Assembly (NCBI RefSeq): GCF_025947285.1
Contig: NZ_CP110008.1
Span: 2,371,001 to 2,435,000 of the forward strand
Reading direction: 5' to 3'
Source of the DNA: Flavobacterium sp. N2820
GTDB taxonomy: Bacteria; Bacteroidota; Bacteroidia; Flavobacteriales; Flavobacteriaceae
Length of the DNA: 64,000 nt
Part shown: positions 1-64,000 of the stretch, piece by piece
Numbering within the stretch: position 1 is the first letter of the stretch
How the letters are laid out: each line of letters opens with the position of its first letter
Program-made: the position numbers and the translations under genes
The notes under the pieces: model-generated
Database searches by the model: none
Told to the model about the DNA's origin: nothing
What the model saw: the letters and a program-made list of their open reading frames with translations, nothing else

Positions 1-1
1 A

Positions 2-1492
2 TTAAATGGATTGTTGTATGTAATTGAACGTTTGCCAGTAGGAATTGAACAATGCAGATACATCAATTTAACTTCAGATGAAGGGTATTCAAATTCACAC
101 TTTAAAGCAATCGTTCCACCAAAAAGAAGAAGAAATTGCTACCGTATTGACGATGAGCAAATGAACATCGAAATTACCCGCGGCCGTTCAGACATCTATG
201 ATATTTTAACCCATTTAACCTTTATTTTTATCGAATCACATAAAATTAAAGACCGTGTTTTAATCGATGAAGAAGGAAGATTTACTCGCGATTGGGAAAA
301 ATTAGAACAAGTAGTTTTACAAAACAAAAAACTTACTTTAGTTGATAGAGAAAAAGCAATTTCGCACGCTTCAAATATTTTAGGTAGAACTTTTGCAGAA
401 GTAAAAGCAATTTACGAAGATTTTGGAACTACAGAAACTCCAGAACGTTTTCTTCACATTGTATATTGGTTAGGAAAATTAGCTATTGAAGAAGTGGTTG
501 ATAATAATAAACGTACCATAACTTTTAGTCCAATTTTGAGAGAAAGGTTAGGACATCATATTTATGGCGAAATTTGGGCCAACAACATTAAAGAAGTTTT
601 GGTAAAAAACAATTTGATTGAGCGACCAATTCACGTTATTAGTGCGAATATGCACAGCGTAATGAATTCTATTTTTGCCGAACCTGTTTTAGGAAAAAAA
701 TATAAAGATGCTGCTGATTTTCAAATATTTGAAGATTTAAGTAGTTCAAATAATAAAGAACTACGCAAGAAAGTAGAAGATTTAGCGTTACAACAAGGAA
801 TGATTTCGTTACCAGATACATCTGGAACCAACATTGACGTTCAAATATTTGATACGGCAAAAATTGATATTAAAAAATCTGCCTTTGCCAAAGCTAATTT
901 GGGCGATAATAAACCGGTTTTAATTGTAATGGATTATGCGTTTGGTGAACAAGCTTATGAAACGATTGATGAATTATTGAAACCGTATAAAATTGCCAAA
1001 AACAAATTGTTTTTAAATGTAGAATCGGTTTCTATTATGGGGAAAGCAGGAATTTTAGAAGGAGGGAAAGGTGATATCATGATTCCAACAGCACACGTGA
1101 ATGAAGGAACGGCTGATAATTATTTCTTTGAAAACGAATTAAAAGCAGCAATGTTAAAAGGAAATGATATTCCGGTTTTTGAAGGACCAATGATTACCGT
1201 ATTGGGAACATCATTGCAAAATAGAGATTTGTTGAAGTTTTTTCACGAGTCTACTTGGGAAGCCATTGGGTTAGAAATGGAAGGCGCATATTATCAAAAA
1301 GCCATTCAATCGGCATCAAAAATTAGAAAAAGTATTAATCCAAATGTAAAGGTTCGATACGCTTATTATGCATCAGATAATCCATTAGAAACAGGAAGTA
1401 CATTAGCTTCAGGCGGATTGGGAACTACGGGTGTAAAACCAACGTATTTAATCACGATTAAAATATTAGAACAAATCTTTAACGTAAAATAA
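2..1492 (+). CDS. DUF6909-type protein with nucleoside-phosphorylase-like C-terminus (5' partial)
   Basis: The frame is open to the left edge (TTA AAT GGA are in-frame codons before the first possible TTG at 11), so the N-terminus lies outside the window; about 497 codons are visible. It resembles a conserved cytoplasmic family of Flavobacteriia that I associate with DUF6909; no experimental role is known to me. The last 150 residues look like a nucleoside phosphorylase fold: GLEMEGAYY near residue 420 recalls the E-M-E ribose-binding motif of uridine phosphorylase and MTA/SAH nucleosidase, and a Gly-rich stretch (GILEGGKGDIMIPTA) precedes it. No signal peptide or membrane segment is seen. 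It ends 6 bases before the Wzz-like gene. The family call is from memory; the phosphorylase resemblance is inference. Confidence 0.6.
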   Translation, partial: LNGLLYVIERLPVGIEQCRYINLTSDEGYSNSHFKAIVPPKRRRNCYRIDDEQMNIEITRGRSDIYDILTHLTFIFIESHKIKDRVLIDEEGRFTRDWEKLEQVVLQNKKLTLVDREKAISHASNILGRTFAEVKAIYEDFGTTETPERFLHIVYWLGKLAIEEVVDNNKRTITFSPILRERLGHHIYGEIWANNIKEVLVKNNLIERPIHVISANMHSVMNSIFAEPVLGKKYKDAADFQIFEDLSSSNNKELRKKVEDLALQQGMISLPDTSGTNIDVQIFDTAKIDIKKSAFAKANLGDNKPVLIVMDYAFGEQAYETIDELLKPYKIAKNKLFLNVESVSIMGKAGILEGGKGDIMIPTAHVNEGTADNYFFENELKAAMLKGNDIPVFEGPMITVLGTSLQNRDLLKFFHESTWEAIGLEMEGAYYQKAIQSASKIRKSINPNVKVRYAYYASDNPLETGSTLASGGLGTTGVKPTYLITIKILEQIFNVK

Positions 1493-1498
1493 GCATAA

Positions 1499-2458
1499 AT
1501 GAGTACAAATTCTCAAGACCAAGAAATAGATTTAGGACAAATAGGTGCTGGAATTAAAAAATTATTGAACAGTATTTTAAATACAATTTTTGATTTCATT
1601 TTCTTTATAAAAAAGAAAATTATTGTAATTGTAATATTGTTTGTTTTGGGCGTTTTTTTAGGTTTTTATGCCGATAGAACTCCTAATTATACGCAAGATA
1701 TTACAGTAATTCCTAATTTTGGAAGTAATGAATATTTGTACAAAAAAATTGACTTTTTAAATTCAAGAATTATTGAAAAAGACGACCAATTTTTCAAGAG
1801 TATTGGAGTGGTTAATTATGATAAAATAGGAAAAATTGAAATCAAAGCGATTAACGGAATTTTTGGTTTTGTCAACATGAGAAACAACGAACAAAATTTT
1901 GAGTTAATTAAATTAATGGCAGAGGATGGAAACATTGATGAAATTATAAAAAATGATATCACCAGTAAAAATTTCTATTTTCACAACATTACCTTTAAAA
2001 CGGAAGAGCAAATCAATCAGAAAGAAATTGTAGATCCAATTGTAAATTATTTGCAAGAAAATACTTTTTATAAAAAACAACAGAAAATTTTTCAAGAAAA
2101 CCTTCGTGAAAAAATACAATTTAATGATTCTTTAATTCATCAAATTGATGGTTTGATTATTAAATTAACGAGCAATAGTTCATCAGGAAGTAGTATTTCA
2201 ATTTCTGAAAAAAATGGGGTAAGTGAATTGATTAACAAGAAAGACGAATTAATAAAAGAGTCTCAGAATTTAAAAGTTAATTTACATGAATATGAGGACA
2301 TTATTAAGGTTCAAAATATCTCTTTAAATAATGTTAATAATCAAGGAACAAACAATAAAATGAAATTAATTTTACCATTTCTTTTTGTGTTTATTTATTT
2401 AGCATTTTATGGGTTTATTTTACTTTACAAGAAGCAATTAGTTAGAGTTAATTCATAA
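1499..2458 (+). CDS. Wzz-like chain-length determinant (polysaccharide co-polymerase)
   Basis: A 319-residue inner-membrane protein with two hydrophobic segments, one near residues 40-58 and one near 288-308, enclosing a large hydrophilic periplasmic region with a coiled-coil-like stretch around 190-275. This two-segment layout is typical of Wzz/PCP proteins, which set the length of O-antigen or exopolysaccharide chains made by a Wzy polymerase. No Walker motifs or tyrosine-kinase domain follow, so it is not a BY-kinase fusion. Its stop codon overlaps the rfbB start (TAATG), so it is translated with the rhamnose operon. The lipid-linked polymerase it would serve is probably one of the two O-antigen ligase-like proteins downstream. 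Sequence similarity to characterised Wzz is weak; the call rests on topology and context. Confidence 0.7.
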   Translation: MSTNSQDQEIDLGQIGAGIKKLLNSILNTIFDFIFFIKKKIIVIVILFVLGVFLGFYADRTPNYTQDITVIPNFGSNEYLYKKIDFLNSRIIEKDDQFFKSIGVVNYDKIGKIEIKAINGIFGFVNMRNNEQNFELIKLMAEDGNIDEIIKNDITSKNFYFHNITFKTEEQINQKEIVDPIVNYLQENTFYKKQQKIFQENLREKIQFNDSLIHQIDGLIIKLTSNSSSGSSISISEKNGVSELINKKDELIKESQNLKVNLHEYEDIIKVQNISLNNVNNQGTNNKMKLILPFLFVFIYLAFYGFILLYKKQLVRVNS

Positions 2459-3468
2459 TGAAAAAAATACTTGTCACTGGAGGCGCAGGATTTATAGGCG
2501 CTAATTTTGTTCCCTATTTTATCGAAAATAATCCAGAGTATCATTTGGTAAATTTGGATTTATTAACGTATGCTGGAAATTTAGAAAACGTTTCGGAAGT
2601 TGAAAATCACCCAAGATATACTTTTATACAAGGTGATATTTGCGATAGAAATTTTATAGAAGCATTGTTTCAAAAATTTCAATTTCACGATGTTATTCAC
2701 TTTGCTGCAGAAAGTCATGTTGATAATTCAATATCGGGTCCGGAAGCATTTATAAAAACCAATGTTTTAGGAACGTTTAATTTATTAGATACCGCCAGAA
2801 AACTTTGGATGTTGGCACCCAATCAATATAACACAGGTTTTGAAAATTCGCGTTTTCATCATGTTTCTACAGATGAGGTGTATGGAACATTAGGCGAAAC
2901 AGGTTTGTTTGAAGAAACTACTCCATATGCACCAAATAGCCCATATTCTGCTTCAAAAGCTGGTTCAGATATGATTGTGAGAAGTTATTTTCATACGTAT
3001 GGAATGAATGTAGTAACTACAAATTGTTCTAACAATTATGGCCCAAAACAACACGATGAAAAATTAATTCCAACGATTATTCGTAAAGCCATTTTGGGCG
3101 AAAATATTCCTGTTTATGGCGATGGAAAGAACGTACGCGATTGGTTGTATGTTTTAGATCATTGCAAAGGAATTGAGTTGGCGTTTAAAAAAGGAAAAGC
3201 TGGAGAAACCTACAATATTGGCGGAAGAAACGAGCGAAACAATTTGTATATTGTTGATACTGTTTGTACAATTTTGAATACATTACAACCAAAATCTACA
3301 GGAACATATCAAGACCAAATTACTTTTGTAAAAGACAGACCTGGTCATGATTTACGCTATGCCATTGATGCCACTAAAATTGAGACAGAATTAGGTTGGA
3401 AAGCAGTTGAAAATTTTGAAACAGGAATTATAAAAACGGTTGAATGGTATTTGAAAAAGTTTAATTAA
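2458..3468 (+). CDS. rfbB: dTDP-glucose 4,6-dehydratase
   Basis: 336 residues, an extended SDR enzyme that converts dTDP-glucose to dTDP-4-keto-6-deoxyglucose, the second step of dTDP-L-rhamnose synthesis, in the cytosol. The N-terminus has the NAD-binding GGAGFIG (residues 8-14). The catalytic residues are clear: Thr138-Asp139-Glu140 in STDEVYG, and Tyr163-x3-Lys167 in YSASK. Length is normal. The ATG overlaps the stop of the Wzz-like gene by one base. It is followed by rfbA, rfbC and rfbD in the same direction, completing the four-gene pathway. The 70 bases before rfbA hold an 11-bp tandem repeat. Confidence 0.96.
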   Translation: MKKILVTGGAGFIGANFVPYFIENNPEYHLVNLDLLTYAGNLENVSEVENHPRYTFIQGDICDRNFIEALFQKFQFHDVIHFAAESHVDNSISGPEAFIKTNVLGTFNLLDTARKLWMLAPNQYNTGFENSRFHHVSTDEVYGTLGETGLFEETTPYAPNSPYSASKAGSDMIVRSYFHTYGMNVVTTNCSNNYGPKQHDEKLIPTIIRKAILGENIPVYGDGKNVRDWLYVLDHCKGIELAFKKGKAGETYNIGGRNERNNLYIVDTVCTILNTLQPKSTGTYQDQITFVKDRPGHDLRYAIDATKIETELGWKAVENFETGIIKTVEWYLKKFN

Positions 3469-3495
3469 GGGTACCATAACCATGCTTTATGTATG

Positions 3496-3528
3496 GAGTA
3501 TCTATAGCGTATCTATGGCGCATCTACA
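3496..3528 (+). repeat. 11-bp tandem repeat, three imperfect copies
   Basis: Three consecutive 11-mers sit between rfbB and rfbA: GAGTATCTATA (3496-3506), GCGTATCTATG (3507-3517) and GCGCATCTACA (3518-3528). Each differs from its neighbour at two to four positions. The array fills most of the 70-base gap and ends 10 bases before the rfbA start. No protein is encoded. It is reminiscent of, but has a different period from, the 8-bp arrays elsewhere in the window. Confidence 0.6.
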
Positions 3529-3538
3529 CTAAAAGATT

Positions 3539-4396
3539 ATGAAAGGAATTATATTAGCAGGAGGTTCAGGAACACGTTTGCATCCGATAACATTAGCGGT
3601 TAGTAAGCAATTGATGCCTATATATGACAAACCTATGATTTATTACCCATTATCTACTTTGATGTGGGCTGGAATCAATGAGATTTTAATTATTTCAACA
3701 CCTCATGACTTGCCGTTGTTTCGACAATTATTAGGTGATGGAAAATCATTGGGATGTAAATTTGAATACGCGGTTCAAGAGAATCCAAATGGTTTAGCTG
3801 AAGCTTTTATCATTGGAAAAGAGTTTGTGGGGAATGATAAAGTGGCTTTAATTTTGGGGGATAATATTTTTTATGGAACCGGTTTAGCCGAGTTGCTTCA
3901 AGCAAATAATAATCCTGATGGTGGAATTATTTATGCGTATCATGTGCATGACCCAGAACGATATGGAGTAGTAGATTTTGATGCTCAAGGAAAAGTACTC
4001 TCAATAGAAGAAAAACCAGAACAGCCAAAATCTAATTATGCAGTGCCAGGAATTTATTTTTATGACAACGAGGTTTTGTCTATAGCAGCTAACATTAAAC
4101 CAAGTCATCGTGGTGAATTAGAAATCACAGATGTGAATAAAGAATATTTGAGCAGAGGTAAACTTCAAGTTAGTATTTTAGATAGAGGAACTGCTTGGTT
4201 GGATACTGGAACTTTTCAGTCATTAATGCAAGCTGGACAATTTGTTGAGGTTATTGAAGAGCGTCAAGGATTAAAAATTGGAGCTATTGAAGAAGCGGCT
4301 TACAAAATGGGTTTTATTGATGCTAACCAATTGAAAAAATTAGCAGTACCGCTATTAAAAAGTGGTTATGGTAAACATTTAATGAGCTTAGTTTAA
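3539..4396 (+). CDS. rfbA: Glucose-1-phosphate thymidylyltransferase
   Basis: 285 residues, catalysing dTTP + glucose-1-phosphate to dTDP-glucose, the entry step to dTDP-rhamnose. The nucleotidyltransferase signature GGSGTRLHP is at residues 8-16, followed by [16 protein letters not shown] with the catalytic Lys, and a GDNIFYG metal/nucleotide loop near residue 107. Length matches the short RmlA family. It lies between rfbB and rfbC. A 73-base inverted 8-bp repeat element begins three bases after its stop codon. Confidence 0.96.
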
Positions 4397-4398
4397 AT

Positions 4399-4471
4399 AG
4401 CCAATTAACAATATTCAATGAGCTAATGCAGTTAAAATTGGCTTATTGACATATCGTCTTATTGACACATT
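4399..4471. repeat. Inverted 8-bp-period tandem array, copy 1
   Basis: The whole rfbA-rfbC gap divides into 8-mers. The left half reads AGCCAATT, AACAATAT, TCAATG (6), AGCTAATG, CAGTTAAA. The right half reads ATTGGCTT, ATTGACAT, ATCGTCTT, ATTGACAC, ATT. The right-hand unit (ATTGrCAc) is the reverse complement of the left-hand unit (aGyCAATk), so the arms can fold into a hairpin; AGCCAAT (4399-4405) pairs exactly with ATTGGCT (4437-4443). It starts three bases after the rfbA stop and ends five bases before the rfbC ATG. Two longer relatives occur at 61684 and 62158. Confidence 0.75.
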
Positions 4472-4476
4472 ATTTT

Positions 4477-5028
4477 ATGAAATTTATAGAAACAAAACTT
4501 AAAGGATGTTTTATCCTGGAACCAAAAATAATAACAGATGAGCGTGGCTACTTCATGGAAAGTTTTAACGAAAAAACTTTTCAGGCAGGAATTGGACAAG
4601 AGGTAACTTTTGTTCAAGACAATCAATCGTTTTCAACTAAAGGTGTTTTGCGAGGTTTGCATTACCAATGTGGCGAGCATGCGCAAGCTAAGTTAGTACG
4701 CGTGCTTCATGGAGAAGTTTTAGATGTAGCAGTTGATTTACGACCAGAATCACCAACTTATGGTCAATATGAAGCGGTGGTATTATCAGCTGAAAACCAA
4801 ACTCAATTTTTTGTACCCAGAGGTTTTGCACACGGATTTTTAGTATTGAGTTCTTCAGCAACTTTTTTTTATAAATGTGATAATTATTATAATAAAGAAA
4901 GCGAAGGGGGTTTAAAGTTTAACGATGAAACCCTAAATATCAATTGGAACGTTCCTTTTGAAGCATTAATTATTTCTGATAAAGACAAAGTATTGCCTAA
5001 TTTAGAAAACGCTAAAAAAGTATGGTAA
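4477..5028 (+). CDS. rfbC: dTDP-4-dehydrorhamnose 3,5-epimerase
   Basis: 183 residues from the ATG at 4477, giving MKFIETKLKG; an in-frame TTG at 4462 would add five residues from inside the repeat and is unlikely. It is a cupin-fold epimerase acting on dTDP-4-keto-6-deoxyglucose. Family motifs include RGLHYQ with the catalytic His, the AVDLR segment with the partner Asp, and FVPRGFAHGFLVLS. Length is standard for RmlC. It overlaps rfbD by seven bases (5022-5028), so the two are translationally coupled. The start is preceded directly by the inverted 8-bp array. Confidence 0.95.
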   Translation: MKFIETKLKGCFILEPKIITDERGYFMESFNEKTFQAGIGQEVTFVQDNQSFSTKGVLRGLHYQCGEHAQAKLVRVLHGEVLDVAVDLRPESPTYGQYEAVVLSAENQTQFFVPRGFAHGFLVLSSSATFFYKCDNYYNKESEGGLKFNDETLNINWNVPFEALIISDKDKVLPNLENAKKVW

Positions 5029-5888
5029 TACTTGTAACAGGTGCCAACGGACAGTTAGGACAAGCCCTTCAATCTATTTCAGGAACCTATCTTGGAATAG
5101 ATTTTGTGTTTTGTCCCTCTTCAGCATTAGATATTACAAGTTTAGAGCATTGTCAGTTGGTTTTTTCAACCTATCGACCAAGTTTTTGCATCAACGCAGC
5201 AGCTTATACAGCAGTAGATAAAGCAGAAAGCGAACCTGAAAAAGCCCATTTAATTAATGCTGTTGGAGCTGAAAATTTAGCAAAAGTATGTAAAGAAAAT
5301 GACACTATTTTAATACATATTTCTACAGATTTTATTTTTGATGGCACTTTAAACAGGCCGTATTTAGAAACAGACCTTCCAAACCCAACAGGAGTTTATG
5401 GTTTAACAAAATTGCAAGGAGAACAAGCAATTCAAGCAAATTGGGAAAAGCATTATATCATTAGAACTTCATGGGTATATTCGCAATACGGGACGAATTT
5501 CTTAAAAACCATGTTGCGATTGGCTGCCGAAAGAGACCAACTTTCTGTTGTTTCTGATCAAATAGGCACACCAACAAACGCTATTGATTTAGCGGAAGCC
5601 TTAATTAAAATAGTAGACTATTATAATGCTGAACTTGTTTCAGCATCTAATTATGGGATTTACAATTTTAGCAACGAAGGCTATTGCTCGTGGTATGATT
5701 TTGCTAATGAAATATTTCTTCAAAAAGCAATTTCAATAGATTTAAAACCGATTCCAACGTTGGCCTACCCAACTCCGGCAAAAAGACCTGCGTATAGTGT
5801 TTTGGATAAATCCAAGATAAAGCACACCTTTAATATTGCAATTAAAGAGTGGCAGACTAGTTTGGCTGAATGTTTAAATCAACTGTAA
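5022..5888 (+). CDS. rfbD: dTDP-4-dehydrorhamnose reductase
   Basis: 288 residues, the last enzyme of dTDP-L-rhamnose synthesis, an NAD(P)H-dependent SDR. The Rossmann motif GANGQLGQ is at residues 7-14, the substrate-side motif HISTDFIFDG is near residue 103, and the catalytic Tyr-x3-Lys is YGLTK near residue 128. Its ATG lies inside the end of rfbC. With rfbA, rfbB and rfbC it makes a complete rhamnose donor pathway, so rhamnose should be a component of the polymer made by this locus. Confidence 0.95.
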   Translation: MVILVTGANGQLGQALQSISGTYLGIDFVFCPSSALDITSLEHCQLVFSTYRPSFCINAAAYTAVDKAESEPEKAHLINAVGAENLAKVCKENDTILIHISTDFIFDGTLNRPYLETDLPNPTGVYGLTKLQGEQAIQANWEKHYIIRTSWVYSQYGTNFLKTMLRLAAERDQLSVVSDQIGTPTNAIDLAEALIKIVDYYNAELVSASNYGIYNFSNEGYCSWYDFANEIFLQKAISIDLKPIPTLAYPTPAKRPAYSVLDKSKIKHTFNIAIKEWQTSLAECLNQL

Positions 5889-5892
5889 GTTC

Positions 5893-6990
5893 ATGAAAAA
5901 AATACTACTATTTTTTTGTTTTTGCTTCTTTTTTTCCTTTTCTCAAGAAAAAGCGGCTACTTATTTTGATGTCCAACTTTTTAGAGGAACTGTTTACAAA
6001 CATTCAAACGATATTAGCCACTTAATTACAGGTCATCCGGATGGTTTTTTGATCAGTTACAATTGGAAAACATTTGGTAAAAAAGAATGGCAGCAAGTTT
6101 ATAATTATCCTGATTATGGAGTTTCTTACCATTACTTAGATTTTAAAAATCAATATTTAGGGGTTAATCATGCTGTGGGTTTGCATTATAATTTTTATTT
6201 TTTCAAAAGGCATTTGATGTTTCGAATTTCTCAAGGAATAGGTCTTACTTCTTCGCCTTATGATAAAGTAACTAACAATAAAAACAATGCTTTTGGGACT
6301 AAAATAATGGATAATAATTATTTTTTATTACAATATAAAAAGGAAAATATTATTGAAAAAATTGGTTTACAAGCAGGTTTTATGCTCACTCATTTTTCTA
6401 ATGGAAGATTTAAAGCACCAAATAAAGGAATTAATACCTTTACATTTAATGTGGGTTTAAATTATAATTTTGAGAAAGAGCAAGACTATATTGTAGATTC
6501 GTTGCCTTCAAAAACGTCATATAAAGAAAAAATAAAGTATAATTTAGCTTTTAGAACGGGAATATCAGAAGGGCCAGTTCCGCATTTGGGCCAACGTCAA
6601 TTTTATCATATTGGTTTATATGCTGATAAACGAATAGGAAGAAAAAGTGCGTTACAATTGGGTACAGATGTTTTCTTTTCGCGTTATTTACAAGATTATA
6701 TCAAATTTGTTTCGGTTGCATTTCCAGTAGGTCATGAATCGTATACTCATCCAGATACCGATTACAAGCGAGTTGGATTGTTTGTGGGGCACGAATTATT
6801 TATCAGTAAATTATCAATCGAAACACAAGTTGGCTATTATGTTTATAAGCCGTTTGATTATGAAATTGATTACTATCAAAGAGTTGGGATAAAATATTAT
6901 CTTTATAAAAATTTATTCACAGGTGTAGGTTTAAAAACGCATGTAGGAAGAGCCGAAGCTATTGAAGCAACAGTAGGAATACGATTCTAG
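5893..6990 (+). CDS. PagL-like acyloxyacyl hydrolase / lipid A deacylase family
   Basis: 365 residues with a signal peptide (hydrophobic residues 4-16, FSQ near 15-18) and beta-barrel-like aromatic alternation, ending in Arg-Phe. The segment THFSNGRFKAPNKGIN (residues 166-181) matches the PagL active-site region: His167 and Ser169 correspond to the catalytic His and Ser. PagL removes the 3-O acyl chain of lipid A in the outer membrane. The position of the PagL catalytic Glu, 12 residues after Ser, is Asn181 here. The gene starts four bases after rfbD and ends one base before the next gene, so it belongs to the rhamnose operon. It is longer than PagL (about 170 residues), as Bacteroidota members often are; the extra C-terminal part resembles a second barrel-like segment. 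Confidence 0.7.
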   Translation: MKKILLFFCFCFFFSFSQEKAATYFDVQLFRGTVYKHSNDISHLITGHPDGFLISYNWKTFGKKEWQQVYNYPDYGVSYHYLDFKNQYLGVNHAVGLHYNFYFFKRHLMFRISQGIGLTSSPYDKVTNNKNNAFGTKIMDNNYFLLQYKKENIIEKIGLQAGFMLTHFSNGRFKAPNKGINTFTFNVGLNYNFEKEQDYIVDSLPSKTSYKEKIKYNLAFRTGISEGPVPHLGQRQFYHIGLYADKRIGRKSALQLGTDVFFSRYLQDYIKFVSVAFPVGHESYTHPDTDYKRVGLFVGHELFISKLSIETQVGYYVYKPFDYEIDYYQRVGIKYYLYKNLFTGVGLKTHVGRAEAIEATVGIRF

Positions 6991-6991
6991 T

Positions 6992-7762
6992 ATGAGAAAA
7001 ATTATTTTATATATAATTCCAGTATGTTTCCTAATTTTGGCAACAAGTTGTGGTATTTCTGAAGACTGTTTTAAAGGAAACGGCAATCAAATTACAAGGA
7101 CTTTTCCATTAGACAGTTTTAGCACAATAAAAGTTTATGATGGTGTTGGATTAGTGGTTAAAGAAGGTCCAAATTATGAAGTAAAAATAACTACATCAGA
7201 CCATATTATTGATGATTTAGATATTAAACGCAACGGAAAAATGTTGATTGTACAAGACCATTCAACGTGTAATATTGCGCGCGATTATGGGCAAACTACT
7301 GTGTTTGTAACCATTCCAGACGGAACGATTTTACCATTAATTCAAGAATTAGAATTGCATTGTAAAACCGAACAAAAAATACGATCAGAAGGCGTATTAC
7401 ATTCCCCGATTATTCGTTTATTTTCTATTGGAGACGATGGAGATGGTGCTGGAACCGGAGATTTTCATTTGGCTATTGATAACGGACAATTTGTAGTTGA
7501 AAGTAATAATGTTTCTAATTTTTATATTAACGGTCATTGTAATGAAATGTTATTAAATTTTTATTTTGGTAACGGGCGTTTTTATGGAGAAAATTTACAA
7601 GTTGAAAATATAAAAGTATATCATAGAGGGTCAAACGATATGATGGTTTATCCTGTTCAAAAAATAGAAGGAACTATTTTTGCAACGGGTAACGTTGTTT
7701 TAGAAAACGTGCCGCCAATTATAGATGTGGAAGAAGTATTTAGAGGAAGAGTAATTTATTAG
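6992..7762 (+). CDS. Head-GIN (DUF2807) domain lipoprotein
   Basis: 256 residues with a lipoprotein signal: hydrophobic residues 4-18, then LATSC with the lipidated Cys near residue 20. The mature protein begins like head-GIN proteins (FPLDSFSTIKVYDGVGLVVKEG), a right-handed beta-helix fold of Bacteroidota, and ends with short repeated beta strands. The cellular role of the family is unknown. It follows the PagL-like gene by one base, so it is probably co-transcribed with the surface-polysaccharide genes. The family call is reasonably firm; no function is claimed. Confidence 0.75.
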   Translation: MRKIILYIIPVCFLILATSCGISEDCFKGNGNQITRTFPLDSFSTIKVYDGVGLVVKEGPNYEVKITTSDHIIDDLDIKRNGKMLIVQDHSTCNIARDYGQTTVFVTIPDGTILPLIQELELHCKTEQKIRSEGVLHSPIIRLFSIGDDGDGAGTGDFHLAIDNGQFVVESNNVSNFYINGHCNEMLLNFYFGNGRFYGENLQVENIKVYHRGSNDMMVYPVQKIEGTIFATGNVVLENVPPIIDVEEVFRGRVIY

Positions 7763-7792
7763 ATTTTGTTTTTACATTAAAAAAATTCAAAA

Positions 7793-8752
7793 ATGAGTAA
7801 TTTTAAAGAAATAGATATTTCAATTGTAGTTCCACTGTATAACGAAGAGGATGTTTTTGATAAACTGATTCAACGTTTAACATCCGTAATTAACACAACT
7901 AATTTTTCTTGTGAAGTAATTTTGGTTAACGACGGAAGTAGTGATACAACAGACGTATTAATCCAAAAAGTTTGCAAAGAAGATACTCGATTTACAGGAG
8001 TATTATTATCCAGAAACCACGGACATCAATTAGCCGTTACAGCAGGATTACATTATGTAAGAGGAAAAAAAGGTACTATGATTATTGATGGAGACTTACA
8101 AGACCCACCCGAGTTAGTTAATCAATTTTATGATTTATTAAAAAGTGGTTATGATGTAATTTATGCCGTTAGAAGAAATCGGAAGGAAAGTTTCATAAAA
8201 AAAATGGCTTATTCAAGTTATTACAGATTACAAAAAAAAGTTTCAAATTTTAATATTCCTATAGATAGTGGAGATTTCTCGATGTTGAGCCGAAGAGTTG
8301 TAGATGCAATTAATAGTATGCCTGAGCAAAGTAGATATTTAAGAGGCATGAGAGCATGGGTTGGCTACAAACAAATAGCATACGAATACGATAGAGATGA
8401 ACGACACGCAGGTGAAACCAAATACAGTTGGTCAAAATTGTTTGAATTAGCATTTAATGGCATTTTTAACTTTAGTGATTTTCCAGTAAAAATTATTACA
8501 AGACTTGGTTTTTTAACGGTTATTTTTTCATTGATTTATTTTGGATATAATATCTATAGAAAAATTTATTATAATGATGTTCCTCAAGGATTTAGCGCAA
8601 CAATATTAGCAATTATACTTTTTTCGGGTGTACAGTTAATATCGTTAGGGTTAATTGGAGAATATGTTTTAAGAATTTATAATCAAGTTAGAAATAGACC
8701 TCTTTTTATAGTTGATTTAGTTATTCAAGAAGGAAAAGAAATTAATAAATAA
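7793..8752 (+). CDS. GtrB/DPM1-like family 2 glycosyltransferase (polyprenyl-phosphate sugar synthase)
   Basis: 319 residues: an N-terminal GT2 domain (IVVPLYNEE near 12-20, NDGSSD near 47-52, DGDLQDPPE near 99-107) followed by two C-terminal membrane helices near 235-255 and 270-292. This layout is that of GtrB, ArnC and dolichol-phosphate mannose synthase, which transfer a nucleotide-activated sugar to undecaprenyl phosphate on the cytoplasmic face. Three bases separate it from a methyltransferase gene, and the GT39 transferase after that could be the periplasmic user of the lipid-linked sugar. The sugar cannot be told from sequence. Confidence 0.88.
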   Translation: MSNFKEIDISIVVPLYNEEDVFDKLIQRLTSVINTTNFSCEVILVNDGSSDTTDVLIQKVCKEDTRFTGVLLSRNHGHQLAVTAGLHYVRGKKGTMIIDGDLQDPPELVNQFYDLLKSGYDVIYAVRRNRKESFIKKMAYSSYYRLQKKVSNFNIPIDSGDFSMLSRRVVDAINSMPEQSRYLRGMRAWVGYKQIAYEYDRDERHAGETKYSWSKLFELAFNGIFNFSDFPVKIITRLGFLTVIFSLIYFGYNIYRKIYYNDVPQGFSATILAIILFSGVQLISLGLIGEYVLRIYNQVRNRPLFIVDLVIQEGKEINK

Positions 8753-8755
8753 AGA

Positions 8756-9520
8756 ATGCAGCACGATTATTATAAAGAATACTATGAACTTGAAAGAAAT
8801 CATTGGTGGTTTGTTGCAAGAGAGGGAATATTAACTAATTATATTCATCAGTTAATTAAGCAAGGAAAACTACCTTCCACAGATTTAAAAATACTTAACG
8901 TAGGTTGTGGTCCAGGAAGAAGTTCTGAATATTTATCTAAGTTTGGCAAAGTTACTTCAATAGAATATGATAAATTCTGTTGTGAATTTGCTTCTGAAAA
9001 AACAGGATTAGAAATTATCAATGGTTCAATTACAGAATTATCTTTTAGTGATAATTCTTTTGATTTAGTATGTGCTTTTGATGTTATTGAACATGTTGAA
9101 GATGATCAATTAGCAGTTAATGAGTTAAAACGAGTAACAAAGAAAGACGCTCTGGTATTAATAACCGTTCCCGCTTTTATGAGCTTGTGGAGTCATCATG
9201 ATGTTATTAATCATCATTACAAAAGATATAAAATCAATGAAATAAATCAACTTTTTGATTCAGATAATAATGGAAATAAAGTATTTGACACTTATTTTAA
9301 TTCACTACTCTTTTTGCCTATTTATTTTTTTAGAAAAGTTAGTAATTTATTAAAATTAGGTCAAAAAAGAAAAGGCTCTGGAAGTGATTTTGAGGCTTTT
9401 AAGCCAGGTGTTTTAAATACTATTCTTTATAAAATTATGTATTTTGAGAGTGGTATAATTAATAAAAAAATTAAATTCCCTTTTGGGGTATCTATTTTGT
9501 ATAATTGGAAAAAAAATTAG
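8756..9520 (+). CDS. SAM-dependent methyltransferase, class I
   Basis: 254 residues. The SAM-binding motif I is LNVGCGPGRSSEYL near residues 47-60, with an acidic SIEYDK after motif I and the FDLVCAFDVIEHVEDD stretch typical of Methyltransf_11-type enzymes. No signal peptide. It sits between a GtrB-like GT2 and a GT39 gene with gaps of three bases on each side, so it probably methylates the sugar, or the lipid-linked intermediate, that these two enzymes handle. The substrate is inference. Confidence 0.8.
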   Translation: MQHDYYKEYYELERNHWWFVAREGILTNYIHQLIKQGKLPSTDLKILNVGCGPGRSSEYLSKFGKVTSIEYDKFCCEFASEKTGLEIINGSITELSFSDNSFDLVCAFDVIEHVEDDQLAVNELKRVTKKDALVLITVPAFMSLWSHHDVINHHYKRYKINEINQLFDSDNNGNKVFDTYFNSLLFLPIYFFRKVSNLLKLGQKRKGSGSDFEAFKPGVLNTILYKIMYFESGIINKKIKFPFGVSILYNWKKN

Positions 9521-9523
9521 AAT

Positions 9524-11374
9524 ATGAATTTGATTAATACACTAAAAAATAATAAATGGCTCGTAATAATTTTAGTAGTTTCGGCATTTTTAAGAATCTT
9601 CAAATTAGATTTTCAAAGTGTTTGGCTAGATGAAATTCATTCGTTAAGTGAAGCAAACCCTAATTTTTCATTTTCAGAGCTTTATAGTTCTTTGTTAACA
9701 GCAGAGCCACATCCACCTTTATATTTTGTTCTAGTTCAGCTTTTTTTCAAAATATTTGGCTACACAAGTTTTGTCTTGAGATTTTTTTCTTTTTTAGTTG
9801 GATTGGGAGGATTAATTACGCTTTATTTTCTAGCTAAAGAGCTATATAACAAAAAAGCGGCTATTTATTCAGTAGTTTTTTTAGGAATAAATAGTTATCA
9901 TATTTATTATTCTCAAGAAGGTAGAATGTATGCGTTATTGTTTTTTACAACAACATTATCATTCTTTTTTTTAGCTAAGTTTTTAAAAGAAAGAAACTTA
10001 AAATGGGCTTTGTGGCTAGGTTTTTCTGCTGGATTAATGATAAACAGTCACTTTTTCGGACTATTAACTTTACTTTCAATTTATTTTATTCTATTAGGCT
10101 TTTTTATAGTTTGTAATAAGGAGCAAATGAAATCTTTTTTTAAGTTTTCTTTTCTCTCCCTATTTATTACTTCAATCATGTTTCTCCCTTCATTAAAACT
10201 ACTTAAAAAGTCAAGTGAAATAAAAGAAATCTGGATTCCTAAGCCTACTTCAGATGCTTACACAATTATTTTTAAAGAGTTTTTTGGAAATTCAGAAATA
10301 CTATTATTGATTATTACTTCTTTACTTTTTATCTATGTATTAGGTTTAGTTAAACAAAATAAATCATCAATTAGCTTAGAATCTATTACATCAAATAAAA
10401 ATATTTTTAGTTTTTTAATATTAATTCCATGGATTGTTATAGTTATCCTTATTGCTTTAATTAGGTCTCATTTGTCTTTACCTATGATAATTAGTAGATA
10501 CTTTATAGGATTAATTCCGCCCATCATCATTATGATGTCTGTTGGACTTTTAAGCTTTAAAAATGAAATAGTAAGAAAAGGTATTTTGATTTTATTTATA
10601 ATAATATCATTATCAGATCTTTTCTTTGTTAAAGATTATTACAATAAAGTAACTAAAACTCAATTTCGTGAAGCTTCAAATTTTATTATTCAAAACAGTA
10701 AAAAAACAGAGCCTATAGTATCTAGTTTGAGTCCTTATTTTGTTTATTTTTTACAAAATGATAAGATTCAACACGAAATAATAGGAAACTCTTTAGAAGC
10801 TTATTTGTTAGAAATGAGTCAGAATCCGGCAAAGATAAAACCTTTTTGGTATGTAGATGCCCACGGAAGACCTTATTCAGTTTCTGAAGGAATGCAGGAT
10901 TTTCTAAACAAAAATTTCTATGTTGAAAATAATTTTGAAGCTCATGATGCTTGGGTTAAACATTTTATTCTATTAAAAGATGCACCTTTAACTTTAGATG
11001 TGAGTAAGTATGGTAAATTAAAGCAGACAAATGGAGATAATTTTACAATTAATATTGAAATATTCGAGAACGTTGATAATAAAGTTAAGATTTCTGGTTG
11101 GGCGTGTTTTCCTGAGCAAGATGCGATTGACACACAAATCAGTTTGGTTGTTATAAAGCCTGATAATACAGTAATTAGAGTTCAAACAGAAAAAATATTT
11201 AGAAATGATGTGACAAAATTTAATGGTAAATTTAATATGGATAATTCTGGTTTTTCATCTCAAATAGACTTTTCAAGTTTTGAAAAAGGTAAATATATAA
11301 TAGGTGCTTTTTTAACAAATAAGAAAACAGGAAAGGAAGGATTGATAATGACAGATAAAATAATTGAAAATTAA
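9524..11374 (+). CDS. Family 39-like membrane glycosyltransferase (ArnT/PMT type)
   Basis: 616 residues with about ten to twelve membrane helices from residue 12 to about 370, then a soluble C-terminal domain of about 240 residues expected in the periplasm. The first periplasmic loop carries VWLDEIHSL, the acidic motif of GT39/ArnT enzymes, and AEPHPPLYF is a second typical loop motif. Such enzymes transfer a sugar from a polyprenyl-phosphate carrier to lipid A, glycan or protein on the periplasmic face. With the GtrB-like gene and the methyltransferase it forms a three-gene unit. The acceptor is unknown; the preceding PagL-like gene hints at lipid A or LPS. Confidence 0.8.
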   Translation: MNLINTLKNNKWLVIILVVSAFLRIFKLDFQSVWLDEIHSLSEANPNFSFSELYSSLLTAEPHPPLYFVLVQLFFKIFGYTSFVLRFFSFLVGLGGLITLYFLAKELYNKKAAIYSVVFLGINSYHIYYSQEGRMYALLFFTTTLSFFFLAKFLKERNLKWALWLGFSAGLMINSHFFGLLTLLSIYFILLGFFIVCNKEQMKSFFKFSFLSLFITSIMFLPSLKLLKKSSEIKEIWIPKPTSDAYTIIFKEFFGNSEILLLIITSLLFIYVLGLVKQNKSSISLESITSNKNIFSFLILIPWIVIVILIALIRSHLSLPMIISRYFIGLIPPIIIMMSVGLLSFKNEIVRKGILILFIIISLSDLFFVKDYYNKVTKTQFREASNFIIQNSKKTEPIVSSLSPYFVYFLQNDKIQHEIIGNSLEAYLLEMSQNPAKIKPFWYVDAHGRPYSVSEGMQDFLNKNFYVENNFEAHDAWVKHFILLKDAPLTLDVSKYGKLKQTNGDNFTINIEIFENVDNKVKISGWACFPEQDAIDTQISLVVIKPDNTVIRVQTEKIFRNDVTKFNGKFNMDNSGFSSQIDFSSFEKGKYIIGAFLTNKKTGKEGLIMTDKIIEN

Positions 11375-11393
11375 ATCATAATTAATATATTTG
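11364..11393 (+). promoter_or_regulatory. Bacteroidota promoter TTG-N19-TAtaTTTG
   Basis: TTG at 11364-11366 and TATATTTG at 11386-11393 are separated by 19 bases, the spacing of the Bacteroidota housekeeping sigma promoter. It lies 19 bases upstream of the lipoprotein start at 11413, which gives that gene its own promoter after the GT39 gene. Confidence 0.65.
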
Positions 11394-11412
11394 CACAAAA
11401 TAAAAAAACAAT

Positions 11413-11961
11413 ATGAGAACAATAGTTTTTACAATTTTAGTTTTAAGCTTATCTTTTGTTTCATGTGAAAATAAAAAAACAGAGGAAAACAGTACTACTC
11501 CCGAATCTGTTGTAAGTAAAGATTCACCTTTTACAGTTAAAATAAATGCTTTGATTTTGAAGGATGATATTTTTAACATTTATTACAATGAAGATGGCAA
11601 AGATGTTTATTTACCTGAACAAGTTGTAATTATTGAAACAAAGGGGAATAATACTGCGCAAGACATCGTTTTTGAATTACCAAAAGATGTTATGCCAATG
11701 AATTTGAGATTTGATTTAGGATCAAACAAAGATCAGAAGAGTATTAAAATCAACAGTTTTCAAATGGATTACATGGGAAAATCATTTGCAACAAAGAACG
11801 GCGGTGAATTTATTAAATATTTTTCTCCAAATCCACAAATTGTATTTGACGCCGCAACTTCTTCAGCAAATATTGTAATTGATGAAACTGTTATGTACGA
11901 CCCTATCTTTTTTGCAACACCTGATTTAAAGAAAGAGATTGAGAATTTATACAAGAAATAA
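11413..11961 (+). CDS. Hypothetical lipoprotein
   Basis: 182 residues with a lipoprotein signal peptide: hydrophobic residues 3-16, then SFVSC with Cys19 as the likely lipidated residue, followed by a Glu/Thr/Ser linker. The mature part has alternating beta-type segments and no motif I recognise. It has its own promoter and ends in a strong bidirectional terminator shared with the converging glycosyltransferase gene, so it stands as a single-gene unit between the two halves of the polysaccharide locus. No function is proposed. Confidence 0.7.
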   Translation: MRTIVFTILVLSLSFVSCENKKTEENSTTPESVVSKDSPFTVKINALILKDDIFNIYYNEDGKDVYLPEQVVIIETKGNNTAQDIVFELPKDVMPMNLRFDLGSNKDQKSIKINSFQMDYMGKSFATKNGGEFIKYFSPNPQIVFDAATSSANIVIDETVMYDPIFFATPDLKKEIENLYKK

Positions 11962-11973
11962 TTTTGGAATTAT

Positions 11974-12011
11974 AAAAAAATAAGGAGCTAATTTTAGCTC
12001 CTTATTTTTTT
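11974..12011. terminator. Bidirectional terminator
   Basis: A perfect 17-bp inverted repeat (11974-11990 and 11995-12011, loop ATTT) with A-run and T-run on its outer ends. It lies between the plus-strand lipoprotein gene and the minus-strand GT2 gene and serves both; its right arm overlaps the last codons of the GT2 gene. Confidence 0.85.
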
Positions 12012-12772
12012 ATAATCTGTTTCATATAACATTTTAGTAGTGAAAAATAGAAATCAAAATAATTCACTAAAGCAGAATTGTATCCATATTTAAGTTTGAC
12101 AATTAGCGCTTCTTTAAGTGCCTTATAAATTTGGTTACTAACACCTCCATTTTGCATTTTAGCTGTGATGCTTTCAAAAAAAGTGGGTTGAATATAATCT
12201 TTACAACGGATATAGAAATCCAAATCGCCTACAATTTTATATGCTGTACTGAAGTTTCCTACTTTTTCAAATAATATTCTTTTATGAAAGGATCCCACTT
12301 GCGCAATATTCATATTTCTAACTACATCTTCCCATTTAAATGGTTTCCCAATTACTCTTATGAACTGATGTTTTTCATCAATAATTTCAACTTTTGATGA
12401 GATATAATTGGTTTTACCATCGCTTTTATTTATCTCGTTTGAATAATTAATTAGAGCATCTTTAATATACATATCATCCGATCCCAAAAAACTAATCCAT
12501 TGACCTGAACTTAATTGAATTCCTTTGTTCCAGGCATCGTAAATTCCATTGTCTTTTTCAGAGATAAATTTATAATCGACTCCTTTTTCCTTAAATTTTG
12601 GTTGAAATGATTTTATAATTTCTGTGGTGCCATCAGATGAATTACCGTCTATGATTATGTATTCAAAATCTTTAAAATCAAGATTTAGAACCGATGTTAT
12701 GGTATCGGAAATTGTTTTTTCACTATTGTAAGAAGCGGTAATAATGCTGAAAAAAGGTAAAGTAGTACTCAT
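12002..12772 (-). CDS. Family 2 glycosyltransferase
   Basis: 256 residues, a soluble GT-A enzyme. It begins FFSIITASYNSEKTISDTI, has DGNSSDGTTEII near residues 40-50 and GSDD near residue 97, the usual metal-binding acidic cluster. It resembles the WsaE/colanic-acid type GT2 enzymes that extend lipid-linked repeat units in the cytosol. Its ATG overlaps the stop of the flippase gene by four bases, so it is the last gene of the minus-strand block. Donor sugar unknown; the colitose pathway at the other end of the block is a candidate source. Confidence 0.85.
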   Translation of the reverse strand: MSTTLPFFSIITASYNSEKTISDTITSVLNLDFKDFEYIIIDGNSSDGTTEIIKSFQPKFKEKGVDYKFISEKDNGIYDAWNKGIQLSSGQWISFLGSDDMYIKDALINYSNEINKSDGKTNYISSKVEIIDEKHQFIRVIGKPFKWEDVVRNMNIAQVGSFHKRILFEKVGNFSTAYKIVGDLDFYIRCKDYIQPTFFESITAKMQNGGVSNQIYKALKEALIVKLKYGYNSALVNYFDFYFSLLKCYMKQIIKK

Positions 12773-14265
12773 TTATTTTTTGTAAATAATTGTGTTGCTT
12801 TTTGATATATATTTTTTAAATGTTTGTTTTTTAAAAAAGAAAATACAAACCACACAAGGCATATAACAAAAATACAGATAAATAAATAATTTAGCTTAGA
12901 ATCAAACCAACTAATTATACTATAATAACCAAAAATGCTTGTCAATGAAGCTAAAAAGATAAACCATAGGTCATGTAACGAAAGCAAACTTTTCAATGAA
13001 ATATGATTTTTTTGATGGTATGAAAAAAGAACCAGTAATGAACCAATAAGAAAAGCGATATTCCAACCAACTACTACACCATAACCGTTAAATTCTATAC
13101 CTAAAAAGTAGCTTAAAATGGGGTTTAATAGTGTTATAGCAATGTATGAATAAATCAACCAATTCAATTTGCCTTCGCCTAAGTAACTAAAATAAGCCGG
13201 ATTACTACAGATGTTGACAAATGCTACAATGCTGTTTAAAACTACGGCAAACAAGAAAAAAGGCACAATTTTTCCAATCCAAAAGAAAGATATTATAGGA
13301 GCAGTAATAATAATTCCGGTAATCAAAACAATATCAAATAACAGCACTATTGAAAATGTTTTAATATACAGTTCTTTTACATACGTTTCTTTTGTTTCTT
13401 TAGCTTCTGCCACTACAGGAATAATTACTTGATTGGCACTCACAATTAAACTTCTCAATTGCGTTACTAATCGACTCGCCATTTCATAGTAACCTACCAT
13501 TGCTAACCCACCATATTTACTCAATAAGGCTTTTGTAATAGGTTCAAATGACATTTGCATAAATGATAAGGCTTGCATTTTTATGCCATAATTAATAATT
13601 TCTTTAAATAAAGATTTTGACCAATTCCATTGTAATGTAAAAATGCTTTTTATGGATTTTGATAAATAGTAAATCGAGGCAACTAAAACAATGATGGCTT
13701 GAAATATTTGCGCAAAAATCAATCCTTTTAAGCCGAATTTTGGGGTTAACAATACACTCAATGCAAACAATACAATGGATGAAAAACTTACAATATAACT
13801 CTTAATGTAGTTTTTTTGAATTCCATCTAAACAACTACTAATTACACCACCCAATGCATTAATTATTAAACTAAGTAGTGAAAAAGGAAGTATTTCTAAT
13901 GCAATTGGAAGGTATTTAGCTTCTATAAAATGAGGCAACACATATGTTCCAGCAATTAAAATAACCACTGAAATAATAGAATAGGTGCCAATTATGAAAA
14001 CAGCTGCTGTAAAAATGAGTTTTCTTAAACGATCAAAATCATTTCTTGCATAATAGGTGGCTACAAACTTTATAATGCTGGTACTTATACCAAAATTAGC
14101 AATCAATGCTAAAGAAGTAGACGCGATAATTAATGACCAAACGCCTAATAATTCGATTCCTAAAGTAACTAATAAATAACGATACAAAACCAAATAAACA
14201 ATTCCCACAATTAGCACTTGTCCAATAGCAGCAATTGAATTAAAAAAGAGTTTTGATTTTTGCAA
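12769..14265 (-). CDS. Wzx-type flippase (polysaccharide biosynthesis family)
   Basis: 498 residues, almost entirely hydrophobic, with twelve to fourteen predicted membrane helices, of the MATE-like PST/MOP superfamily. It would flip undecaprenyl-linked repeat units across the inner membrane. The start is TTG at 14265; the frame is closed two codons upstream by the stop of the preceding gene, and no Met occurs for about 230 residues, so the TTG is well supported. It is in the same frame as the preceding glycosyltransferase, separated by TAA-AAA-ACC. As the only flippase in the window it probably serves the whole locus. Confidence 0.9.
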   Translation of the reverse strand: MQKSKLFFNSIAAIGQVLIVGIVYLVLYRYLLVTLGIELLGVWSLIIASTSLALIANFGISTSIIKFVATYYARNDFDRLRKLIFTAAVFIIGTYSIISVVILIAGTYVLPHFIEAKYLPIALEILPFSLLSLIINALGGVISSCLDGIQKNYIKSYIVSFSSIVLFALSVLLTPKFGLKGLIFAQIFQAIIVLVASIYYLSKSIKSIFTLQWNWSKSLFKEIINYGIKMQALSFMQMSFEPITKALLSKYGGLAMVGYYEMASRLVTQLRSLIVSANQVIIPVVAEAKETKETYVKELYIKTFSIVLLFDIVLITGIIITAPIISFFWIGKIVPFFLFAVVLNSIVAFVNICSNPAYFSYLGEGKLNWLIYSYIAITLLNPILSYFLGIEFNGYGVVVGWNIAFLIGSLLVLFSYHQKNHISLKSLLSLHDLWFIFLASLTSIFGYYSIISWFDSKLNYLFICIFVICLVWFVFSFLKNKHLKNIYQKATQLFTKNK

Positions 14266-14271
14266 GGTTTT

Positions 14272-15216
14272 TTATTTAAAATTGAGGATAAAATTTTCAA
14301 TTTGAGTAACTCTATTGTCCCAGTTATGAAAGCTTTTTATGGTTTCATAATTTTTTTCGATGAGTGGGATATAAGTATCAAAGTTACTTAAAATAGCTTC
14401 AATTTGTGCTATTGGGTTGTTGTCGTCTATTTCAATAATGGGATTATAATCAAACAAATGCACCATATCGTGTGGAATTTTCCCCAATAGTAAGCATTTG
14501 GAAGCCATCGATTGTAAATAACGATTGGTAATGGTAGAAATTTTCCCGGTTCTTTCGGGATGTGTAATATCGGAAGGCACGCAGATGGAAATTTTAGAAT
14601 TTGCTAAACCAAATAAAAAATCTTCACGTGTTGGAAAAATGATTTCACCTGCCTTTTTTTCGTATTGATATACTATATCTTTTTCAATAGTCTTAATTTT
14701 TTCGTGGTATTCATTCCATTTTCTGCCTAATTGCAACACATCTGTTGTTCTTTCTTGGTAAGGTATAAACTGATATTGATCTACATCAATTCCTTCTGGA
14801 ATCCAATGCGATTGAAAATTAGGAATGTTTAACGTATTGAAATAATCAGCAGATTGTTTACTTGCTGTAAAAACCATATTGATTTTATAAGCTCTAATTG
14901 TTTTTTCAATCTCATCAAACAGAGGTTCCCAGGCATCGTACATCCAAAGGACTTTTAAATCGGCTTTGAAATGAAAAAAAGGAAAAAATTTTTCTTTTTG
15001 ATAACCAATTACCACATAGTTTTTATGTTTTCTGATTGGAAGTTGAATTGGCGGAATAAATTTTAGGAGTTGACGAAGCACTCGCGCTTGAATGCTTCCC
15101 ACTCCTGTTTTTATTTCCCAATGGGGTTTATTTAGTATTCTGTCTTCAAATTCATAATATAAATCCATAGAAACATGGTGATTAAAATTGGTTTTGACCA
15201 AAGTAAATTGTTTCAT
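14272..15216 (-). CDS. Glycosyltransferase, family 1-like C-terminal domain
   Basis: 314 residues, soluble. The C-terminal half has the GT-B pattern: WIPEGIDVDQYQF near residue 137, then a stretch with LFGLANSKISICVPSD and RYLQSMASKCLLLGKIP, as in Glyco_trans_1_2 domains where the nucleotide-sugar is held. The N-terminal half is divergent. Gaps to its neighbours are short, so it belongs to the minus-strand operon between colD and the flippase. It is a plausible colitosyltransferase because it sits directly after colD, but this is inference from order only. Confidence 0.7.
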   Translation of the reverse strand: MKQFTLVKTNFNHHVSMDLYYEFEDRILNKPHWEIKTGVGSIQARVLRQLLKFIPPIQLPIRKHKNYVVIGYQKEKFFPFFHFKADLKVLWMYDAWEPLFDEIEKTIRAYKINMVFTASKQSADYFNTLNIPNFQSHWIPEGIDVDQYQFIPYQERTTDVLQLGRKWNEYHEKIKTIEKDIVYQYEKKAGEIIFPTREDFLFGLANSKISICVPSDITHPERTGKISTITNRYLQSMASKCLLLGKIPHDMVHLFDYNPIIEIDDNNPIAQIEAILSNFDTYIPLIEKNYETIKSFHNWDNRVTQIENFILNFK

Positions 15217-15232
15217 GGATTTTAAAATTTAA

Positions 15233-16399
15233 TTACAATGAAGTTAAAACACGGTGTAAATGCTTAATTTCTTCCGTTAAGTCAATTTGGTGATTACCTA
15301 CAAAGAAACCATTTTTGTCTAAATATTGTGCATTTTTCATTTCGCCAAAAATTTCACAATCGAAGTATTTCAATACTTCATTTTTAGTGAAATCGCCTGT
15401 AACGATTGGACGACAATCGATGTGATTTTCTTCTAATGCTTTTACAATATCTGAACGGTTTAGTTTAGATTCGGGTTTAATGATAAAGCTAAATCCAAAC
15501 CAACTGCTGTTGTCAATATCTTTTTGAATGTAAAAATCTTTGTTATCTTTAAATAAAGAAACAAACAATTCCGCATTTTTTCTTCTTTGGTCTAAAAAAG
15601 AAGGTAATTTTTTCAATTGTTCTACACCAATTACGCCACTCATTTCAACAGGGCGCACATTATATCCAGGCAATAAAAAGCGGAATGATTCTTCAAACCA
15701 ATTATCACTTTTGTTAGAAATTTTATTTTCTTTAGGCAAATGGCGTGTCCATCCGTGTGCTCTTAAACATACCATAACATGATACATTTCTTCATCATCA
15801 GTTACAATTAATCCGCCTTCCATAGTCGCCATATGGTGTGAGAAGAAAGTCGAAAATGTGCCTACTAAGCCAAAAGTTCCTGTTTGTTTTCCTTTAAATT
15901 CAGCGCCCATGGATTCGCAATTATCTTCCATTAAGATAATGTTTCTTGTACCAATGATTTCGTTGATTGCATCAAAATTATTTGGGTTTCCCAAAAGGTT
16001 TACGGCCAAAATCATTTTAGTGTTCTCAGTAACGGCTGATTTCAATTGTTCTAAATCAAAATTTAGTGTGTGTAAATCAACATCCACAAATTTTAATTTT
16101 AAACCATATTGATACAAAGGATAATAAGTGGTTGACCAAGAAACGGCAGGTACAATTACTTCATCACCTCTTTTTAATTTTGGATTTTTAGTATAAAACA
16201 TAGCTGCCACTGCAATTAGATTTGCCGATGAGCCAGAGTTTACCATAACTGCGTATTTTGAATTGACAAATTTTGCAAAATCGTCTTCAAATTGTTTTAC
16301 GCCTTCGCCCATGGTGTACATATCTTTTGCGATAACACCATTGATGGCTTCTATTTCTTTTTCATCCCAAGTTGAGGATGCTAATGGATATTTAATCAT
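15233..16399 (-). CDS. colD: GDP-4-keto-6-deoxy-D-mannose 3-dehydratase
   Basis: 388 residues from the ATG at 16399 ([11 protein letters not shown]), which overlaps the colC stop by eight bases; an upstream in-frame ATG at 16426 lies deeper inside colC. It belongs to the DegT/DnrJ/EryC1 PLP fold, but the usual Schiff-base lysine is replaced: [10 protein letters not shown] places His188 where aminotransferases have Lys. That is the hallmark of ColD, which uses unanchored PLP to remove the C3 hydroxyl of GDP-4-keto-6-deoxymannose. Other ColD-like stretches are [17 protein letters not shown] and [11 protein letters not shown]. With gmd and colC it makes GDP-L-colitose. The match to E. coli ColD as I remember it is close along the whole length. 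Confidence 0.93.
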
Positions 16400-17318
16400 G
16401 TAAAACCGATGTTTTAAAGTATTCAACTGTTTTTTTAATTCCGTCTTCTAGTGAGGTTTGATGGTGCCAACCAAATTGTTTTAGTTTTTCATCATCAATT
16501 AATTTTTGTTTCATTCCAATTGGTTTTGACAAATCGTGAACAAATTTTCCTTCAAATCCAATTACGTTGGCAATGGTTTGATAATATTCGTTAATGGTGT
16601 AATCAAATCCTAATCCCACATTTATATTTTGTGGCATTTGGTCAAATTTTTCAATCGCATAAAACACAAAGTCAGCCAAATCGCCCGTGTACATAAATTC
16701 TCTTCGGGCTAAACCATCACCCCAAATATCAATTTCATTCGCCTTATTTTGTTTGGCTTCATAAATTTTTTTAATCACAGCCGGCACCATATGTGAATGT
16801 TCTGGCGAAAACTTATCATATTTTCCATATAAATTACATGGAATAACGGTTTTGTATTGTAGTTTTGGATTTTCTTTTACAATGTATTCACACAAACGCG
16901 TGGCAACTACTTTTGCAATAGCATATCCTTCATTTGTAGGTTCTAATTCGCCTTTTAAGATTAATTCTTCTTGCAAGGGATTTTGTGCTTCTCTTGGATA
17001 CATACACGAGCTGGCCATGTTCATCAAGGCTTTAACGCCATTTTCTTTTGCAGCCATGATGATGTTTCTTCCCATGTCTAAGTTATAGACCAAAAAATCT
17101 ACTGGTCTTGCCATATTGGCTTGAATGCCACCAACTAATCCAGCAGAATGAATAATAAAATCGGGTTGGTGTTTTTTTAAATATGCATCAACGATTTTAT
17201 AATCACGCAAATTCAATTCAGTACTTGAAGGCGATAATAAGACATGTTGAATTGCTTTTGGATGTTCCAAAATGTTTTTTCCCACCATGCCGTTGCCACC
17301 AGTTACAAGAATTTTCAT
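16392..17318 (-). CDS. colC: GDP-L-colitose synthase (Fcl-like epimerase/reductase)
   Basis: 308 residues, an extended SDR of the GDP-L-fucose synthase family. It has GGNGMVGKNI (residues 7-16), ASSCMYP near 108 and the catalytic YAIAK near 135-140. On sequence alone it could be Fcl (GDP-fucose), but it overlaps colD and follows gmd. In a gmd-colD context this family performs C5 epimerisation and C4 reduction of GDP-4-keto-3,6-dideoxymannose to GDP-L-colitose. Both products remain possible if the enzyme is promiscuous. It is 105 bases downstream of gmd. Confidence 0.85.
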   Translation of the reverse strand: MKILVTGGNGMVGKNILEHPKAIQHVLLSPSSTELNLRDYKIVDAYLKKHQPDFIIHSAGLVGGIQANMARPVDFLVYNLDMGRNIIMAAKENGVKALMNMASSCMYPREAQNPLQEELILKGELEPTNEGYAIAKVVATRLCEYIVKENPKLQYKTVIPCNLYGKYDKFSPEHSHMVPAVIKKIYEAKQNKANEIDIWGDGLARREFMYTGDLADFVFYAIEKFDQMPQNINVGLGFDYTINEYYQTIANVIGFEGKFVHDLSKPIGMKQKLIDDEKLKQFGWHHQTSLEDGIKKTVEYFKTSVLHD

Positions 17319-17423
17319 ATCTGTAGAATTTTATTTTTAGGGGTCATAAATGTTATCGCTTTTAGGTTTATTGCTATTTGCGCAAATTTGATTTTAATTG
17401 CGATTTCATAAAAAAAGGTTTGT

Positions 17424-18509
17424 TTATTCGTATTTTTTTAATGAATCTCTATCTTTAAAACGAACCACATAGTTTAAATCATGTTGCATCATAATTTTTA
17501 CAAGTTGTTCAATAGATGTTCTGCTAGGATTCCATCCCAATTGTGTTTTTGCTTTTGTAGGGTCACCCAATAAACTTTCTACTTCAGCAGGTCTATAGTA
17601 ATTAGGGTCTACTTCGATGATTACTTTTCCAGTAGCTTTACAAATTCCTCTTTCGTTTTCATTTTCTCCTTGCCATTCTATTTCAATACCAGCTTCTTTG
17701 AATGCTAATTCACAAAAGTAACGTACAGAATATTGAATACCGGTAGCAATTACATAGTCTTCAGGTTGTTCTTGTTGGAGCATTAACCACATGCATTCCA
17801 CATAATCTTTTGCATAGCCCCAATCACGAAGCGCATCAAGATTTCCTAAGTATAGTTTTTCTTGAATACCGTGTTTAATTCTAGAGGCAGAAAGTGTAAT
17901 TTTTCGGGTCACAAAAGTTTCGCCTCTACGTTCAGATTCGTGATTGAATAAAATGCCGTTAACCGCAAAAATTCCATACGATTCTCTATAGTTTTTGGTA
18001 ATCCAAAACGCATATATTTTAGCCACCCCATATGGAGAGCGAGGATAAAAAGGAGTAGTTTCTTTTTGGGGAACTTCTTGTACTTTGCCGTATAACTCTG
18101 AAGTAGAGGCTTGGTAAATTTTAGTTTTATGAGTTAACCCGCATATTCGAATTGCTTCTAACAAACGTAGGGTTCCTACCGCATCAGTTTCTGCGGTATA
18201 TTCGGGCATATCAAACGACACTTTGACGTGTGACTGAGCGGCCAGATTATACACTTCATCAGGTTGAATTTCTTGAACCAATCGGATTAAACTCGTTGAA
18301 TCAGTCATATCACCATAATGAAGGTGAATTTTTTTATCTTTATGTAAATCTTGAATTAAAGATTCTATATATAGATGTTCAATACGCTCTGTGTTAAAAG
18401 TAGAACTCCTTCTAATGATCCCGTGAACTTCATATCCTTTTTCTAATAATAATTCGGCTAAGTACGAACCATCTTGACCATTAATTCCAGTGATTAACGC
18501 TTTTTTCAT
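17424..18509 (-). CDS. gmd: GDP-mannose 4,6-dehydratase
   Basis: 361 residues, converting GDP-D-mannose to GDP-4-keto-6-deoxymannose with NADP. The Rossmann motif is [14 protein letters not shown] (residues 8-21), the substrate motif is [11 protein letters not shown] near residue 125, and the catalytic Tyr-x3-Lys is in YGVAK near residue 150; the [11 protein letters not shown] stretch is typical of GMD. It is the first gene of the minus-strand block and supplies ColD. A CAAATATA element at 18534-18541 (TATATTTG on the minus strand) may be its promoter. No mannose-1-phosphate guanylyltransferase is present in the window, so GDP-mannose must come from elsewhere. Confidence 0.95.
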
Positions 18510-18594
18510 TGCAGGTAAAAAATTTAATAGTTACAAATATATACCTTAAAAAGTAAATGTATAATTTTTAGCAATATATTTTATTTAATTGAGT

Positions 18595-18602
18595 TATATT
18601 TG
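18595..18602 (+). promoter_or_regulatory. TAtaTTTG promoter element
   Basis: TATATTTG lies 19 bases before the TTG start at 18622, the right distance for a short-leader transcript reading the plus-strand half of the locus. No well-spaced upstream TTG is obvious, so only the -7 box is supported. Confidence 0.4.
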
Positions 18603-18621
18603 AAAGTTAAAAAATGATGTT

Positions 18622-19878
18622 TTGATTCCAAAAAAATATATCCCAATAACTCTTTTTATAGTTGTTTTATTGTGCGAAATTTATTTGCCTTCTTATAAAA
18701 TAAATTTTGCTTTGCAGTTTTTGTTTTTAATCGGGATATTGTTAACCACAAAATGTAAAATTTCCAAACCAACGCTTTTAATAATTGCACCTTTAGTACT
18801 TATTTTTATAATTGGGTTACTAGGTTTTTTTTATGAGAAGCACGATTTAAGCTTTATAATTAAAGACATTACTTATTTTTTAAAGCCAATTAATGGTATT
18901 TTATTAAGTTATTTTCTTTTTAGAAAAGGGTTCGATTTAGTAATATTTTTGAAGACCATCCTTTTTGTGGGTTGTTTAACAGCCTTTATTCATTTGTTTG
19001 GCATTTTTATTTTAGGCGATTTTGCAAACAATTCGATTCATAAGCTTAGAGGTGATTTTGGATTGGATAATTTTATTGAAATTTTTGCTTTTTATATTTT
19101 GTTGTTTTCCAAAAAACACATGAATGAGTGGTTAATTAGAAAAAAAGTATTTCGTTTTCTTGTTTTATTTTTTCTACTGATATCCATTTATCTTTATTTT
19201 TCTAGGACAATGTTGGTAGTGTTTTTTGTAATGGGATTTTCTTTATTAGGCTATGCAAAAATTACAGTTAAAACTTTAAAGTTTATAGGGATAGCTGTAG
19301 TTTCTATTTTGGTACTATATGCTTATTTATTTTCTGTTAAATTAGACAGAAACGCCAAAGGTGCTGAGGCATTTTTATATAAAATTAAAATTGCTCCAGA
19401 AGAAATTTTCAAGTCAAAAATCGACAGAAATAATCATAAAGAATTATGGGATCATTGGCGAGGATATGAGGCAAAAAGAGCCATTTATCTTATGGAAGAA
19501 AATCCGACAAGTTATTTTATAGGAACAGGTTTCGGCTCTTTAGTGAATTTAAAATTTCAAGCACCTGTTGGAGGAGAGGGAGGAATGAAATACATTTCTA
19601 GATTACATAATGGTTACATCTTTGTTTTATACAAAACAGGGATTCTAGGATTGTTGTTGTATTTTGTATTTTTGACCAGTCTGTATATGAAAATTTACAG
19701 ATTTAATACAAATAATTCGAATCAAATATTAGTCAATAGATTAATTTCTTCAATTGGATTGTTTTATATTTTCACAACCTTAATTATCAGTGGAATCTAT
19801 ATTCCAAGAGATGCTGTAGTTTTTGTTCTTGGAGGTTTGTTGAGTTTTAATACTTTAAAGTCTAATACAAAAATGTAA
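18622..19878 (+). CDS. O-antigen ligase/polymerase family membrane protein (first of two)
   Basis: 418 residues with about ten to twelve membrane helices and one larger periplasmic loop (about residues 240-330) containing RLHNGYIFVLYKTGILG, the His-containing segment typical of the Wzy_C / O-antigen ligase superfamily. Such proteins either polymerise repeat units (Wzy) or ligate polymer to lipid A core (WaaL). The start is TTG at 18622; the only nearby ATG (18614) is out of frame and quickly stopped. A second family member lies at 22148, so one is likely Wzy and the other WaaL or a second polymerase; sequence does not decide which. Confidence 0.75.
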   Translation: MIPKKYIPITLFIVVLLCEIYLPSYKINFALQFLFLIGILLTTKCKISKPTLLIIAPLVLIFIIGLLGFFYEKHDLSFIIKDITYFLKPINGILLSYFLFRKGFDLVIFLKTILFVGCLTAFIHLFGIFILGDFANNSIHKLRGDFGLDNFIEIFAFYILLFSKKHMNEWLIRKKVFRFLVLFFLLISIYLYFSRTMLVVFFVMGFSLLGYAKITVKTLKFIGIAVVSILVLYAYLFSVKLDRNAKGAEAFLYKIKIAPEEIFKSKIDRNNHKELWDHWRGYEAKRAIYLMEENPTSYFIGTGFGSLVNLKFQAPVGGEGGMKYISRLHNGYIFVLYKTGILGLLLYFVFLTSLYMKIYRFNTNNSNQILVNRLISSIGLFYIFTTLIISGIYIPRDAVVFVLGGLLSFNTLKSNTKM

Positions 19879-19888
19879 TTGTGAACTA

Positions 19889-21037
19889 ATGAAAAATATT
19901 CTTTTTATTCACCAATCAGCCGAAATGTATGGTTCAGATAAAACTTTATTGTTATTAATTAGGCATATAAATAGGGAGCGATTTTGCCCTGTAGTTATTT
20001 TACCAAACGAAGGACCATTAAAAAAAGCATTAGAACTAGAAAACATTGAGGTATATATTGCGCCTGTTATAAAGTTACATAGAAAAATGTTTACTCCAAA
20101 AAACATGGTGTCTTTATTAAAGCAAATTAAACAAGCTTTTAGAATTGTAAATAAAATAAATGAAAACTATAATTTCGAAATAGTATATTCTAATACCCTT
20201 GCCGTTTTATTGGGTTATCTATTTGCAAAAAAAAACAGAATAAAACATGTTTGGCATGTTCATGAGATAATAGAATCACCTAAAATAGTTGCAAAAACAT
20301 TTCGTTTTTTATTACATACTAAAAGCAATTTCTTTACAATATACAATTCTAACGCGACTGCTGATTTTTGGAAGTCTTCAAGTCGAAAAAATATTGACTA
20401 TGAGGTTGTTACAAATGGCCTAGAAGTTCCATCATCTCCGCTTTTGGTTAATGAAATTGTATCCATTAGAAAAGAAATATTTGACGTTAATAATGAAATT
20501 GTAATAGGTCTAGTAGGTAGAATAAATAAATGGAAAGGTCAATTTATATTATTAGAAGCATTTAGTAAATTGATAAAAAAGTATCCAGATTTAAGATTAA
20601 TTTTTGTGGGTTCTACAACAGAAAATCAATCCTATATATTAAAAGAACTGACCGCTAAAATTGATGCTTTTCAAATTGTAAATCAAGTAAAAATAGTTCC
20701 ATTTCAACCTGATATTAATAAGATTTGGTCTGCAATTGATATTGCTATCGTGCCATCAGTAGAACCAGAACCATTTGGTTTAGTAGCTGTAGAGGCTATG
20801 TTAGCAAAAAAACCTGTAATAGCATCAAATCATGGAGGCTTAACAGAAATAGTTATACATGAACATACTGGTTTTTTGGTTCAACCAAATAATGTTACTG
20901 ATTTAGTTAACGCAATAGAAACATTAGTTAATGATGAGGCAAAGAGATTAGAAATGGGCGAAAAGGGCTATGTTCGTGCAGTAGAAGAGTTTTCTATTTA
21001 TAAATATGTTTCAAATATTGAAAAAATTTTAGCCTAA
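19889..21037 (+). CDS. Family 4 glycosyltransferase
   Basis: 382 residues, GT-B fold. The N-terminus MKNILFIHQSAEMYGSDK has the GSD acceptor-side loop. The C-terminal domain has GLVGRINKWKGQ near residue 210, VPSVEPEPFGLVAVEAM near residue 290 (the E-x7-E motif of GT4) and KPVIASNHGGLTEIV. It would add a sugar to the lipid-linked repeat unit in the cytosol. It begins ten bases after the O-antigen ligase-like gene. Donor unknown. Confidence 0.88.
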   Translation: MKNILFIHQSAEMYGSDKTLLLLIRHINRERFCPVVILPNEGPLKKALELENIEVYIAPVIKLHRKMFTPKNMVSLLKQIKQAFRIVNKINENYNFEIVYSNTLAVLLGYLFAKKNRIKHVWHVHEIIESPKIVAKTFRFLLHTKSNFFTIYNSNATADFWKSSSRKNIDYEVVTNGLEVPSSPLLVNEIVSIRKEIFDVNNEIVIGLVGRINKWKGQFILLEAFSKLIKKYPDLRLIFVGSTTENQSYILKELTAKIDAFQIVNQVKIVPFQPDINKIWSAIDIAIVPSVEPEPFGLVAVEAMLAKKPVIASNHGGLTEIVIHEHTGFLVQPNNVTDLVNAIETLVNDEAKRLEMGEKGYVRAVEEFSIYKYVSNIEKILA

Positions 21038-21071
21038 TGTTATTTTTGACATTAAAATATCTTTAAAAGTT

Positions 21072-21079
21072 TATATTTG
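21072..21079 (+). promoter_or_regulatory. TAtaTTTG promoter element
   Basis: TATATTTG sits 20 bases before the ATG at 21100, with a TTG at 21046-21048. The 23-base spacer is a little longer than the 19-21 typical in the phylum, so this is a probable internal promoter of the locus. Confidence 0.45.
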
Positions 21080-21099
21080 TCTTTGTTAAAGAAAACCAA

Positions 21100-22206
21100 A
21101 TGAAAATTGGAATTTTAGGAACGCGAGGAATCCCTAACCATTATGGGGGTTTTGAGCAATTTGCAGAATTTTTTGCTACATATGCCGCAAAACAAGGGCA
21201 CGAGGTGTTTGTATACAATTCGCATAGTCATCCATACAAAGAAAAAGAATTTAAAGGAGTACATATTGTGCATTGCTACGATCCAGAAAACAAAATCGGA
21301 ACCGTTGGGCAGTTTATATATGATTTGAATTGCATTAGAGATGCCAGAAAAAGAGGGTTTGACATCATTCTTCAACTAGGTTACACAAGTAGTTCGGTAT
21401 GGTTTTCTTTACATCCCAAAAACGCTATTGTAATTACAAATATGGATGGTTTAGAGTGGAAACGCACTAAATATTCTAAAAAAGTTCAAAAAGCACTTCA
21501 AATAGCAGAACGATTAGCGGTTAAAAAAAGTGATTTTTTAATTGCAGATTCTATAGGTATTCAAAAATATTTAAAAGAAAAATACAATACAAACAGCACC
21601 TATATTGCTTATGGTGCCTATAATTTTAATAATCCGAATCCTGAAATTTTGGAAAAATATCAAGTTGAAAAGGAAAAATTCAACATGATATTAGCGCGTT
21701 TTGAGCCTGAAAATAATTTAGATATGGTATTAGAAGGTGTTACCATGGCTGAGGATAAAACACCAATTTTAGTAATCGGAAATCACAGCACTAAGTATGG
21801 AACGTATTTAAAGGATAAGTATAAAAGCTTTTCAAATATTCGATTTTTAGGAGCGGTTTACAATTTAGATTATTTAAATAATTTGCGTTATTTTTCTAAT
21901 CTTTATTTTCACGGACACACCGTTGGAGGCACGAATCCATCATTGTTAGAGGCCATGGCATCTAAAGCTTTAATTGCGGCTCATAATAATGATTTTAACA
22001 AAGGAGTTCTTAAAGAAAATGCCTATTATTTTACCTCTGCAGAAGAGGTTAAAAAAATCTTAAATTCAATCAAAAAAAGTAATAACTTGCAAATCGTAGA
22101 AAATAACTATGCTGCAATAACTACAACTTTTAATTGGGAGAAAATAAATGAACAATATTTACAACTTTTTAAGCAATGTTTGGAAGGAGCTTCTAGAAGA
22201 AAATAA
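21100..22206 (+). CDS. Glycosyltransferase with DUF1972-type N-terminal domain (GT4)
   Basis: 368 residues. The N-terminus MKIGILGTRGIPNHYGGFEQ is the signature of the DUF1972 domain found in rhamnosyltransferases and related GT4 enzymes. The C-terminal half has the donor-binding GT-B part (HGHTVGGTNPSLLEAMASK near residue 280). Since dTDP-rhamnose is made in the same locus, rhamnosyl transfer is a reasonable guess but not shown. The next gene starts 59 bases before this one ends. Confidence 0.82.
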   Translation: MKIGILGTRGIPNHYGGFEQFAEFFATYAAKQGHEVFVYNSHSHPYKEKEFKGVHIVHCYDPENKIGTVGQFIYDLNCIRDARKRGFDIILQLGYTSSSVWFSLHPKNAIVITNMDGLEWKRTKYSKKVQKALQIAERLAVKKSDFLIADSIGIQKYLKEKYNTNSTYIAYGAYNFNNPNPEILEKYQVEKEKFNMILARFEPENNLDMVLEGVTMAEDKTPILVIGNHSTKYGTYLKDKYKSFSNIRFLGAVYNLDYLNNLRYFSNLYFHGHTVGGTNPSLLEAMASKALIAAHNNDFNKGVLKENAYYFTSAEEVKKILNSIKKSNNLQIVENNYAAITTTFNWEKINEQYLQLFKQCLEGASRRK

Positions 22207-23482
22207 GCAAAATAAGGCGTTTATTCCTTTTTTATTATTATTGATTACTTTGCCAATTTCTATGGCGATTAACAATATTTTATTAGGTGTTTTTTTTATT
22301 ACTTCTCTTTTATACTGCAGAAAGAAGCCCTTTTTTTTAACGGCAACGCTACTTATACCCATACTTTTATTTATATGGATGAGTGCGTCTTATTTTTGGA
22401 CGATTGACTTAAAAAGAACGGGTAGTGCAATACCAAAAGAGATTGCCTTATTGTTAATTCCGCTTTCATTTGCTTTCATTCCCTCTTTTACTAAAAATCA
22501 AAAAGATAAAATACTACAACTATACAGTTATACAATGTTAGTTTATGTATTGTTTTTTCTAATTCGGGCTTTTATTCGATTTTTGATTGCGAAGGATACC
22601 AGTGTTTTCTTTTATCATGGACCAGATAATGATACCGATACTGGTTTAGTGCCAAGATTGTTAAATGCTATTCATTTTTCAGTGTATGTAGCGATTGCTT
22701 TCTTTTACTTTTTTATCAAAGAGCACAAAACAAAAATCGAACTGATAATTTCAGTTTTTCTTTTCGTGTTTGTTATTTTATTATCTTCAAAAAACATTAT
22801 TTTAATAGTTGTTTTATTGCTCTTAATACAAGTTTTTTTCTACTCTAAAGTTGCAAACAGACTTCGATTAAGAAATTTAACAATTATGTTGCTTTTATTA
22901 GGCTTAGTCGTTTCTTTTGGAAAAATAAAAGAACGTTTTTTAGTTGAATTTAGAACCAATACCGATAAAAGCATTTCACATAATGTTGCTTTAAATAAAG
23001 AAAAAGGAATAAACAACATAAGCATTGCAGATGCTTGGACGAAAGATACATTTCATCCTTCAGATTATTTTCCAGGAACGGCTTTTCGGGTATATCAATT
23101 TAGAATGTTTACAGAATTTTTAAATGAAGAACCAATATTTTGGACGGGTTTTGGATTAAATGCATCTCTAAGCAAATTATTAGAAAAAGAAAAGCAATAT
23201 AATTTATATCCCGGTTACGGCACGTTTAATTTTCATAACCAATATGTGCAAAATTTCGCTGAACTTGGCGCAATAGGGTTTTTATTATTAATTGTTATTT
23301 TGTACATGAACACAAAAAAAGCATTTATGACAAAAGATTTTATACATATTGCTTTTGCAGTCTTAATGTTAAGCTTATTTTTGACAGAATCTTTTCTGTG
23401 GAGACAAAGAGGCGTATTGTTTTTTATGCTATTATACTGTTTGTTTAATGGGGAAAAGGTTTTAAAATTAGAAAAAAAATAA
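22148..23482 (+). CDS. O-antigen ligase/polymerase family membrane protein (second of two)
   Basis: 444 residues with about eleven membrane helices. A large periplasmic loop (about residues 270-370) contains WTGFGLNASL and FNFHNQYVQNFAELGAIGFL, the Wzy_C/O-antigen ligase signature with the conserved His. The ATG at 22148 lies inside the preceding glycosyltransferase gene, a 59-base overlap; the next in-frame Met is within the first membrane helix, so this start is preferred. It is either the polymerase or the ligase of the locus, complementing the protein at 18622. Confidence 0.78.
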   Translation: MNNIYNFLSNVWKELLEENKQNKAFIPFLLLLITLPISMAINNILLGVFFITSLLYCRKKPFFLTATLLIPILLFIWMSASYFWTIDLKRTGSAIPKEIALLLIPLSFAFIPSFTKNQKDKILQLYSYTMLVYVLFFLIRAFIRFLIAKDTSVFFYHGPDNDTDTGLVPRLLNAIHFSVYVAIAFFYFFIKEHKTKIELIISVFLFVFVILLSSKNIILIVVLLLLIQVFFYSKVANRLRLRNLTIMLLLLGLVVSFGKIKERFLVEFRTNTDKSISHNVALNKEKGINNISIADAWTKDTFHPSDYFPGTAFRVYQFRMFTEFLNEEPIFWTGFGLNASLSKLLEKEKQYNLYPGYGTFNFHNQYVQNFAELGAIGFLLLIVILYMNTKKAFMTKDFIHIAFAVLMLSLFLTESFLWRQRGVLFFMLLYCLFNGEKVLKLEKK

Positions 23483-23485
23483 AAA

Positions 23486-24469
23486 ATGAAAAGAATATTA
23501 ATTACAGGAGCAGCAGGTTTTCTTGGCTCCCATCTTTGCGATAGGTTTATAAAAGAGGGTTATTTTGTAATTGGTATGGATAATTTAATTACAGGGGATT
23601 TAAAAAACATAGAACATCTTTTTAAGGATAAAAACTTTGAATTTTATCATCATGACATTACAAAATTTGTTCATGTTCCTGGGAATTTAGATTATATATT
23701 ACATTTTGCATCACCTGCAAGTCCAATAGATTATTTAAAAATTCCGATTCAAACTTTGAAAGTAGGTTCATTAGGAACACATAATTTATTAGGTTTAGCC
23801 CGCGTAAAAAAAGCTCGAATATTAATTGCTTCTACTTCTGAAGTGTATGGAGATCCTTTGGTACACCCACAGACAGAAGAATATTATGGAAATGTTAATA
23901 CTATAGGACCTCGTGGAGTTTATGATGAGGCAAAGCGCTTTCAAGAATCTATAACTATGGCGTATCATACTTTTCATGGAGTAGAAACTAGAATTGTTCG
24001 TATTTTTAATACGTACGGACCAAGAATGCGACTCAATGATGGCCGTGTAATTCCAGCGTTTATTGGACAAGCGCTTCGTGGAGAAGACTTAACTATTTTT
24101 GGCGATGGAAGTCAAACGCGTTCGTTTTGTTATGTAGATGATCAAGTGGAAGGCATTTTCAGGTTATTGCATTCAGATTACCATTTGCCTGTAAATATTG
24201 GAAACCCAGATGAAATTACAATTAAAGATTTTGCAGAAGAAATCATCAAACTAACAGGAACAAATCAAAAAGTAGTATATCATCCACTACCGATTAATGA
24301 TCCTATGCAAAGACAACCTGATACAACAAAGGCAAAAGAGATTTTGGGCTGGGAAGCAAAGGTTTCAAGATCCGAAGGCATGAAAATTACGTATGATTAT
24401 TTTAAGACGCTTTCTTCAGAAGAATTATTGAAAGAAGAGCACAAAGATTTTACAAAATACATTCACTAA
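23486..24469 (+). CDS. UDP-glucuronate decarboxylase-like SDR (UDP-xylose synthase)
   Basis: 327 residues, an extended SDR. It has [14 protein letters not shown] (residues 8-21), [10 protein letters not shown] near 114-123, the catalytic Tyr-x3-Lys in VYDEAKR near 148, and [10 protein letters not shown] near 173. These match UXS enzymes, which oxidise and decarboxylate UDP-glucuronate to UDP-xylose with bound NAD. No UDP-glucose dehydrogenase lies in the window, so UDP-glucuronate must be made elsewhere. It is three bases after the ligase-like gene and abuts the phosphotransferase gene. UDP-xylose is the likely product, and xylose a likely component of the polymer. Confidence 0.82.
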
Positions 24470-25822
24470 TTGAAAAATAAAACCGGAAGATACTCAGTTT
24501 ATATTAGACCCATAATAATATTTTTAGATTTATTAATTGTAAATTTATTAGTGTTATTGTGCATGAGGTCTGCTATGAGTAATTTTGGCTATCACTCTAT
24601 TTTAACCTTATTTTGGTTGATTATATCGTATTATTCTGGATATTATGAAGTATATCGATACAGTAAGGGCATCGAGATTTTTGGGAAGTTATTAAAACAG
24701 TTTTTCTACGTAAGTTTAATCACATTTGCCTACGTTGGCTATAAATATAAATATGTTACCACAGAGGAGGTTGGATTTTATATTTTTTGGTCTTTTATTT
24801 TAGTTGGTTTACTGAAATTTTCTATTTTTATTTTACTTAAAAAATACCGTCTTTTATACGGGGGAAATTATAGAAATGTAATCATAGTTGGCAACGGAAA
24901 AAGTGTAGATGAGTTAAAAGATTTTTTTACAAATAATCCAGATTATGGATATAATCTTGTTCATATTTTTGACTTAAAAGCAAACAAAAAAAGTGAATTA
25001 TTAGCGTGTAGAAATTATGTTAAAGAATGCAAAATAGATGAAATTTATGCTTCAATAAGTACTCTAACCAATCGAGAAATTAATAATTTAATTCATTTTG
25101 CCGACAATAATTTAAAAACAATTAAATTTTTACCCGATAATAAAAACACCTTCTTAAGAAATTTAGCTGTAGAATACTACGATTATATTCCGATTATTTC
25201 TCTAAGAACCATTCCATTAGATAAAGAAGTAAATAAACGATTAAAGCGTGTTTTTGATGTTGTTTTTTCATTGTTTATTATTCTTTGTTTTCTTTCATGG
25301 TTAACACCGTTAATTGCCATTTTAATTTTATTGGAATCTAAAGGTCCAATTTTTTTCAAACAAAAAAGAAATGGGTTAAACTATGAAGAATTTTATTGTT
25401 ATAAATTTCGTTCCATGCATTTAAATCCAATTGCAGATTTAGAGCAAGTTCAAAAAAATGACCCTAGAATTACCCGAGTAGGAAGATTTATTCGTAAAAC
25501 TAGTGTTGACGAACTGCCGCAGTTTTTCAACGTGTTATTAGGAGACATGTCTGTGGTTGGTCCTAGACCACACATGGTTAGTCATACCGAAATGTATGCT
25601 AAGAGTGTGGATAAATTTATGGTAAGACATTTTATAAAGCCCGGAATTACAGGATTAGCCCAAACAAACGGATTTAGAGGTGAAGTAGAAACGGAAAAAG
25701 ACATTATTAACAGAGTAAAATATGATATTTTCTATTTGGAAAACTGGTCATTATTGCTAGATTTTAAAATTATTTTTGCCACCATAGTAAATGCGATAAA
25801 AGGCGATAAAAAAGCGTACTAA
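24470..25822 (+). CDS. Undecaprenyl-phosphate sugar phosphotransferase (WcaJ-like, initiating)
   Basis: 450 residues: four N-terminal membrane helices (about 10-125), a CoA-binding-like central domain with IIVGNGKSVDEL, another helix near 265-285, and a C-terminal bacterial sugar transferase domain with KRVFDVVFSL, FYCYKFRSM, DELPQFFNVLLGDMSVVG and GPRPH. It transfers a sugar-1-phosphate, typically glucose-1-P, to undecaprenyl phosphate and so starts repeat-unit synthesis. The start is TTG at 24470, one base after the UXS stop; the next Met would remove part of helix 1. The following GT2 gene overlaps its stop by one base (TAATG). Confidence 0.9.
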   Translation: MKNKTGRYSVYIRPIIIFLDLLIVNLLVLLCMRSAMSNFGYHSILTLFWLIISYYSGYYEVYRYSKGIEIFGKLLKQFFYVSLITFAYVGYKYKYVTTEEVGFYIFWSFILVGLLKFSIFILLKKYRLLYGGNYRNVIIVGNGKSVDELKDFFTNNPDYGYNLVHIFDLKANKKSELLACRNYVKECKIDEIYASISTLTNREINNLIHFADNNLKTIKFLPDNKNTFLRNLAVEYYDYIPIISLRTIPLDKEVNKRLKRVFDVVFSLFIILCFLSWLTPLIAILILLESKGPIFFKQKRNGLNYEEFYCYKFRSMHLNPIADLEQVQKNDPRITRVGRFIRKTSVDELPQFFNVLLGDMSVVGPRPHMVSHTEMYAKSVDKFMVRHFIKPGITGLAQTNGFRGEVETEKDIINRVKYDIFYLENWSLLLDFKIIFATIVNAIKGDKKAY

Positions 25823-26574
25823 TGAGTGCATTAGTTTCCATAATTACACCTTCTTTTAATTCGGCAAAATTTATTGCTGAAACGATACAATCAGTGCAAC
25901 ATCAAACCCATCAAAATTGGGAAATGATTATTGTAGATGATGGTTCGTTTGACGAAACAGAACACATTGTCCGTTCAATCATTGAAAAAGACAAGCGCAT
26001 TCAATTTTATAAATTAACTCAAAATTCTGGTCCTGCAGTAGCTCGAAATAACGGAATTGAGAAAGCTTCAGGAAAATACATGACATTTATTGATGCCGAT
26101 GATATCTGGTTTCCAACCTTCATTGAAAACAGCATTACAACCATTGATGAAACCGGAATTCCGTTTGTTTTTTCGTCTTACAAAAGAGCCAATGAACAAT
26201 TAGAATTTGTGTACTCTGATTTTATTGTGCCGCATAAAGTTTCTTATTCCGATATTTTAAAATCTAACTCTATTAGCTGTTTGACCGCATTTGTCGAGAT
26301 TCAAAAGTTAGGTAAAAAGTATATGCCACTCATTCGAAAAAGACAAGATATGGGGTTGTGGTTGAATTATTTAAAAGTAGTTCCATTTGCACACGGAATT
26401 CAAGAAACACAAGCAATTTACAGAATCAGAGAAAATTCGCTTTCTAGAAAAAAATCAGATTTAATTAAATACCAATGGCAGTTTTATAGAAATGTTGAAA
26501 AACTAAATATTTTTCAATCCCTTTACTATATGTCGCATTGGATGTATCGTGGTTTTATGAAGTACAGAAATTAA
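25822..26574 (+). CDS. Family 2 glycosyltransferase
   Basis: 250 residues, soluble GT-A enzyme. It has SIITPSFNSAKFIAETI (residues 6-22), VDDGSFDETE near residue 39 and the metal-binding DADD near residue 92. It resembles the CpsJ/WfgD-type enzymes that often add the second sugar after a WcaJ-type initiator, which fits its position directly after that gene with a one-base overlap. It converges on the CapK-like gene, their stop codons overlapping by four bases (26571-26574). Confidence 0.87.
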   Translation: MSALVSIITPSFNSAKFIAETIQSVQHQTHQNWEMIIVDDGSFDETEHIVRSIIEKDKRIQFYKLTQNSGPAVARNNGIEKASGKYMTFIDADDIWFPTFIENSITTIDETGIPFVFSSYKRANEQLEFVYSDFIVPHKVSYSDILKSNSISCLTAFVEIQKLGKKYMPLIRKRQDMGLWLNYLKVVPFAHGIQETQAIYRIRENSLSRKKSDLIKYQWQFYRNVEKLNIFQSLYYMSHWMYRGFMKYRN

Positions 26575-27881
26575 AGCATCGATTGAAATTGCTTCAATTT
26601 TCCTCTTTTTGTGCGTTCCAAAACGGCTTTTCGGTTGTAAGTAAACTGCAATCCAGGTTCTAAATATTTAGCAATTGCTTTTTCAATTTCTTGAATTTGT
26701 TTCAAAGTTAATTCCACCGAACTCACATAATCAATTTCAAAGCTATCTAGTTTTGTTTGACGAACAATGAATTCTTTTACATTACCATCGTCTTCAATAA
26801 TGCTTTTGGTTACATAGTAAAAGGTTAACCCAGGAGATTTTTTTCCGCTTGGTAAAAGCGCTACATCACTGGTTCTGCCAATTAATTTTTTTAGGATTGG
26901 TTTTTTCAATGTGCTTTTTTCATCTAAAATTCCTACATCACCAATTTCATAACGAATAAACGGATGCGCTTTGTTGTATAACGAAGTAATTACTACTTTT
27001 CCTTCTGTTCCGTGCGGAACGGGTTGATTATTTTCGTCTAAGATCTCCACAAACAAGGTTTCTGAATTCACTTGCCATTCGTTATTTGGATTTTGAAAAG
27101 CAATTAAGTCTAATTCTGAAGCACCATATTCATTCACAACAGGAATTCCCAAATGTTTTTCCAACAAAATTTTATCTTCCTCAAATAACATTTCAGAAGT
27201 CACCATACAAACTTTCAGCGTTGGACAAATATCAGTTAAAACGATGTTTCGAGCTTGTAAATATTTTCCAAAAAGCACAATTGAACTCGTATAGCCATTA
27301 ATGTAATTAAACTTTTTGGTTTCAAAATGTTTTAATACGCCATCCAAAATGTTATCCGATAAATCAAAAATCGGGAAACGGTATCTTTTACTCAAAAAGT
27401 CCTTTAAACGTTCTTTTCTATACCCAATAAAATCCAACGGAATACCATAAAATCGTGCTTGATACGACGAATTGAAGTCAACGTCAAACCATCCAAAACG
27501 ATAAATAATCGATGCCCAAGTAATTGCATGTGCTTCTTTATCTTTCGCAAAAACAAACGGATCGCCACTCGAACCCGAAGTTTTATTTACGAAAACACTA
27601 TTTTCTGAATAGCCTTTTGAAAGTCGATCTTTTAATGGTTTTTGTAAATCTTTTTTAGTGAGAACAGGTAAATCGTTCCAATTATCAAAAGTTTCTTTTC
27701 CAACTAAAGTTTGATAAAAAGGATTATTTTTCAGGTGAAATTCGACTATTTCTCTTTTTTTGTTTTCGAGATAATCAGGATAATCTGCTTCCGAAATTTG
27801 AAGAATTTTCTCAAAATCAGCTTGAGCCTTCGCAATAGGAAAACCGCTTAATTTTAAAGAAAGATGAAACAGATTGAACAT
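26571..27881 (-). CDS. CapK / phenylacetate-CoA ligase-like adenylate-forming enzyme
   Basis: 436 residues from the ATG at 27881; an in-frame TTG at 27899 would add six residues. ANL-superfamily features are present: NKTSGSSGDPFVF is the phosphate-binding loop, NEYGASELDLIA the mid motif, and IGRTSDVALLPSGK the C-terminal hinge region. The subgroup is that of CapK and PaaK-like proteins often found at the edge of capsule loci; substrate and product there are mostly unknown. A carboxylic acid would be adenylated, perhaps for decoration of the polysaccharide. It is encoded against the locus, tail to tail with the GT2 gene. Confidence 0.8.
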   Translation of the reverse strand: MFNLFHLSLKLSGFPIAKAQADFEKILQISEADYPDYLENKKREIVEFHLKNNPFYQTLVGKETFDNWNDLPVLTKKDLQKPLKDRLSKGYSENSVFVNKTSGSSGDPFVFAKDKEAHAITWASIIYRFGWFDVDFNSSYQARFYGIPLDFIGYRKERLKDFLSKRYRFPIFDLSDNILDGVLKHFETKKFNYINGYTSSIVLFGKYLQARNIVLTDICPTLKVCMVTSEMLFEEDKILLEKHLGIPVVNEYGASELDLIAFQNPNNEWQVNSETLFVEILDENNQPVPHGTEGKVVITSLYNKAHPFIRYEIGDVGILDEKSTLKKPILKKLIGRTSDVALLPSGKKSPGLTFYYVTKSIIEDDGNVKEFIVRQTKLDSFEIDYVSSVELTLKQIQEIEKAIAKYLEPGLQFTYNRKAVLERTKRGKLKQFQSML

Positions 27882-27961
27882 TCGTTGGAATTTATCCAAA
27901 AGTAATAAATCTGAAAATAATCTTTCTTCTTTTTTCTTTTTTCTTTCTTCTTAAGAAATAG

Positions 27962-27969
27962 TACTTTTG
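27962..27969 (+). promoter_or_regulatory. TActTTTG promoter element for purD
   Basis: TACTTTTG, a consensus -7 box, lies 25 bases before the purD ATG at 27994, in the divergent gap between purD and the CapK-like gene. No clear upstream TTG at standard spacing. Confidence 0.5.
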
Positions 27970-27993
27970 CCACACAACATAACAACACACAAA

Positions 27994-29265
27994 ATGACTA
28001 TTTTACTACTTGGTTCTGGCGGTCGTGAACATGCACTGGCTTGGAAAATGCTTCAATCTTCAAAATGTACTGCTCTTTTTGTTGCCCCTGGAAACGCAGG
28101 AACAGCATCAATTGCCAAAAACGTGGATTTGAATCCGAATGATTTTGATGCCGTTAAAGCTTTTGTTTTACAAGAAAAAGTAGCTATGGTTGTGGTAGGA
28201 CCAGAAGATCCATTGGTGTTAGGAATTTACGATTTCTTTAAAAATGATGTCCAAATCAATCATATTCCCGTAATAGGTCCATCAAAAGTGGGAGCACAAT
28301 TAGAAGGAAGTAAAGAATTTGCAAAAGAGTTTTTAGTAAAACACAACATTCCGACAGCTCGATACGAAAGTTTTACGAGAGAAACAGTGGAGCAAGGATG
28401 CCAATTTTTAGAAACATTAGAAGCACCTTACGTTTTAAAAGCAGATGGATTAGCGGCCGGAAAAGGCGTTTTAATCTTATCGGATTTGGAAGAAGCTAAA
28501 ACAGAATTGCGAAACATGTTGGTGGAAGCTAAATTTGGAGCAGCGAGTTCAAAAGTGGTCATTGAAGAATTTTTAGATGGCATCGAACTAAGTTGTTTTG
28601 TTTTAACTGATGGAAAATCATATAAAGTATTGCCAACAGCAAAAGATTACAAACGAATCGGGGAAGGCGATACCGGATTGAATACAGGCGGAATGGGTGC
28701 GGTATCTCCAGTTCCATTTGCGGATGCAGTCTTATTAGAAAAAATAGAAACCCGAATAGTTCAACCAACAATTGCTGGTTTGCAAAAAGACGGAATTGAA
28801 TATAAAGGATTTGTTTTCATCGGATTAATCAACGTGAAAGGTGAGCCAATGGTTATCGAATACAATGTTCGTATGGGTGATCCAGAAACAGAAGTGGTTA
28901 TGCCAAGATTAAAAAGTGATTTAGTTGAAATTTTTGAAGCAATTGCTCATCAAGAATTAGAGAAAATTACCTTAGAAATCGACGAAAGAGCAGCTACAAC
29001 TATTATGGTAGTTTCAGGTGGCTATCCTGAAGATTATGAGAAAGGAAAAGAGATTTTTGGACTAGAAAACATTACCGATTCTATTCCATTTCATGCAGGA
29101 ACAAAATTAGAAAACGGAAAAATTGTAAGTAATGGAGGACGTGTTATTGCTGTTACTTCTTACGGAAATGACTTTCAAGAAGCTATAAAAAAATCTTATC
29201 AAAGTATAGCAAAGCTACAATTTGATAAGATGTATTTTAGAACAGATATTGGTAAGGATTTATAA
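27994..29265 (+). CDS. purD: Phosphoribosylamine-glycine ligase
   Basis: 423 residues from the ATG at 27994 ([15 protein letters not shown]); an in-frame alternative upstream overlaps the promoter. It is an ATP-grasp enzyme joining phosphoribosylamine and glycine to give GAR in purine synthesis. [12 protein letters not shown] at the N-terminus, [12 protein letters not shown] near residue 143, [10 protein letters not shown] near 229, and [16 protein letters not shown] near 290 are all PurD hallmarks. It is monocistronic here and convergent with the small membrane protein gene, only 19 bases away. Confidence 0.97.
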
Positions 29266-29284
29266 TCCTTACTAATGTCTTAGA

Positions 29285-29515
29285 TTATTTTAAAAAAGAG
29301 TGTGCAGTAGTATCTTGCACATCTTCATTATTTGCTTTGAAGATGTTCAATTGTTTAATCCAATAGGTCATTGCACCACAACAGATAAGAATAAATACCC
29401 AGTTGATACTATTTGCAACCCACCAGTTACTTAATTCAAGTTCTCTTAACCAATCCATTGGTAAGAATAAAAAATCTACAAAAAGTGATTGTATTCCTTC
29501 AAAAAATGATTTCAT
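29285..29515 (-). CDS. Small membrane protein, DUF6341-type
   Basis: 76 residues, a single strong hydrophobic segment (about residues 34-52, WVFILICCGAMTYW) after an amphipathic Trp-rich N-terminus. I associate this sequence with a small flavobacterial family (DUF6341) found beside purD and a DUF6427 membrane protein; function unknown. It is divergent from the DUF6427-type gene, 46 bases apart. Codon use resembles its neighbours, and the conserved neighbourhood supports a real gene. Confidence 0.65.
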   Translation of the reverse strand: MKSFFEGIQSLFVDFLFLPMDWLRELELSNWWVANSINWVFILICCGAMTYWIKQLNIFKANNEDVQDTTAHSFLK

Positions 29516-29561
29516 TTTGATAAAGTATTATATTTACACCACAAAAATATAAAATATTCGC

Positions 29562-30491
29562 ATGATAGCAAGTGTTTTTAGTAAAACAAGACCATTTAAT
29601 TATTTACTTATCGGAATTTTGTCGTTAGTGTTCTTTATTTGGAAGACCATTATGACAGCTTCTGCAGGTGCTACTTGGTTATTTTATGTTGAAGAACTTG
29701 GTTTATTTCTTTTGGTTTTTGCTTCTATTTTTATTACAAATTTTATTGCACTAAAGAATGGATTGACCAAGAGTAACAATTATGCGTTGTTATTGTTCTT
29801 CATTTTTTTACTTTTTTTCTCCTCCTTTTTTCAAAACAAGAATATTATTATTTCAAATTTATTGTTGTTATTGGCATTAAGAAGGTTAATTTCATTAAAA
29901 TCGCTTATCGCTACAAAAGAAAAAATTTTTGATGCTTCTTTTTGGATTTTCTTAGCCGCATTGTTTCATTTTTGGAGCATTTTTTATATTGTATTGGTTT
30001 TTATTGCGGTTATTCTTCATGTTTCTAAAGATTACCGAAACTGGATTATTCCTTTTATTGCTCTATTTGCTGTTACAATTTTATTTTTTCTTGCAAATAG
30101 CCTTCTAGACAACAGCTTGCTAAGTACATTAATGAGTAAAACGTATGTAAGTTTTGACTTTTATTATTTTGATAATATTTATCAACGAATTGCTTTGGCG
30201 GTTTTTACATCCATTAGTTTGTTTGCTTTTGTTTTGCATGTTTTTGATATTCCAAATAAAGCATTGAATTTGCAATCCTCACACAAAACCATTTTATTTT
30301 CCTTTATTTTGGGCGTAGGAATTTATGTCCTTTCTGCAAATAAGAATAACGGAAGTTTAGCCTTCTGCTTCGCTCCACTAGCAATTATTGGGGCTAATTT
30401 TATCGAAAAAATAGAAAACAATTGGATCAAAGAAATCGTTGTATATTCTTTAGTGGCTTTTGGCCTTTTCTTCTTTGTGATGCAATTATAG
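29562..30491 (+). CDS. DUF6427-type polytopic membrane protein
   Basis: 309 residues with about eight to ten membrane helices over the entire length and few charged residues. It resembles a conserved but uncharacterised flavobacterial family I know as DUF6427, often next to upp. No catalytic motif is visible. Its 3' end overlaps the 3' end of upp by six bases (30486-30491). The topology loosely recalls O-antigen polymerase-type proteins, but no signature loop is present, so no function is assigned. Confidence 0.7.
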   Translation: MIASVFSKTRPFNYLLIGILSLVFFIWKTIMTASAGATWLFYVEELGLFLLVFASIFITNFIALKNGLTKSNNYALLLFFIFLLFFSSFFQNKNIIISNLLLLLALRRLISLKSLIATKEKIFDASFWIFLAALFHFWSIFYIVLVFIAVILHVSKDYRNWIIPFIALFAVTILFFLANSLLDNSLLSTLMSKTYVSFDFYYFDNIYQRIALAVFTSISLFAFVLHVFDIPNKALNLQSSHKTILFSFILGVGIYVLSANKNNGSLAFCFAPLAIIGANFIEKIENNWIKEIVVYSLVAFGLFFFVMQL

Positions 30492-31139
30492 TTTGCTTCC
30501 GTAAGCTAAATCACCAGCATCACCTAAACCGGGAACTATATAATTGTGTTCGTTTAACTTTTCATCCAAAGCCGCCACCCACAAATGACAAGTTGAAGGG
30601 ACATTTTTTTCTAAATATTCAATTCCTTCAGGTGTTGCAATAACTACTGCAATGTGAATTTCTTTAGGTTGATGTTCCAAATGTAATTTATGTAAAACAG
30701 CTACTAACGATTGTCCTGTAGCCAACATTGGGTCAATTAAAATCAAATTTTTTCCTTCAAAAGAGGGTGCTGCTTGATATTCTACCAAAATTTCAAATTG
30801 ATCATCGTTGTTATAATGATGGCGGTATGCCGAAACAAATCCATTTTCCGCATCATCAAAAAAGTTCATAAAACCTTGGTGCAAAGCTAATCCAGCTCTT
30901 AGAATCGAGCATAAAACTACAGGTTCAGCAACCGTTGTGGTGTGCTTAATGCCAAGTGGCGTTTGTACATCAATATTCTTATAATCAAGGGTTTTACTTA
31001 ATTCGTATGCCATTATTTCTCCAATACGCTCAATATTTTTTCTAAAACGCATGCTGTCTTTTTGAATGTGAACATCACGAATTTGAGCCAAAAAATGATT
31101 GAGAATACTATTTTGCTCTGAAATATAATGAATGTGCAT
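30486..31139 (-). CDS. upp: Uracil phosphoribosyltransferase
   Basis: 217 residues, a salvage enzyme converting uracil and PRPP to UMP. The PRPP-binding motif is LIDPMLATGQSL near residue 135, preceded by LCSILRAGLALHQGF and followed by the C-terminal uracil-binding YIVPGLGDAGDLAYG. Length and order of motifs are standard. It faces the DUF4254 gene head to head with 73 bases between starts and overlaps the DUF6427-type gene tail to tail. Confidence 0.95.
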   Translation of the reverse strand: MHIHYISEQNSILNHFLAQIRDVHIQKDSMRFRKNIERIGEIMAYELSKTLDYKNIDVQTPLGIKHTTTVAEPVVLCSILRAGLALHQGFMNFFDDAENGFVSAYRHHYNNDDQFEILVEYQAAPSFEGKNLILIDPMLATGQSLVAVLHKLHLEHQPKEIHIAVVIATPEGIEYLEKNVPSTCHLWVAALDEKLNEHNYIVPGLGDAGDLAYGSKL

Positions 31140-31182
31140 TGGATTTATTTTTTATTTTCAGGATAAAAGTACAAAAAATCGC

Positions 31183-31190
31183 TATTTTTG
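31183..31190 (+). promoter_or_regulatory. TAttTTTG promoter element
   Basis: TATTTTTG is 22 bases upstream of the DUF4254 gene's ATG at 31213, matching the -7 consensus. It lies in the short gap divergent to upp. Confidence 0.45.
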
Positions 31191-31212
31191 TATCAATTTT
31201 AAAGCTATAATT

Positions 31213-31818
31213 ATGTTTGCTGAATTTGCATTTCCCATTTTTGAACAAAGTATCAAAACATATCACATTGTAGACGATGTGTATCAACCAGTTGTAAATC
31301 CTTTTGAAAAAGGAACTATTGAATATTTGTTATTTGCAAAAAATTGGGTAGATACAGTACAATGGCATTATGAAGATATCGTTCGTGATCCAAATATTGA
31401 TCCTGTTGCGGCTTTGGATTTAAAACGTAAAATTGATGCATCTAACCAAGTTCGTACCGATATGGTGGAATATATTGATAGCTATTTCTTGGATAAATAC
31501 AAAGATGTTCAGGTAAAACCAGATGCAAAAATCAACACGGAAAGTCCAGCTTGGGCTATTGATCGTTTGTCGATTTTAGCATTGAAAATTTACCATATGA
31601 ACGAAGAGGCTACTCGTGCAGAAGCTACGCCAGAGCACAGAGCAAAATGTCAAGAAAAACTAAATGTTTTGTTAGACCAAAAAAACGATATGTTTACTTC
31701 AATCAGTCAATTAATTGAAGATATTGAAGCGGGTGACAAATACATGAAAGTGTACAAACAAATGAAAATGTACAACGACGAGGAGTTAAATCCGGTGTTG
31801 TATCAAAATAAAAAATAG
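31213..31818 (+). CDS. DUF4254 domain protein
   Basis: 201 residues starting at the ATG at 31213 (MFAEFAFPIFEQS); an upstream in-frame ATG at 31132 would overlap upp and its promoter. It is helical and acidic, with WAIDRLSILALKIYHM in the middle and a Gln/Asp/Glu-rich helix near the end. I recognise it as a DUF4254-type protein, a Bacteroidota family repeatedly found directly before a family 9 glycosyltransferase, as here (ten bases apart). Function unknown; no signal or membrane segment. Confidence 0.75.
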   Translation: MFAEFAFPIFEQSIKTYHIVDDVYQPVVNPFEKGTIEYLLFAKNWVDTVQWHYEDIVRDPNIDPVAALDLKRKIDASNQVRTDMVEYIDSYFLDKYKDVQVKPDAKINTESPAWAIDRLSILALKIYHMNEEATRAEATPEHRAKCQEKLNVLLDQKNDMFTSISQLIEDIEAGDKYMKVYKQMKMYNDEELNPVLYQNKK

Positions 31819-31828
31819 TCATCATTTG

Positions 31829-32866
31829 ATGTCTAAACCAAAACACATATTGGTAATAAGGCTCTCAGCCATGGGTGATGTCGCAATGATCGTTCCTGTG
31901 TTGAGAGCCTTATTTTTACAGCATCCTGAAGTAAAAATCACGGTAGTTTCTCGACCATTTTTTCAACCTTTTTTTGATGGAATTCCGAATGTGAATTTCT
32001 TTGGTGTGGATTTGAATAAACGTCACAAAGGGTTTATTGGTTTAGTGCGTTTATTTTCCGATTTACGAAAATTAAAAATTGATGTTGTTGCTGATTTACA
32101 TAATGTACTTCGTTCCAAAGTCGTTCGAACTTTATTCGCGTTAAGCGGAAAAAAAGTAGCCGCAACGGATAAAGGAAGAGCAGAAAAGAAAGCCTTGACT
32201 AGTTTAACTAACAAAGTTTTTTCTCAAGTAAAACCAATGATCGAAAGACATGTGGATACGTTCAAGCAACTTGGATTTTCTATTGATTTGTCGAATGCTC
32301 AATTTCCTGAAAAAGCTACTTTATCAGAAGAAATCCTAACAATCACAGGAACAAAAAATCAAAATTGGATTGGTATTGCACCTTTTGCACAATATGAAAG
32401 CAAAGTCTATCCAATCGATTTAATGCAAAAAGTAATAGATGGTTTGGCTCAAAATAAAAGTTATAAAATCTTTTTATTTGGTGGAGGCGAGAAAGAAATT
32501 CAATTGTTGAATCAATTGCAAAATCAACATGAAAATGTAGTTGTTTTAGCTGGAAAAACACAATTTAAACAAGAATTAGACGTGATTTCCAATTTAGACA
32601 TTATGCTTTCTATGGATTCAGGAAATGCGCATATTGCTGCTATGTTGGGCGTGAAAGTCATTACGCTTTGGGGCGCAACGCATCCTTTTGCAGGTTTCAA
32701 ACCATTTAACCAACCAGATGATTTTTGTTTGACTTCGGACAGCGCACAATATCCATTATTACCAACCTCTATTTATGGAAACAAAAAAGTGGAAGGTTAT
32801 GATAAGGTAATGAGGACGATTTTGCCTTCTCAGGTCATTGAAAAAATAAATTCCAATCTTACCTAG
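31829..32866 (+). CDS. Family 9 glycosyltransferase (heptosyltransferase-like)
   Basis: 345 residues from the ATG at 31829. It is a GT-B enzyme with ILVIRLSAMGDVAM at the N-terminus, WIGIAPFAQYESKVYP at the start of the C-terminal domain, and MDSGNAHIAAMLGVKVITLWG near residue 262, the donor-binding signature of WaaC/WaaF/WaaQ-type enzymes. It probably adds a sugar to the lipid A core in the cytosol. It is cotranscribed with the DUF4254 gene and lies outside the main polysaccharide locus, as core genes usually do. Confidence 0.87.
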   Translation: MSKPKHILVIRLSAMGDVAMIVPVLRALFLQHPEVKITVVSRPFFQPFFDGIPNVNFFGVDLNKRHKGFIGLVRLFSDLRKLKIDVVADLHNVLRSKVVRTLFALSGKKVAATDKGRAEKKALTSLTNKVFSQVKPMIERHVDTFKQLGFSIDLSNAQFPEKATLSEEILTITGTKNQNWIGIAPFAQYESKVYPIDLMQKVIDGLAQNKSYKIFLFGGGEKEIQLLNQLQNQHENVVVLAGKTQFKQELDVISNLDIMLSMDSGNAHIAAMLGVKVITLWGATHPFAGFKPFNQPDDFCLTSDSAQYPLLPTSIYGNKKVEGYDKVMRTILPSQVIEKINSNLT

Positions 32867-32880
32867 ATAAAATTGGAATT
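32849..32880. terminator. Probable terminator hairpin
   Basis: AATTCCAAT (32849-32857) pairs perfectly with ATTGGAATT (32872-32880). It overlaps the end of the GT9 gene and lies in the 35-base gap to the converging reductase gene. The loop is long and no T-run follows, so the call is tentative. Confidence 0.4.
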
Positions 32881-32901
32881 CATTCTTTGGACTTTTAGCG
32901 A

Positions 32902-33957
32902 TTAAACATCGTCAAAATCAATTTTTATTGTTGCGGTTGTTGGATGCGCTTGACAAGCCAATGTTAATCCTTCGGCTACTTCTGAATCCGTTAAAATTTG
33001 ATTTTTCTTCATGTCAGCAGCACCCTCCGTAATTCTGCAAATACAACTACTGCAAATGCCTCCTTGACAAGAATAGGGAACATCTAAACCTTGTTTTAAA
33101 GCCGCTTCTAATAAAGTTTGTTTCTGACTCATTTCGAAAGTTGTTTCTTCGTCATCTACTAAAATTGAAATTTTAGTGTGACCTTCTAATCCTTCTGATG
33201 AAGCAGTTTCTCCAAAAGATGAGGTAGAAAACAATTCGAATTTTATATCAGTAGTTGAAACATTGTTTTCTTTTAAAGTGTCTGAAACCAGATTAATCAT
33301 TTCTTCTGGCCCGCACAAATAGAATTTTGAAAACTCCATTTCAGCATGTTTATTTTTTAAAACAAAATTCACAGCCGATTTGTCAATTCTGCCAAACAAA
33401 GCATTGTCTGCCGTAGATTGACTGTATACATATTGCACAAATAAACGTCCTACATATTGCAATTGTAAATCGTGTAATTGGTTGTGGAAAATCGTGTCTT
33501 TTTCCGATTTATTTCCGTAAACCAATACAAAAGTACTGTTAGGTTCTTCTTCTAAAACCGATTTTAGAATGGAATAAACAGGTGTAATTCCGCTTCCAGC
33601 TACAAACGCAGCATAATTTTTCTGACGCTCTGCTTTTGGTTCAAAGGTGAATTTTCCTTCTGGAGTTCCTACTTCGATTACGTTTCCAACGGCTAATTTT
33701 TCATTGGCAAATTTAGAGAAGAAACCTGTTTTGATGGCTTTAACGGCAATTCGCAATTCGCCACTTTTTGGAGAAGAACAAATCGAATAGGCTCTTCTAA
33801 TTTCTTGTCCGTCCAACGTAACTTTTAAGTTTACATATTGACCGGCAACAAAAGAGTAGTATGATTTTAATTCGTCTGGAACATTAAAAAGAATCGAAAC
33901 CGCATCTGTAGTTTCTTTGATGATTTCTTTAATGCTTAATTTATAAAATGATGACAT
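32902..33957 (-). CDS. PaaE-like ferredoxin reductase (FAD / NAD(P) / 2Fe-2S)
   Basis: 351 residues in three parts: an FAD-binding barrel with RRAYSICSSP near residue 54, an NAD(P)-binding domain with GSGITPVYSILKS near 119 and CGPEEMI near 214, and a C-terminal plant-type 2Fe-2S ferredoxin with CQGGICSSC near residue 300 plus a fourth Cys near 337. This order is that of PaaE and related oxygenase reductases that pass electrons from NADPH to a partner. No paaABCD genes are nearby, so the partner is unknown, and in Bacteroidota this gene often stands alone. It is monocistronic. Confidence 0.85.
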   Translation of the reverse strand: MSSFYKLSIKEIIKETTDAVSILFNVPDELKSYYSFVAGQYVNLKVTLDGQEIRRAYSICSSPKSGELRIAVKAIKTGFFSKFANEKLAVGNVIEVGTPEGKFTFEPKAERQKNYAAFVAGSGITPVYSILKSVLEEEPNSTFVLVYGNKSEKDTIFHNQLHDLQLQYVGRLFVQYVYSQSTADNALFGRIDKSAVNFVLKNKHAEMEFSKFYLCGPEEMINLVSDTLKENNVSTTDIKFELFSTSSFGETASSEGLEGHTKISILVDDEETTFEMSQKQTLLEAALKQGLDVPYSCQGGICSSCICRITEGAADMKKNQILTDSEVAEGLTLACQAHPTTATIKIDFDDV

Positions 33958-33980
33958 TTGATTTAATTTTTTACAAAAAT

Positions 33981-34003
33981 AAAAAAAAGAACCCGAAGGT
34001 TCT
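33981..34003 (-). terminator. Terminator of the thioesterase gene
   Basis: On the minus strand AGAACC-TTCG-GGTTCT (34003-33988) is followed by eight T. The UUCG-type loop and T-run make a good intrinsic terminator four bases beyond the thioesterase stop. Confidence 0.75.
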
Positions 34004-34007
34004 CAAT

Positions 34008-34520
34008 TTATTCCATAAACAACGCTTTTAATTCCGTTGCATCACTAGGTTTCATTTTTCCAGCTAAAACTAGGCTTAATTGTTTTCTTCTTAATGCCGC
34101 TGCATAGCGTTCTTTTTCTAATTCTGTTTCTGGTTCTATTGGTGGAACAGGAATAGGTCTTCCGGTTTCATCAACTGCTACAAAAGTATAAATGGCTTCG
34201 TTGGCTTTATTTTTAATTCCTGATTCTCTGTCTTCAATCCATACATCAATAAAAATCTCCATTGAAGTATTGAAAGTTCTAGAAACTTTCGACTCCACGG
34301 TTACCACACTTCCTAACGGTATGGCTCTATTAAATGCCACATGATTTACCGAAGCTGTTACACAAATTCTACGGGAATGTCTTCTTGCGGTTATACTTGC
34401 TGCTCTATCCATACGAGCTAACAATTCTCCACCAAATAAATTGTTCAAAGGATTGGTTTCACCAGGTAAAACTAAATCGGTTAAAGTCGTTATGGATTCT
34501 GAAGGAAATTTTGGTTGCAT
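34008..34520 (-). CDS. Acyl-CoA thioesterase (hotdog fold)
   Basis: 170 residues from the ATG at 34520 (MQPKFPSESITTL); a longer reading from 34565 would add a hydrophobic stretch not seen in the family. The hotdog domain has NPLNNLFGGELLARMDRAA near residues 20-38 with the conserved Asn/Gly-Gly, and VNHVAFNRAIPLGSVVTVESKV in the second half. It hydrolyses acyl-CoA thioesters in the cytosol, as in the YciA/cytosolic ACOT group. Own terminator downstream; upstream is the SPOR protein gene in the same direction with its own terminator. Confidence 0.85.
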   Translation of the reverse strand: MQPKFPSESITTLTDLVLPGETNPLNNLFGGELLARMDRAASITARRHSRRICVTASVNHVAFNRAIPLGSVVTVESKVSRTFNTSMEIFIDVWIEDRESGIKNKANEAIYTFVAVDETGRPIPVPPIEPETELEKERYAAALRRKQLSLVLAGKMKPSDATELKALFME

Positions 34521-34568
34521 TGTTTTTTTTGCAAAGATAATGAGGAATTTGAAAACAAAATGCATAAA

Positions 34569-34590
34569 AAAATCCCAATATTGGGATTTT
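34569..34590 (-). terminator. Terminator of the HU/SPOR protein gene
   Basis: A perfect 22-base palindrome (arms AAAATCCCAAT and ATTGGGATTTT) with further T residues on the minus strand. It lies between the SPOR protein stop (34619) and the thioesterase start. Confidence 0.75.
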
Positions 34591-34618
34591 AATAATTATT
34601 ATGCAAAGTGTTAAATAT

Positions 34619-35551
34619 TTATTCTATCAACAACCAAGCTTCGGCATTGTGTGATTTTTGAATGTTTTTACGTTCAATTTGAGCTTCACTCAACGTTTTA
34701 AAGCTTGCATAAACCACAGGATATAATTTGTGATTATTCAAAGGAAGCATTTTTGCTTTTTCAAATCCAGCAGCATTTAATTCTGCAATCGCTTTTTTCG
34801 CATTTTCTTCGCTTCTATAGGCACCAGCAACTAAATGATAAGGCATTTTTTCTTCTACAACAGCTAGTTCAACAGTCTGTATTGGATTAGAAATAACAAA
34901 TGTTGCTTCTTGAATTTGTTGTTGTACTTTCTCTTGAACGTTTTTTTGAATAGCTAATGTTTGATTTTCAATTTTTTGATTGTTATAAGTTATATAACCC
35001 AAACCACCAGCACCCAACATCATTACAAAAACAGCGGCATATTTTAAATAAGAATAATCTCTTTTTCTTTCAGGAGTAAAAATAATTGGCGCTTTTTCTT
35101 CTAAAGCTTCTACTTCTTGCTTTAAAACTTCTCGGGTAATTTCAGGAGAAACAAAGCTGCTCAAACCAAACGAATCGGTTAGGTAATTAACAGTATTAGC
35201 AGGTTCAAAAACCCAATTCATTTCATTGTTAACCGAAATTTCGCCAATGTTTTTCAACACCACTCGATTGCGATTTTGAAGCAAATACGTCCATTCGTTC
35301 ACCACATCACCAATTTTGATTACGGCTAATTCGTAGGACATTTTTTCTTGTAATGCCACATGATTTGCTAATAAACCATCGTTATTTTTTACATTCGCAT
35401 TAAACGAAACCACTTTTTTAGGTGGAAAAAACGAACTCGCACTTCCAGTAACGTGAGCCGATACAGTTTCGGTTAAAAAAGCACCAAAACCAGGAACGGT
35501 AACGCATTGATAACGATATAATAAGTCAGATATGTGTTTTTCTATAAGCAT
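34619..35551 (-). CDS. HU-CCDC81 domain plus SPOR domain membrane protein
   Basis: 310 residues. The N-terminal 125 residues match the paired prokaryotic HU-CCDC81 domains (start MLIEKHISDLLYRYQCVTVPGFGAF; FNANVKNNDGLLA near 50; NRVVLKNIGEI near 96). A membrane helix follows at about 171-188, then a Gln/Lys coiled region, then a SPOR domain (about 233-310, YHLVAGAYRSEENAKKAI). SPOR domains bind denuded peptidoglycan at division septa in the periplasm, while HU-like domains would lie in the cytosol. This links a DNA-binding-like fold to the cell wall; the family is widespread in Bacteroidota and not functionally known to me. It is divergent from dprA. Confidence 0.82.
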   Translation of the reverse strand: MLIEKHISDLLYRYQCVTVPGFGAFLTETVSAHVTGSASSFFPPKKVVSFNANVKNNDGLLANHVALQEKMSYELAVIKIGDVVNEWTYLLQNRNRVVLKNIGEISVNNEMNWVFEPANTVNYLTDSFGLSSFVSPEITREVLKQEVEALEEKAPIIFTPERKRDYSYLKYAAVFVMMLGAGGLGYITYNNQKIENQTLAIQKNVQEKVQQQIQEATFVISNPIQTVELAVVEEKMPYHLVAGAYRSEENAKKAIAELNAAGFEKAKMLPLNNHKLYPVVYASFKTLSEAQIERKNIQKSHNAEAWLLIE

Positions 35552-35635
35552 AACAACAAAGTTAGATAATCAATAGTAATATCAAAATTTTATCAACAAA
35601 AATTATTAACAATTGCAATTTTTCTATAAACAATT

Positions 35636-35730
35636 GGAAGCGAATGGCTTGGGCTTTTTTGGTTTCCATGTTCCTGCTGTCCGCTCTACATGGTGCCGCT
35701 CCCATCAGGGCTATTTAGGTTTCCATTTTC
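35636..35730 (+). ncRNA. Candidate structured intergenic element upstream of dprA
   Basis: A GC-richer island in AT-rich sequence. CCATGT (35666-35671) pairs with ACATGG (35688-35693), enclosing TCCTGCTGTCCGCTCTA, followed by GCCGCTCCCATCAGGGCTA. The pattern 'CCTGCTGTCCGCT ... GCCGCT..CATCAGGGCTA' is one I remember as recurring between genes in many Flavobacteriia genomes; it may belong to the Flavo-1 RNA motif, but I could not run a covariance search. It lies between the HU/SPOR gene and the dprA start and does not look coding. It could be an RNA, a repeat, or a leader. Confidence 0.4.
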
Positions 35731-35801
35731 TTTTTTGGATTATTGCTAAAAAGAACTATTTTTGTTCTTCAATTATATGCCAAATAAATTTTATACACGC
35801 C

Positions 35802-36905
35802 ATGACACAGTCAGAATTATACCACACGCTTGCGTTAATGCAAGTGGAAGGAGTAGGAGATGTAATCGCCAAAAAACTCATCCAACATTGCGGAAACGCT
35901 ACAGAAGTCTTCGCTTCAAAAAAATCCCAACTTCAAAAAATTGAAGGCATTGGATCGGTTGTAATCAAAAATTTACACAATAAAGCTGTTTTTTCTAAAG
36001 CGGAAGCCGAACTTCAATTCATCGCTAAGGAAAATATTTCCACCACCTATTTTCTTGAAAAAAATTATCCCGAACGATTAAAACATTGTTACGACAGTCC
36101 TGTGCTTTTATTCCAAGCGGGAAACATCGATTTACAAAATCGAAAACTTTTAAGTATTGTTGGCACACGTCAAATCACTTCATATGGTATTGAATTTACC
36201 AAAAAACTTATAGAAGAAATTGCGCCATTAAATCCAATTGTTATAAGTGGTTTTGCTTATGGAGTAGATATTTATGCGCATCAAATGGCAATGGATTGTG
36301 GTTTGCAAACGATAGGTGTTTTAGCACACGGATTGAATCAAATTTATCCGAAAACGCACAAAAAGTATATGGCAAAAATGGAACAAAATGGTGGGTTTTT
36401 AACCGAATTTTGGAGTTCCAGTAATCCCGATAAAGAAAATTTTATCAAACGAAACCGCATTGTTGCCGGCATTAGTGAAGCAACTGTTGTAATTGAAAGT
36501 GCCGAAAAAGGAGGTTCGTTAGTTACAGCCAATTTAGCCAACGATTATAACAGAGATGTGTTTGCAGTCCCTGGAAGAACAACTGATAAATATAGTCAAG
36601 GTTGCAATAATTTGATTAAAACACAACGAGCCAATTTGCTTACTTCAGCAGCCGATTTAGTGTATATTTTGAATTGGGAATTGCAGCGGGAAACTCAAAA
36701 AGCAGTCCAAAAACAACTGTTTATTTCATTAACCGAAGAAGAGCAAAAAATTTATGATTACCTTCAAAAAGTGGGCAAAGAAATGATGGATATCATCGCC
36801 TTAGAATGTGATTTTCCCATTTATCGGATCTCATCTATTTTGTTGAATATGGAATTAAAAGGTGTAATAAGACCTTTACCTGGAAAAATGTTTGAGGTGA
36901 TTTAA
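35802..36905 (+). CDS. dprA: DNA-processing protein DprA
   Basis: 367 residues from the ATG at 35802 (MTQSELYHTLAL). The frame is open upstream to 35613, but that stretch crosses the structured intergenic element and encodes no DprA-like sequence. DprA binds incoming single-stranded DNA and loads RecA during transformation. N-terminal HhH-like part: VEGVGDVIAKKL and IEGIGSVV. Rossmann-like core: LSIVGTRQITSYG, SGFAYGVDIYAHQMA, KENFIKRNRIVAG, GGSLVTANLA and VFAVPGR. A C-terminal winged-helix-like domain with EEQKIYDYL is present. Length is normal. Confidence 0.94.
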   Translation: MTQSELYHTLALMQVEGVGDVIAKKLIQHCGNATEVFASKKSQLQKIEGIGSVVIKNLHNKAVFSKAEAELQFIAKENISTTYFLEKNYPERLKHCYDSPVLLFQAGNIDLQNRKLLSIVGTRQITSYGIEFTKKLIEEIAPLNPIVISGFAYGVDIYAHQMAMDCGLQTIGVLAHGLNQIYPKTHKKYMAKMEQNGGFLTEFWSSSNPDKENFIKRNRIVAGISEATVVIESAEKGGSLVTANLANDYNRDVFAVPGRTTDKYSQGCNNLIKTQRANLLTSAADLVYILNWELQRETQKAVQKQLFISLTEEEQKIYDYLQKVGKEMMDIIALECDFPIYRISSILLNMELKGVIRPLPGKMFEVI

Positions 36906-36944
36906 TTAAAAATAAACTCGTAAATTAGTACAAATTTCAAAACC

Positions 36945-39518
36945 ATGTACACACTTCCAAAAATTGAACGGTTCCAACAAAATGTGGCCTCAAAATATAC
37001 CATTTACAACAGTGTTTTCATCACGTTGCCTTTTGACGAAATCAATAACACGGGCGTTTTATTGCCTTTGTTTTCTGAAGTTTGTGAAAACGGATACAAA
37101 AACGAGCAAAGTCCAGCGGAGATTTTTGAAACGTTCGTTACCAAATATTTAGATAATCCTTCTGAAGCAGAAAAAATTAGTTTATTGTTTCGATTTATTC
37201 AATATGTGGAGCGACAAGTAGTACTTTTTGATGCGATTGAAGATGCGGCTTTTCAAATTGTGAATAATATGGAAGGCAAAAGTTCGCTTCGAGCTATTAA
37301 AGAAACTGCAGAATCGGAAGGAAAAACTAAAGAACTGAAAGAGTTTTTAGAAAACTTTAAAGTTAGAACAGTTTTAACAGCACATCCCACACAGTTTTAT
37401 CCGGGTTCGGTTTTAGGAATTATTACCGATTTAACGGAAGCTTTGAAAGCTAATAACCATATTGTAATTAAAGATTTGTTGGCGCAATTGGGTAAAACAC
37501 CTTTCTTTAAAAAAGAAAAACCAACACCTTTTGATGAGGCTGTAAGTTTGGTTTGGTATTTGGAAAACGTGTTTTATCCAACGGCAAGCGAAATGGTGCA
37601 CTACCTTCAAAAAAATATTTTCAAAGGAAATGAACTTAAAAATGATGTACTCAATTTGGGTTTTTGGCCGGGTGGCGATAGAGATGGAAATCCGTTTGTT
37701 ACTACCGAAATCACATTGAAAGTTGCTGAACGTTTAAGAACTTCAATTTTAAAATGTTATTATACAGATGTTAGAAAGTTAAAACGAAAACTAACATTTA
37801 CAGGTGTTGATGTGATTATTGCCGAATTAGAAAACAAATTGTATCGCTCTGTTTTTTATTCGGAAGGAGAAATTTTTATTTCTTTAGATGAGTTTAAAAC
37901 ACAATTACAGATTATAAAAAATATCATTGTTGAAAAGCATCAATCGCTTTATGCGGACGAAGTGGATTTGTTGTTGAATAAAGTCAATTTGTTTGGATTT
38001 CATTTTGCCACTTTAGACATTCGTCAGAACAGTAAAATTCATAAAGCGGTTTTTCAAGACATTGTTCAAAAAGAGAAAAGTTTGTTTCCATCAGATTATT
38101 TTAATCTATCGGAAACTGAAAAAATTAATATATTATCTAAAGCTTCTGCCCAATTAAAAGCTTCAGATTTTGACAATGAAATTACGAAAGAAACCATCAG
38201 TTCTATTGAAGCTATTCGAACGATTCAAGAAAATAATGGCGAATTAGGTTGTAATCGTTATATTATTAGTAACAACGAAAGTGCTTTGAACGTCATGGAA
38301 ACGTTAGCCATGTTTCAGTTGTGCGATTGGAACAATCCTTCGGTTGATGTAGTGCCGCTTTTTGAATCGGTGGAAGATTTGCATAAAGCTGATTTAGTGA
38401 TGGAACAATTGTATACCAATTCGGTTTATGCCAACCATTTGAAAAATCGTGGAAACGAGCAAACCATAATGTTAGGTTTTTCTGACGGAACAAAAGATGG
38501 CGGTTATTTAATGGCAAATTGGGCCATATATAAAGCAAAAGAAGCGTTGACCGAAATTTCCAGAAAATACAATATCAAAGTTATTTTCTTTGACGGTCGT
38601 GGTGGACCTCCTGCTCGTGGTGGTGGAAAAACGCATCAGTTTTATGCTTCGTTAGGACCAAAAATAGAAAGTCAGCAATTGCAATTAACGGTGCAAGGAC
38701 AAACCATTAGTTCTAATTTTGGAACGTTGGATTCGTGTCGTTATAATTTAGAAAATTTAGTAAGTGCTGGAGCAAAAAATCAGGTTTTCAACACCAACCA
38801 AAATGAATTAACGCTTTCTGAAAATGCTATTTTAGAACAATTGGCAACAATTAGTTTTAAGAAATACATCGATTTTAAAAATCATCCGCTGTTTGTGCCT
38901 TATTTAGAAAAAATGAGCACGTTGAATTATTATGCAAAAACGAATATCGGAAGCCGACCATCAAAAAGAAAAGCAGCAGCCAAATTGAATTTAGACGATT
39001 TACGAGCCATTCCGTTTGTAGGTTCTTGGAGTCAGTTGAAGCAAAATGTGCCTGGTTTTTTTGGTGTTGGAACGGCTTTAAAATATTTTGAAGAACAAAA
39101 CCGTTGGCATGAAGTAAGTGACTTGTACAAACATTCGTTGTTTTTTAGAACATTGTTAGAAAACAGTATGATGGCGTTGAGCAAATCGTTTTTTCCGCTA
39201 ACAGCTTACATGAAAAACGATGTAGAATTTGGCGCTTTTTGGACGATAATTCACGAGGAATATCTAGAAACCAAACGCTTATTGTTAAAAATTTCAGGGT
39301 TCAAAGAATTGATGGAAAACTATCCCGACGGAAAGGCTTCAATTGAAATGCGAGAAAAAATGGTGGTGCCTTTGATTACCATTCAGCAATATGCTTTGTT
39401 GCGCATAAAAGCCTTACGAGAAAGCCCAACACCTGACGAAAAATTAATTGCAGTGTATGAAAAAATAGTAACGCGCTCGTTGTTTGGAAATATTAACGCG
39501 AGTAGGAATTCGGCTTAG
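36945..39518 (+). CDS. ppc: Phosphoenolpyruvate carboxylase
   Basis: 857 residues. It carboxylates PEP to oxaloacetate, replenishing the TCA cycle. Motifs: VLTAHPTQFYPGS near residue 143 with the catalytic His, GFWPGGDRDGNPFV near 243, FFDGRGGPPARGGGKTH near 546 (the catalytic loop, in the FDGRGG variant seen in Bacteroidota), and NIGSRPSKR near 666. The C-terminus ends NINASRNSA, as in PEPC where the final Asn is catalytic for inhibitor binding. Single gene with plausible terminator downstream. Confidence 0.95.
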   Translation: MYTLPKIERFQQNVASKYTIYNSVFITLPFDEINNTGVLLPLFSEVCENGYKNEQSPAEIFETFVTKYLDNPSEAEKISLLFRFIQYVERQVVLFDAIEDAAFQIVNNMEGKSSLRAIKETAESEGKTKELKEFLENFKVRTVLTAHPTQFYPGSVLGIITDLTEALKANNHIVIKDLLAQLGKTPFFKKEKPTPFDEAVSLVWYLENVFYPTASEMVHYLQKNIFKGNELKNDVLNLGFWPGGDRDGNPFVTTEITLKVAERLRTSILKCYYTDVRKLKRKLTFTGVDVIIAELENKLYRSVFYSEGEIFISLDEFKTQLQIIKNIIVEKHQSLYADEVDLLLNKVNLFGFHFATLDIRQNSKIHKAVFQDIVQKEKSLFPSDYFNLSETEKINILSKASAQLKASDFDNEITKETISSIEAIRTIQENNGELGCNRYIISNNESALNVMETLAMFQLCDWNNPSVDVVPLFESVEDLHKADLVMEQLYTNSVYANHLKNRGNEQTIMLGFSDGTKDGGYLMANWAIYKAKEALTEISRKYNIKVIFFDGRGGPPARGGGKTHQFYASLGPKIESQQLQLTVQGQTISSNFGTLDSCRYNLENLVSAGAKNQVFNTNQNELTLSENAILEQLATISFKKYIDFKNHPLFVPYLEKMSTLNYYAKTNIGSRPSKRKAAAKLNLDDLRAIPFVGSWSQLKQNVPGFFGVGTALKYFEEQNRWHEVSDLYKHSLFFRTLLENSMMALSKSFFPLTAYMKNDVEFGAFWTIIHEEYLETKRLLLKISGFKELMENYPDGKASIEMREKMVVPLITIQQYALLRIKALRESPTPDEKLIAVYEKIVTRSLFGNINASRNSA

Positions 39519-39532
39519 TTTGAAATGAGATT

Positions 39533-39598
39533 CTGAAACAAGTTCAGGATGACAGTGGTTTTCATTATAATTCCTTTGTCAAGCTGAACTTGTTTCAG
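39533..39598. repeat. Inverted repeat CTGAAACAAGTTCAG / CTGAACTTGTTTCAG
   Basis: A perfect 15-base inverted repeat (39533-39547 and 39584-39598) with a 36-base loop and related flanks (GATT.../GTCAAG), just after the ppc stop. I recall the 'CTGAAACAAGTTCAG' core as a common dispersed intergenic repeat in Flavobacteriaceae, so it may be a REP-type element. It does not have a T-run and the loop is long for a terminator. Confidence 0.65.
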
Positions 39599-39607
39599 CT
39601 TCTAAAG

Positions 39608-39649
39608 AATAAACCTCAAAATTTAGATATCTAAACTTTGAGGTTTATT
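39608..39649. terminator. Bidirectional terminator between ppc and the TlpA-like gene
   Basis: Arms AATAAACCTCAAA (39608-39620) and TTTGAGGTTTATT (39637-39649) enclose a second palindrome TTTAGATATCTAAA, giving a long AT-rich hairpin followed by AATTTTTTATT. It lies at the convergent ends of ppc and the thioredoxin-like gene. Confidence 0.75.
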
Positions 39650-39655
39650 AATTTT

Positions 39656-40654
39656 TTATTTCAAAAGACTATCTAACAACTCCGTTAATTGAGCAGAAGA
39701 AGGTCTTGCAGCATCAGCTTTTAAAACTTTTCCATCAGGACCAATTAATAAGAATCTTGGAATAGAGTTAATACCAAAAGCTTTAATAAAATCTGAATTC
39801 CAGTTTTTATCTGCAAACAATTGAATGCCACCTAATTGTTTTTCGGTTACAAATTTTTGCCATTTTTCATGGTCTTTGTCAACATCTACTGAGATACTTA
39901 CAAATTCAATGTTTTTGCCATGGTATTTTTCTTCTACTTTCTTTAAATGAGGAATTTCAGCTCTACAAGGTCCGCACCAAGTTGCCCAAACATCGATGTA
40001 CACATATTTTCCTCTTAAATCTTCTAATTTTGTTTTTCCGCCTTTATGGTTTTCATAATCAAATGAAGGAGCAACGGCATTTTCAAGTTTTTTCGCCGAT
40101 GCTTTTTGATTGAAATATTGCATCAACATCATGCCTTCCTGATTAATCATTGGTTTTGCAATGTCAACCAATTTAGCATCTAAACCTGCATTTTCTAAAT
40201 TAGCTAAATCGCTGGTTTTCTTTTTCTCTAAAGCAGTTTTAAATTCGGCTTCTTCTTTTTCAAGTAAACCTTCTAATTCCATTTCAAAAACCTCGTCGGT
40301 TAGCGCTTTTTTTGCTAAATAATTATTTTCTTTTTCGCCTTTTCCTTTATAAACAATTGTTTCATCAAATTCTTTAGCGTTCATGGTTAAATTTAAATCA
40401 TACCCATCTTTAAAAAATAGTAATGATGATTCTGATCCATCACTAAATTGGTGTAATCCTTCAGTAATTTCAAATGTAGATTCAAAAACACCTTTTTTGT
40501 TAACTGGAATTACATGTTTGAATTTTTTAGGACCAAAAATTGTTAAAGTGTCCGAATTTCGATTTTCGATTTTAGCCGAAAATTTTACTTTGCCTGTTGA
40601 TTGTGCAAACGAAAAACAAGCTGATAATAATAGTAAATAAGTGATTTTTTTCAT
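39656..40654 (-). CDS. TlpA-family thioredoxin-like protein (DUF4369 type)
   Basis: 332 residues with a signal peptide (hydrophobic residues 4-16, ending SFAQ). The N-terminal half is a beta-rich domain resembling DUF4369 (about 20-105), followed by a helical linker with many Glu/Lys (120-190) and a C-terminal thioredoxin fold with the active site WATWCGPCR (Cys227, Cys230) and a cis-Pro in INSIPRFLLIGPDG. Such proteins reduce or shuffle disulfides of exported proteins in the periplasm. It is monocistronic and faces aspS divergently. Confidence 0.9.
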   Translation of the reverse strand: MKKITYLLLLSACFSFAQSTGKVKFSAKIENRNSDTLTIFGPKKFKHVIPVNKKGVFESTFEITEGLHQFSDGSESSLLFFKDGYDLNLTMNAKEFDETIVYKGKGEKENNYLAKKALTDEVFEMELEGLLEKEEAEFKTALEKKKTSDLANLENAGLDAKLVDIAKPMINQEGMMLMQYFNQKASAKKLENAVAPSFDYENHKGGKTKLEDLRGKYVYIDVWATWCGPCRAEIPHLKKVEEKYHGKNIEFVSISVDVDKDHEKWQKFVTEKQLGGIQLFADKNWNSDFIKAFGINSIPRFLLIGPDGKVLKADAARPSSAQLTELLDSLLK

Positions 40655-40768
40655 AAATTATTGGATAAGATGATTGTAAAAATAAAGTATTATTTTATAA
40701 AACTACAAAAACAAATTAAAATTGCATTTTAATTAACGCATTAGACGAAAAATTTTCAATTTTGTTAG

Positions 40769-40776
40769 TACTTTTG
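40769..40776 (+). promoter_or_regulatory. TActTTTG promoter element for aspS
   Basis: TACTTTTG lies 17 bases upstream of the aspS ATG at 40794, matching the -7 consensus; no properly spaced TTG was found. Confidence 0.5.
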
Positions 40777-40793
40777 CATAAAATTTTTTAGAA

Positions 40794-42539
40794 ATGTATA
40801 GAAGTCATAATTGCGGCGAACTAAACGCATCACATATTAATACAGAAGTTACCCTTGCTGGTTGGGTTCAAAAGTCTAGAGATAAAGGATTTATGATTTG
40901 GGTTGATTTACGTGATCGATACGGAATTACCCAATTGATTTTTGATGAACAAAGAACTGATAAAGCTGTTATTGAAAAAGCAAAATCTTTAGGAAGAGAA
41001 TTTGTAATCCAAATCAAAGGAACGGTTATAGAACGTGTTTCTAAAAACCCAAATATGGCAACTGGTGACGTTGAAATTTTAGTTACCGAATTAACTATTT
41101 TAAACGAAGCACAATTGCCTCCTTTTACGATTGAAGATGAAACGGATGGTGGTGAAGATATTCGTATGAAATATCGTTATTTAGATATCAGAAGAAATCC
41201 GGTTAAAAATAATTTATTATTCCGTCATAAAGTATCCATGGAAGTTAGAAAATATCTTTCAGACCAAGGATTTTGTGATGTTGAAACGCCTTATTTAATT
41301 AAGTCTACTCCAGAAGGTGCGCGTGATTTTGTAGTGCCAAGTAGAATGAATGAAGGACAGTTTTATGCCTTACCTCAATCGCCACAAACCTTCAAACAGT
41401 TATTGATGGTAGGTGGAATGGACAAATATTTCCAAATTGTGAAATGTTTCCGTGACGAAGATTTAAGAGCAGACCGTCAGCCAGAATTTACACAAATTGA
41501 CTGCGAAATGGCATTCGTGGAGCAAGAAGATATTTTAGATATGTTTGAAGGGTTAACGCGTCATTTACTTAAAGAAATCAAAGGAATTGAAGTAGATAAA
41601 TTCCCGAGAATTACTTATGATTACGCCATGAAAACCTATGGTAACGACAAACCAGATATTCGTTTTGAAATGAAATTTGGCGAGTTAAACGCTGTAGCTC
41701 AGCATAAAGATTTTCCAGTATTCAATTCAGCTGAATTAGTAGTCGGAATCGCTGCGCCAGGTTGTGCAAATTATACCAGAAAAGAAATTGATACTTTAAT
41801 AGATTGGGTAAAGCGCCCTCAAGTTGGAGCATTAGGAATGGTTTATGTAAAATGTGAAGAAGACGGTTCATTTAAATCATCAGTGGATAAATTCTACGAT
41901 CAAGAAGATTTGAAAAAATGGGCAGAAATTACCAACGCAAAACCAGGTGATTTAATTTTAGTATTATCAGGAAAGGCAGATAAGACAAGAACACAATTAT
42001 CGGCACTTCGTATGGAAGTTGCAACGCGTTTAGGTTTGAGAAAATCAGATGAATTTGCACCATTATGGGTAGTAGATTTCCCATTATTAGAATGGGACGA
42101 AGAAAGCGGAAGATACCACGCAATGCACCATCCATTTACTTCTCCAAAACCAGAAGATATGGCTTTAATTGAAACCGAACCAGGAAAAGTGCGTGCCAAT
42201 GCTTATGATATGGTGTTAAACGGAAACGAAATTGGTGGAGGTTCTATTCGTATTCACGATAGGGATTTACAAAGTAGAATGTTTGATTTATTAGGTTTCA
42301 GTAAAGAACAAGCTCAGGCTCAGTTTGGATTTTTAATGAATGCATTTGAATTTGGCGCACCACCACACGGAGGTTTAGCTTTTGGATTGGATAGATTGGT
42401 TTCTATTTTAGGTGGTCAAGAAACAATCCGTGATTTTATTGCTTTCCCTAAAAACAATTCAGGAAGAGATGTAATGATTGATGCACCATCTACAATTGAT
42501 GAAGCGCAATTGCAAGAATTACATATTAAATTAAGATAA
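40794..42539 (+). CDS. aspS: Aspartyl-tRNA synthetase
   Basis: 581 residues, a class II synthetase. N-terminal OB-fold anticodon domain (ITLAGW-like segment near residue 20, [14 protein letters not shown] near 37-50). Motif 2 [16 protein letters not shown] near residue 220 and motif 3 [10 protein letters not shown] near 531. The long insertion domain (about 285-415) of the bacterial type is present. It charges tRNA-Asp in the cytosol. Two bases separate it from a small membrane protein gene, which is probably co-transcribed. Confidence 0.96.
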
Positions 42540-42541
42540 AG

Positions 42542-42772
42542 ATGAAAAAAATTCTGATTGGTCTTATCGTAATTATTGCAGGTCTAATTTCTTTTGGATA
42601 TTTTCAAAAAAATAATGGTTTAAATGGCGATAAATGGATTGGAATAGGAATTTTAGTACTTGCTTTTGTGCTAATGCCATTATTTTTATACTCAAGATTT
42701 AAGAACAAAGAAGTGAGAGATCGCATGTTAAATTTTGATTTAAAGAAGGATAAAGAGCCTGAAAATCAATAA
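42542..42772 (+). CDS. Small two-helix membrane protein
   Basis: 76 residues: hydrophobic segments at about 4-20 and 32-52, then a charged Lys/Glu/Asp tail. It starts two bases after aspS. I recognise no family. The charged C-terminus is probably cytosolic. Real-gene status rests on the tight spacing to aspS and clean hydrophobic pattern. Confidence 0.6.
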   Translation: MKKILIGLIVIIAGLISFGYFQKNNGLNGDKWIGIGILVLAFVLMPLFLYSRFKNKEVRDRMLNFDLKKDKEPENQ

Positions 42773-42819
42773 ATTTGAAATATTTTATACCTTTTTGTTT
42801 TTTATATTGTAATTAAGTA

Positions 42820-42827
42820 TATCTTTG
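42820..42827 (+). promoter_or_regulatory. TAtcTTTG promoter element for the cold-shock gene
   Basis: TATCTTTG with an upstream TTTG at 42794-42797 (22-base spacer) lies 29 bases before the cold-shock ATG. Confidence 0.55.
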
Positions 42828-42856
42828 AAGTATTATTAATTTTTTTATATTACAAA

Positions 42857-43057
42857 ATGCGAACAGGCAAAGTTAAATTCTTCAATGAATCAAAAGGTTA
42901 CGGTTTTATTACAGATGATGAAACAGGAAAAGACATTTTCGTACACGCAAGCGGAATGAGAGTTGAATCTCTTAATGAAGGTGATGCAGTAAGTTACGAA
43001 GAAGAAGAAGGAAGAAAAGGTAAAGTAGCTGCTCAAGTAGTAGTTATCGAAGACTAA
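42857..43057 (+). CDS. Cold-shock domain protein
   Basis: 66 residues, a single cold-shock OB fold. RNP1 is KGYGFI (residues 13-18) and RNP2 is DIFVHAS (26-32); the N-terminus TGKVKFFNESKGYGF is typical. It binds single-stranded RNA and DNA and acts as an RNA chaperone. It is a single gene with its own promoter and a strong terminator. Paralogue assignment (cspA, cspC and so on) is not possible. Confidence 0.93.
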   Translation: MRTGKVKFFNESKGYGFITDDETGKDIFVHASGMRVESLNEGDAVSYEEEEGRKGKVAAQVVVIED

Positions 43058-43089
43058 TATATATTATTTTTTGATTACCTAGAAAGAAC

Positions 43090-43114
43090 AAAGTCCCGAT
43101 TAAATCGGGACTTT
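43090..43114 (+). terminator. Terminator of the cold-shock gene
   Basis: AAAGTCCCGAT (43090-43100), loop TAA, ATCGGGACTTT (43104-43114), then more T. A GC-containing stem with T-run; the A-run on the other side lets it also end the converging minus-strand gene. Confidence 0.9.
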
Positions 43115-43120
43115 TTTTGT

Positions 43121-43603
43121 TTACAACCATTTCTTTTCACTTTCAGTAGCGTCTAGAATATCTATTTCCAGTGCTAATTTAAAATGTTTAGCAACCTCAA
43201 AAGCTTTTATTTTGTTTGTTGTTTTATAAAATGTAATATGTTTATTTCTTTCGTAAAATAAGTTTACTAAAATCACACTACTTTTTTGGGTTGTTTCTGC
43301 GGTAACAACCCTTATAGTTTGGCTTTCATTTGTTTTAAATACTGAAGCATATTCAAAGTTAGGCATCTGATTCCATTTTCCAAACTTAATTCCAAACAAT
43401 GATTGAAAAGATCGAATAGTTTTGTTAGTTAAGTTTATATCTGTTCCTTCGGCAACATTTAAGCCCAAACCAATAGCAATAAAAATAAACGCAAACAGAC
43501 TTCCTGTTAAAACTACCATTAGAAATCCTAAACAAGCGAAAGCAATTCCGAAAAAACGCTTCACAAAAGGAATCTCTTTCGTATAACTAATAATGTTTTC
43601 CAT
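43121..43603 (-). CDS. Hypothetical membrane protein
   Basis: 160 residues with two adjacent hydrophobic segments (about 17-33 and 34-50, with FACLGFLMVVLTGSLFAFIFIAIGLGL) forming a hairpin, then a soluble beta-type domain of about 105 residues. The layout is like small membrane-anchored PH-like proteins of Bacteroidota; I recognise no named family. It is separated from the TonB-receptor gene by a strong terminator, so it is transcribed on its own. Confidence 0.65.
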   Translation of the reverse strand: MENIISYTKEIPFVKRFFGIAFACLGFLMVVLTGSLFAFIFIAIGLGLNVAEGTDINLTNKTIRSFQSLFGIKFGKWNQMPNFEYASVFKTNESQTIRVVTAETTQKSSVILVNLFYERNKHITFYKTTNKIKAFEVAKHFKLALEIDILDATESEKKWL

Positions 43604-43607
43604 ACAA

Positions 43608-43635
43608 AAAAGGATTACAAAGTTGTAATCCTTTT
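43608..43635 (-). terminator. Terminator of the TonB-dependent receptor gene
   Basis: AAAAGGATTACAA (43608-43620) pairs with TTGTAATCCTTTT (43623-43635), a 13-bp stem with a two-base centre and a T-run on the minus strand. It lies just beyond the receptor stop at 43655. Confidence 0.85.
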
Positions 43636-43654
43636 CAAATATATAATTTTGATT

Positions 43655-45478
43655 TTATTTAAATAAATATTTTACTCCAAATAAAACATTTCCTTTTGGC
43701 ATAGGAACCATTCCTGCTTCTACATATGCTGTGTTAAAAATATTATTAGCATATACTGAAAATTCTAATGCTTTTAATTGATATGAAGCACTTACATCCC
43801 AAATGTTGTAACTAACTCCTGAAGTTCTTTCTACGTATCTATATCCAATTGAATTACTGAAATTCTTGAACCATTCCATGGCATAATTTCCAACAAATTG
43901 ATGTTTCATAGAATTGATAGAATATCTTGAATAAGCAGCACTGCTTTTTTTAACATCGTCTTCGATAAAAGTATACCCCATTTTAATTTTTTGTGGTAAA
44001 GTATTCAGCATAAATCGGTACTCAACTTGTGTTTCAAATCCTTTTGTGTTTACATCCTGAATGTTTTGTGGGGTATAAATAACATCTGCTTCGGTTGGTC
44101 TCACATAATCAATCAAATCATTTGAATCTCTGTTGAATGCTGCAAACGTAAAGTCAAATTTAGACGTTAACCATTTGATTCCAATTTCTTCTGAAAGTGC
44201 TTCTTCAGGTTGTAAATTTTCATTTCCAATAGCTTGTGGTCCAATATAATATAAATCGGTATAGGTTGGGACTCTGTATGTATACCCGATGTTTCCATAC
44301 ACTCTAAAATCTGAAGTAACTTGATAACCTAAATCTAATCCTGGAAATGCTTTGCTATCAAAGTCTGAAAAATAAGATACCGCAACTCCAGGTGTTATAT
44401 CAAATTTTTTATCAAAAAACTGAAAACGATGTTCTAAAAACAGAGAAGCCATTTCTCTAGAATTATCGCCCAATCGGTTACTCGAAATGTAATATTTAGC
44501 CATTTCTATACCAAAACCAGTGATCCCCGCTTTTGATTCATATGAACCATTCAATTCTGCTGCAACTTTATTGGTAATGTGTAAATTTCTATACGCCGAT
44601 GGATTGCTTCTGATATAATGATATTCGTCTTGATTTCTTCTCCAATATAATCTTGGTTTCCAAGTAAAATTTCCGTTTTTAATTACGGTTGAAAGTCCAA
44701 TTAAACTTGCTTGGGTTTCTTCATATTGTTCTGTAGCTGATGGAATTCCGTAAAAACCATTTGCGCCAAATTTTCTCTCTGAGTAAGTCGTAAGTAAATC
44801 AATTGGTAATTTATTTTTATTGAATTGACTTTTTAACACATAATTTTGATTGTCAAAATCGGTGTTGTGACGATAACCTTCTGAAATATTTTTAGAAAAA
44901 TGCACAATATGACTACTTGTTTCTAAATTAATAGCTCCGGTTGCTTCTGTAGTAAACTGTCCAAAAGAACCTGCTTGAACTTTGGCAATTAATGAATTTT
45001 CAAAACCATCCTTTGTTACAATATTAACAGCTCCTGTAAAAGCATTTTGTCCAAAAATTCGAGCAGCCGGACCTTTAATCACTTCAATTCTTTTGATTAA
45101 TTCGATAGGTAATGCTAAGTTTAAGGTATGATGACCCGTTTGTGGATCATCAACTTTAATGCCGTCAATTAGCAGTAATGTTTGGTCAAAACCACCACCT
45201 CTAATGTATAAATCGGCCTGCATTCCGTTTACACCTTGACGTCTAACATCAATTCCTGCAACTTGTTGTAATGCGTCAGCAACGTTGGTAACACCCAGTT
45301 TTTTAATATCAGTTGCCGTAATTATTTGAATGGTTCTTGAATTTTCTTTAAAAGGTAAATCAATTCGCGAAGATGATACTATAACTTCTTTAAGCGAATC
45401 GGTTTTTGGTTCATTTTCTTGTGCATTTCCAAGTATAGCACTTAAAAGCAAGGCTGATAAAAAGTATTTATTTTTCAT
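43655..45478 (-). CDS. TonB-dependent outer-membrane receptor, BtuB/CirA-like size class
   Basis: 607 residues: signal peptide (residues 4-19), then a plug domain (about 40-150) with IQIITATDIKKLGVTNVADAL, LYIRGGGFDQTLLLIDG and IEVIKGPAARIFGQNAFTGAVNIVT, then a 22-strand-type barrel ending in KYLFK. There is no N-terminal carboxypeptidase-like (SusC) domain, so it belongs to the small BtuB/siderophore-receptor type. The ligand is unknown. It faces a MocR-type regulator gene with 68 bases between starts, which may control it. No cobalamin riboswitch fits in that gap. Confidence 0.9.
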   Translation of the reverse strand: MKNKYFLSALLLSAILGNAQENEPKTDSLKEVIVSSSRIDLPFKENSRTIQIITATDIKKLGVTNVADALQQVAGIDVRRQGVNGMQADLYIRGGGFDQTLLLIDGIKVDDPQTGHHTLNLALPIELIKRIEVIKGPAARIFGQNAFTGAVNIVTKDGFENSLIAKVQAGSFGQFTTEATGAINLETSSHIVHFSKNISEGYRHNTDFDNQNYVLKSQFNKNKLPIDLLTTYSERKFGANGFYGIPSATEQYEETQASLIGLSTVIKNGNFTWKPRLYWRRNQDEYHYIRSNPSAYRNLHITNKVAAELNGSYESKAGITGFGIEMAKYYISSNRLGDNSREMASLFLEHRFQFFDKKFDITPGVAVSYFSDFDSKAFPGLDLGYQVTSDFRVYGNIGYTYRVPTYTDLYYIGPQAIGNENLQPEEALSEEIGIKWLTSKFDFTFAAFNRDSNDLIDYVRPTEADVIYTPQNIQDVNTKGFETQVEYRFMLNTLPQKIKMGYTFIEDDVKKSSAAYSRYSINSMKHQFVGNYAMEWFKNFSNSIGYRYVERTSGVSYNIWDVSASYQLKALEFSVYANNIFNTAYVEAGMVPMPKGNVLFGVKYLFK

Positions 45479-45517
45479 TTGAAGTTTATTTTAAAACGCT
45501 GCAAAATTCGTAACTTT

Positions 45518-45562
45518 CCGGACGATTAAAATAGTCCAGATATAAAATGATAGATAGTCCGG
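45518..45562. promoter_or_regulatory. Candidate operator: ATAGTCC direct repeats with CCGGAC/GTCCGG
   Basis: Between the receptor and MocR genes, ATAGTCC occurs at 45531-45537 and 45554-45560 (23 bases apart, about two helical turns). CCGGAC (45518-45523) is the inverse of GTCCGG (45557-45562). The second copy overlaps the first codons of the regulator. MocR regulators are known to bind spaced direct repeats, so autoregulation and control of the receptor are plausible. Confidence 0.45.
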
Positions 45563-47040
45563 TAAATGTGTTATTAAAAGAACTGATTCACTTTGAAAAA
45601 TCTGGAGGAACGGCTGTTTACATTCAAATTGCCCAACAAATTATAAATGGAATTCAGCGCGGTTATTTGACAACAGGAACTGCATTACCAGGCACGCGTA
45701 CATTTAGTCAGTTACTAAAAATTCATAGAAACACAGCGGTAGCTGTTTATGACGAATTAGCCTCACAAGGTTGGGTAGAAATCATTGCCAATAAAGGTAC
45801 TTTTGTATTGATTCCTGAACAAAAAAACCAACCAATAAAGGCAACTTCAGACCTTGTTGATGGAATTTATAAGTATTCAAAAAACACCGGATTTAATTTT
45901 AAAACTTCTTTTCATTTAGCGCCAGCAAACGAATTTTCTAAGGCAAAATATGCAATAAACGATGGAGAACCTGATTTGAGATTGCATCCTGTTCATCAGT
46001 TTTCGAAATGGTACAGTGCTGCCATGAAACGAAAATCGTTAATTTCTAAATGGAATCAAACCAATATATCTTCTCATTCGGCAATTGAAAGTCAATTATG
46101 TAATTATTTGAATGCTACTCGCGGGTTTCATATTCAACCGAATAATTTAATCAGTACACGAAGCTCCGAAATGAGTTTGTTTATTATTTCACAGCTTTTA
46201 ATTCAACCCAATGATGTTGTTTTGGTAGGAAATTTAAGCAATTTTGCTTCCAATATGATTTTTCAGCAAGCTGGTGCTTCAATCAAAACCATTCCAGTTG
46301 ATGAACAAGGATTAGATGTTGAGTATATTAAAAAACATTTTACAAAAGGAAAAATTCGTTGTGTTTATGTTTGTTCCAATAGGCATTATCCCACAACTAA
46401 AACATTGAGTGCCGAACGAAGATTGAAGTTAATCCAATTGGCTTCTGCTTATCAATTTGCAATTATTGAAGATGATTTTGATTATGATTTTCAGTACAAT
46501 GGAGTTTCAAAGTTGCCAATGGCTAGTGCAGATGCGAATGGAATGGTAATTTATTTAGGTAAAGTAGGTCAATCGTTATTTCCTAGTTTTCAAACAGGAT
46601 TTGTAGTTGCACCCGATAATTTAATTTTGGAAGCCAAAAATTATTTAAAAATGTTGGATCGTCAAGGCGATTTGATTCAGGAACAATTGCTTTCAGAATT
46701 AATTTATGAAGGAGAAATCCACAGATTGATAAAAAAAAATGTATTCATTTATAAAAAACGTTGTGATTATTTATGTGCTTGTTTAACTGAAAATTTTAAG
46801 CAAACAATACGTTTTGAAAAACCAAATGGAGGATTGGCAATTTGGTTACAATTTGAACCAAAAATTTCATTAGTTCAGTTAGCAGAACAAGCGTATAAAA
46901 ACGATTTATTTTTACCCAAAACGATTCTATATCAAGATAAAAACACGTGTGCTATTCGTTTTGGTTTTGGGCATTTAAATGAAGACGAAATCGAAATTAT
47001 AGTTAAAAAACTCAAACAAGCGTATGACTTTTTGTTGTAA
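45547..47040 (+). CDS. MocR-type transcriptional regulator with degenerate PLP site
   Basis: 497 residues: a GntR-type winged helix (about 10-88; YIQIAQQIINGIQRGYLTTG and LPGTRTFSQLLKIHRNTA) fused to a fold-type I aminotransferase domain (about 130-497). EDDFDYDFQY (308-317) matches the PLP-ring Asp motif, and IRFGFGHL near the end matches the substrate Arg region. The expected 'GTFSKxLFP' lysine motif reads GKVGQSLFPSF (338-348), so the Schiff-base Lys is Gln342, and the 'PxYPG' Tyr segment (GNLSNFAS) is also altered. It may sense a ligand without covalent PLP. Divergent from the TonB-receptor gene. Family is clear; ligand unknown. Confidence 0.88.
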   Translation: MIDSPVNVLLKELIHFEKSGGTAVYIQIAQQIINGIQRGYLTTGTALPGTRTFSQLLKIHRNTAVAVYDELASQGWVEIIANKGTFVLIPEQKNQPIKATSDLVDGIYKYSKNTGFNFKTSFHLAPANEFSKAKYAINDGEPDLRLHPVHQFSKWYSAAMKRKSLISKWNQTNISSHSAIESQLCNYLNATRGFHIQPNNLISTRSSEMSLFIISQLLIQPNDVVLVGNLSNFASNMIFQQAGASIKTIPVDEQGLDVEYIKKHFTKGKIRCVYVCSNRHYPTTKTLSAERRLKLIQLASAYQFAIIEDDFDYDFQYNGVSKLPMASADANGMVIYLGKVGQSLFPSFQTGFVVAPDNLILEAKNYLKMLDRQGDLIQEQLLSELIYEGEIHRLIKKNVFIYKKRCDYLCACLTENFKQTIRFEKPNGGLAIWLQFEPKISLVQLAEQAYKNDLFLPKTILYQDKNTCAIRFGFGHLNEDEIEIIVKKLKQAYDFLL

Positions 47041-47050
47041 AGAAAAAGAA

Positions 47051-47078
47051 AAACCCCAAAAGAAATTTTTGGGGTTCG
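47051..47078. terminator. Terminator after the MocR-type gene
   Basis: AACCCCAAAA (47052-47061) pairs with TTTTGGGGTT (47067-47076) around a five-base loop. It lies in the 59-base convergent gap and can serve both the regulator and the MORN-repeat gene. Confidence 0.8.
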
Positions 47079-47099
47079 TTATTGTTATGTTTGATTGAA

Positions 47100-47444
47100 T
47101 TAGTTTTTAACTAAAACATCTTTTGACCATTTTTTTACTTCAGCAATTCTACTGTCAGAAAAATCAACTTCAGTTAAAGAAGCTTCTGACCAAAAAAACC
47201 ATTTTCCTTTTTTTGAACCGTTTTCAAATTCTCCTATGGCTTGTTTCGTTCCATCTTCGTTATATGAAACCCATTTGCCGTTTGGTTTTCCGTTTAAATA
47301 GTTTCCTTCTTGTTTGATTTGACCATTATCATAGTAGTAAGTAGTTTTTACTTCTTGCCCAATGATTTCATATTTTGGCTTAACTTCTTGTGCAAATGTT
47401 AGACTTGTTACTAACATTATTCCTGCAATCATTATATTTTTCAT
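47100..47444 (-). CDS. Exported MORN-repeat protein
   Basis: 114 residues with a signal peptide (hydrophobic residues 4-16, ending TFAQ). The mature part has MORN-variant repeats: YYYDNGQIKQEGNYLNGKPNGKW (about 37-59), YNEDGTKQAIGEFENGSKKGKW (about 61-82). Such YwqK-like repeats are common in exported Bacteroidota proteins; in some databases they are labelled antitoxins by homology, with no support here. The function is unknown. Single gene. Confidence 0.8.
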   Translation of the reverse strand: MKNIMIAGIMLVTSLTFAQEVKPKYEIIGQEVKTTYYYDNGQIKQEGNYLNGKPNGKWVSYNEDGTKQAIGEFENGSKKGKWFFWSEASLTEVDFSDSRIAEVKKWSKDVLVKN

Positions 47445-47572
47445 AGTCTATTTCTTTTAAGAGTTAATAATACTATAACAAATATAAATGTTTTTTTACA
47501 ATAAAAAAACTTTAAGTTAACAATTTGATAACATTGAGCTAAAATTTAAAATTAAACCTGCTTATTTGACGT

Positions 47573-48541
47573 TTAATATCCCAATTTTTCTCTTACTCTT
47601 TTTAATACATTATTTGCTACAATACCAGCTTTTGCGGCACCTTCTAACAATAATTTATCAACTTCTTCCAAATTATTGATGTAATAATTATATTTTTCTC
47701 TTTCGGTTTTGAATTTTATGGTAATTAACTCATATAAAGCTTGTTTAGCATGTCCGTAGCCATAATTTCCAGCTTCGTATTTAGCACGCAAATCAGCTAC
47801 ATCTTCTGCAGTACCTAATAATTTGTACAAAGCAAAAACATTACATGTATCAGGATTTTTTGGTTCTTCTAGTGGTGTACTGTCGGTTTCAATTGTTTTT
47901 ATTTGCTTTAGTAGCGTTTTATCGTCTAAAAATATATTGATGAAATTGTTTCTCGATTTACTCATTTTTTGTCCATCTGTTCCCGGGATAATCATGATTT
48001 TTTCATCAATTTTAGCTTCTGGAATTACAAAGGTTTCACCCATTTGATGATTGAATCGTGAAGCCACATCACGCGTGATTTCTAAATGTTGCAATTGGTC
48101 TTTTCCAACAGGGACAAAATTTGCATCATACAATAAAATATCGGCAGCCATTAACATTGGATAGGAAAACAATCCTGCATTAACATCGTCTAATCTATCG
48201 GCTTTATCTTTGAACGAATGGGCTAATGTTAAACGTTGAAAAGGAAAAAAACAACTCAAATACCAAGAAAGTTCGGTAGTTTGTGGTACATCGGATTGGC
48301 GGTAAAAAACCACACGATTGGTATCTAAACCACAAGCTAGCCAAGCCGCTGCAACACTGTAAGTATTTTGTCTTAGTTCTGCTCCATTTTTGATTTGCGT
48401 AATCGAATGCAAATCAGCAATAAAAAGAAAAGACTGATTATCAGGATTATTTGCCATTTGAATTGCTGGTATAATTGCCCCTAATAAATTTCCTAAGTGT
48501 GGTGTTCCTGTACTTTGAATTCCAGTTAAGATTTTTGCCAT
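47573..48541 (-). CDS. trpS: Tryptophanyl-tRNA synthetase
   Basis: 322 residues, class I synthetase that charges tRNA-Trp. The HIGH-type motif is TGTPHLGNLLGAI near residues 11-23, preceded by the ILTGIQS start typical of TrpRS, and the KMSKS loop reads GQKMSKSRNN near residue 195. Length is normal. A CAAATGTA element (48598-48605, TACATTTG on the minus strand) may be its promoter. It is divergent from plsC. Confidence 0.96.
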   Translation of the reverse strand: MAKILTGIQSTGTPHLGNLLGAIIPAIQMANNPDNQSFLFIADLHSITQIKNGAELRQNTYSVAAAWLACGLDTNRVVFYRQSDVPQTTELSWYLSCFFPFQRLTLAHSFKDKADRLDDVNAGLFSYPMLMAADILLYDANFVPVGKDQLQHLEITRDVASRFNHQMGETFVIPEAKIDEKIMIIPGTDGQKMSKSRNNFINIFLDDKTLLKQIKTIETDSTPLEEPKNPDTCNVFALYKLLGTAEDVADLRAKYEAGNYGYGHAKQALYELITIKFKTEREKYNYYINNLEEVDKLLLEGAAKAGIVANNVLKRVREKLGY

Positions 48542-48651
48542 TATAATGTGTTTTTTTAAAGCAAAGACACGATGTTCTTCAAGTTATTATTTAAATGCAA
48601 ATGTAGAGTAAAAACCGAAAAGTAAAAAGGCATCAGTTTTATTAAAATGAT

Positions 48652-48659
48652 TACTTTTG
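48652..48659 (+). promoter_or_regulatory. TActTTTG promoter element for plsC
   Basis: TACTTTTG lies 22 bases before the plsC ATG at 48682, in the divergent gap with trpS. Confidence 0.5.
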
Positions 48660-48681
48660 AAAATCTAATAGACTAGCCACA

Positions 48682-49422
48682 ATGAAATTTTTAAAATATC
48701 CACTCACGTTATTGTATCGCATTTGGTTTTACATCCTGGTTTTAGTTCCAATAATAATTTTGTTTCCGTTTATATTAGCTACTATTTTAAGCGAAAAAAC
48801 GTATCCTTTATTTTTTAAAATAGCTAGAATATGGTCTAAGATTATTTTATTTGGAATGGGTTTCAATTATTCAATTGAAGGAGATGATGTTTTTGAAGAT
48901 GGTAAAAGTTATATGTTAGTAGCCAATCACACTTCAATGACCGATATTATGTTGATGTTGATTGCGGTTAAAAATCATCCTTTTGTTTTTGTAGGAAAGA
49001 AAGAATTAGCTAAAATTCCAATTTTTGGATTCATTTACAAACGTGTTTGTATTTTGGTCGACAGAAGCAGTAGTAAAAGTCGCTACCAGGTTTTTGAACG
49101 TGCACAAAAAAGAATTCATCAAGGGTTGAGTATTTGTATTTTTCCAGAAGGCGGTGTTCCAGAAGAGCACATTGTATTGGATGGTTTTAAAGATGGTGCA
49201 TTTCGAATAGCAATTGAACATCAATTACCCATTGTTCCGATGGTATTTTTTGATAATAAAAAACGTTTTTCATATACTTTTTTTAGCGGAAGTCCAGGAA
49301 AAATGAGAGCAAAAATTTATCCAGTAATTGAAACTAAAGGAAAAACCTTAGAAGACAGAAACGCTATTAAACTACAAGTACGAAACATTATATTAGAACC
49401 ATTAGTTAATGATTTGAAATAA
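48682..49422 (+). CDS. plsC: 1-acyl-sn-glycerol-3-phosphate acyltransferase
   Basis: 246 residues. Two N-terminal hydrophobic segments (about 8-40) anchor it to the inner membrane. The acyltransferase motifs are VANHTSMTDIMLM near residue 75 (the HX4D motif, His and Asp), VGKKELAKIPIFG near 100 and FPEGGVPEE near 150. It adds the second acyl chain to make phosphatidic acid. Single gene; a terminator starts at its stop codon. Confidence 0.92.
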   Translation: MKFLKYPLTLLYRIWFYILVLVPIIILFPFILATILSEKTYPLFFKIARIWSKIILFGMGFNYSIEGDDVFEDGKSYMLVANHTSMTDIMLMLIAVKNHPFVFVGKKELAKIPIFGFIYKRVCILVDRSSSKSRYQVFERAQKRIHQGLSICIFPEGGVPEEHIVLDGFKDGAFRIAIEHQLPIVPMVFFDNKKRFSYTFFSGSPGKMRAKIYPVIETKGKTLEDRNAIKLQVRNIILEPLVNDLK

Positions 49423-49449
49423 AAAAGTCCAAACGCATCTGGACTTTTT
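49422..49449 (+). terminator. Terminator of plsC
   Basis: AAAAAGTCCA (49422-49431) pairs with TGGACTTTTT (49440-49449), followed by C and TTTC. It begins at the last base of the plsC stop codon. Confidence 0.85.
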
Positions 49450-49511
49450 CGGTTTCATTTTAACTAGAAATGAAACAACTTAACTTAAATTTAAGCTTAA
49501 CCAACTAAAGC

Positions 49512-51098
49512 TTAAAAACTAAAACTTATTCCAGAGTACAAACCAATAAAATAGGGTTTGAAGTTACCAGAATTTTCACTAAAGGTATTGATTTGGTATT
49601 TAAACATAGGTTGGAAATTCGCATTGAAATTCTTCCAAAAGCTGTATTTAAAACCCAAACCGACATTACTACTAAAATGTATATTGTTTAAATTATTTGC
49701 ACTACCGATATTCATTTCTTGTCCGTTAGAAACAAGCGAGACTTTGTTTTCACTTAAAAATAAAGTACTTAATCCACCAATCACTTCTATTCCAAATTTT
49801 TTGTCTAATAGCTTGTAACTTAATTCTACTGGAACTTCAACAAAACCAATTTCTTGATTCAATGAGCCATCATATTTTACAAGCGGTGTTCCTAAAACCG
49901 AAACAAATTCACCATTTTCTTGTAATTTGCTTTCAATATTAATCATTTTACCGGCAGAATTTGTTTTAACATTTTCAAGTGGTATTGCGCTCACATCTTG
50001 ATAAAAAGCAATATCATTAGTATTGTAATCAATTTTTAAATTATTAACACCTGTTTTAATACTTAGTTTTTGTGTAATATTATAATTAATACCAACACCA
50101 TAACTAAGAGTATTGTTAAAGCTTTTCTGATTTGATAAAAATCTAGAATCAATAGAAGATCCTTCCGCTAAAGAATTGAAATAAACAGGCGATGCGTTAG
50201 TGCTAATCGCCCATTTACTTCTTTTTTCTTTTTCTTTTTCATCTTCATTTTTCCCATCCTCTTTTGCTGCAAGCAATTCTTCTAGTGGATTTTTTTCTTC
50301 AGCAATTTTTGCCACTAGCGTACTATCTTTAGTAATGATTCCACTCGAAGTAACAATTGTTTTTGAATTGTTAAATTCTTTTAAATCAGTATTGGTATTA
50401 TTTGTAACAGTTGTTTCTATATTGTCTTTTTCAAAAAAAGCATCAATTTTATCTGAATTAATATCCTTGTTATTTGTTTTATCAATTGATTTTTTATTTT
50501 GAATTGTAACTAAAACTTTATCATTTGAATTATTAAATACATTTTCATTATTTATCAATTCATCATTTGATGTTGTGATGACATTGCTTTTTGAAATTTT
50601 ATTTCTTTTGGTGTTGTCAACTATAGTGCTGTTTGAATTGGTTTTTTTGTTTTCTTTTGTACCAGAAACAATAGCATTTTTTGATTTTGTTAATTCATTT
50701 ATAGTAACGTTATTCTGATTAATTTTTTCTTCAAATTTATTTTTTTCAGAAGTGTTTCGATTTAATTCATTTGATTCTGAACTTGTAATGGCAGAATTTT
50801 CTATTCCAGAATTAGCGTTATTATTTGTTTTAATTTTTGCATCATCAGAAACAATAGAGTTGGTATTGTCTTGATTTAAAGTATCATTTTCAGATTGGTA
50901 ATTCCAAATTAGTGTTCCAACAATAAATAATGAAGCGGCAATTCCTGAAAGTTGAAACCAAAAAGGAACCACTCTTTTTTTCTTCTTTTTTTCATTTAAA
51001 CGAGATGCAATAGTGTCCCAAGAGTTTTGAGGAGGAATTGCCTCAAAGTCTTTGAATTTTTCTTGAAATAATCGTTCTATATTTTTTTGTTCTTTCAT
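49512..51098 (-). CDS. Anti-sigma-like membrane protein with C-terminal outer-membrane-type barrel
   Basis: 528 residues in four parts. Residues 1-45 are cytosolic, with FEAIPPQNSWDTIASRL as in N-termini of Bacteroidota sigma-linked membrane proteins. A single helix lies at about 47-64. Residues 65-290 are a low-complexity Asn/Ser/Lys/Glu linker. Residues about 295-528 are beta-rich, with repeated amphipathic strands ending in ISFSF, like an OmpA/porin-type outer-membrane barrel (PF13568 class). The gene overlaps the sigma-factor gene by four bases. The linker could cross the periplasm, so one protein may link both membranes to the sigma factor. Anti-sigma function is inferred from position and the N-terminus. 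Confidence 0.7.
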   Translation of the reverse strand: MKEQKNIERLFQEKFKDFEAIPPQNSWDTIASRLNEKKKKKRVVPFWFQLSGIAASLFIVGTLIWNYQSENDTLNQDNTNSIVSDDAKIKTNNNANSGIENSAITSSESNELNRNTSEKNKFEEKINQNNVTINELTKSKNAIVSGTKENKKTNSNSTIVDNTKRNKISKSNVITTSNDELINNENVFNNSNDKVLVTIQNKKSIDKTNNKDINSDKIDAFFEKDNIETTVTNNTNTDLKEFNNSKTIVTSSGIITKDSTLVAKIAEEKNPLEELLAAKEDGKNEDEKEKEKRSKWAISTNASPVYFNSLAEGSSIDSRFLSNQKSFNNTLSYGVGINYNITQKLSIKTGVNNLKIDYNTNDIAFYQDVSAIPLENVKTNSAGKMINIESKLQENGEFVSVLGTPLVKYDGSLNQEIGFVEVPVELSYKLLDKKFGIEVIGGLSTLFLSENKVSLVSNGQEMNIGSANNLNNIHFSSNVGLGFKYSFWKNFNANFQPMFKYQINTFSENSGNFKPYFIGLYSGISFSF

Positions 51099-51637
51099 TT
51101 TGTTTTTTGGATTGAATAGTTGTTATTCAATTCTATCTTTTCTTTTAAAATTGCTTTTGCTCGTGCTAAATTAGATTTTGATGTTCCAATATTGATGTTT
51201 AGCATTTCTGCAATCTCTTTGTGTGAATAATCATCCATCACATATAAATTAAAAACCAATCGATACCTGTCAGGTAATTCTTGAATAATTTTGGTAAGAA
51301 AATCCAATGAAATATTTTCATCTTCAATTTCAACGTTTTCTTCGTCGGCTATTTTTTCAGAAATTATTTCAAAAACACCTTTATTTCTATATTGCTGTAA
51401 GGTGTAATTTATAGTTATTCTTTTAGCCCAACCTTCAAATGAACCTTTATTTTTAAATTGACTTATTTTATCAAAAATGATTAAAAAACTTTCTTGTAAA
51501 TTGTCTTGTGCTTCGGCATAATCTCTCGAATACTTCAAACACACAGAAAACAACTTTGGCGCTAATAGATGGTAAAGTTGTTCTTGTGCTTTGGTATTAT
51601 TTTTAGTACATTCATATATGAGTTGTTCTAAAATCAA
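51095..51637 (-). CDS. ECF-type RNA polymerase sigma factor
   Basis: 180 residues with sigma region 2 (about 20-85; RDYAEAQDNLQESFLIIFDKI and FEGWAKRITINYTLQQYR) and region 4 (about 115-168; LPDRYRLVFNLYVMDDYSHKEIAEMLNI and GTSKSNLARAK). There is no region 1 or 3, as usual for extracytoplasmic-function sigmas. The start is TTG at 51637; it follows the lipoprotein gene stop by seven bases. Co-encoded with the membrane-anchored barrel protein, which probably controls its release. Target genes are not evident here. Confidence 0.9.
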   Translation of the reverse strand: MILEQLIYECTKNNTKAQEQLYHLLAPKLFSVCLKYSRDYAEAQDNLQESFLIIFDKISQFKNKGSFEGWAKRITINYTLQQYRNKGVFEIISEKIADEENVEIEDENISLDFLTKIIQELPDRYRLVFNLYVMDDYSHKEIAEMLNINIGTSKSNLARAKAILKEKIELNNNYSIQKTK

Positions 51638-51644
51638 AATTATA

Positions 51645-52052
51645 TTAGTTTACTATCGCTTCATATTCTAAAAATTCATCTTCACCTGCTGCATTTGTTC
51701 CGGTCCAAAATTTAAACAAATAAGTTTGGCTTTCGGTTGGTTTAAAATCTAAAGTAACTTCATAAGGACCTTCTTCAATCGCATTTTCACAAGTATTAGA
51801 TTTTAGTTTTACCGCATTTATTGCAACAATTCTTGTGTTACCATCATATCTATAATAAATACCATCATATAAATGACAAGTGGTGGGTCTTCTATATCTA
51901 ATTTTTATTTGATTAATTACATTTACATTGAAATCAACTGGCATTTCAACAGATTCAACGGGAAGAAGAACGTATTCAACATTCGGTTCATCGTCCAAGT
52001 TGCAAGAGCTAAAAACAAAAAGTAAACTCAATAATAAAACTAACTTTTTCAT
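51645..52052 (-). CDS. Hypothetical lipoprotein upstream of the sigma factor
   Basis: 135 residues with a clear lipoprotein signal: hydrophobic residues 4-15, then FSSC with lipidated Cys17, and an Asp/Glu-rich linker. The mature part is beta-rich with two conserved-looking Cys (CHLYDG and NTCENA) that could form a disulfide. No named family recognised. It is the first gene of the unit with the ECF sigma and its barrel partner (seven-base gap), so it may take part in the same envelope response. Confidence 0.7.
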   Translation of the reverse strand: MKKLVLLLSLLFVFSSCNLDDEPNVEYVLLPVESVEMPVDFNVNVINQIKIRYRRPTTCHLYDGIYYRYDGNTRIVAINAVKLKSNTCENAIEEGPYEVTLDFKPTESQTYLFKFWTGTNAAGEDEFLEYEAIVN

Positions 52053-52117
52053 TTTTTTTAATGTGTGTTTCTATTTAGATGAATAATTCTATAAATGGTT
52101 GCGTTAAATTACAAAAA

Positions 52118-52140
52118 AAATCACGCTCAAGGCGTGATTT
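52118..52140 (-). terminator. Terminator between recA and the lipoprotein gene
   Basis: AAATCACGC (52118-52126) pairs with GCGTGATTT (52132-52140) with A-run to the left, T-run on the minus strand. It sits just beyond the recA stop at 52146. Confidence 0.85.
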
Positions 52141-52145
52141 AATTT

Positions 52146-53150
52146 TTATGCGTTATTTTCTTTGATTAGATCTTTAATTTTTTGCTCTAATTCGTCCATT
52201 AATTCTGGATTGTCTTTGATTAAAGCTTTTACGGCATCTCTACCTTGACCCAATTTTGTTTCTCCGTAGCTAAACCAAGAACCACTTTTTTTAATGATTT
52301 CAAATTCTACGGCTAAGTCTAAAACCTCACCTACTTTTGAAATTCCTTCACCATACATAATGTCAAATTCTGCAGTTCTAAAAGGTGGTGCGACTTTGTT
52401 TTTAACGATTTTAACTTTAGTTCTGTTTCCTAAAACATTATCGCCATCTTTAATTTGAGTTGATTTACGAATGTCAATACGAACTGAAGCATAGAATTTT
52501 AATGCATTTCCTCCCGTTGTAGTTTCTGGACTTCCAAACATTACACCAATTTTATCACGTAACTGGTTAATGAAAAACACAGTACAATTTGTTTTGTGAA
52601 TAGTTCCTGTTAACTTTCTCAAAGCTTGCGACATCAAACGTGCGTGTAATCCCATTTTAGAATCACCCATATCGCCTTCAATTTCACTTTTTGGTGTTAA
52701 AGCAGCAACCGAGTCAATAACAACAATGTCAACAGCTCCCGAACGAATTAAACTTTCTGCAATTTCTAAAGCTTGTTCACCATTATCTGGTTGTGAAATA
52801 ATTAAGTTATCTATATCGATTCCTAATTTTTCTGCATAAAATCTATCAAAGGCGTGTTCTGCATCAATGAACGCAGCAATCCCTCCCGCTTTTTGAGCTT
52901 CAGCAATGGCGTGTAATGTTAATGTAGTCTTACCTGACGATTCTGGTCCGTAGATTTCAATAACTCTTCCTCTTGGGTAACCATTTACACCTAAGGCTAA
53001 GTCAATCCCTAATGAACCTGACGGAATAGCTTCTATTTCTTCAACTGCGCTATCGCCTAGTTTCATTACGGTTCCTTTTCCGTACGTTTTGTCAAGTTTG
53101 TCTAATGTTAGTTGTAAGGCTTTTAATTTGGCTTCTTTGTCTGAACTCAT
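52146..53150 (-). CDS. recA: Recombinase A
   Basis: 334 residues. Walker [11 protein letters not shown] near residue 69, the LAVNG-type segment [12 protein letters not shown] just before it, [25 protein letters not shown] in loop L2 near 196-220, and the standard C-terminal domain. It forms filaments on single-stranded DNA for homologous recombination and SOS activation. No SOS box is identifiable by eye upstream. Single gene with its own terminator; divergent from trhO. Confidence 0.98.
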
Positions 53151-53253
53151 AATATTTGGCTTTAAATTGATTACAATTCTTTTTTTTGTAAAAATACAGT
53201 TTTTTTCAATTGCTCCAAAAATTGTTGATATGTTTTCTAACCCATTTAAAGAT

Positions 53254-53282
53254 TTGATTTTTAACCAATTTTATTACCTTTG
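53254..53282 (+). promoter_or_regulatory. Promoter TTG-N18-TAccTTTG for the trhO operon
   Basis: TTG at 53254-53256 and TACCTTTG at 53275-53282 are 18 bases apart. Transcription would start some 80 bases before the trhO ATG, leaving a leader that contains the palindrome at 53319. Confidence 0.65.
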
Positions 53283-53318
53283 CACCCGAATTCTTCCATT
53301 TAGAATTCCATTTTGTAC

Positions 53319-53338
53319 AGATGCGATTTATCGCGTCT
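53319..53338. repeat. Palindrome AGATGCGA-TTTA-TCGCGTCT
   Basis: Eight-base arms with one G-T mismatch and a TTTA loop in the trhO leader. I recall 'GACGCGATAAATCGCGTC'-type palindromes as dispersed intergenic repeats of Flavobacteriia, so it may be one of these, or a leader hairpin. Confidence 0.5.
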
Positions 53339-53368
53339 CATATTTTCTAATCTTAAAACGTTTATAGC

Positions 53369-54727
53369 ATGCAACTGTATAACACCTTAAGCGCAGAAGA
53401 AAGAGCTCAACTTATTGATGAAGCCGGACAACAACGTCTTACATTATCTTTCTATGCGTATGCCAAAATTGAAGATCCCAAAAAATTTCGCGACGACTTA
53501 TTTATCGAATGGAACAAACTCGATGCTCTTGGTCGAACGTATGTAGCCAAAGAAGGAATTAATGCTCAAATGAGTGTTCCCGCTGAAAACTTCGAAGCTT
53601 TTCGTGAAACTTTAGAAGCCTATGATTTTATGCGTGGCATTCGTTTAAATGTAGCCGTAGAACACGATGATCATTCGTTTTTGAAATTGACTGTAAAAGT
53701 TCGAGACAAAATTGTAGCCGATGGTTTGAACGATGAAACTTTTGACGTTACCAATATTGGTGTGCATTTAAAAGCCAAAGAATTCAATCAAATATTAGAA
53801 GATCCAAATACTATTGTAGTTGATTTTAGAAATCATTACGAAAGTGAAATCGGTCATTTTAAAGGTGCCATAACGCCAGATGTAGAAACTTTTAGAGAAA
53901 GTTTGCCCATCATCAACGAGCAATTAAAAGATTTTAAAGAAGATAAAAACCTAGTAATGTATTGCACAGGTGGAATTCGTTGCGAAAAGGCATCAGCCTA
54001 TTTTAAACACCAAGGTTTTAAAAATGTATTCCAATTAGAAGGCGGAATTATCAATTATGCCAAGCAACTTAAAGAGGAAGGTTTAGAAAGTAAATTCATT
54101 GGAAAGAACTTTGTATTCGACCACAGACTTGGTGAAAGAATTACCGAAGATATCGTTTCGCAATGCCATCAATGTGGAAAACCTTGCGACAATCACACCA
54201 ATTGTTTAAACGATGGTTGCCACTTATTGTTCATTCAATGTGACGAATGTCAAGCTGCTATGGAAAATTGTTGTTCCACAGAATGTTTAGAAATCACGCA
54301 TTTGCCATTAGCCGAACAAGTTAAACTTCGCAGAGGCAAACAAGTGGGTAATAAAGTGTTCCGAAAAGGGAAATCAGAAAATTTGAAATTCAAACATTCA
54401 GGAGAATTGTCCGATAAACCTTTGGCTGTAGCCGAAAAAACAAAAGACATTCGTCAGAAAATAAAAGTAAAAAAAGTATTGCTTGGTAAAGCCGAACACT
54501 ATTATGTGAAAGCACAAGTAGGTCTTTTCGTTATAGAAAATCAAGAACTAAATGTTGGCGATAAAATTTTAATTTCAGGACCAACTACTGGGAACCAAGA
54601 ATTAGTTTTAGAAAAAATGTTGGTAAACGGAACTGAAAATTCAGTAGCTAAAGTTGGCGATAAAATAACTTTTGAAGTACCTTTCCGAGTAAGATTATCT
54701 GATAAATTATTTAAAATTATTGGCTAA
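53369..54727 (+). CDS. trhO: tRNA uridine 5-hydroxylase TrhO with extra U32-C-like C-terminal domain
   Basis: 452 residues; E. coli TrhO has about 350. Residues 1-120 form the acylphosphatase-like N-terminal domain, and 125-240 the rhodanese domain with active-site Cys199 in YCTGGIRC. Residues 266-305 are a Cys-rich zinc-type segment (CHQCGKPC, CLNDGC, CDEC, CCSTEC). TrhO hydroxylates U34 of tRNAs with oxygen to give 5-hydroxyuridine. Residues about 368-452 are extra and about half identical by eye to the C-terminus of the next protein, TrhP (shared GDKILI, TG-QEL, VPFR-RLSDK). The stop overlaps the trhP start by one base. Confidence 0.92.
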   Translation: MQLYNTLSAEERAQLIDEAGQQRLTLSFYAYAKIEDPKKFRDDLFIEWNKLDALGRTYVAKEGINAQMSVPAENFEAFRETLEAYDFMRGIRLNVAVEHDDHSFLKLTVKVRDKIVADGLNDETFDVTNIGVHLKAKEFNQILEDPNTIVVDFRNHYESEIGHFKGAITPDVETFRESLPIINEQLKDFKEDKNLVMYCTGGIRCEKASAYFKHQGFKNVFQLEGGIINYAKQLKEEGLESKFIGKNFVFDHRLGERITEDIVSQCHQCGKPCDNHTNCLNDGCHLLFIQCDECQAAMENCCSTECLEITHLPLAEQVKLRRGKQVGNKVFRKGKSENLKFKHSGELSDKPLAVAEKTKDIRQKIKVKKVLLGKAEHYYVKAQVGLFVIENQELNVGDKILISGPTTGNQELVLEKMLVNGTENSVAKVGDKITFEVPFRVRLSDKLFKIIG

Positions 54728-55968
54728 TGACAACTTCGGGAAGAATTGAATTAATGGCGCCTGCAGGAAATTTTGAATCTATGCAAGCGGCTTTAGATAA
54801 TGGTTGCGATTCCATTTATTTTGGTGTCGAACAACTAAATATGCGTGCTCGAGCAACAGTGAATTTTGTTTTGGATGATTTACCTGAAATTGCTCGTAGA
54901 TGTAAAGAGAAAAAGGTTAGAACTTATCTAACTTTAAATACAATTATTTACGATCACGATTTATCGATTGTAAAAACATTGTTGACCAAAGCCAAAGAAG
55001 CTGGAATTACGGCTGTAATTGCATCCGACCAAGCGGTGATTATGTCGGCTAGAACCATCGGAATCGAAGTGCATATTTCAACCCAATTGAATGTGACTAA
55101 TATCGAAACGGTTAAATTCTACGCCATGTTTGCCGATACCATTGTATTGTCTCGCGAGTTGAGTTTACGTCAAGTGAAAAAAATCACTGAAGACATCGAA
55201 AAAGAGCAAATCAAAGGTCCGAGTGGCAATTTGGTAGAAATCGAAATCTTTGGTCATGGTGCTTTGTGTATGGCGGTTTCAGGAAAATGCTATTTGAGTT
55301 TACATTCGCATAATTCATCAGCAAATCGCGGTGCTTGCAAGCAAAATTGTCGCAAAAAATATACGGTTATTGACCAAGAAAGTGGTTTCGAAATTGAAGT
55401 AGATAACGAATATTTAATGTCGCCAAAAGATTTATGCACCTTAGATTTTCTAGATCAAGTAATCGATTCTGGAATAAAAGTTTTGAAAATTGAAGGTCGA
55501 GGACGAGCAGCTGATTATGTAGCAACGGTTATCAAAACCTATCGTGAAGCCATCGATTCGTATTATGAAGGAACTTTTACCAAGGAAAAAATCAACACCT
55601 GGATGGAAGCTTTGGCAACCGTTTACAATCGCGGTTTTTGGAGTGGTTATTATTTGGGGCAAAAGTTAGGCGAATGGTCAGATAATCCTGGTTCTAATGC
55701 AACTCAGAAAAAAGTATACGTTGGAAAAGGAATGCATTATTTTCCAAAATCTAATATTGCCGAATTCAAAATCGAAGCTTACGACATCAAAAAAGGGGAT
55801 AAGATTTTAATCACAGGTCCTTCAACGGGTGCACAAGAATTAATTTTAGAAGATTTTTTTGTGAATGATGCCACTTCTGAAAAAGCAACCAAAGGAGATA
55901 GTTGTACTTTGAAAGTGCCGTTCCGCATTCGTTTATCGGACAAAATGTATAAAATTGTTGAAAACTAA
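54727..55968 (+). CDS. trhP: tRNA 5-hydroxyuridine synthesis protein TrhP (peptidase U32 family)
   Basis: 413 residues. MAPAGNFESMQAALDNGCDSIYFG (10-33) is the TIM-barrel start of U32 family proteins. The Fe-S ligand cysteines are Cys181, Cys188, Cys204 and Cys208 (GHGALCMAVSGKC ... RGACKQNCR). The C-terminal 85 residues form a U32-C domain. E. coli TrhP (YegQ) uses prephenate and an iron-sulfur cluster to make 5-hydroxyuridine at tRNA position 34 without oxygen, in parallel to TrhO. Here both routes sit in one operon. One-base overlaps join it to trhO and to the ferredoxin gene. A true peptidase function is unlikely. Confidence 0.9.
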   Translation: MTTSGRIELMAPAGNFESMQAALDNGCDSIYFGVEQLNMRARATVNFVLDDLPEIARRCKEKKVRTYLTLNTIIYDHDLSIVKTLLTKAKEAGITAVIASDQAVIMSARTIGIEVHISTQLNVTNIETVKFYAMFADTIVLSRELSLRQVKKITEDIEKEQIKGPSGNLVEIEIFGHGALCMAVSGKCYLSLHSHNSSANRGACKQNCRKKYTVIDQESGFEIEVDNEYLMSPKDLCTLDFLDQVIDSGIKVLKIEGRGRAADYVATVIKTYREAIDSYYEGTFTKEKINTWMEALATVYNRGFWSGYYLGQKLGEWSDNPGSNATQKKVYVGKGMHYFPKSNIAEFKIEAYDIKKGDKILITGPSTGAQELILEDFFVNDATSEKATKGDSCTLKVPFRIRLSDKMYKIVEN

Positions 55969-56198
55969 TGGTTGTTGTTACGCTTCAAAGAGACAAATGT
56001 ATTGGCTGCAATTATTGTGTCGAAATGGCACCAGCACAGTTTCAAATGTCAAAAAAAGACGGAAAATCAGTGTTAATAAAATCAGTTGATGCCAAAGGTT
56101 TTCACACTTTAAAATCGGCAGACCACACCATTGTTGAAAATTGTGAATTGGCAGTAAAGGCTTGTCCTGTGCATATAATTACGGTAAAAGAAACATAA
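55968..56198 (+). CDS. Monocluster [4Fe-4S] ferredoxin
   Basis: 76 residues. Cys11, Cys14 and Cys17 (CIGCNYC) and a distal Cys in KACPVHI give the four ligands of one [4Fe-4S] cluster; an extra Cys (VENCEL) could form a disulfide as in archaeal-type monocluster ferredoxins. It starts on the last base of the trhP stop codon. The simplest idea is that it donates electrons to TrhP or helps maintain its cluster. A good terminator follows. Confidence 0.88.
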   Translation: MVVVTLQRDKCIGCNYCVEMAPAQFQMSKKDGKSVLIKSVDAKGFHTLKSADHTIVENCELAVKACPVHIITVKET

Positions 56199-56225
56199 AT
56201 TTTTGGTTTTCAATACTATATAAAG

Positions 56226-56258
56226 ACCTATTTCGTTTTATAATGAGATAGGTTTTTT
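56226..56258 (+). terminator. Terminator of the trhO-trhP-ferredoxin operon
   Basis: ACCTATTTC (56226-56234) pairs with GAGATAGGT (56245-56253, one G-U), followed by TTTTT. It ends the tRNA-modification operon. Confidence 0.75.
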
Positions 56259-56285
56259 GTTTTTGTACAACTTCAAAAGATTGAA

Positions 56286-56318
56286 TTTGAAAGTTTCCAT
56301 AAAAAATCAATATCTTTA
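56286..56318 (+). promoter_or_regulatory. Probable promoter of the ricT operon
   Basis: TTTG at 56286-56289 and TATCTTTA at 56311-56318 (21-base spacer; one mismatch from TAnnTTTG). Start of ricT is 56 bases further on, leaving a leader with two hairpins. Confidence 0.45.
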
Positions 56319-56327
56319 CGCTCAAAA

Positions 56328-56354
56328 ACGTTTTGAAACGTAGTCCGTTAGGAC
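56328..56354 (+). promoter_or_regulatory. Two tandem small hairpins in the ricT leader
   Basis: ACGTTT-TG-AAACGT (56328-56341) is directly followed by GTCC-GTTA-GGAC (56343-56354). Both stems are perfect and together fill most of the leader between promoter and the ATG at 56375. Confidence 0.4.
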
Positions 56355-56374
56355 AATCACTATATATTTAAATT

Positions 56375-57535
56375 ATGGCATGTACAAACTGTTCAACCGC
56401 TGATGGTGGTGCACCAAAGGGGTGTAATAATAATGGGACTTGCGGCACCGATAGCTGCAACAAACTTTCGGTTTTCGATTGGTTGTCAAACATGACGTTA
56501 CCAGGTGGTCAAGCACCTTTTGATGCTGTTGAAATTAGATTTAAAAACGGAAGAAAAGAATTTTTTAGAAATACCGAAAAACTAACGTTATCTATTGGAG
56601 ACATTGTCGCTACCGAAGCTTCTCCTGGTCACGATATCGGAATTATCACTTTGACAGGCGAATTGGTTAAAATTCAAATGAAAAAGAAAAATGAAAATCC
56701 CGATAAAGATTTAGCAAAAATATATAGAAAAGCTTCGCAAAGAGATATTGATATTTGGACAGAAGCCCGAAATAAAGAAGAAGCGGTGCGTATGCGTGCT
56801 CGTGAAATCGCTATCAATTTGAAGTTAGAAATGAAAATTTCTGATGTAGAATTTCAAGGCGATGGTTCAAAAGCAACGTTTTATTACACGGCTAATGATA
56901 GAGTCGATTTTCGTCAATTAATTAAAGAATTTGCTCAAGATTTCAAAATTAGAATCGAAATGAAGCAAGTAGGTTTCCGTCAGGAAGCAGCTCGTTTAGG
57001 AGGAATAGGTTCTTGCGGAAGAGAATTGTGCTGTTCTACTTGGTTAACCGATTTTAGAAGTGTGAATACTTCGGCAGCACGATACCAACAGTTGTCGTTA
57101 AATCCACAAAAGTTAGCGGGTCAATGTGGAAAACTAAAGTGTTGCTTGAATTACGAATTAGACACTTATTTAGATGCATTGAAAGACATGCCTGACATGG
57201 AAACCAAGCTTTACACTGAAAAAGGTGATGCATATTGTCAGAAAATCGATATTTTCAAAGAAATTATGTGGTTTTCTTATGCGAATGCACCAGCTCAATG
57301 GATGGTTTTGCCTGTTGCAAAAGTGAAAGAAATTTTAGCAATCAATAAGAAAAAAGAACGCGTTGCTGGTTTAGAAGATTATGTAATAGAAACGGTTCAG
57401 GAAGTAGAGAAAAAATTTGAAAACGTAGTAGGTCAAGACAGTTTAACACGTTTTGATCAACCTAAGAAAAAATCAAATAATAGAAACAAAAAGAAGAAAC
57501 CTACAAATTTTAAAAATGCACCTAAAAAAGACTAA
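56375..57535 (+). CDS. ricT: PSP1-domain iron-sulfur protein RicT
   Basis: 386 residues. The N-terminus is Cys-rich (MACTNC, GCNNNGTCGTDSC within the first 28 residues). The PSP1 domain covers about 40-260, with GSCGRELCCSTWL near residue 210 and CGKLKCCLNYE near 249, the cysteines that carry Fe-S clusters in the RicT/RicA/RicF complex of Bacillus. In Bacteroidota RicT stands alone; its partners are not known. Its C-terminus is Lys/Asn-rich and overlaps the start of gldH by 20 bases. Confidence 0.88.
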   Translation: MACTNCSTADGGAPKGCNNNGTCGTDSCNKLSVFDWLSNMTLPGGQAPFDAVEIRFKNGRKEFFRNTEKLTLSIGDIVATEASPGHDIGIITLTGELVKIQMKKKNENPDKDLAKIYRKASQRDIDIWTEARNKEEAVRMRAREIAINLKLEMKISDVEFQGDGSKATFYYTANDRVDFRQLIKEFAQDFKIRIEMKQVGFRQEAARLGGIGSCGRELCCSTWLTDFRSVNTSAARYQQLSLNPQKLAGQCGKLKCCLNYELDTYLDALKDMPDMETKLYTEKGDAYCQKIDIFKEIMWFSYANAPAQWMVLPVAKVKEILAINKKKERVAGLEDYVIETVQEVEKKFENVVGQDSLTRFDQPKKKSNNRNKKKKPTNFKNAPKKD

Positions 57536-58013
57536 TTTTATTGGTTTGATGCTGATTGCTGTGCTTTTTATCTCTTGCGATAAACAACAATTTTTCAGCG
57601 AATATAAAGAATTAGATGGTACTTGGAAAAAGGCAGATACCTTGCGTTTTACATTTGAACAAAAGGATACTGTAAATCCATATCATTTGTTTTTGAATGT
57701 TAGAAACAACAACGATTATCCGTTCAACAACATGTATTTGATTGTTTCCATGAAAGAACCAGGGAAAAAACCAACAATCAAAGTAGATACATTAGAATAC
57801 TTAATGGCAAATCCAGATGGAACGCTAATGGGCGAAGGTTTTTCAGATGTTAAAGAAAGTAAATTGTGGTATTTAGAAAATCACAAATTCAAAAGAGCTG
57901 GAAAATACAATGTTGAGATAGTTCAAGCAGTTAGAGAAACAGGAAAAGTAGAAGGTGTAGCTGATTTGAAAGGAATTACAGAATTAGGGTTACGAATAGA
58001 AAAAACAAAATAA
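57516..58013 (+). CDS. gldH: Gliding motility lipoprotein GldH
   Basis: 165 residues from the ATG at 57516 (MHLKKTNFIGLM); an open frame continues upstream inside ricT but adds a charged, non-signal sequence. Lipoprotein signal: hydrophobic residues 8-18, then FISC with lipidated Cys near 20. The mature domain has FSEYKELDGTWKKAD and NNDYPFNNMYL, typical of GldH, a protein required for Flavobacterium gliding and linked to type IX secretion. It overlaps ricT by 20 bases and ends one base before the PBP gene start, an arrangement I know from other Flavobacterium genomes. Confidence 0.88.
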   Translation: MHLKKTNFIGLMLIAVLFISCDKQQFFSEYKELDGTWKKADTLRFTFEQKDTVNPYHLFLNVRNNNDYPFNNMYLIVSMKEPGKKPTIKVDTLEYLMANPDGTLMGEGFSDVKESKLWYLENHKFKRAGKYNVEIVQAVRETGKVEGVADLKGITELGLRIEKTK

Positions 58014-58014
58014 C

Positions 58015-60303
58015 ATGGCTACAAAACCAGTTACAAACGATTATTCTGCCTACAAAAGAAGATTTTGGCAACTTTTTATGTATGGCTTTTTAGGAATTAT
58101 TTTATTATTCCTTTTTGCTTCGTGGGGCTTTTTTGGAAAAATGCCTTCATTTGATGATTTAGAAAATCCAGATTCAAATGTGGCAACCGAAATTATTTCT
58201 GCTGACGGAGTAGTTATTGGTAAATTTTATAAAGAAAACAGAACACCTGTTAAATATGAAGATTTGCCACAACATCTAGTAAAAGCGCTAGTTGCAACTG
58301 AAGACGAACGTTTTTATGAGCATTCAGGAATTGATGCTAAAGGAACATTGAGAGCAGTAGTAAAATTGGCTCAAGACGGTGGAGCTAGTACACTTACCCA
58401 ACAATTAGCTAAAAACTTATTCCATGGAGAAGGTTCAAAATTTATCCTCTTTAGAGTAATTCAAAAAGTAAAAGAATGGATCATTGCTGTTCGTTTAGAG
58501 CGTCAATATACCAAGCAAGAAATCATCGCTTTGTATTTAAATCAAGTAGATTTTGTAAACGGAGCAGTCGGAATTCGTTCAGCAGCAAAAATTTACATGA
58601 ATAAGGAGCCAAAAGACTTAACTATTGAAGAAGGCGCTTTGTTTGTAGGAATGTTAAAAAATCCTTCGTTATATAATCCTAACCGAAAAAAAAGAGCAAA
58701 ATTAGTCTTAGACCGAAGAAATACGGTTTTAGGTCAAATGGTTAAAAACGGTGTAATTACCGAATCAAAAAAAGAAGAGTTAAAAAAACTTCCAATCAAA
58801 TTAGACTTCAGACCTGAAAGTCATTCAGAAGGAAGTGCTACCTATTTCAGAGAATATCTAAGAGATTACATGAGAAAGTGGGTAAAAAATCACTTAAAGG
58901 ATGATGGAACGGAATATGATTTATATCGCGATGGTTTAAAAATCTACACGACTATTGATTCTAAAATGCAACAATATGCAGAAGAAGCGGTAACCGAACA
59001 TTTAAAAAATCTACAAAAAGAATTTTTCATTGCAGCGAAAGACAAAGAAAATGCTCCTTTTGTTGATATTACTCCTGAGCAAACGCAACAAATTATGTTG
59101 CAAGCCAAGAAGAATTCAGAACGTTGGAGAAAAATGGACTCGAATGGTAAAACAAAAGAAGAAATTCTTAAATCTTTTGATGTGCCAGCAAAAATGAAAA
59201 TCTTTACGTATGAAGGTGAAAAAGACACCATCATGAAACCAACAGATTCGATCATATATTACAAACACATGCTACAAACAGGTATGATGGCAATGGAACC
59301 AAGAAATGGCCACATAAAAGCATGGGTTGGAGGTGTAAATTATAAATATTTTCAATACGATCACGTAGGTCAAGGAGCAAGACAAGTAGGTTCTACTTTT
59401 AAGCCATTTTTGTACGCAACGGCTATCGAGCAATTAGGAATGTCGCCTTGTGATTCTATAATCGACAGTTATTTTACGATGCCAAAAGGCAAATGGGGAA
59501 TTGATAAAGATTGGTCTCCAAAAAACTCAGACGGAAATTACAGAGGAACCACAACTTTACAGAAAGCGTTGGCAAATTCGATTAACACAGTTTCAGCTAA
59601 ATTAATTGATAGAGTCGGTCCACAAGCAGTAGTTGACATGGCAAAAGAATTAGGAGTAACATCTGATATTCCTGTGCAACCTTCAATTGCGTTAGGAGCT
59701 GTTGATATTACCGTTGAACAAATGGTTGGTGCAATGAGTACGTTTGCCAATCAAGGAGTATATGTAAAACCAACATTTATCATCAAAATAGAAGATAAAA
59801 ACGGAGTAGTTATTGACCAACCAGTACCAGTAACAAAAGATATTGTAAATAAAGATGTCGCTTATGCTGTTATAAAATTAATGGAAGGCGTAACCAGTTC
59901 AGGAACAGGAGCTCGTTTAAAATATGGTGGTGGTGGTTTCATCCAATACGATTATAGTTTTGGCAATCCAATTGCAGGAAAAACAGGAACTTCGCAAAAC
60001 AATTCTGATGGATGGTTTATTGGAATGGTACCTAATTTAGCTACTGGAGTATGGGTTGGAAACGAAGACAGAGCTGCTCATTTTAGAGCCACAAGATTAG
60101 GTCAAGGAGCAACAATGGCATTGCCTATTTGGGGAATTTTTATGAAAAAATGTTATGCCGATAGCGATTTAGATGTGTCTAAAGATCCTTTTGAAAAACC
60201 AGAAAATTTATCCATAAAAGTAGATTGTTGGACTCCTAAAAAAGTAGTAGATACCACAGCAGTTCCAACAGACGAACCTAATATGGACGAGTTCGGATTA
60301 TAA
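58015..60303 (+). CDS. Class A penicillin-binding protein (PBP1A-like)
   Basis: 762 residues. One N-terminal membrane helix (about 19-40). The GT51 glycosyltransferase domain has ATEDERFYEHSG (Glu96 catalytic) and STLTQQLAKNLF. The transpeptidase domain has Ser460-x-x-Lys463 in GSTFKPF, SIN (SxN) in ANSINTVSAK and KTGTSQNNSDGW near 655. It polymerises and cross-links peptidoglycan in the periplasm. It starts one base after gldH and so is coupled to ricT-gldH. Length is normal. Confidence 0.95.
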   Translation: MATKPVTNDYSAYKRRFWQLFMYGFLGIILLFLFASWGFFGKMPSFDDLENPDSNVATEIISADGVVIGKFYKENRTPVKYEDLPQHLVKALVATEDERFYEHSGIDAKGTLRAVVKLAQDGGASTLTQQLAKNLFHGEGSKFILFRVIQKVKEWIIAVRLERQYTKQEIIALYLNQVDFVNGAVGIRSAAKIYMNKEPKDLTIEEGALFVGMLKNPSLYNPNRKKRAKLVLDRRNTVLGQMVKNGVITESKKEELKKLPIKLDFRPESHSEGSATYFREYLRDYMRKWVKNHLKDDGTEYDLYRDGLKIYTTIDSKMQQYAEEAVTEHLKNLQKEFFIAAKDKENAPFVDITPEQTQQIMLQAKKNSERWRKMDSNGKTKEEILKSFDVPAKMKIFTYEGEKDTIMKPTDSIIYYKHMLQTGMMAMEPRNGHIKAWVGGVNYKYFQYDHVGQGARQVGSTFKPFLYATAIEQLGMSPCDSIIDSYFTMPKGKWGIDKDWSPKNSDGNYRGTTTLQKALANSINTVSAKLIDRVGPQAVVDMAKELGVTSDIPVQPSIALGAVDITVEQMVGAMSTFANQGVYVKPTFIIKIEDKNGVVIDQPVPVTKDIVNKDVAYAVIKLMEGVTSSGTGARLKYGGGGFIQYDYSFGNPIAGKTGTSQNNSDGWFIGMVPNLATGVWVGNEDRAAHFRATRLGQGATMALPIWGIFMKKCYADSDLDVSKDPFEKPENLSIKVDCWTPKKVVDTTAVPTDEPNMDEFGL

Positions 60304-60321
60304 ACAACAACAAACCAAAAT

Positions 60322-61023
60322 ATGATTTCTAGAAAAGTTAATAACGTTAAAGAAGCTTTAGAAGGAATTCAAGACGGACAAACCATCATGTTAGGTGGTT
60401 TTGGTCTTTGTGGAATTCCCGAAAACAGTATTGCTGAATTAGTACATAAAAATGTAACCAATCTAACTTGTATTTCCAATAATGCAGGTGTAGATGATTT
60501 CGGATTGGGATTACTTTTACAAAAACGTCAAATTACAAAAATGATTTCTTCTTATGTAGGTGAAAATGCCGAATTTGAACGTCAAATGCTTTCAGGTGAA
60601 TTAGAAGTAGAATTAACACCACAAGGAACTTTAGCCGAAAAATGTCGTGCTGCTCAAGCTGGAATCCCTGCTTTTTTTACACCAGCTGGTTTTGGAACTG
60701 AAGTAGCTGAAGGTAAAGAAACACGGGAGTTCAATGGAAAAATGCACGTAATGGAATTGGCTTACAAAGCTGATTTTTCTATCGTAAAAGCATGGAAAGG
60801 TGACGAAGCAGGAAATCTTATTTTCAAAGGAACGGCTCGTAATTTCAACGCTTGTATGGCAGGTGCTGCAAAAATTACAATTGCTGAGGTAGAAGAATTA
60901 GTCCCAGCAGGAACTTTAAATCCTAACGAAATTCACATCCCAGGAATTATGGTAAATCGTATTTTCCAAGGAGAGAAATTTGAGAAAAGAATTGAGCAAA
61001 GAACTGTTAGACAAAGAAGTTAA
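60322..61023 (+). CDS. scoA: Succinyl-CoA:3-ketoacid CoA-transferase subunit A
   Basis: 233 residues. N-terminal [13 protein letters not shown] (21-33), [14 protein letters not shown] near 50-63, and a Gly-rich C-terminal half match the alpha subunit of SCOT-type CoA transferases. It moves CoA between succinyl-CoA and acetoacetate in ketone body or branched-chain metabolism. It is followed two bases later by scoB. Length standard. Confidence 0.94.
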
Positions 61024-61025
61024 TC

Positions 61026-61685
61026 ATGGCATTAGATAAAAATCAAATCGCAAAAAGAATAGCACAAGAAGTAAAAGACGGTTACTATGTAAACTTAGGA
61101 ATCGGAATCCCAACTTTAGTTGCCAATTACGTTCGTACCGATATTTCAGTAGAATTTCAGTCGGAAAACGGAGTTTTAGGAATGGGTCCATTTCCTTTTG
61201 AAGGAGAAGAAGATGCTGACATCATCAACGCAGGAAAACAAACGATTACCACTTTGCCAGGAGCAAGTTTCTTTGATTCGGCGTTTAGTTTCGGAATGAT
61301 TCGTGCGCAAAAAGTAGATTTAACTATTTTAGGAGCGATGGAAGTTTCCGAAAACGGCGACATTGCCAACTGGAAAATTCCAGGAAAAATGGTAAAAGGA
61401 ATGGGTGGCGCTATGGATTTAGTAGCTTCTGCAGAAAATATTATTGTAGCCATGATGCACGTAAATAAAGCTGGAGAATCAAAAATTCTTAAAAAATGTA
61501 CGCTTCCATTAACAGGTGTTGGTTGTGTGAAAAAAGTCGTTACTGAATTAGCCGTTTTAGAAATCACTCCAAACGGTTTCAAATTATTAGAAAGAGCGCC
61601 TGGCGTTTCAGTAGAAGAAATCATCAAAGCAACAGAAGCCGATTTAATCATTGATGGAGATATTCCTGAAATGAGTATTAATTAG
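61026..61685 (+). CDS. scoB: Succinyl-CoA:3-ketoacid CoA-transferase subunit B
   Basis: 219 residues, partner of ScoA. YVNLGIGIPTLVANYV near residue 19, and SENGVLGMGPFPF near 46, where the Glu is the catalytic nucleophile of this family. GAMEVSENGDIANWKIPGKMVKGMGGAMDLV is the conserved middle part. The TAG stop (61683-61685) lies inside the first unit of the inverted 8-bp array copy 2, so the repeat supplies the gene's stop. Confidence 0.94.
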   Translation: MALDKNQIAKRIAQEVKDGYYVNLGIGIPTLVANYVRTDISVEFQSENGVLGMGPFPFEGEEDADIINAGKQTITTLPGASFFDSAFSFGMIRAQKVDLTILGAMEVSENGDIANWKIPGKMVKGMGGAMDLVASAENIIVAMMHVNKAGESKILKKCTLPLTGVGCVKKVVTELAVLEITPNGFKLLERAPGVSVEEIIKATEADLIIDGDIPEMSIN

Positions 61686-61780
61686 CCAATTAGTCAATGA
61701 GGCAATGTGCCAATAAGCTAATTAGTAAATTAGCTAATGAAAAAAATCGATACATTGACACATTGTCTCATTGACACATT
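61684..61780. repeat. Inverted 8-bp-period tandem array, copy 2
   Basis: Seven consecutive 8-mers AGCCAATT, AGTCAATG, AGGCAATG, TGCCAATA, AGCTAATT, AGTAAATT, AGCTAATG (61684-61739), a 14-base centre, then ATTGACAC, ATTGTCTC, ATTGACAC, ATT (61754-61780). The two halves are reverse complements at the unit level. It overlaps the scoB stop codon and ends 17 bases before the S23-like gene. Confidence 0.85.
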
Positions 61781-61797
61781 AAATAAATATATAAGCC

Positions 61798-62166
61798 ATG
61801 ATAACATTTCAAGAAAAGTACAAAAACAATTTAATTCTTTTAAAATCATTTGAATTTGCTAAAAAAGTGGTTCAATACACAGAAAAATTAGAAGAAGACA
61901 GAAAGTATGTAATTGCTAATCAACTATTAAAATCAGGAACTTCGATAGGAGCAAATATCAAAGAAGCTCAAAATTCTGAAAGCAAAGCAGACTTTATTCA
62001 TAAAATGAAAATTGCAATGAAAGAAGCTGATGAAACCGAATTTTGGTTATTCCTTTGTAACGAATTAGAAAATTATCCAAATACAGAAGAATTACTAACT
62101 GAAGTTTTTGATATATTAAAAATTACAAATAAAATCATTTCAACAACCAAAAAAATTAGCCAATAA
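61798..62166 (+). CDS. Four-helix-bundle protein (23S rRNA-IVS protein-like)
   Basis: 122 residues, all helical, with SGTSIGANIKEAQNSESKADF (part near 45-65) and KMKIAMKEADETEFWL, the signature of the S23 / four-helix-bundle family first seen as ORFs inside 23S rRNA intervening sequences. The function is unknown; a pentameric bundle is known from structural work on relatives. The gene is bracketed by two inverted 8-bp arrays, and its last codons and TAA stop (Ser-Gln-stop) lie within the second array. It sits between scoB and the RlmI-like gene, both housekeeping genes, so it looks like an inserted cassette. Confidence 0.85.
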   Translation: MITFQEKYKNNLILLKSFEFAKKVVQYTEKLEEDRKYVIANQLLKSGTSIGANIKEAQNSESKADFIHKMKIAMKEADETEFWLFLCNELENYPNTEELLTEVFDILKITNKIISTTKKISQ

Positions 62167-62277
62167 GGCAATGAGACAATATGCCAATTAGTTGATGAGT
62201 TAGTAATTTAATAATTGACTAATTCTCAAATTGACACATTGTATCGGCACATTGGCACATTGACTAATTGACACATT
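62158..62277. repeat. Inverted 8-bp-period tandem array, copy 3
   Basis: Fifteen contiguous units in exact 8-base phase except one of five bases. Left: AGCCAATA, AGGCAATG, AGACAATA, TGCCAATT, AGTTGATG, AGTTAGTA, ATTTAATA. Right: ATTGACTA, ATTCTCAA, ATTGACAC, ATTGTATC, GGCAC, ATTGGCAC, ATTGACTA, ATTGACAC, ATT. The array starts within the last codons of the S23-like gene and ends three bases before the ATG at 62281. Confidence 0.87.
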
Positions 62278-62280
62278 AAC

Positions 62281-63444
62281 ATGTTCCCAAAAGTAATTCT
62301 AAAATCAGGTAAAGAAAAATCTATTCAACGTCGTCACCCTTGGATTTTCAGTGGTGCGGTTTATGGCGTGAGTCGTGAAATAAACGATGGCGAAATGGTA
62401 GATGTAGTCGATTCGAAAAACAATCATTTAGGAACCGGATATTTCAGTGATAAAGGAAGTATTGTGGTTCGTATTTTGACGTTTGGCGAAGAGACTTTCT
62501 CTGAAAACTTTTGGGCAGCCAAACTACAATCGGCTTGGTATTTACGCACCCAATTATTAGATTTTGAAGTTACCAATGCGTTCCGAGTAATTCACGGAGA
62601 AGGCGATGGAATTTCGGGATTGATTATTGATTATTACGATAAAAATTGGGTAATACAAGCGCATTCGACAGGAGTTTTTCTTCAAATGGAGCAAATTTCT
62701 GAAGCCATAAAATCTAATTTTACAGACTATTGCGAAACCATTTATTGCAAAAGTTCAGGAACTTTACCGAATACTGGAACCGATTATTTCTTATTCGGAA
62801 ACAAAGCAGAAGCAGTTGCTAAAGAGAACAACATTTTGTTTTCAGTAAATTGGGTAGAAGGACAAAAAACAGGGTTTTTCTTAGACCAACGCGATAACCG
62901 AAAGTTATTAGGCGAATTCTCAAAAGGCAAAAAAGTATTAAACACGTTTTGTTACACAGGCGGATTTTCAATTTACGCGATGAGTGCTGGCGCAGAATTG
63001 GTAACTTCGGTAGATATCTCTCAAAAAGCGGTAGATTTAGCAGCCAGTAATATGGAATTAAATTTTCCAAACGCCAATCATAAAGCAGTTGCGGATGATG
63101 TATTCAACTTCATGAAAGAGCACACGCAACAATACGATGTTATTGTATTAGATCCGCCCGCTTTCGCGAAAAGCATCAAAAGTAAACATACGGCAACGCA
63201 AGCCTACAAACGTTTAAATATAGCTGGTTTAAAAGCCTTAGCACCTAACGGAATTTTATTCACGTTTTCGTGTTCACAGGTAATTGACGATGTTTTGTTT
63301 TACAACACTGTTGCCGCAGCAGCCATAGAAACCGGAAGAAATATCCGAGTCTTACACAAATTAGAACAAGGCCCAGATCACCCAATCAACATTTATCACC
63401 CAGAAGGGCATTATTTAAAAGGATTGGTGTTGTTTGTGGAGTAG
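62281..63444 (+). CDS. RlmI-type 23S rRNA (cytosine-5) methyltransferase
   Basis: 387 residues. An N-terminal PUA domain (about 1-75; RRHPWIFSGAVYG and GTGYFSDKGSIVVRIL), a linker domain, and a C-terminal Rossmann methyltransferase with LNTFCYTGGFSIYAMSAGA near 220, DPPAFAKSIKSK near 288 and FTFSCSQ near 329. In E. coli RlmI makes m5C1962 in 23S rRNA; paralogues (RlmK, YccW-like) share this layout, so the exact target is not certain. The ATG is preceded directly by the inverted array. Confidence 0.85.
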   Translation: MFPKVILKSGKEKSIQRRHPWIFSGAVYGVSREINDGEMVDVVDSKNNHLGTGYFSDKGSIVVRILTFGEETFSENFWAAKLQSAWYLRTQLLDFEVTNAFRVIHGEGDGISGLIIDYYDKNWVIQAHSTGVFLQMEQISEAIKSNFTDYCETIYCKSSGTLPNTGTDYFLFGNKAEAVAKENNILFSVNWVEGQKTGFFLDQRDNRKLLGEFSKGKKVLNTFCYTGGFSIYAMSAGAELVTSVDISQKAVDLAASNMELNFPNANHKAVADDVFNFMKEHTQQYDVIVLDPPAFAKSIKSKHTATQAYKRLNIAGLKALAPNGILFTFSCSQVIDDVLFYNTVAAAAIETGRNIRVLHKLEQGPDHPINIYHPEGHYLKGLVLFVE

Positions 63445-63449
63445 TTTAA

Positions 63450-63480
63450 AGTGTTCAGTGGTCAGTATGAAGTGTTCAGT
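63450..63480 (+). repeat. Direct repeat AGTGTTCAGT (two copies, 21 bases apart)
   Basis: AGTGTTCAGT at 63450-63459 and 63471-63480, with GGTCAGTATG between them, immediately after the RlmI-like stop. Low-complexity 'cagt' repeats of this kind recur between genes in Flavobacteria, as I recall. The rest of the 109-base gap to the next gene shows no feature. Confidence 0.45.
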
Positions 63481-63553
63481 ATTTCACGCATAGTTTCATT
63501 CAGAACGAATCTTAATTTATTTTGTTCAAACAAGAAGATAAATATTTTCTCTT

Positions 63554-63952
63554 ATGAAATCAATTTCAAATTTTTATAAAACACTCATAATTATAGTTTT
63601 AACTTTAATTATTTCATATAGTTTTCCTTCGATGTTTGCTAAAGGTGGAATGAATATGAAGTTTCATTATTTCAATTTTCTATTTGTCTTAATAGTAGGG
63701 GTGATATTAATTTATGATTTTTATAAAATAAATTTCTTAAAGAAAATCGTATTCTTATTTACAGTTTCATTATTTACATTTATTTCAGGAATATATTTGG
63801 TTCAAGAAATATTAAAAAATGTTTATGACTATGATTATGAATTGCATATTAGATTTAATGATGCTGTTTTTAATGCAAATATCATTTTTTACAGTATTCT
63901 AGTCTTTATAGAATTATTGTCTTTTCAAATTATTAAGAGATTTTACAAATAA
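63554..63952 (+). CDS. Hypothetical four-helix membrane protein
   Basis: 132 residues with four hydrophobic segments (about 9-25, 38-55, 62-82 and 108-126) and short hydrophilic loops. I recognise no family or catalytic motif. It starts with ATG 109 bases after the RlmI-like gene and has very AT-rich codon use compared with the preceding genes. It is likely a real gene given the regular topology, but no function can be given. Confidence 0.6.
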   Translation: MKSISNFYKTLIIIVLTLIISYSFPSMFAKGGMNMKFHYFNFLFVLIVGVILIYDFYKINFLKKIVFLFTVSLFTFISGIYLVQEILKNVYDYDYELHIRFNDAVFNANIIFYSILVFIELLSFQIIKRFYK

Positions 63953-63956
63953 AAAA

Positions 63957-63982
63957 CCTGCAAGTCTTTTTCAACTCACAGG
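63957..63982. terminator. Weak terminator-like hairpin at window end
   Basis: CCTG-CA-AGT and ACT-CA-CAGG pair except for two internal bases, around a CTTTTTCA loop, with an A-run before it. It could end the small membrane gene or a minus-strand gene lying beyond the right edge. Confidence 0.35.
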
Positions 63983-64000
63983 CTATCTTAAATCTTAATT

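Follow-up and report, generated by a model that had tools for sequence, protein, structure and literature searches.

Tandem 7-8-nt arrays between Flavobacterium genes as probable ends and gene-less derivatives of a dispersed IVS-like element

The short tandem arrays that lie between genes of Flavobacterium sp. N2820 are best read as parts of a dispersed IVS-like element, either its ends or derivatives without its gene, whose IVP (S23/four-helix-bundle) protein would act in trans, and we give this reading a probability of about 0.6. A full copy would comprise an array of 7-8-nt units, an IVP gene and the array again in inverted orientation, and a solo copy would be the palindromic hairpin array alone. 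The arrays came to notice in what we call the window, the whole stretch of 64,000 nucleotides that was analysed, where an earlier note had described three gaps filled with a tandem 8-mer followed by its reverse complement. That interpretation was incomplete: the element also includes the gene that separates copies 2 and 3, dozens of other 7-8-nt units occur in the same layout as the 8-mer, and this layout extends beyond the genus.

Architecture of the element

Table 1. Positions of the arrays, the IVP gene and the whole element in the window, and of two plasmid-borne IVP genes
Feature	Position	Strand	Remarks
Array copy 1	4399..4471	.	Solo, degenerate; rmlA-rmlC gap
Array copy 2	61684..61780	.	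Upstream flank of IVP gene; GNCAAT-type left arm, ATTGNC-type right arm
Array copy 3	62158..62277	.	Downstream flank of IVP gene, overlapping its stop codon
IVP / S23 four-helix-bundle gene	61798..62166	+	122 aa; PF05635 E 2.8e-23; TIGR02436 E 7.6e-28
Whole element	61683..62280	+	scoB to rlmI-like gene; predicted outer stem
Cyanobacterial plasmid IVP genes amid CRISPR genes	L436 1201-1560; L440 1174-1530

Copies 2 and 3 stand far above chance by lag-8 self-identity, which reaches 0.67 in copy 2 (shuffle mean 0.28, maximum 0.43) and 0.65 in copy 3 (shuffle mean 0.28, maximum 0.42), more than in any of 2000 shuffles. No other 97-nt stretch in the window has a lag-8 value as high, and TRF gives period-8 rows at 61680-61738, 61752-61780, 62154-62188 and 62248-62281. 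The 8-nt-phased palindromic arrays described earlier are thus borne out against shuffled sequence, the comparison by which the earlier note had proposed to judge them. Copy 1 is weaker, with a lag-8 identity of 0.46 that is matched by about 1 in 2000 shuffles, and in a second test its palindrome score is 10.0, the same as the median of the shuffles, and not significant. The phase had been called almost perfect, but it has breaks: CAAT cores stand 7 nt apart in copy 1, and copy 3 has a 5-nt slip in the stretch from 62238 to 62251. All three copies fold as RNA better than their own shuffles (z -8.1 for copy 2, -3.0 for copy 3 and -3.5 for copy 1), in agreement with arms that can form a hairpin, and the distances of 3-17 nt from the arrays to the next ATG proved correct for the three window copies. 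A scan of the window's gaps found several strong single hairpins; as arrays, only copies 2 and 3 were distinct, copy 3 barely so (score 16.5 against 16.0 at 99% of shuffles). Elsewhere in the window, strong inverted repeats that may be a pair of terminators lie in the 137-nt gap (39518-39656) of two converging genes.

The gene enclosed by copies 2 and 3 encodes a small four-helix protein of a kind familiar chiefly from rRNA insertions; it matches both IVP families above their cut-offs and has a relative in the PDB (2RLD), and family searches named no nuclease domain in it; its rlmI-like neighbour scores below its own family cut-off. In the predicted outer stem, the left arm of copy 2 pairs with the right arm of copy 3 and the IVP gene occupies the loop. 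The RNA fold of the whole element has a z of -6.28, with 0 of 100 shuffles as good, and the flank score of the locus, 23.0, reflects terminal inverted repeats able to pair around the ORF. Searches for known RNA gave no Rfam match in the window and no rRNA match among 80 related loci, with two tRNAs in L275. PADLOC, which covers defence systems, had no match for the two IVPs searched, and the single IVP tried against INPHARED (L087) had no phage match.

Ten IVP-family matches are present in the genome, one with an internal stop. Their flanks carry short tandem repeats on both sides that are mutually inverted, with units that differ between copies, and 8 of the 9 intact copies reach the flank threshold defined below, L025 being the one that fails.

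Distribution of arrays and IVP genes

Nineteen matches to ATTGNCNNATTGNCNNATTG occur in the 3.06-Mb genome and make up 12 arrays, two of which are copies 2 and 3, copy 1 being too degenerate to match; ATTGNCNNATTGNCNNATTG read backwards has no match in the same 3.06 Mb. Ten more arrays therefore lie outside the window, and the dispersed family proposed earlier, against which a lack of further genomic copies was to have counted, is upheld. Where these ten copies are two-armed, GNCAAT units come first and ATTGNC units second, and some copies are mainly one-armed. A tight fit to the gap is common, with five of the ten (L001, L002, L008, L009, L017) at most 15 nt from both neighbouring ORFs, but the strict placement claimed earlier does not hold, as L005, L007 and L019 lie 75-214 nt away from one neighbour. 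Nor is an ATG always next after the array, because L001 and L008 sit between convergent genes and hence have no start codon downstream. The position of these two solo copies also disfavours a role in translation reinitiation. What remains supported is a dispersed palindromic element that prefers gaps between genes.

The association of arrays with IVP genes was measured in a same-genus set of 61 genomes (G000-G060, of which G000 is the window's genome), 60 of which have at least one IVP-family match, with a maximum of 16 per genome. In our flank test, the 120 nt before an ORF are aligned with the 120 nt after it, the latter taken as reverse complement, and a score of at least 12.5 is a pass. 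The genus sample holds 99 loci (100 ORFs) from 366 matches, namely those of the window's own genome and the higher-scoring listed ones. Inverted flanks were found at 76 of the 100 IVP ORFs against 8 of 195 control genes from the same loci (p 9e-31), in samples that are skewed to high-scoring matches, with rule-based ORF starts and kinship partly handled. The median IVP flank score is 16.5, where shuffles average 7.9; 24 ORFs fail, and the interrupted IVP L029 was scored as a miss. By eye, at least four of the eight passing control genes carry units like those of their own locus's IVP arrays. Mismatched upstream and downstream flanks, taken from different IVP loci, reach 12.5 in 5.4% of 595 combinations, and when each orthologous cluster is reduced to one median value, 26 of 35 pass. 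A strong period within a single flank is seen in 101 of 350 IVP flanks versus 1 of 350 shuffled ones, and in 98 of 714 flanks of control genes, where the adjoining gap often contains an array. Placement is codirectional: with neighbours taken as ORFs within 400 nt, the IVP gene shares the strand of the upstream gene in 90 of 91 cases and of the downstream gene in 82 of 90, where the baseline for neighbours in the window is 41 of 57.

The same layout recurs in many phyla. From a species-level collection we took the best 80 of 583 relatives and dropped four at contig edges; 44 of the remaining 76 IVP genes pass the flank test and 32 fail, with 6 of 162 other ORFs passing (p 1e-19). Judged by record title, the passing loci include Clostridia, Poribacteria, Acidobacteria, Geobacter, Geothrix and Chloroflexi, and also Planctomycetes, Methylobacillus, Parcubacteria and Ignavibacteriae. 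On contigs classed as viral, 41 loci have IVP relatives; one was dropped, and 28 of the 40 testable loci pass, in a set that has a few near-duplicate rows and no controls. Cyanobacterial plasmid IVPs pass in four of seven cases (7 of 26 records fetched). One of the plasmid genes, L436, has long heptamer arrays in direct rather than inverted orientation, and at L437 no arrays were seen by eye. Two plasmid IVP genes have CRISPR-associated neighbours, lying between cas6 and cas4 in Pseudanabaena and between cas10 and a cmr3-family gene in Picosynechococcus.

Turnover at orthologous gaps

At one orthologous junction an IVP copy is present in one genome and absent from others. Among the 59 genomes with a scoB match, 30 loci were read; scoB adjoins an rlmI-like gene in eight of them, and an IVP gene lies there in G000 only. 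In the other seven genomes this gap is 47-132 nt long and holds no IVP, and in G029 it retains an apparent remnant of the left arm. The scoB-rlmI gaps of G059 (L198) and G020 (L202) have a repeated-looking hairpin with GCAGATT units. Near scoB in relatives there are also other IVP genes or an array (L370, L371, L372, L065): IVP genes 52-54% identical to that of the window lie directly upstream of scoB in three genomes, and G058 has an ATTGNC array upstream of scoB.

A second junction, between atpA and atpG (these names, like accC below, were assigned by reading the sequence), is occupied by arrays of many unrelated units. The best lag, of 4-12 tried, is 7 or 8 in 55 of the 61 genomes, and the gap is palindromic at p <= 0.01 in 42 of the 61. 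It measures 14 nt in G023, and in G035, the sole genome without an IVP, the hairpin looks plain although its best lag is 8. Here one array family has been swapped for another between near-identical genomes: the flanks of G000 and G011 agree at 883 of 900 bases on one side and 785 of 800 on the other (about 98%), and the gap holds an ATTGNC array in G000 (76 nt) and an AGTRAWT array in G011 (73 nt), whose units are unrelated. AGTRAWT at this gap is common to G020 and five more distant genomes, so that the G000 array looks derived. In at least three genomes the sequence upstream of accC combines an arm of one array family with an arm of another, and a G011 gap orthologous to the IVP locus L028 holds an apparent IVP remnant between other array types. 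The edges of the arrays are themselves repeats, and a clean recent insertion was not isolated. Any movement of the element is read from sequence comparisons of this kind.

The same hairpins could have a different meaning. They could be host RNA elements for operon processing or stability, in which the fold is selected and the letters drift, with IVP genes as passengers in the hairpin loops. A sense-strand RNA role does find some support at atpA-atpG, where the palindrome is kept through changes of unit, where mismatches on the sense strand are G-U more often than A-C (82 versus 52, p 0.012, relatedness uncorrected) and where 5 of 20 pairs in the AGTRAWT group show two-sided change. In the AATTAGAT group, however, two-sided change is seen in only 1 of 23 pairs, and the two IVP arms give no such backing. 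Their mismatches are 98 G-U versus 131 A-C, a test confounded by base composition, and the sense fold is the more stable one in 48 of 120. With no G-U excess, a long stem acting as RNA is not supported for the IVP arms, and strand-specific RNA selection on them likewise finds no support. Host RNA elements would also leave unexplained the repeated use of a single unit across many gaps in a genome and the tendency of units to go with IVP lineages, and copies at convergent gaps fit them poorly. We consider this alternative unlikely, though it survives better than the others discussed below.

Match of unit to protein

The best period over 120 loci with inverted flanks, of periods 6-10 tried, is 7 in 77 loci, 8 in 35, 9 in 5 and 6 in 3; at the window locus it is 8. 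The letters of the units are biased as well. The dinucleotide AG is present in 40 of 55 distinct strong heptamers (letter-shuffled mean 26.7, maximum 35 in 500 rounds), with a weaker excess in octamers (16 of 24; 11.2 expected, maximum 17).

The unit tends to follow the protein lineage of the IVP. Among 76 ORFs above the flank threshold, and with pairs from different gene contexts only, the share of pairs with matching flank units is 0.9% at 40-50% protein identity (1166 pairs), 9 of 16 at 70-80% and 3 of 3 above 80%, the close pairs mostly involving the single locus L114. The rank correlation between unit and protein is weak (0.14) and was reached by 0 of 999 permutations. For the window IVP, the closest relatives (64-65% identity) lie before a different gene in three genomes, and their flanks carry GNCAAT and AATTAGAT-type units. 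At the genome level, 20 or more AGTRAWT matches are found in 7 of the 16 genomes that encode an IVP at least 70% identical to L114 versus 3 of 45 genomes without one (p 0.002 by Fisher test and 0.018 by rank test, relatedness uncorrected); the three are G011 and G059, with 45 matches each, and G041, with 23. Six genomes with an L114-like IVP (at least 70%) have no AGTRAWT match, and in G011, G029, G033 and G059 ATTGNC arrays are present with no IVP matching that of the window at E <= 1e-12. A role in trans is weakened by these several genomes that carry arrays without a cognate IVP. Within loci, the downstream arm fits its own upstream arm better than it fits orthologous arms in a mean of 0.78 of comparisons (55 loci, p 3e-7), an advantage that is not universal, since it falls to 0.33 in one orthologous cluster.

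An association of this kind would also fit an IVP that binds the repeats to regulate its own operon, or operons with solo arrays, and takes no part in spread, the arrays arising and moving by ordinary recombination. Recognition without mobility fits the match of unit to protein, and PF05635 proteins resemble Avd of diversity-generating retroelements in the cited passages (PMC10053308), a kinship seen here in the match of L087 to the Avd PHROG phrog_3206 (E 1.2e-9). The gain or loss of the IVP together with its arrays at a kept junction looks more like an element, and so do the nine pairs in which different IVPs with different units occupy one gene context. We rate a pure regulator as unlikely, slightly below host RNA elements. 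At the loci L021, L057, L100 and L111, which share one gene context, the IVPs are 42-44% identical and the units differ between genomes.

A reverse transcriptase partner, as in a diversity-generating retroelement, was considered and set aside. G000 has a single RVT_1 match (L402, C1:1303719-1304159), more than 1.1 Mb away from the IVP gene of the window, and G012, the genome richest in AGTRAWT matches, has none. The window IVP itself had no PHROG match.

Comparison with described systems

Cyanobacterial STRR are intergenic arrays of short 7-nt tandem units. Similar heptamers are described in the passages cited here as TAACTGA arrays between genes of Beggiatoaceae and others (PMC4679880), as GGGAATC and GGGGATT in Xanthomonas and Nostoc, where those of Xanthomonas form inverted pairs in close proximity (PMC4692102), and as GGGACCG in Geobacter metallireducens (PMC2700814). 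The Xanthomonas authors report that there are generally no mobile elements beside the arrays. The likeness to our arrays lies in short tandem units that fill intergenic gaps in many copies; the unit of the window is 8 nt long, and 7 is the best period at 77 of the 120 IVP loci with inverted flanks. The terms 'S23' and 'four helix' are absent from the main texts of these three papers (PMC4679880, PMC4692102, PMC2700814), and a full-text search, which took in few subscription papers and no preprints, found no literature that, the rRNA IVS apart, ties IVP/S23 genes to arrays of short tandem repeats. The earlier statement that no formal description existed thus stands for the link to IVP genes outside rRNA but not for the arrays as such, given the heptamer arrays of other bacteria and the IVS of 23S rRNA.

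For these bacterial heptamers, slippage with a preferred length of 7 nt has been proposed (PMC4679880, PMC4692102). Polymerase slippage and palindrome formation alone, with an incidental IVP association, would suit the long perfect runs of some arrays such as L114. A palindrome-building process, which the earlier note had offered as a source, is possible; slippage by itself is already hard to square with the excess at IVP genes over controls in two samples, and fits poorly with inversion across a gene and with one unit common to many distant gaps. We regard it as improbable.

The closest described relative is the IVS of 23S rRNA. In Coxiella burnetii it holds an S23p ORF, has a 28-bp stem of terminal repeats and is excised by RNase III, and tandem GACAGAT heptamers precede the ORF in a number that varies between strains (PMC4990558). 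The window element shares with it an IVP-family ORF looped by a terminal inverted-repeat stem and the tandem short units, and the arms of L270 repeat the Coxiella heptamer in another rotation (PMC4990558). Unlike that IVS, the element lies between scoB and an rlmI-like gene rather than in a 23S helix, and it has dispersed gene-less copies and many units. According to the Coxiella authors, the S23p protein is probably not made there (PMC4990558), so that an active IVP is not favoured in that case.

The best functional analogy is REPIN/RAYT, in which extragenic palindromes of several families are dispersed in gaps and each family has a gene flanked by the same repeats (PMC3116915). Dispersed extragenic palindromes are present in the genome of the window too; the gene here encodes a four-helix-bundle protein and not a Y1 transposase, and the arms are tandem 7-8-mers. 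PF01797 (Y1_Tnp) has 0 matches in G000 (1, 2 and 3 in the other three genomes searched), which speaks against RAYT as the mover in this genome, barring an overlooked diverged Y1 gene, and we take REPINs moved by RAYT to be by far the least probable account.

Discussion

On the IVS-like element that we favour, the IVP would recognise its own unit in trans and promote the copying or insertion of arrays, much as RAYT is presumed to do for REPINs. New arrays would prefer gaps that already have a hairpin and would overwrite it, sometimes one arm each time. Fold-back of the transcript may be what makes insertion tolerable, by analogy with the rRNA IVS, which RNase III removes.

A wider generalisation is conceivable, at somewhat less than even odds. 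IVP/S23 genes may form a class of mobile elements that crosses phyla and has no known nuclease, in which a four-helix-bundle oligomer would drive the making, the spread and the in-place replacement of 7-8-nt palindromes. The rRNA IVS would then be one niche of this class, and the heptamers of Cyanobacteria, Xanthomonas, Beggiatoaceae and Geobacter would be its footprints. Arrays might arise by templated reiterative copying, which is conceivable given that the IVP is akin to Avd, a protein that partners a reverse transcriptase.

The element offers a starting point for working out what IVP proteins do, a widespread family to which no function has been assigned. It also makes two matters testable, namely what moves IVS-like elements and how unrelated palindromic arrays are swapped between near-identical genomes. 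The short-repeat families of Beggiatoaceae, xanthomonads, cyanobacteria and Geobacter, for which the passages cited above invoke slippage, unidentified regulators or an unknown mechanism, gain a candidate common origin, and the element could explain where many of the puzzling short-repeat hairpins between bacterial genes come from.
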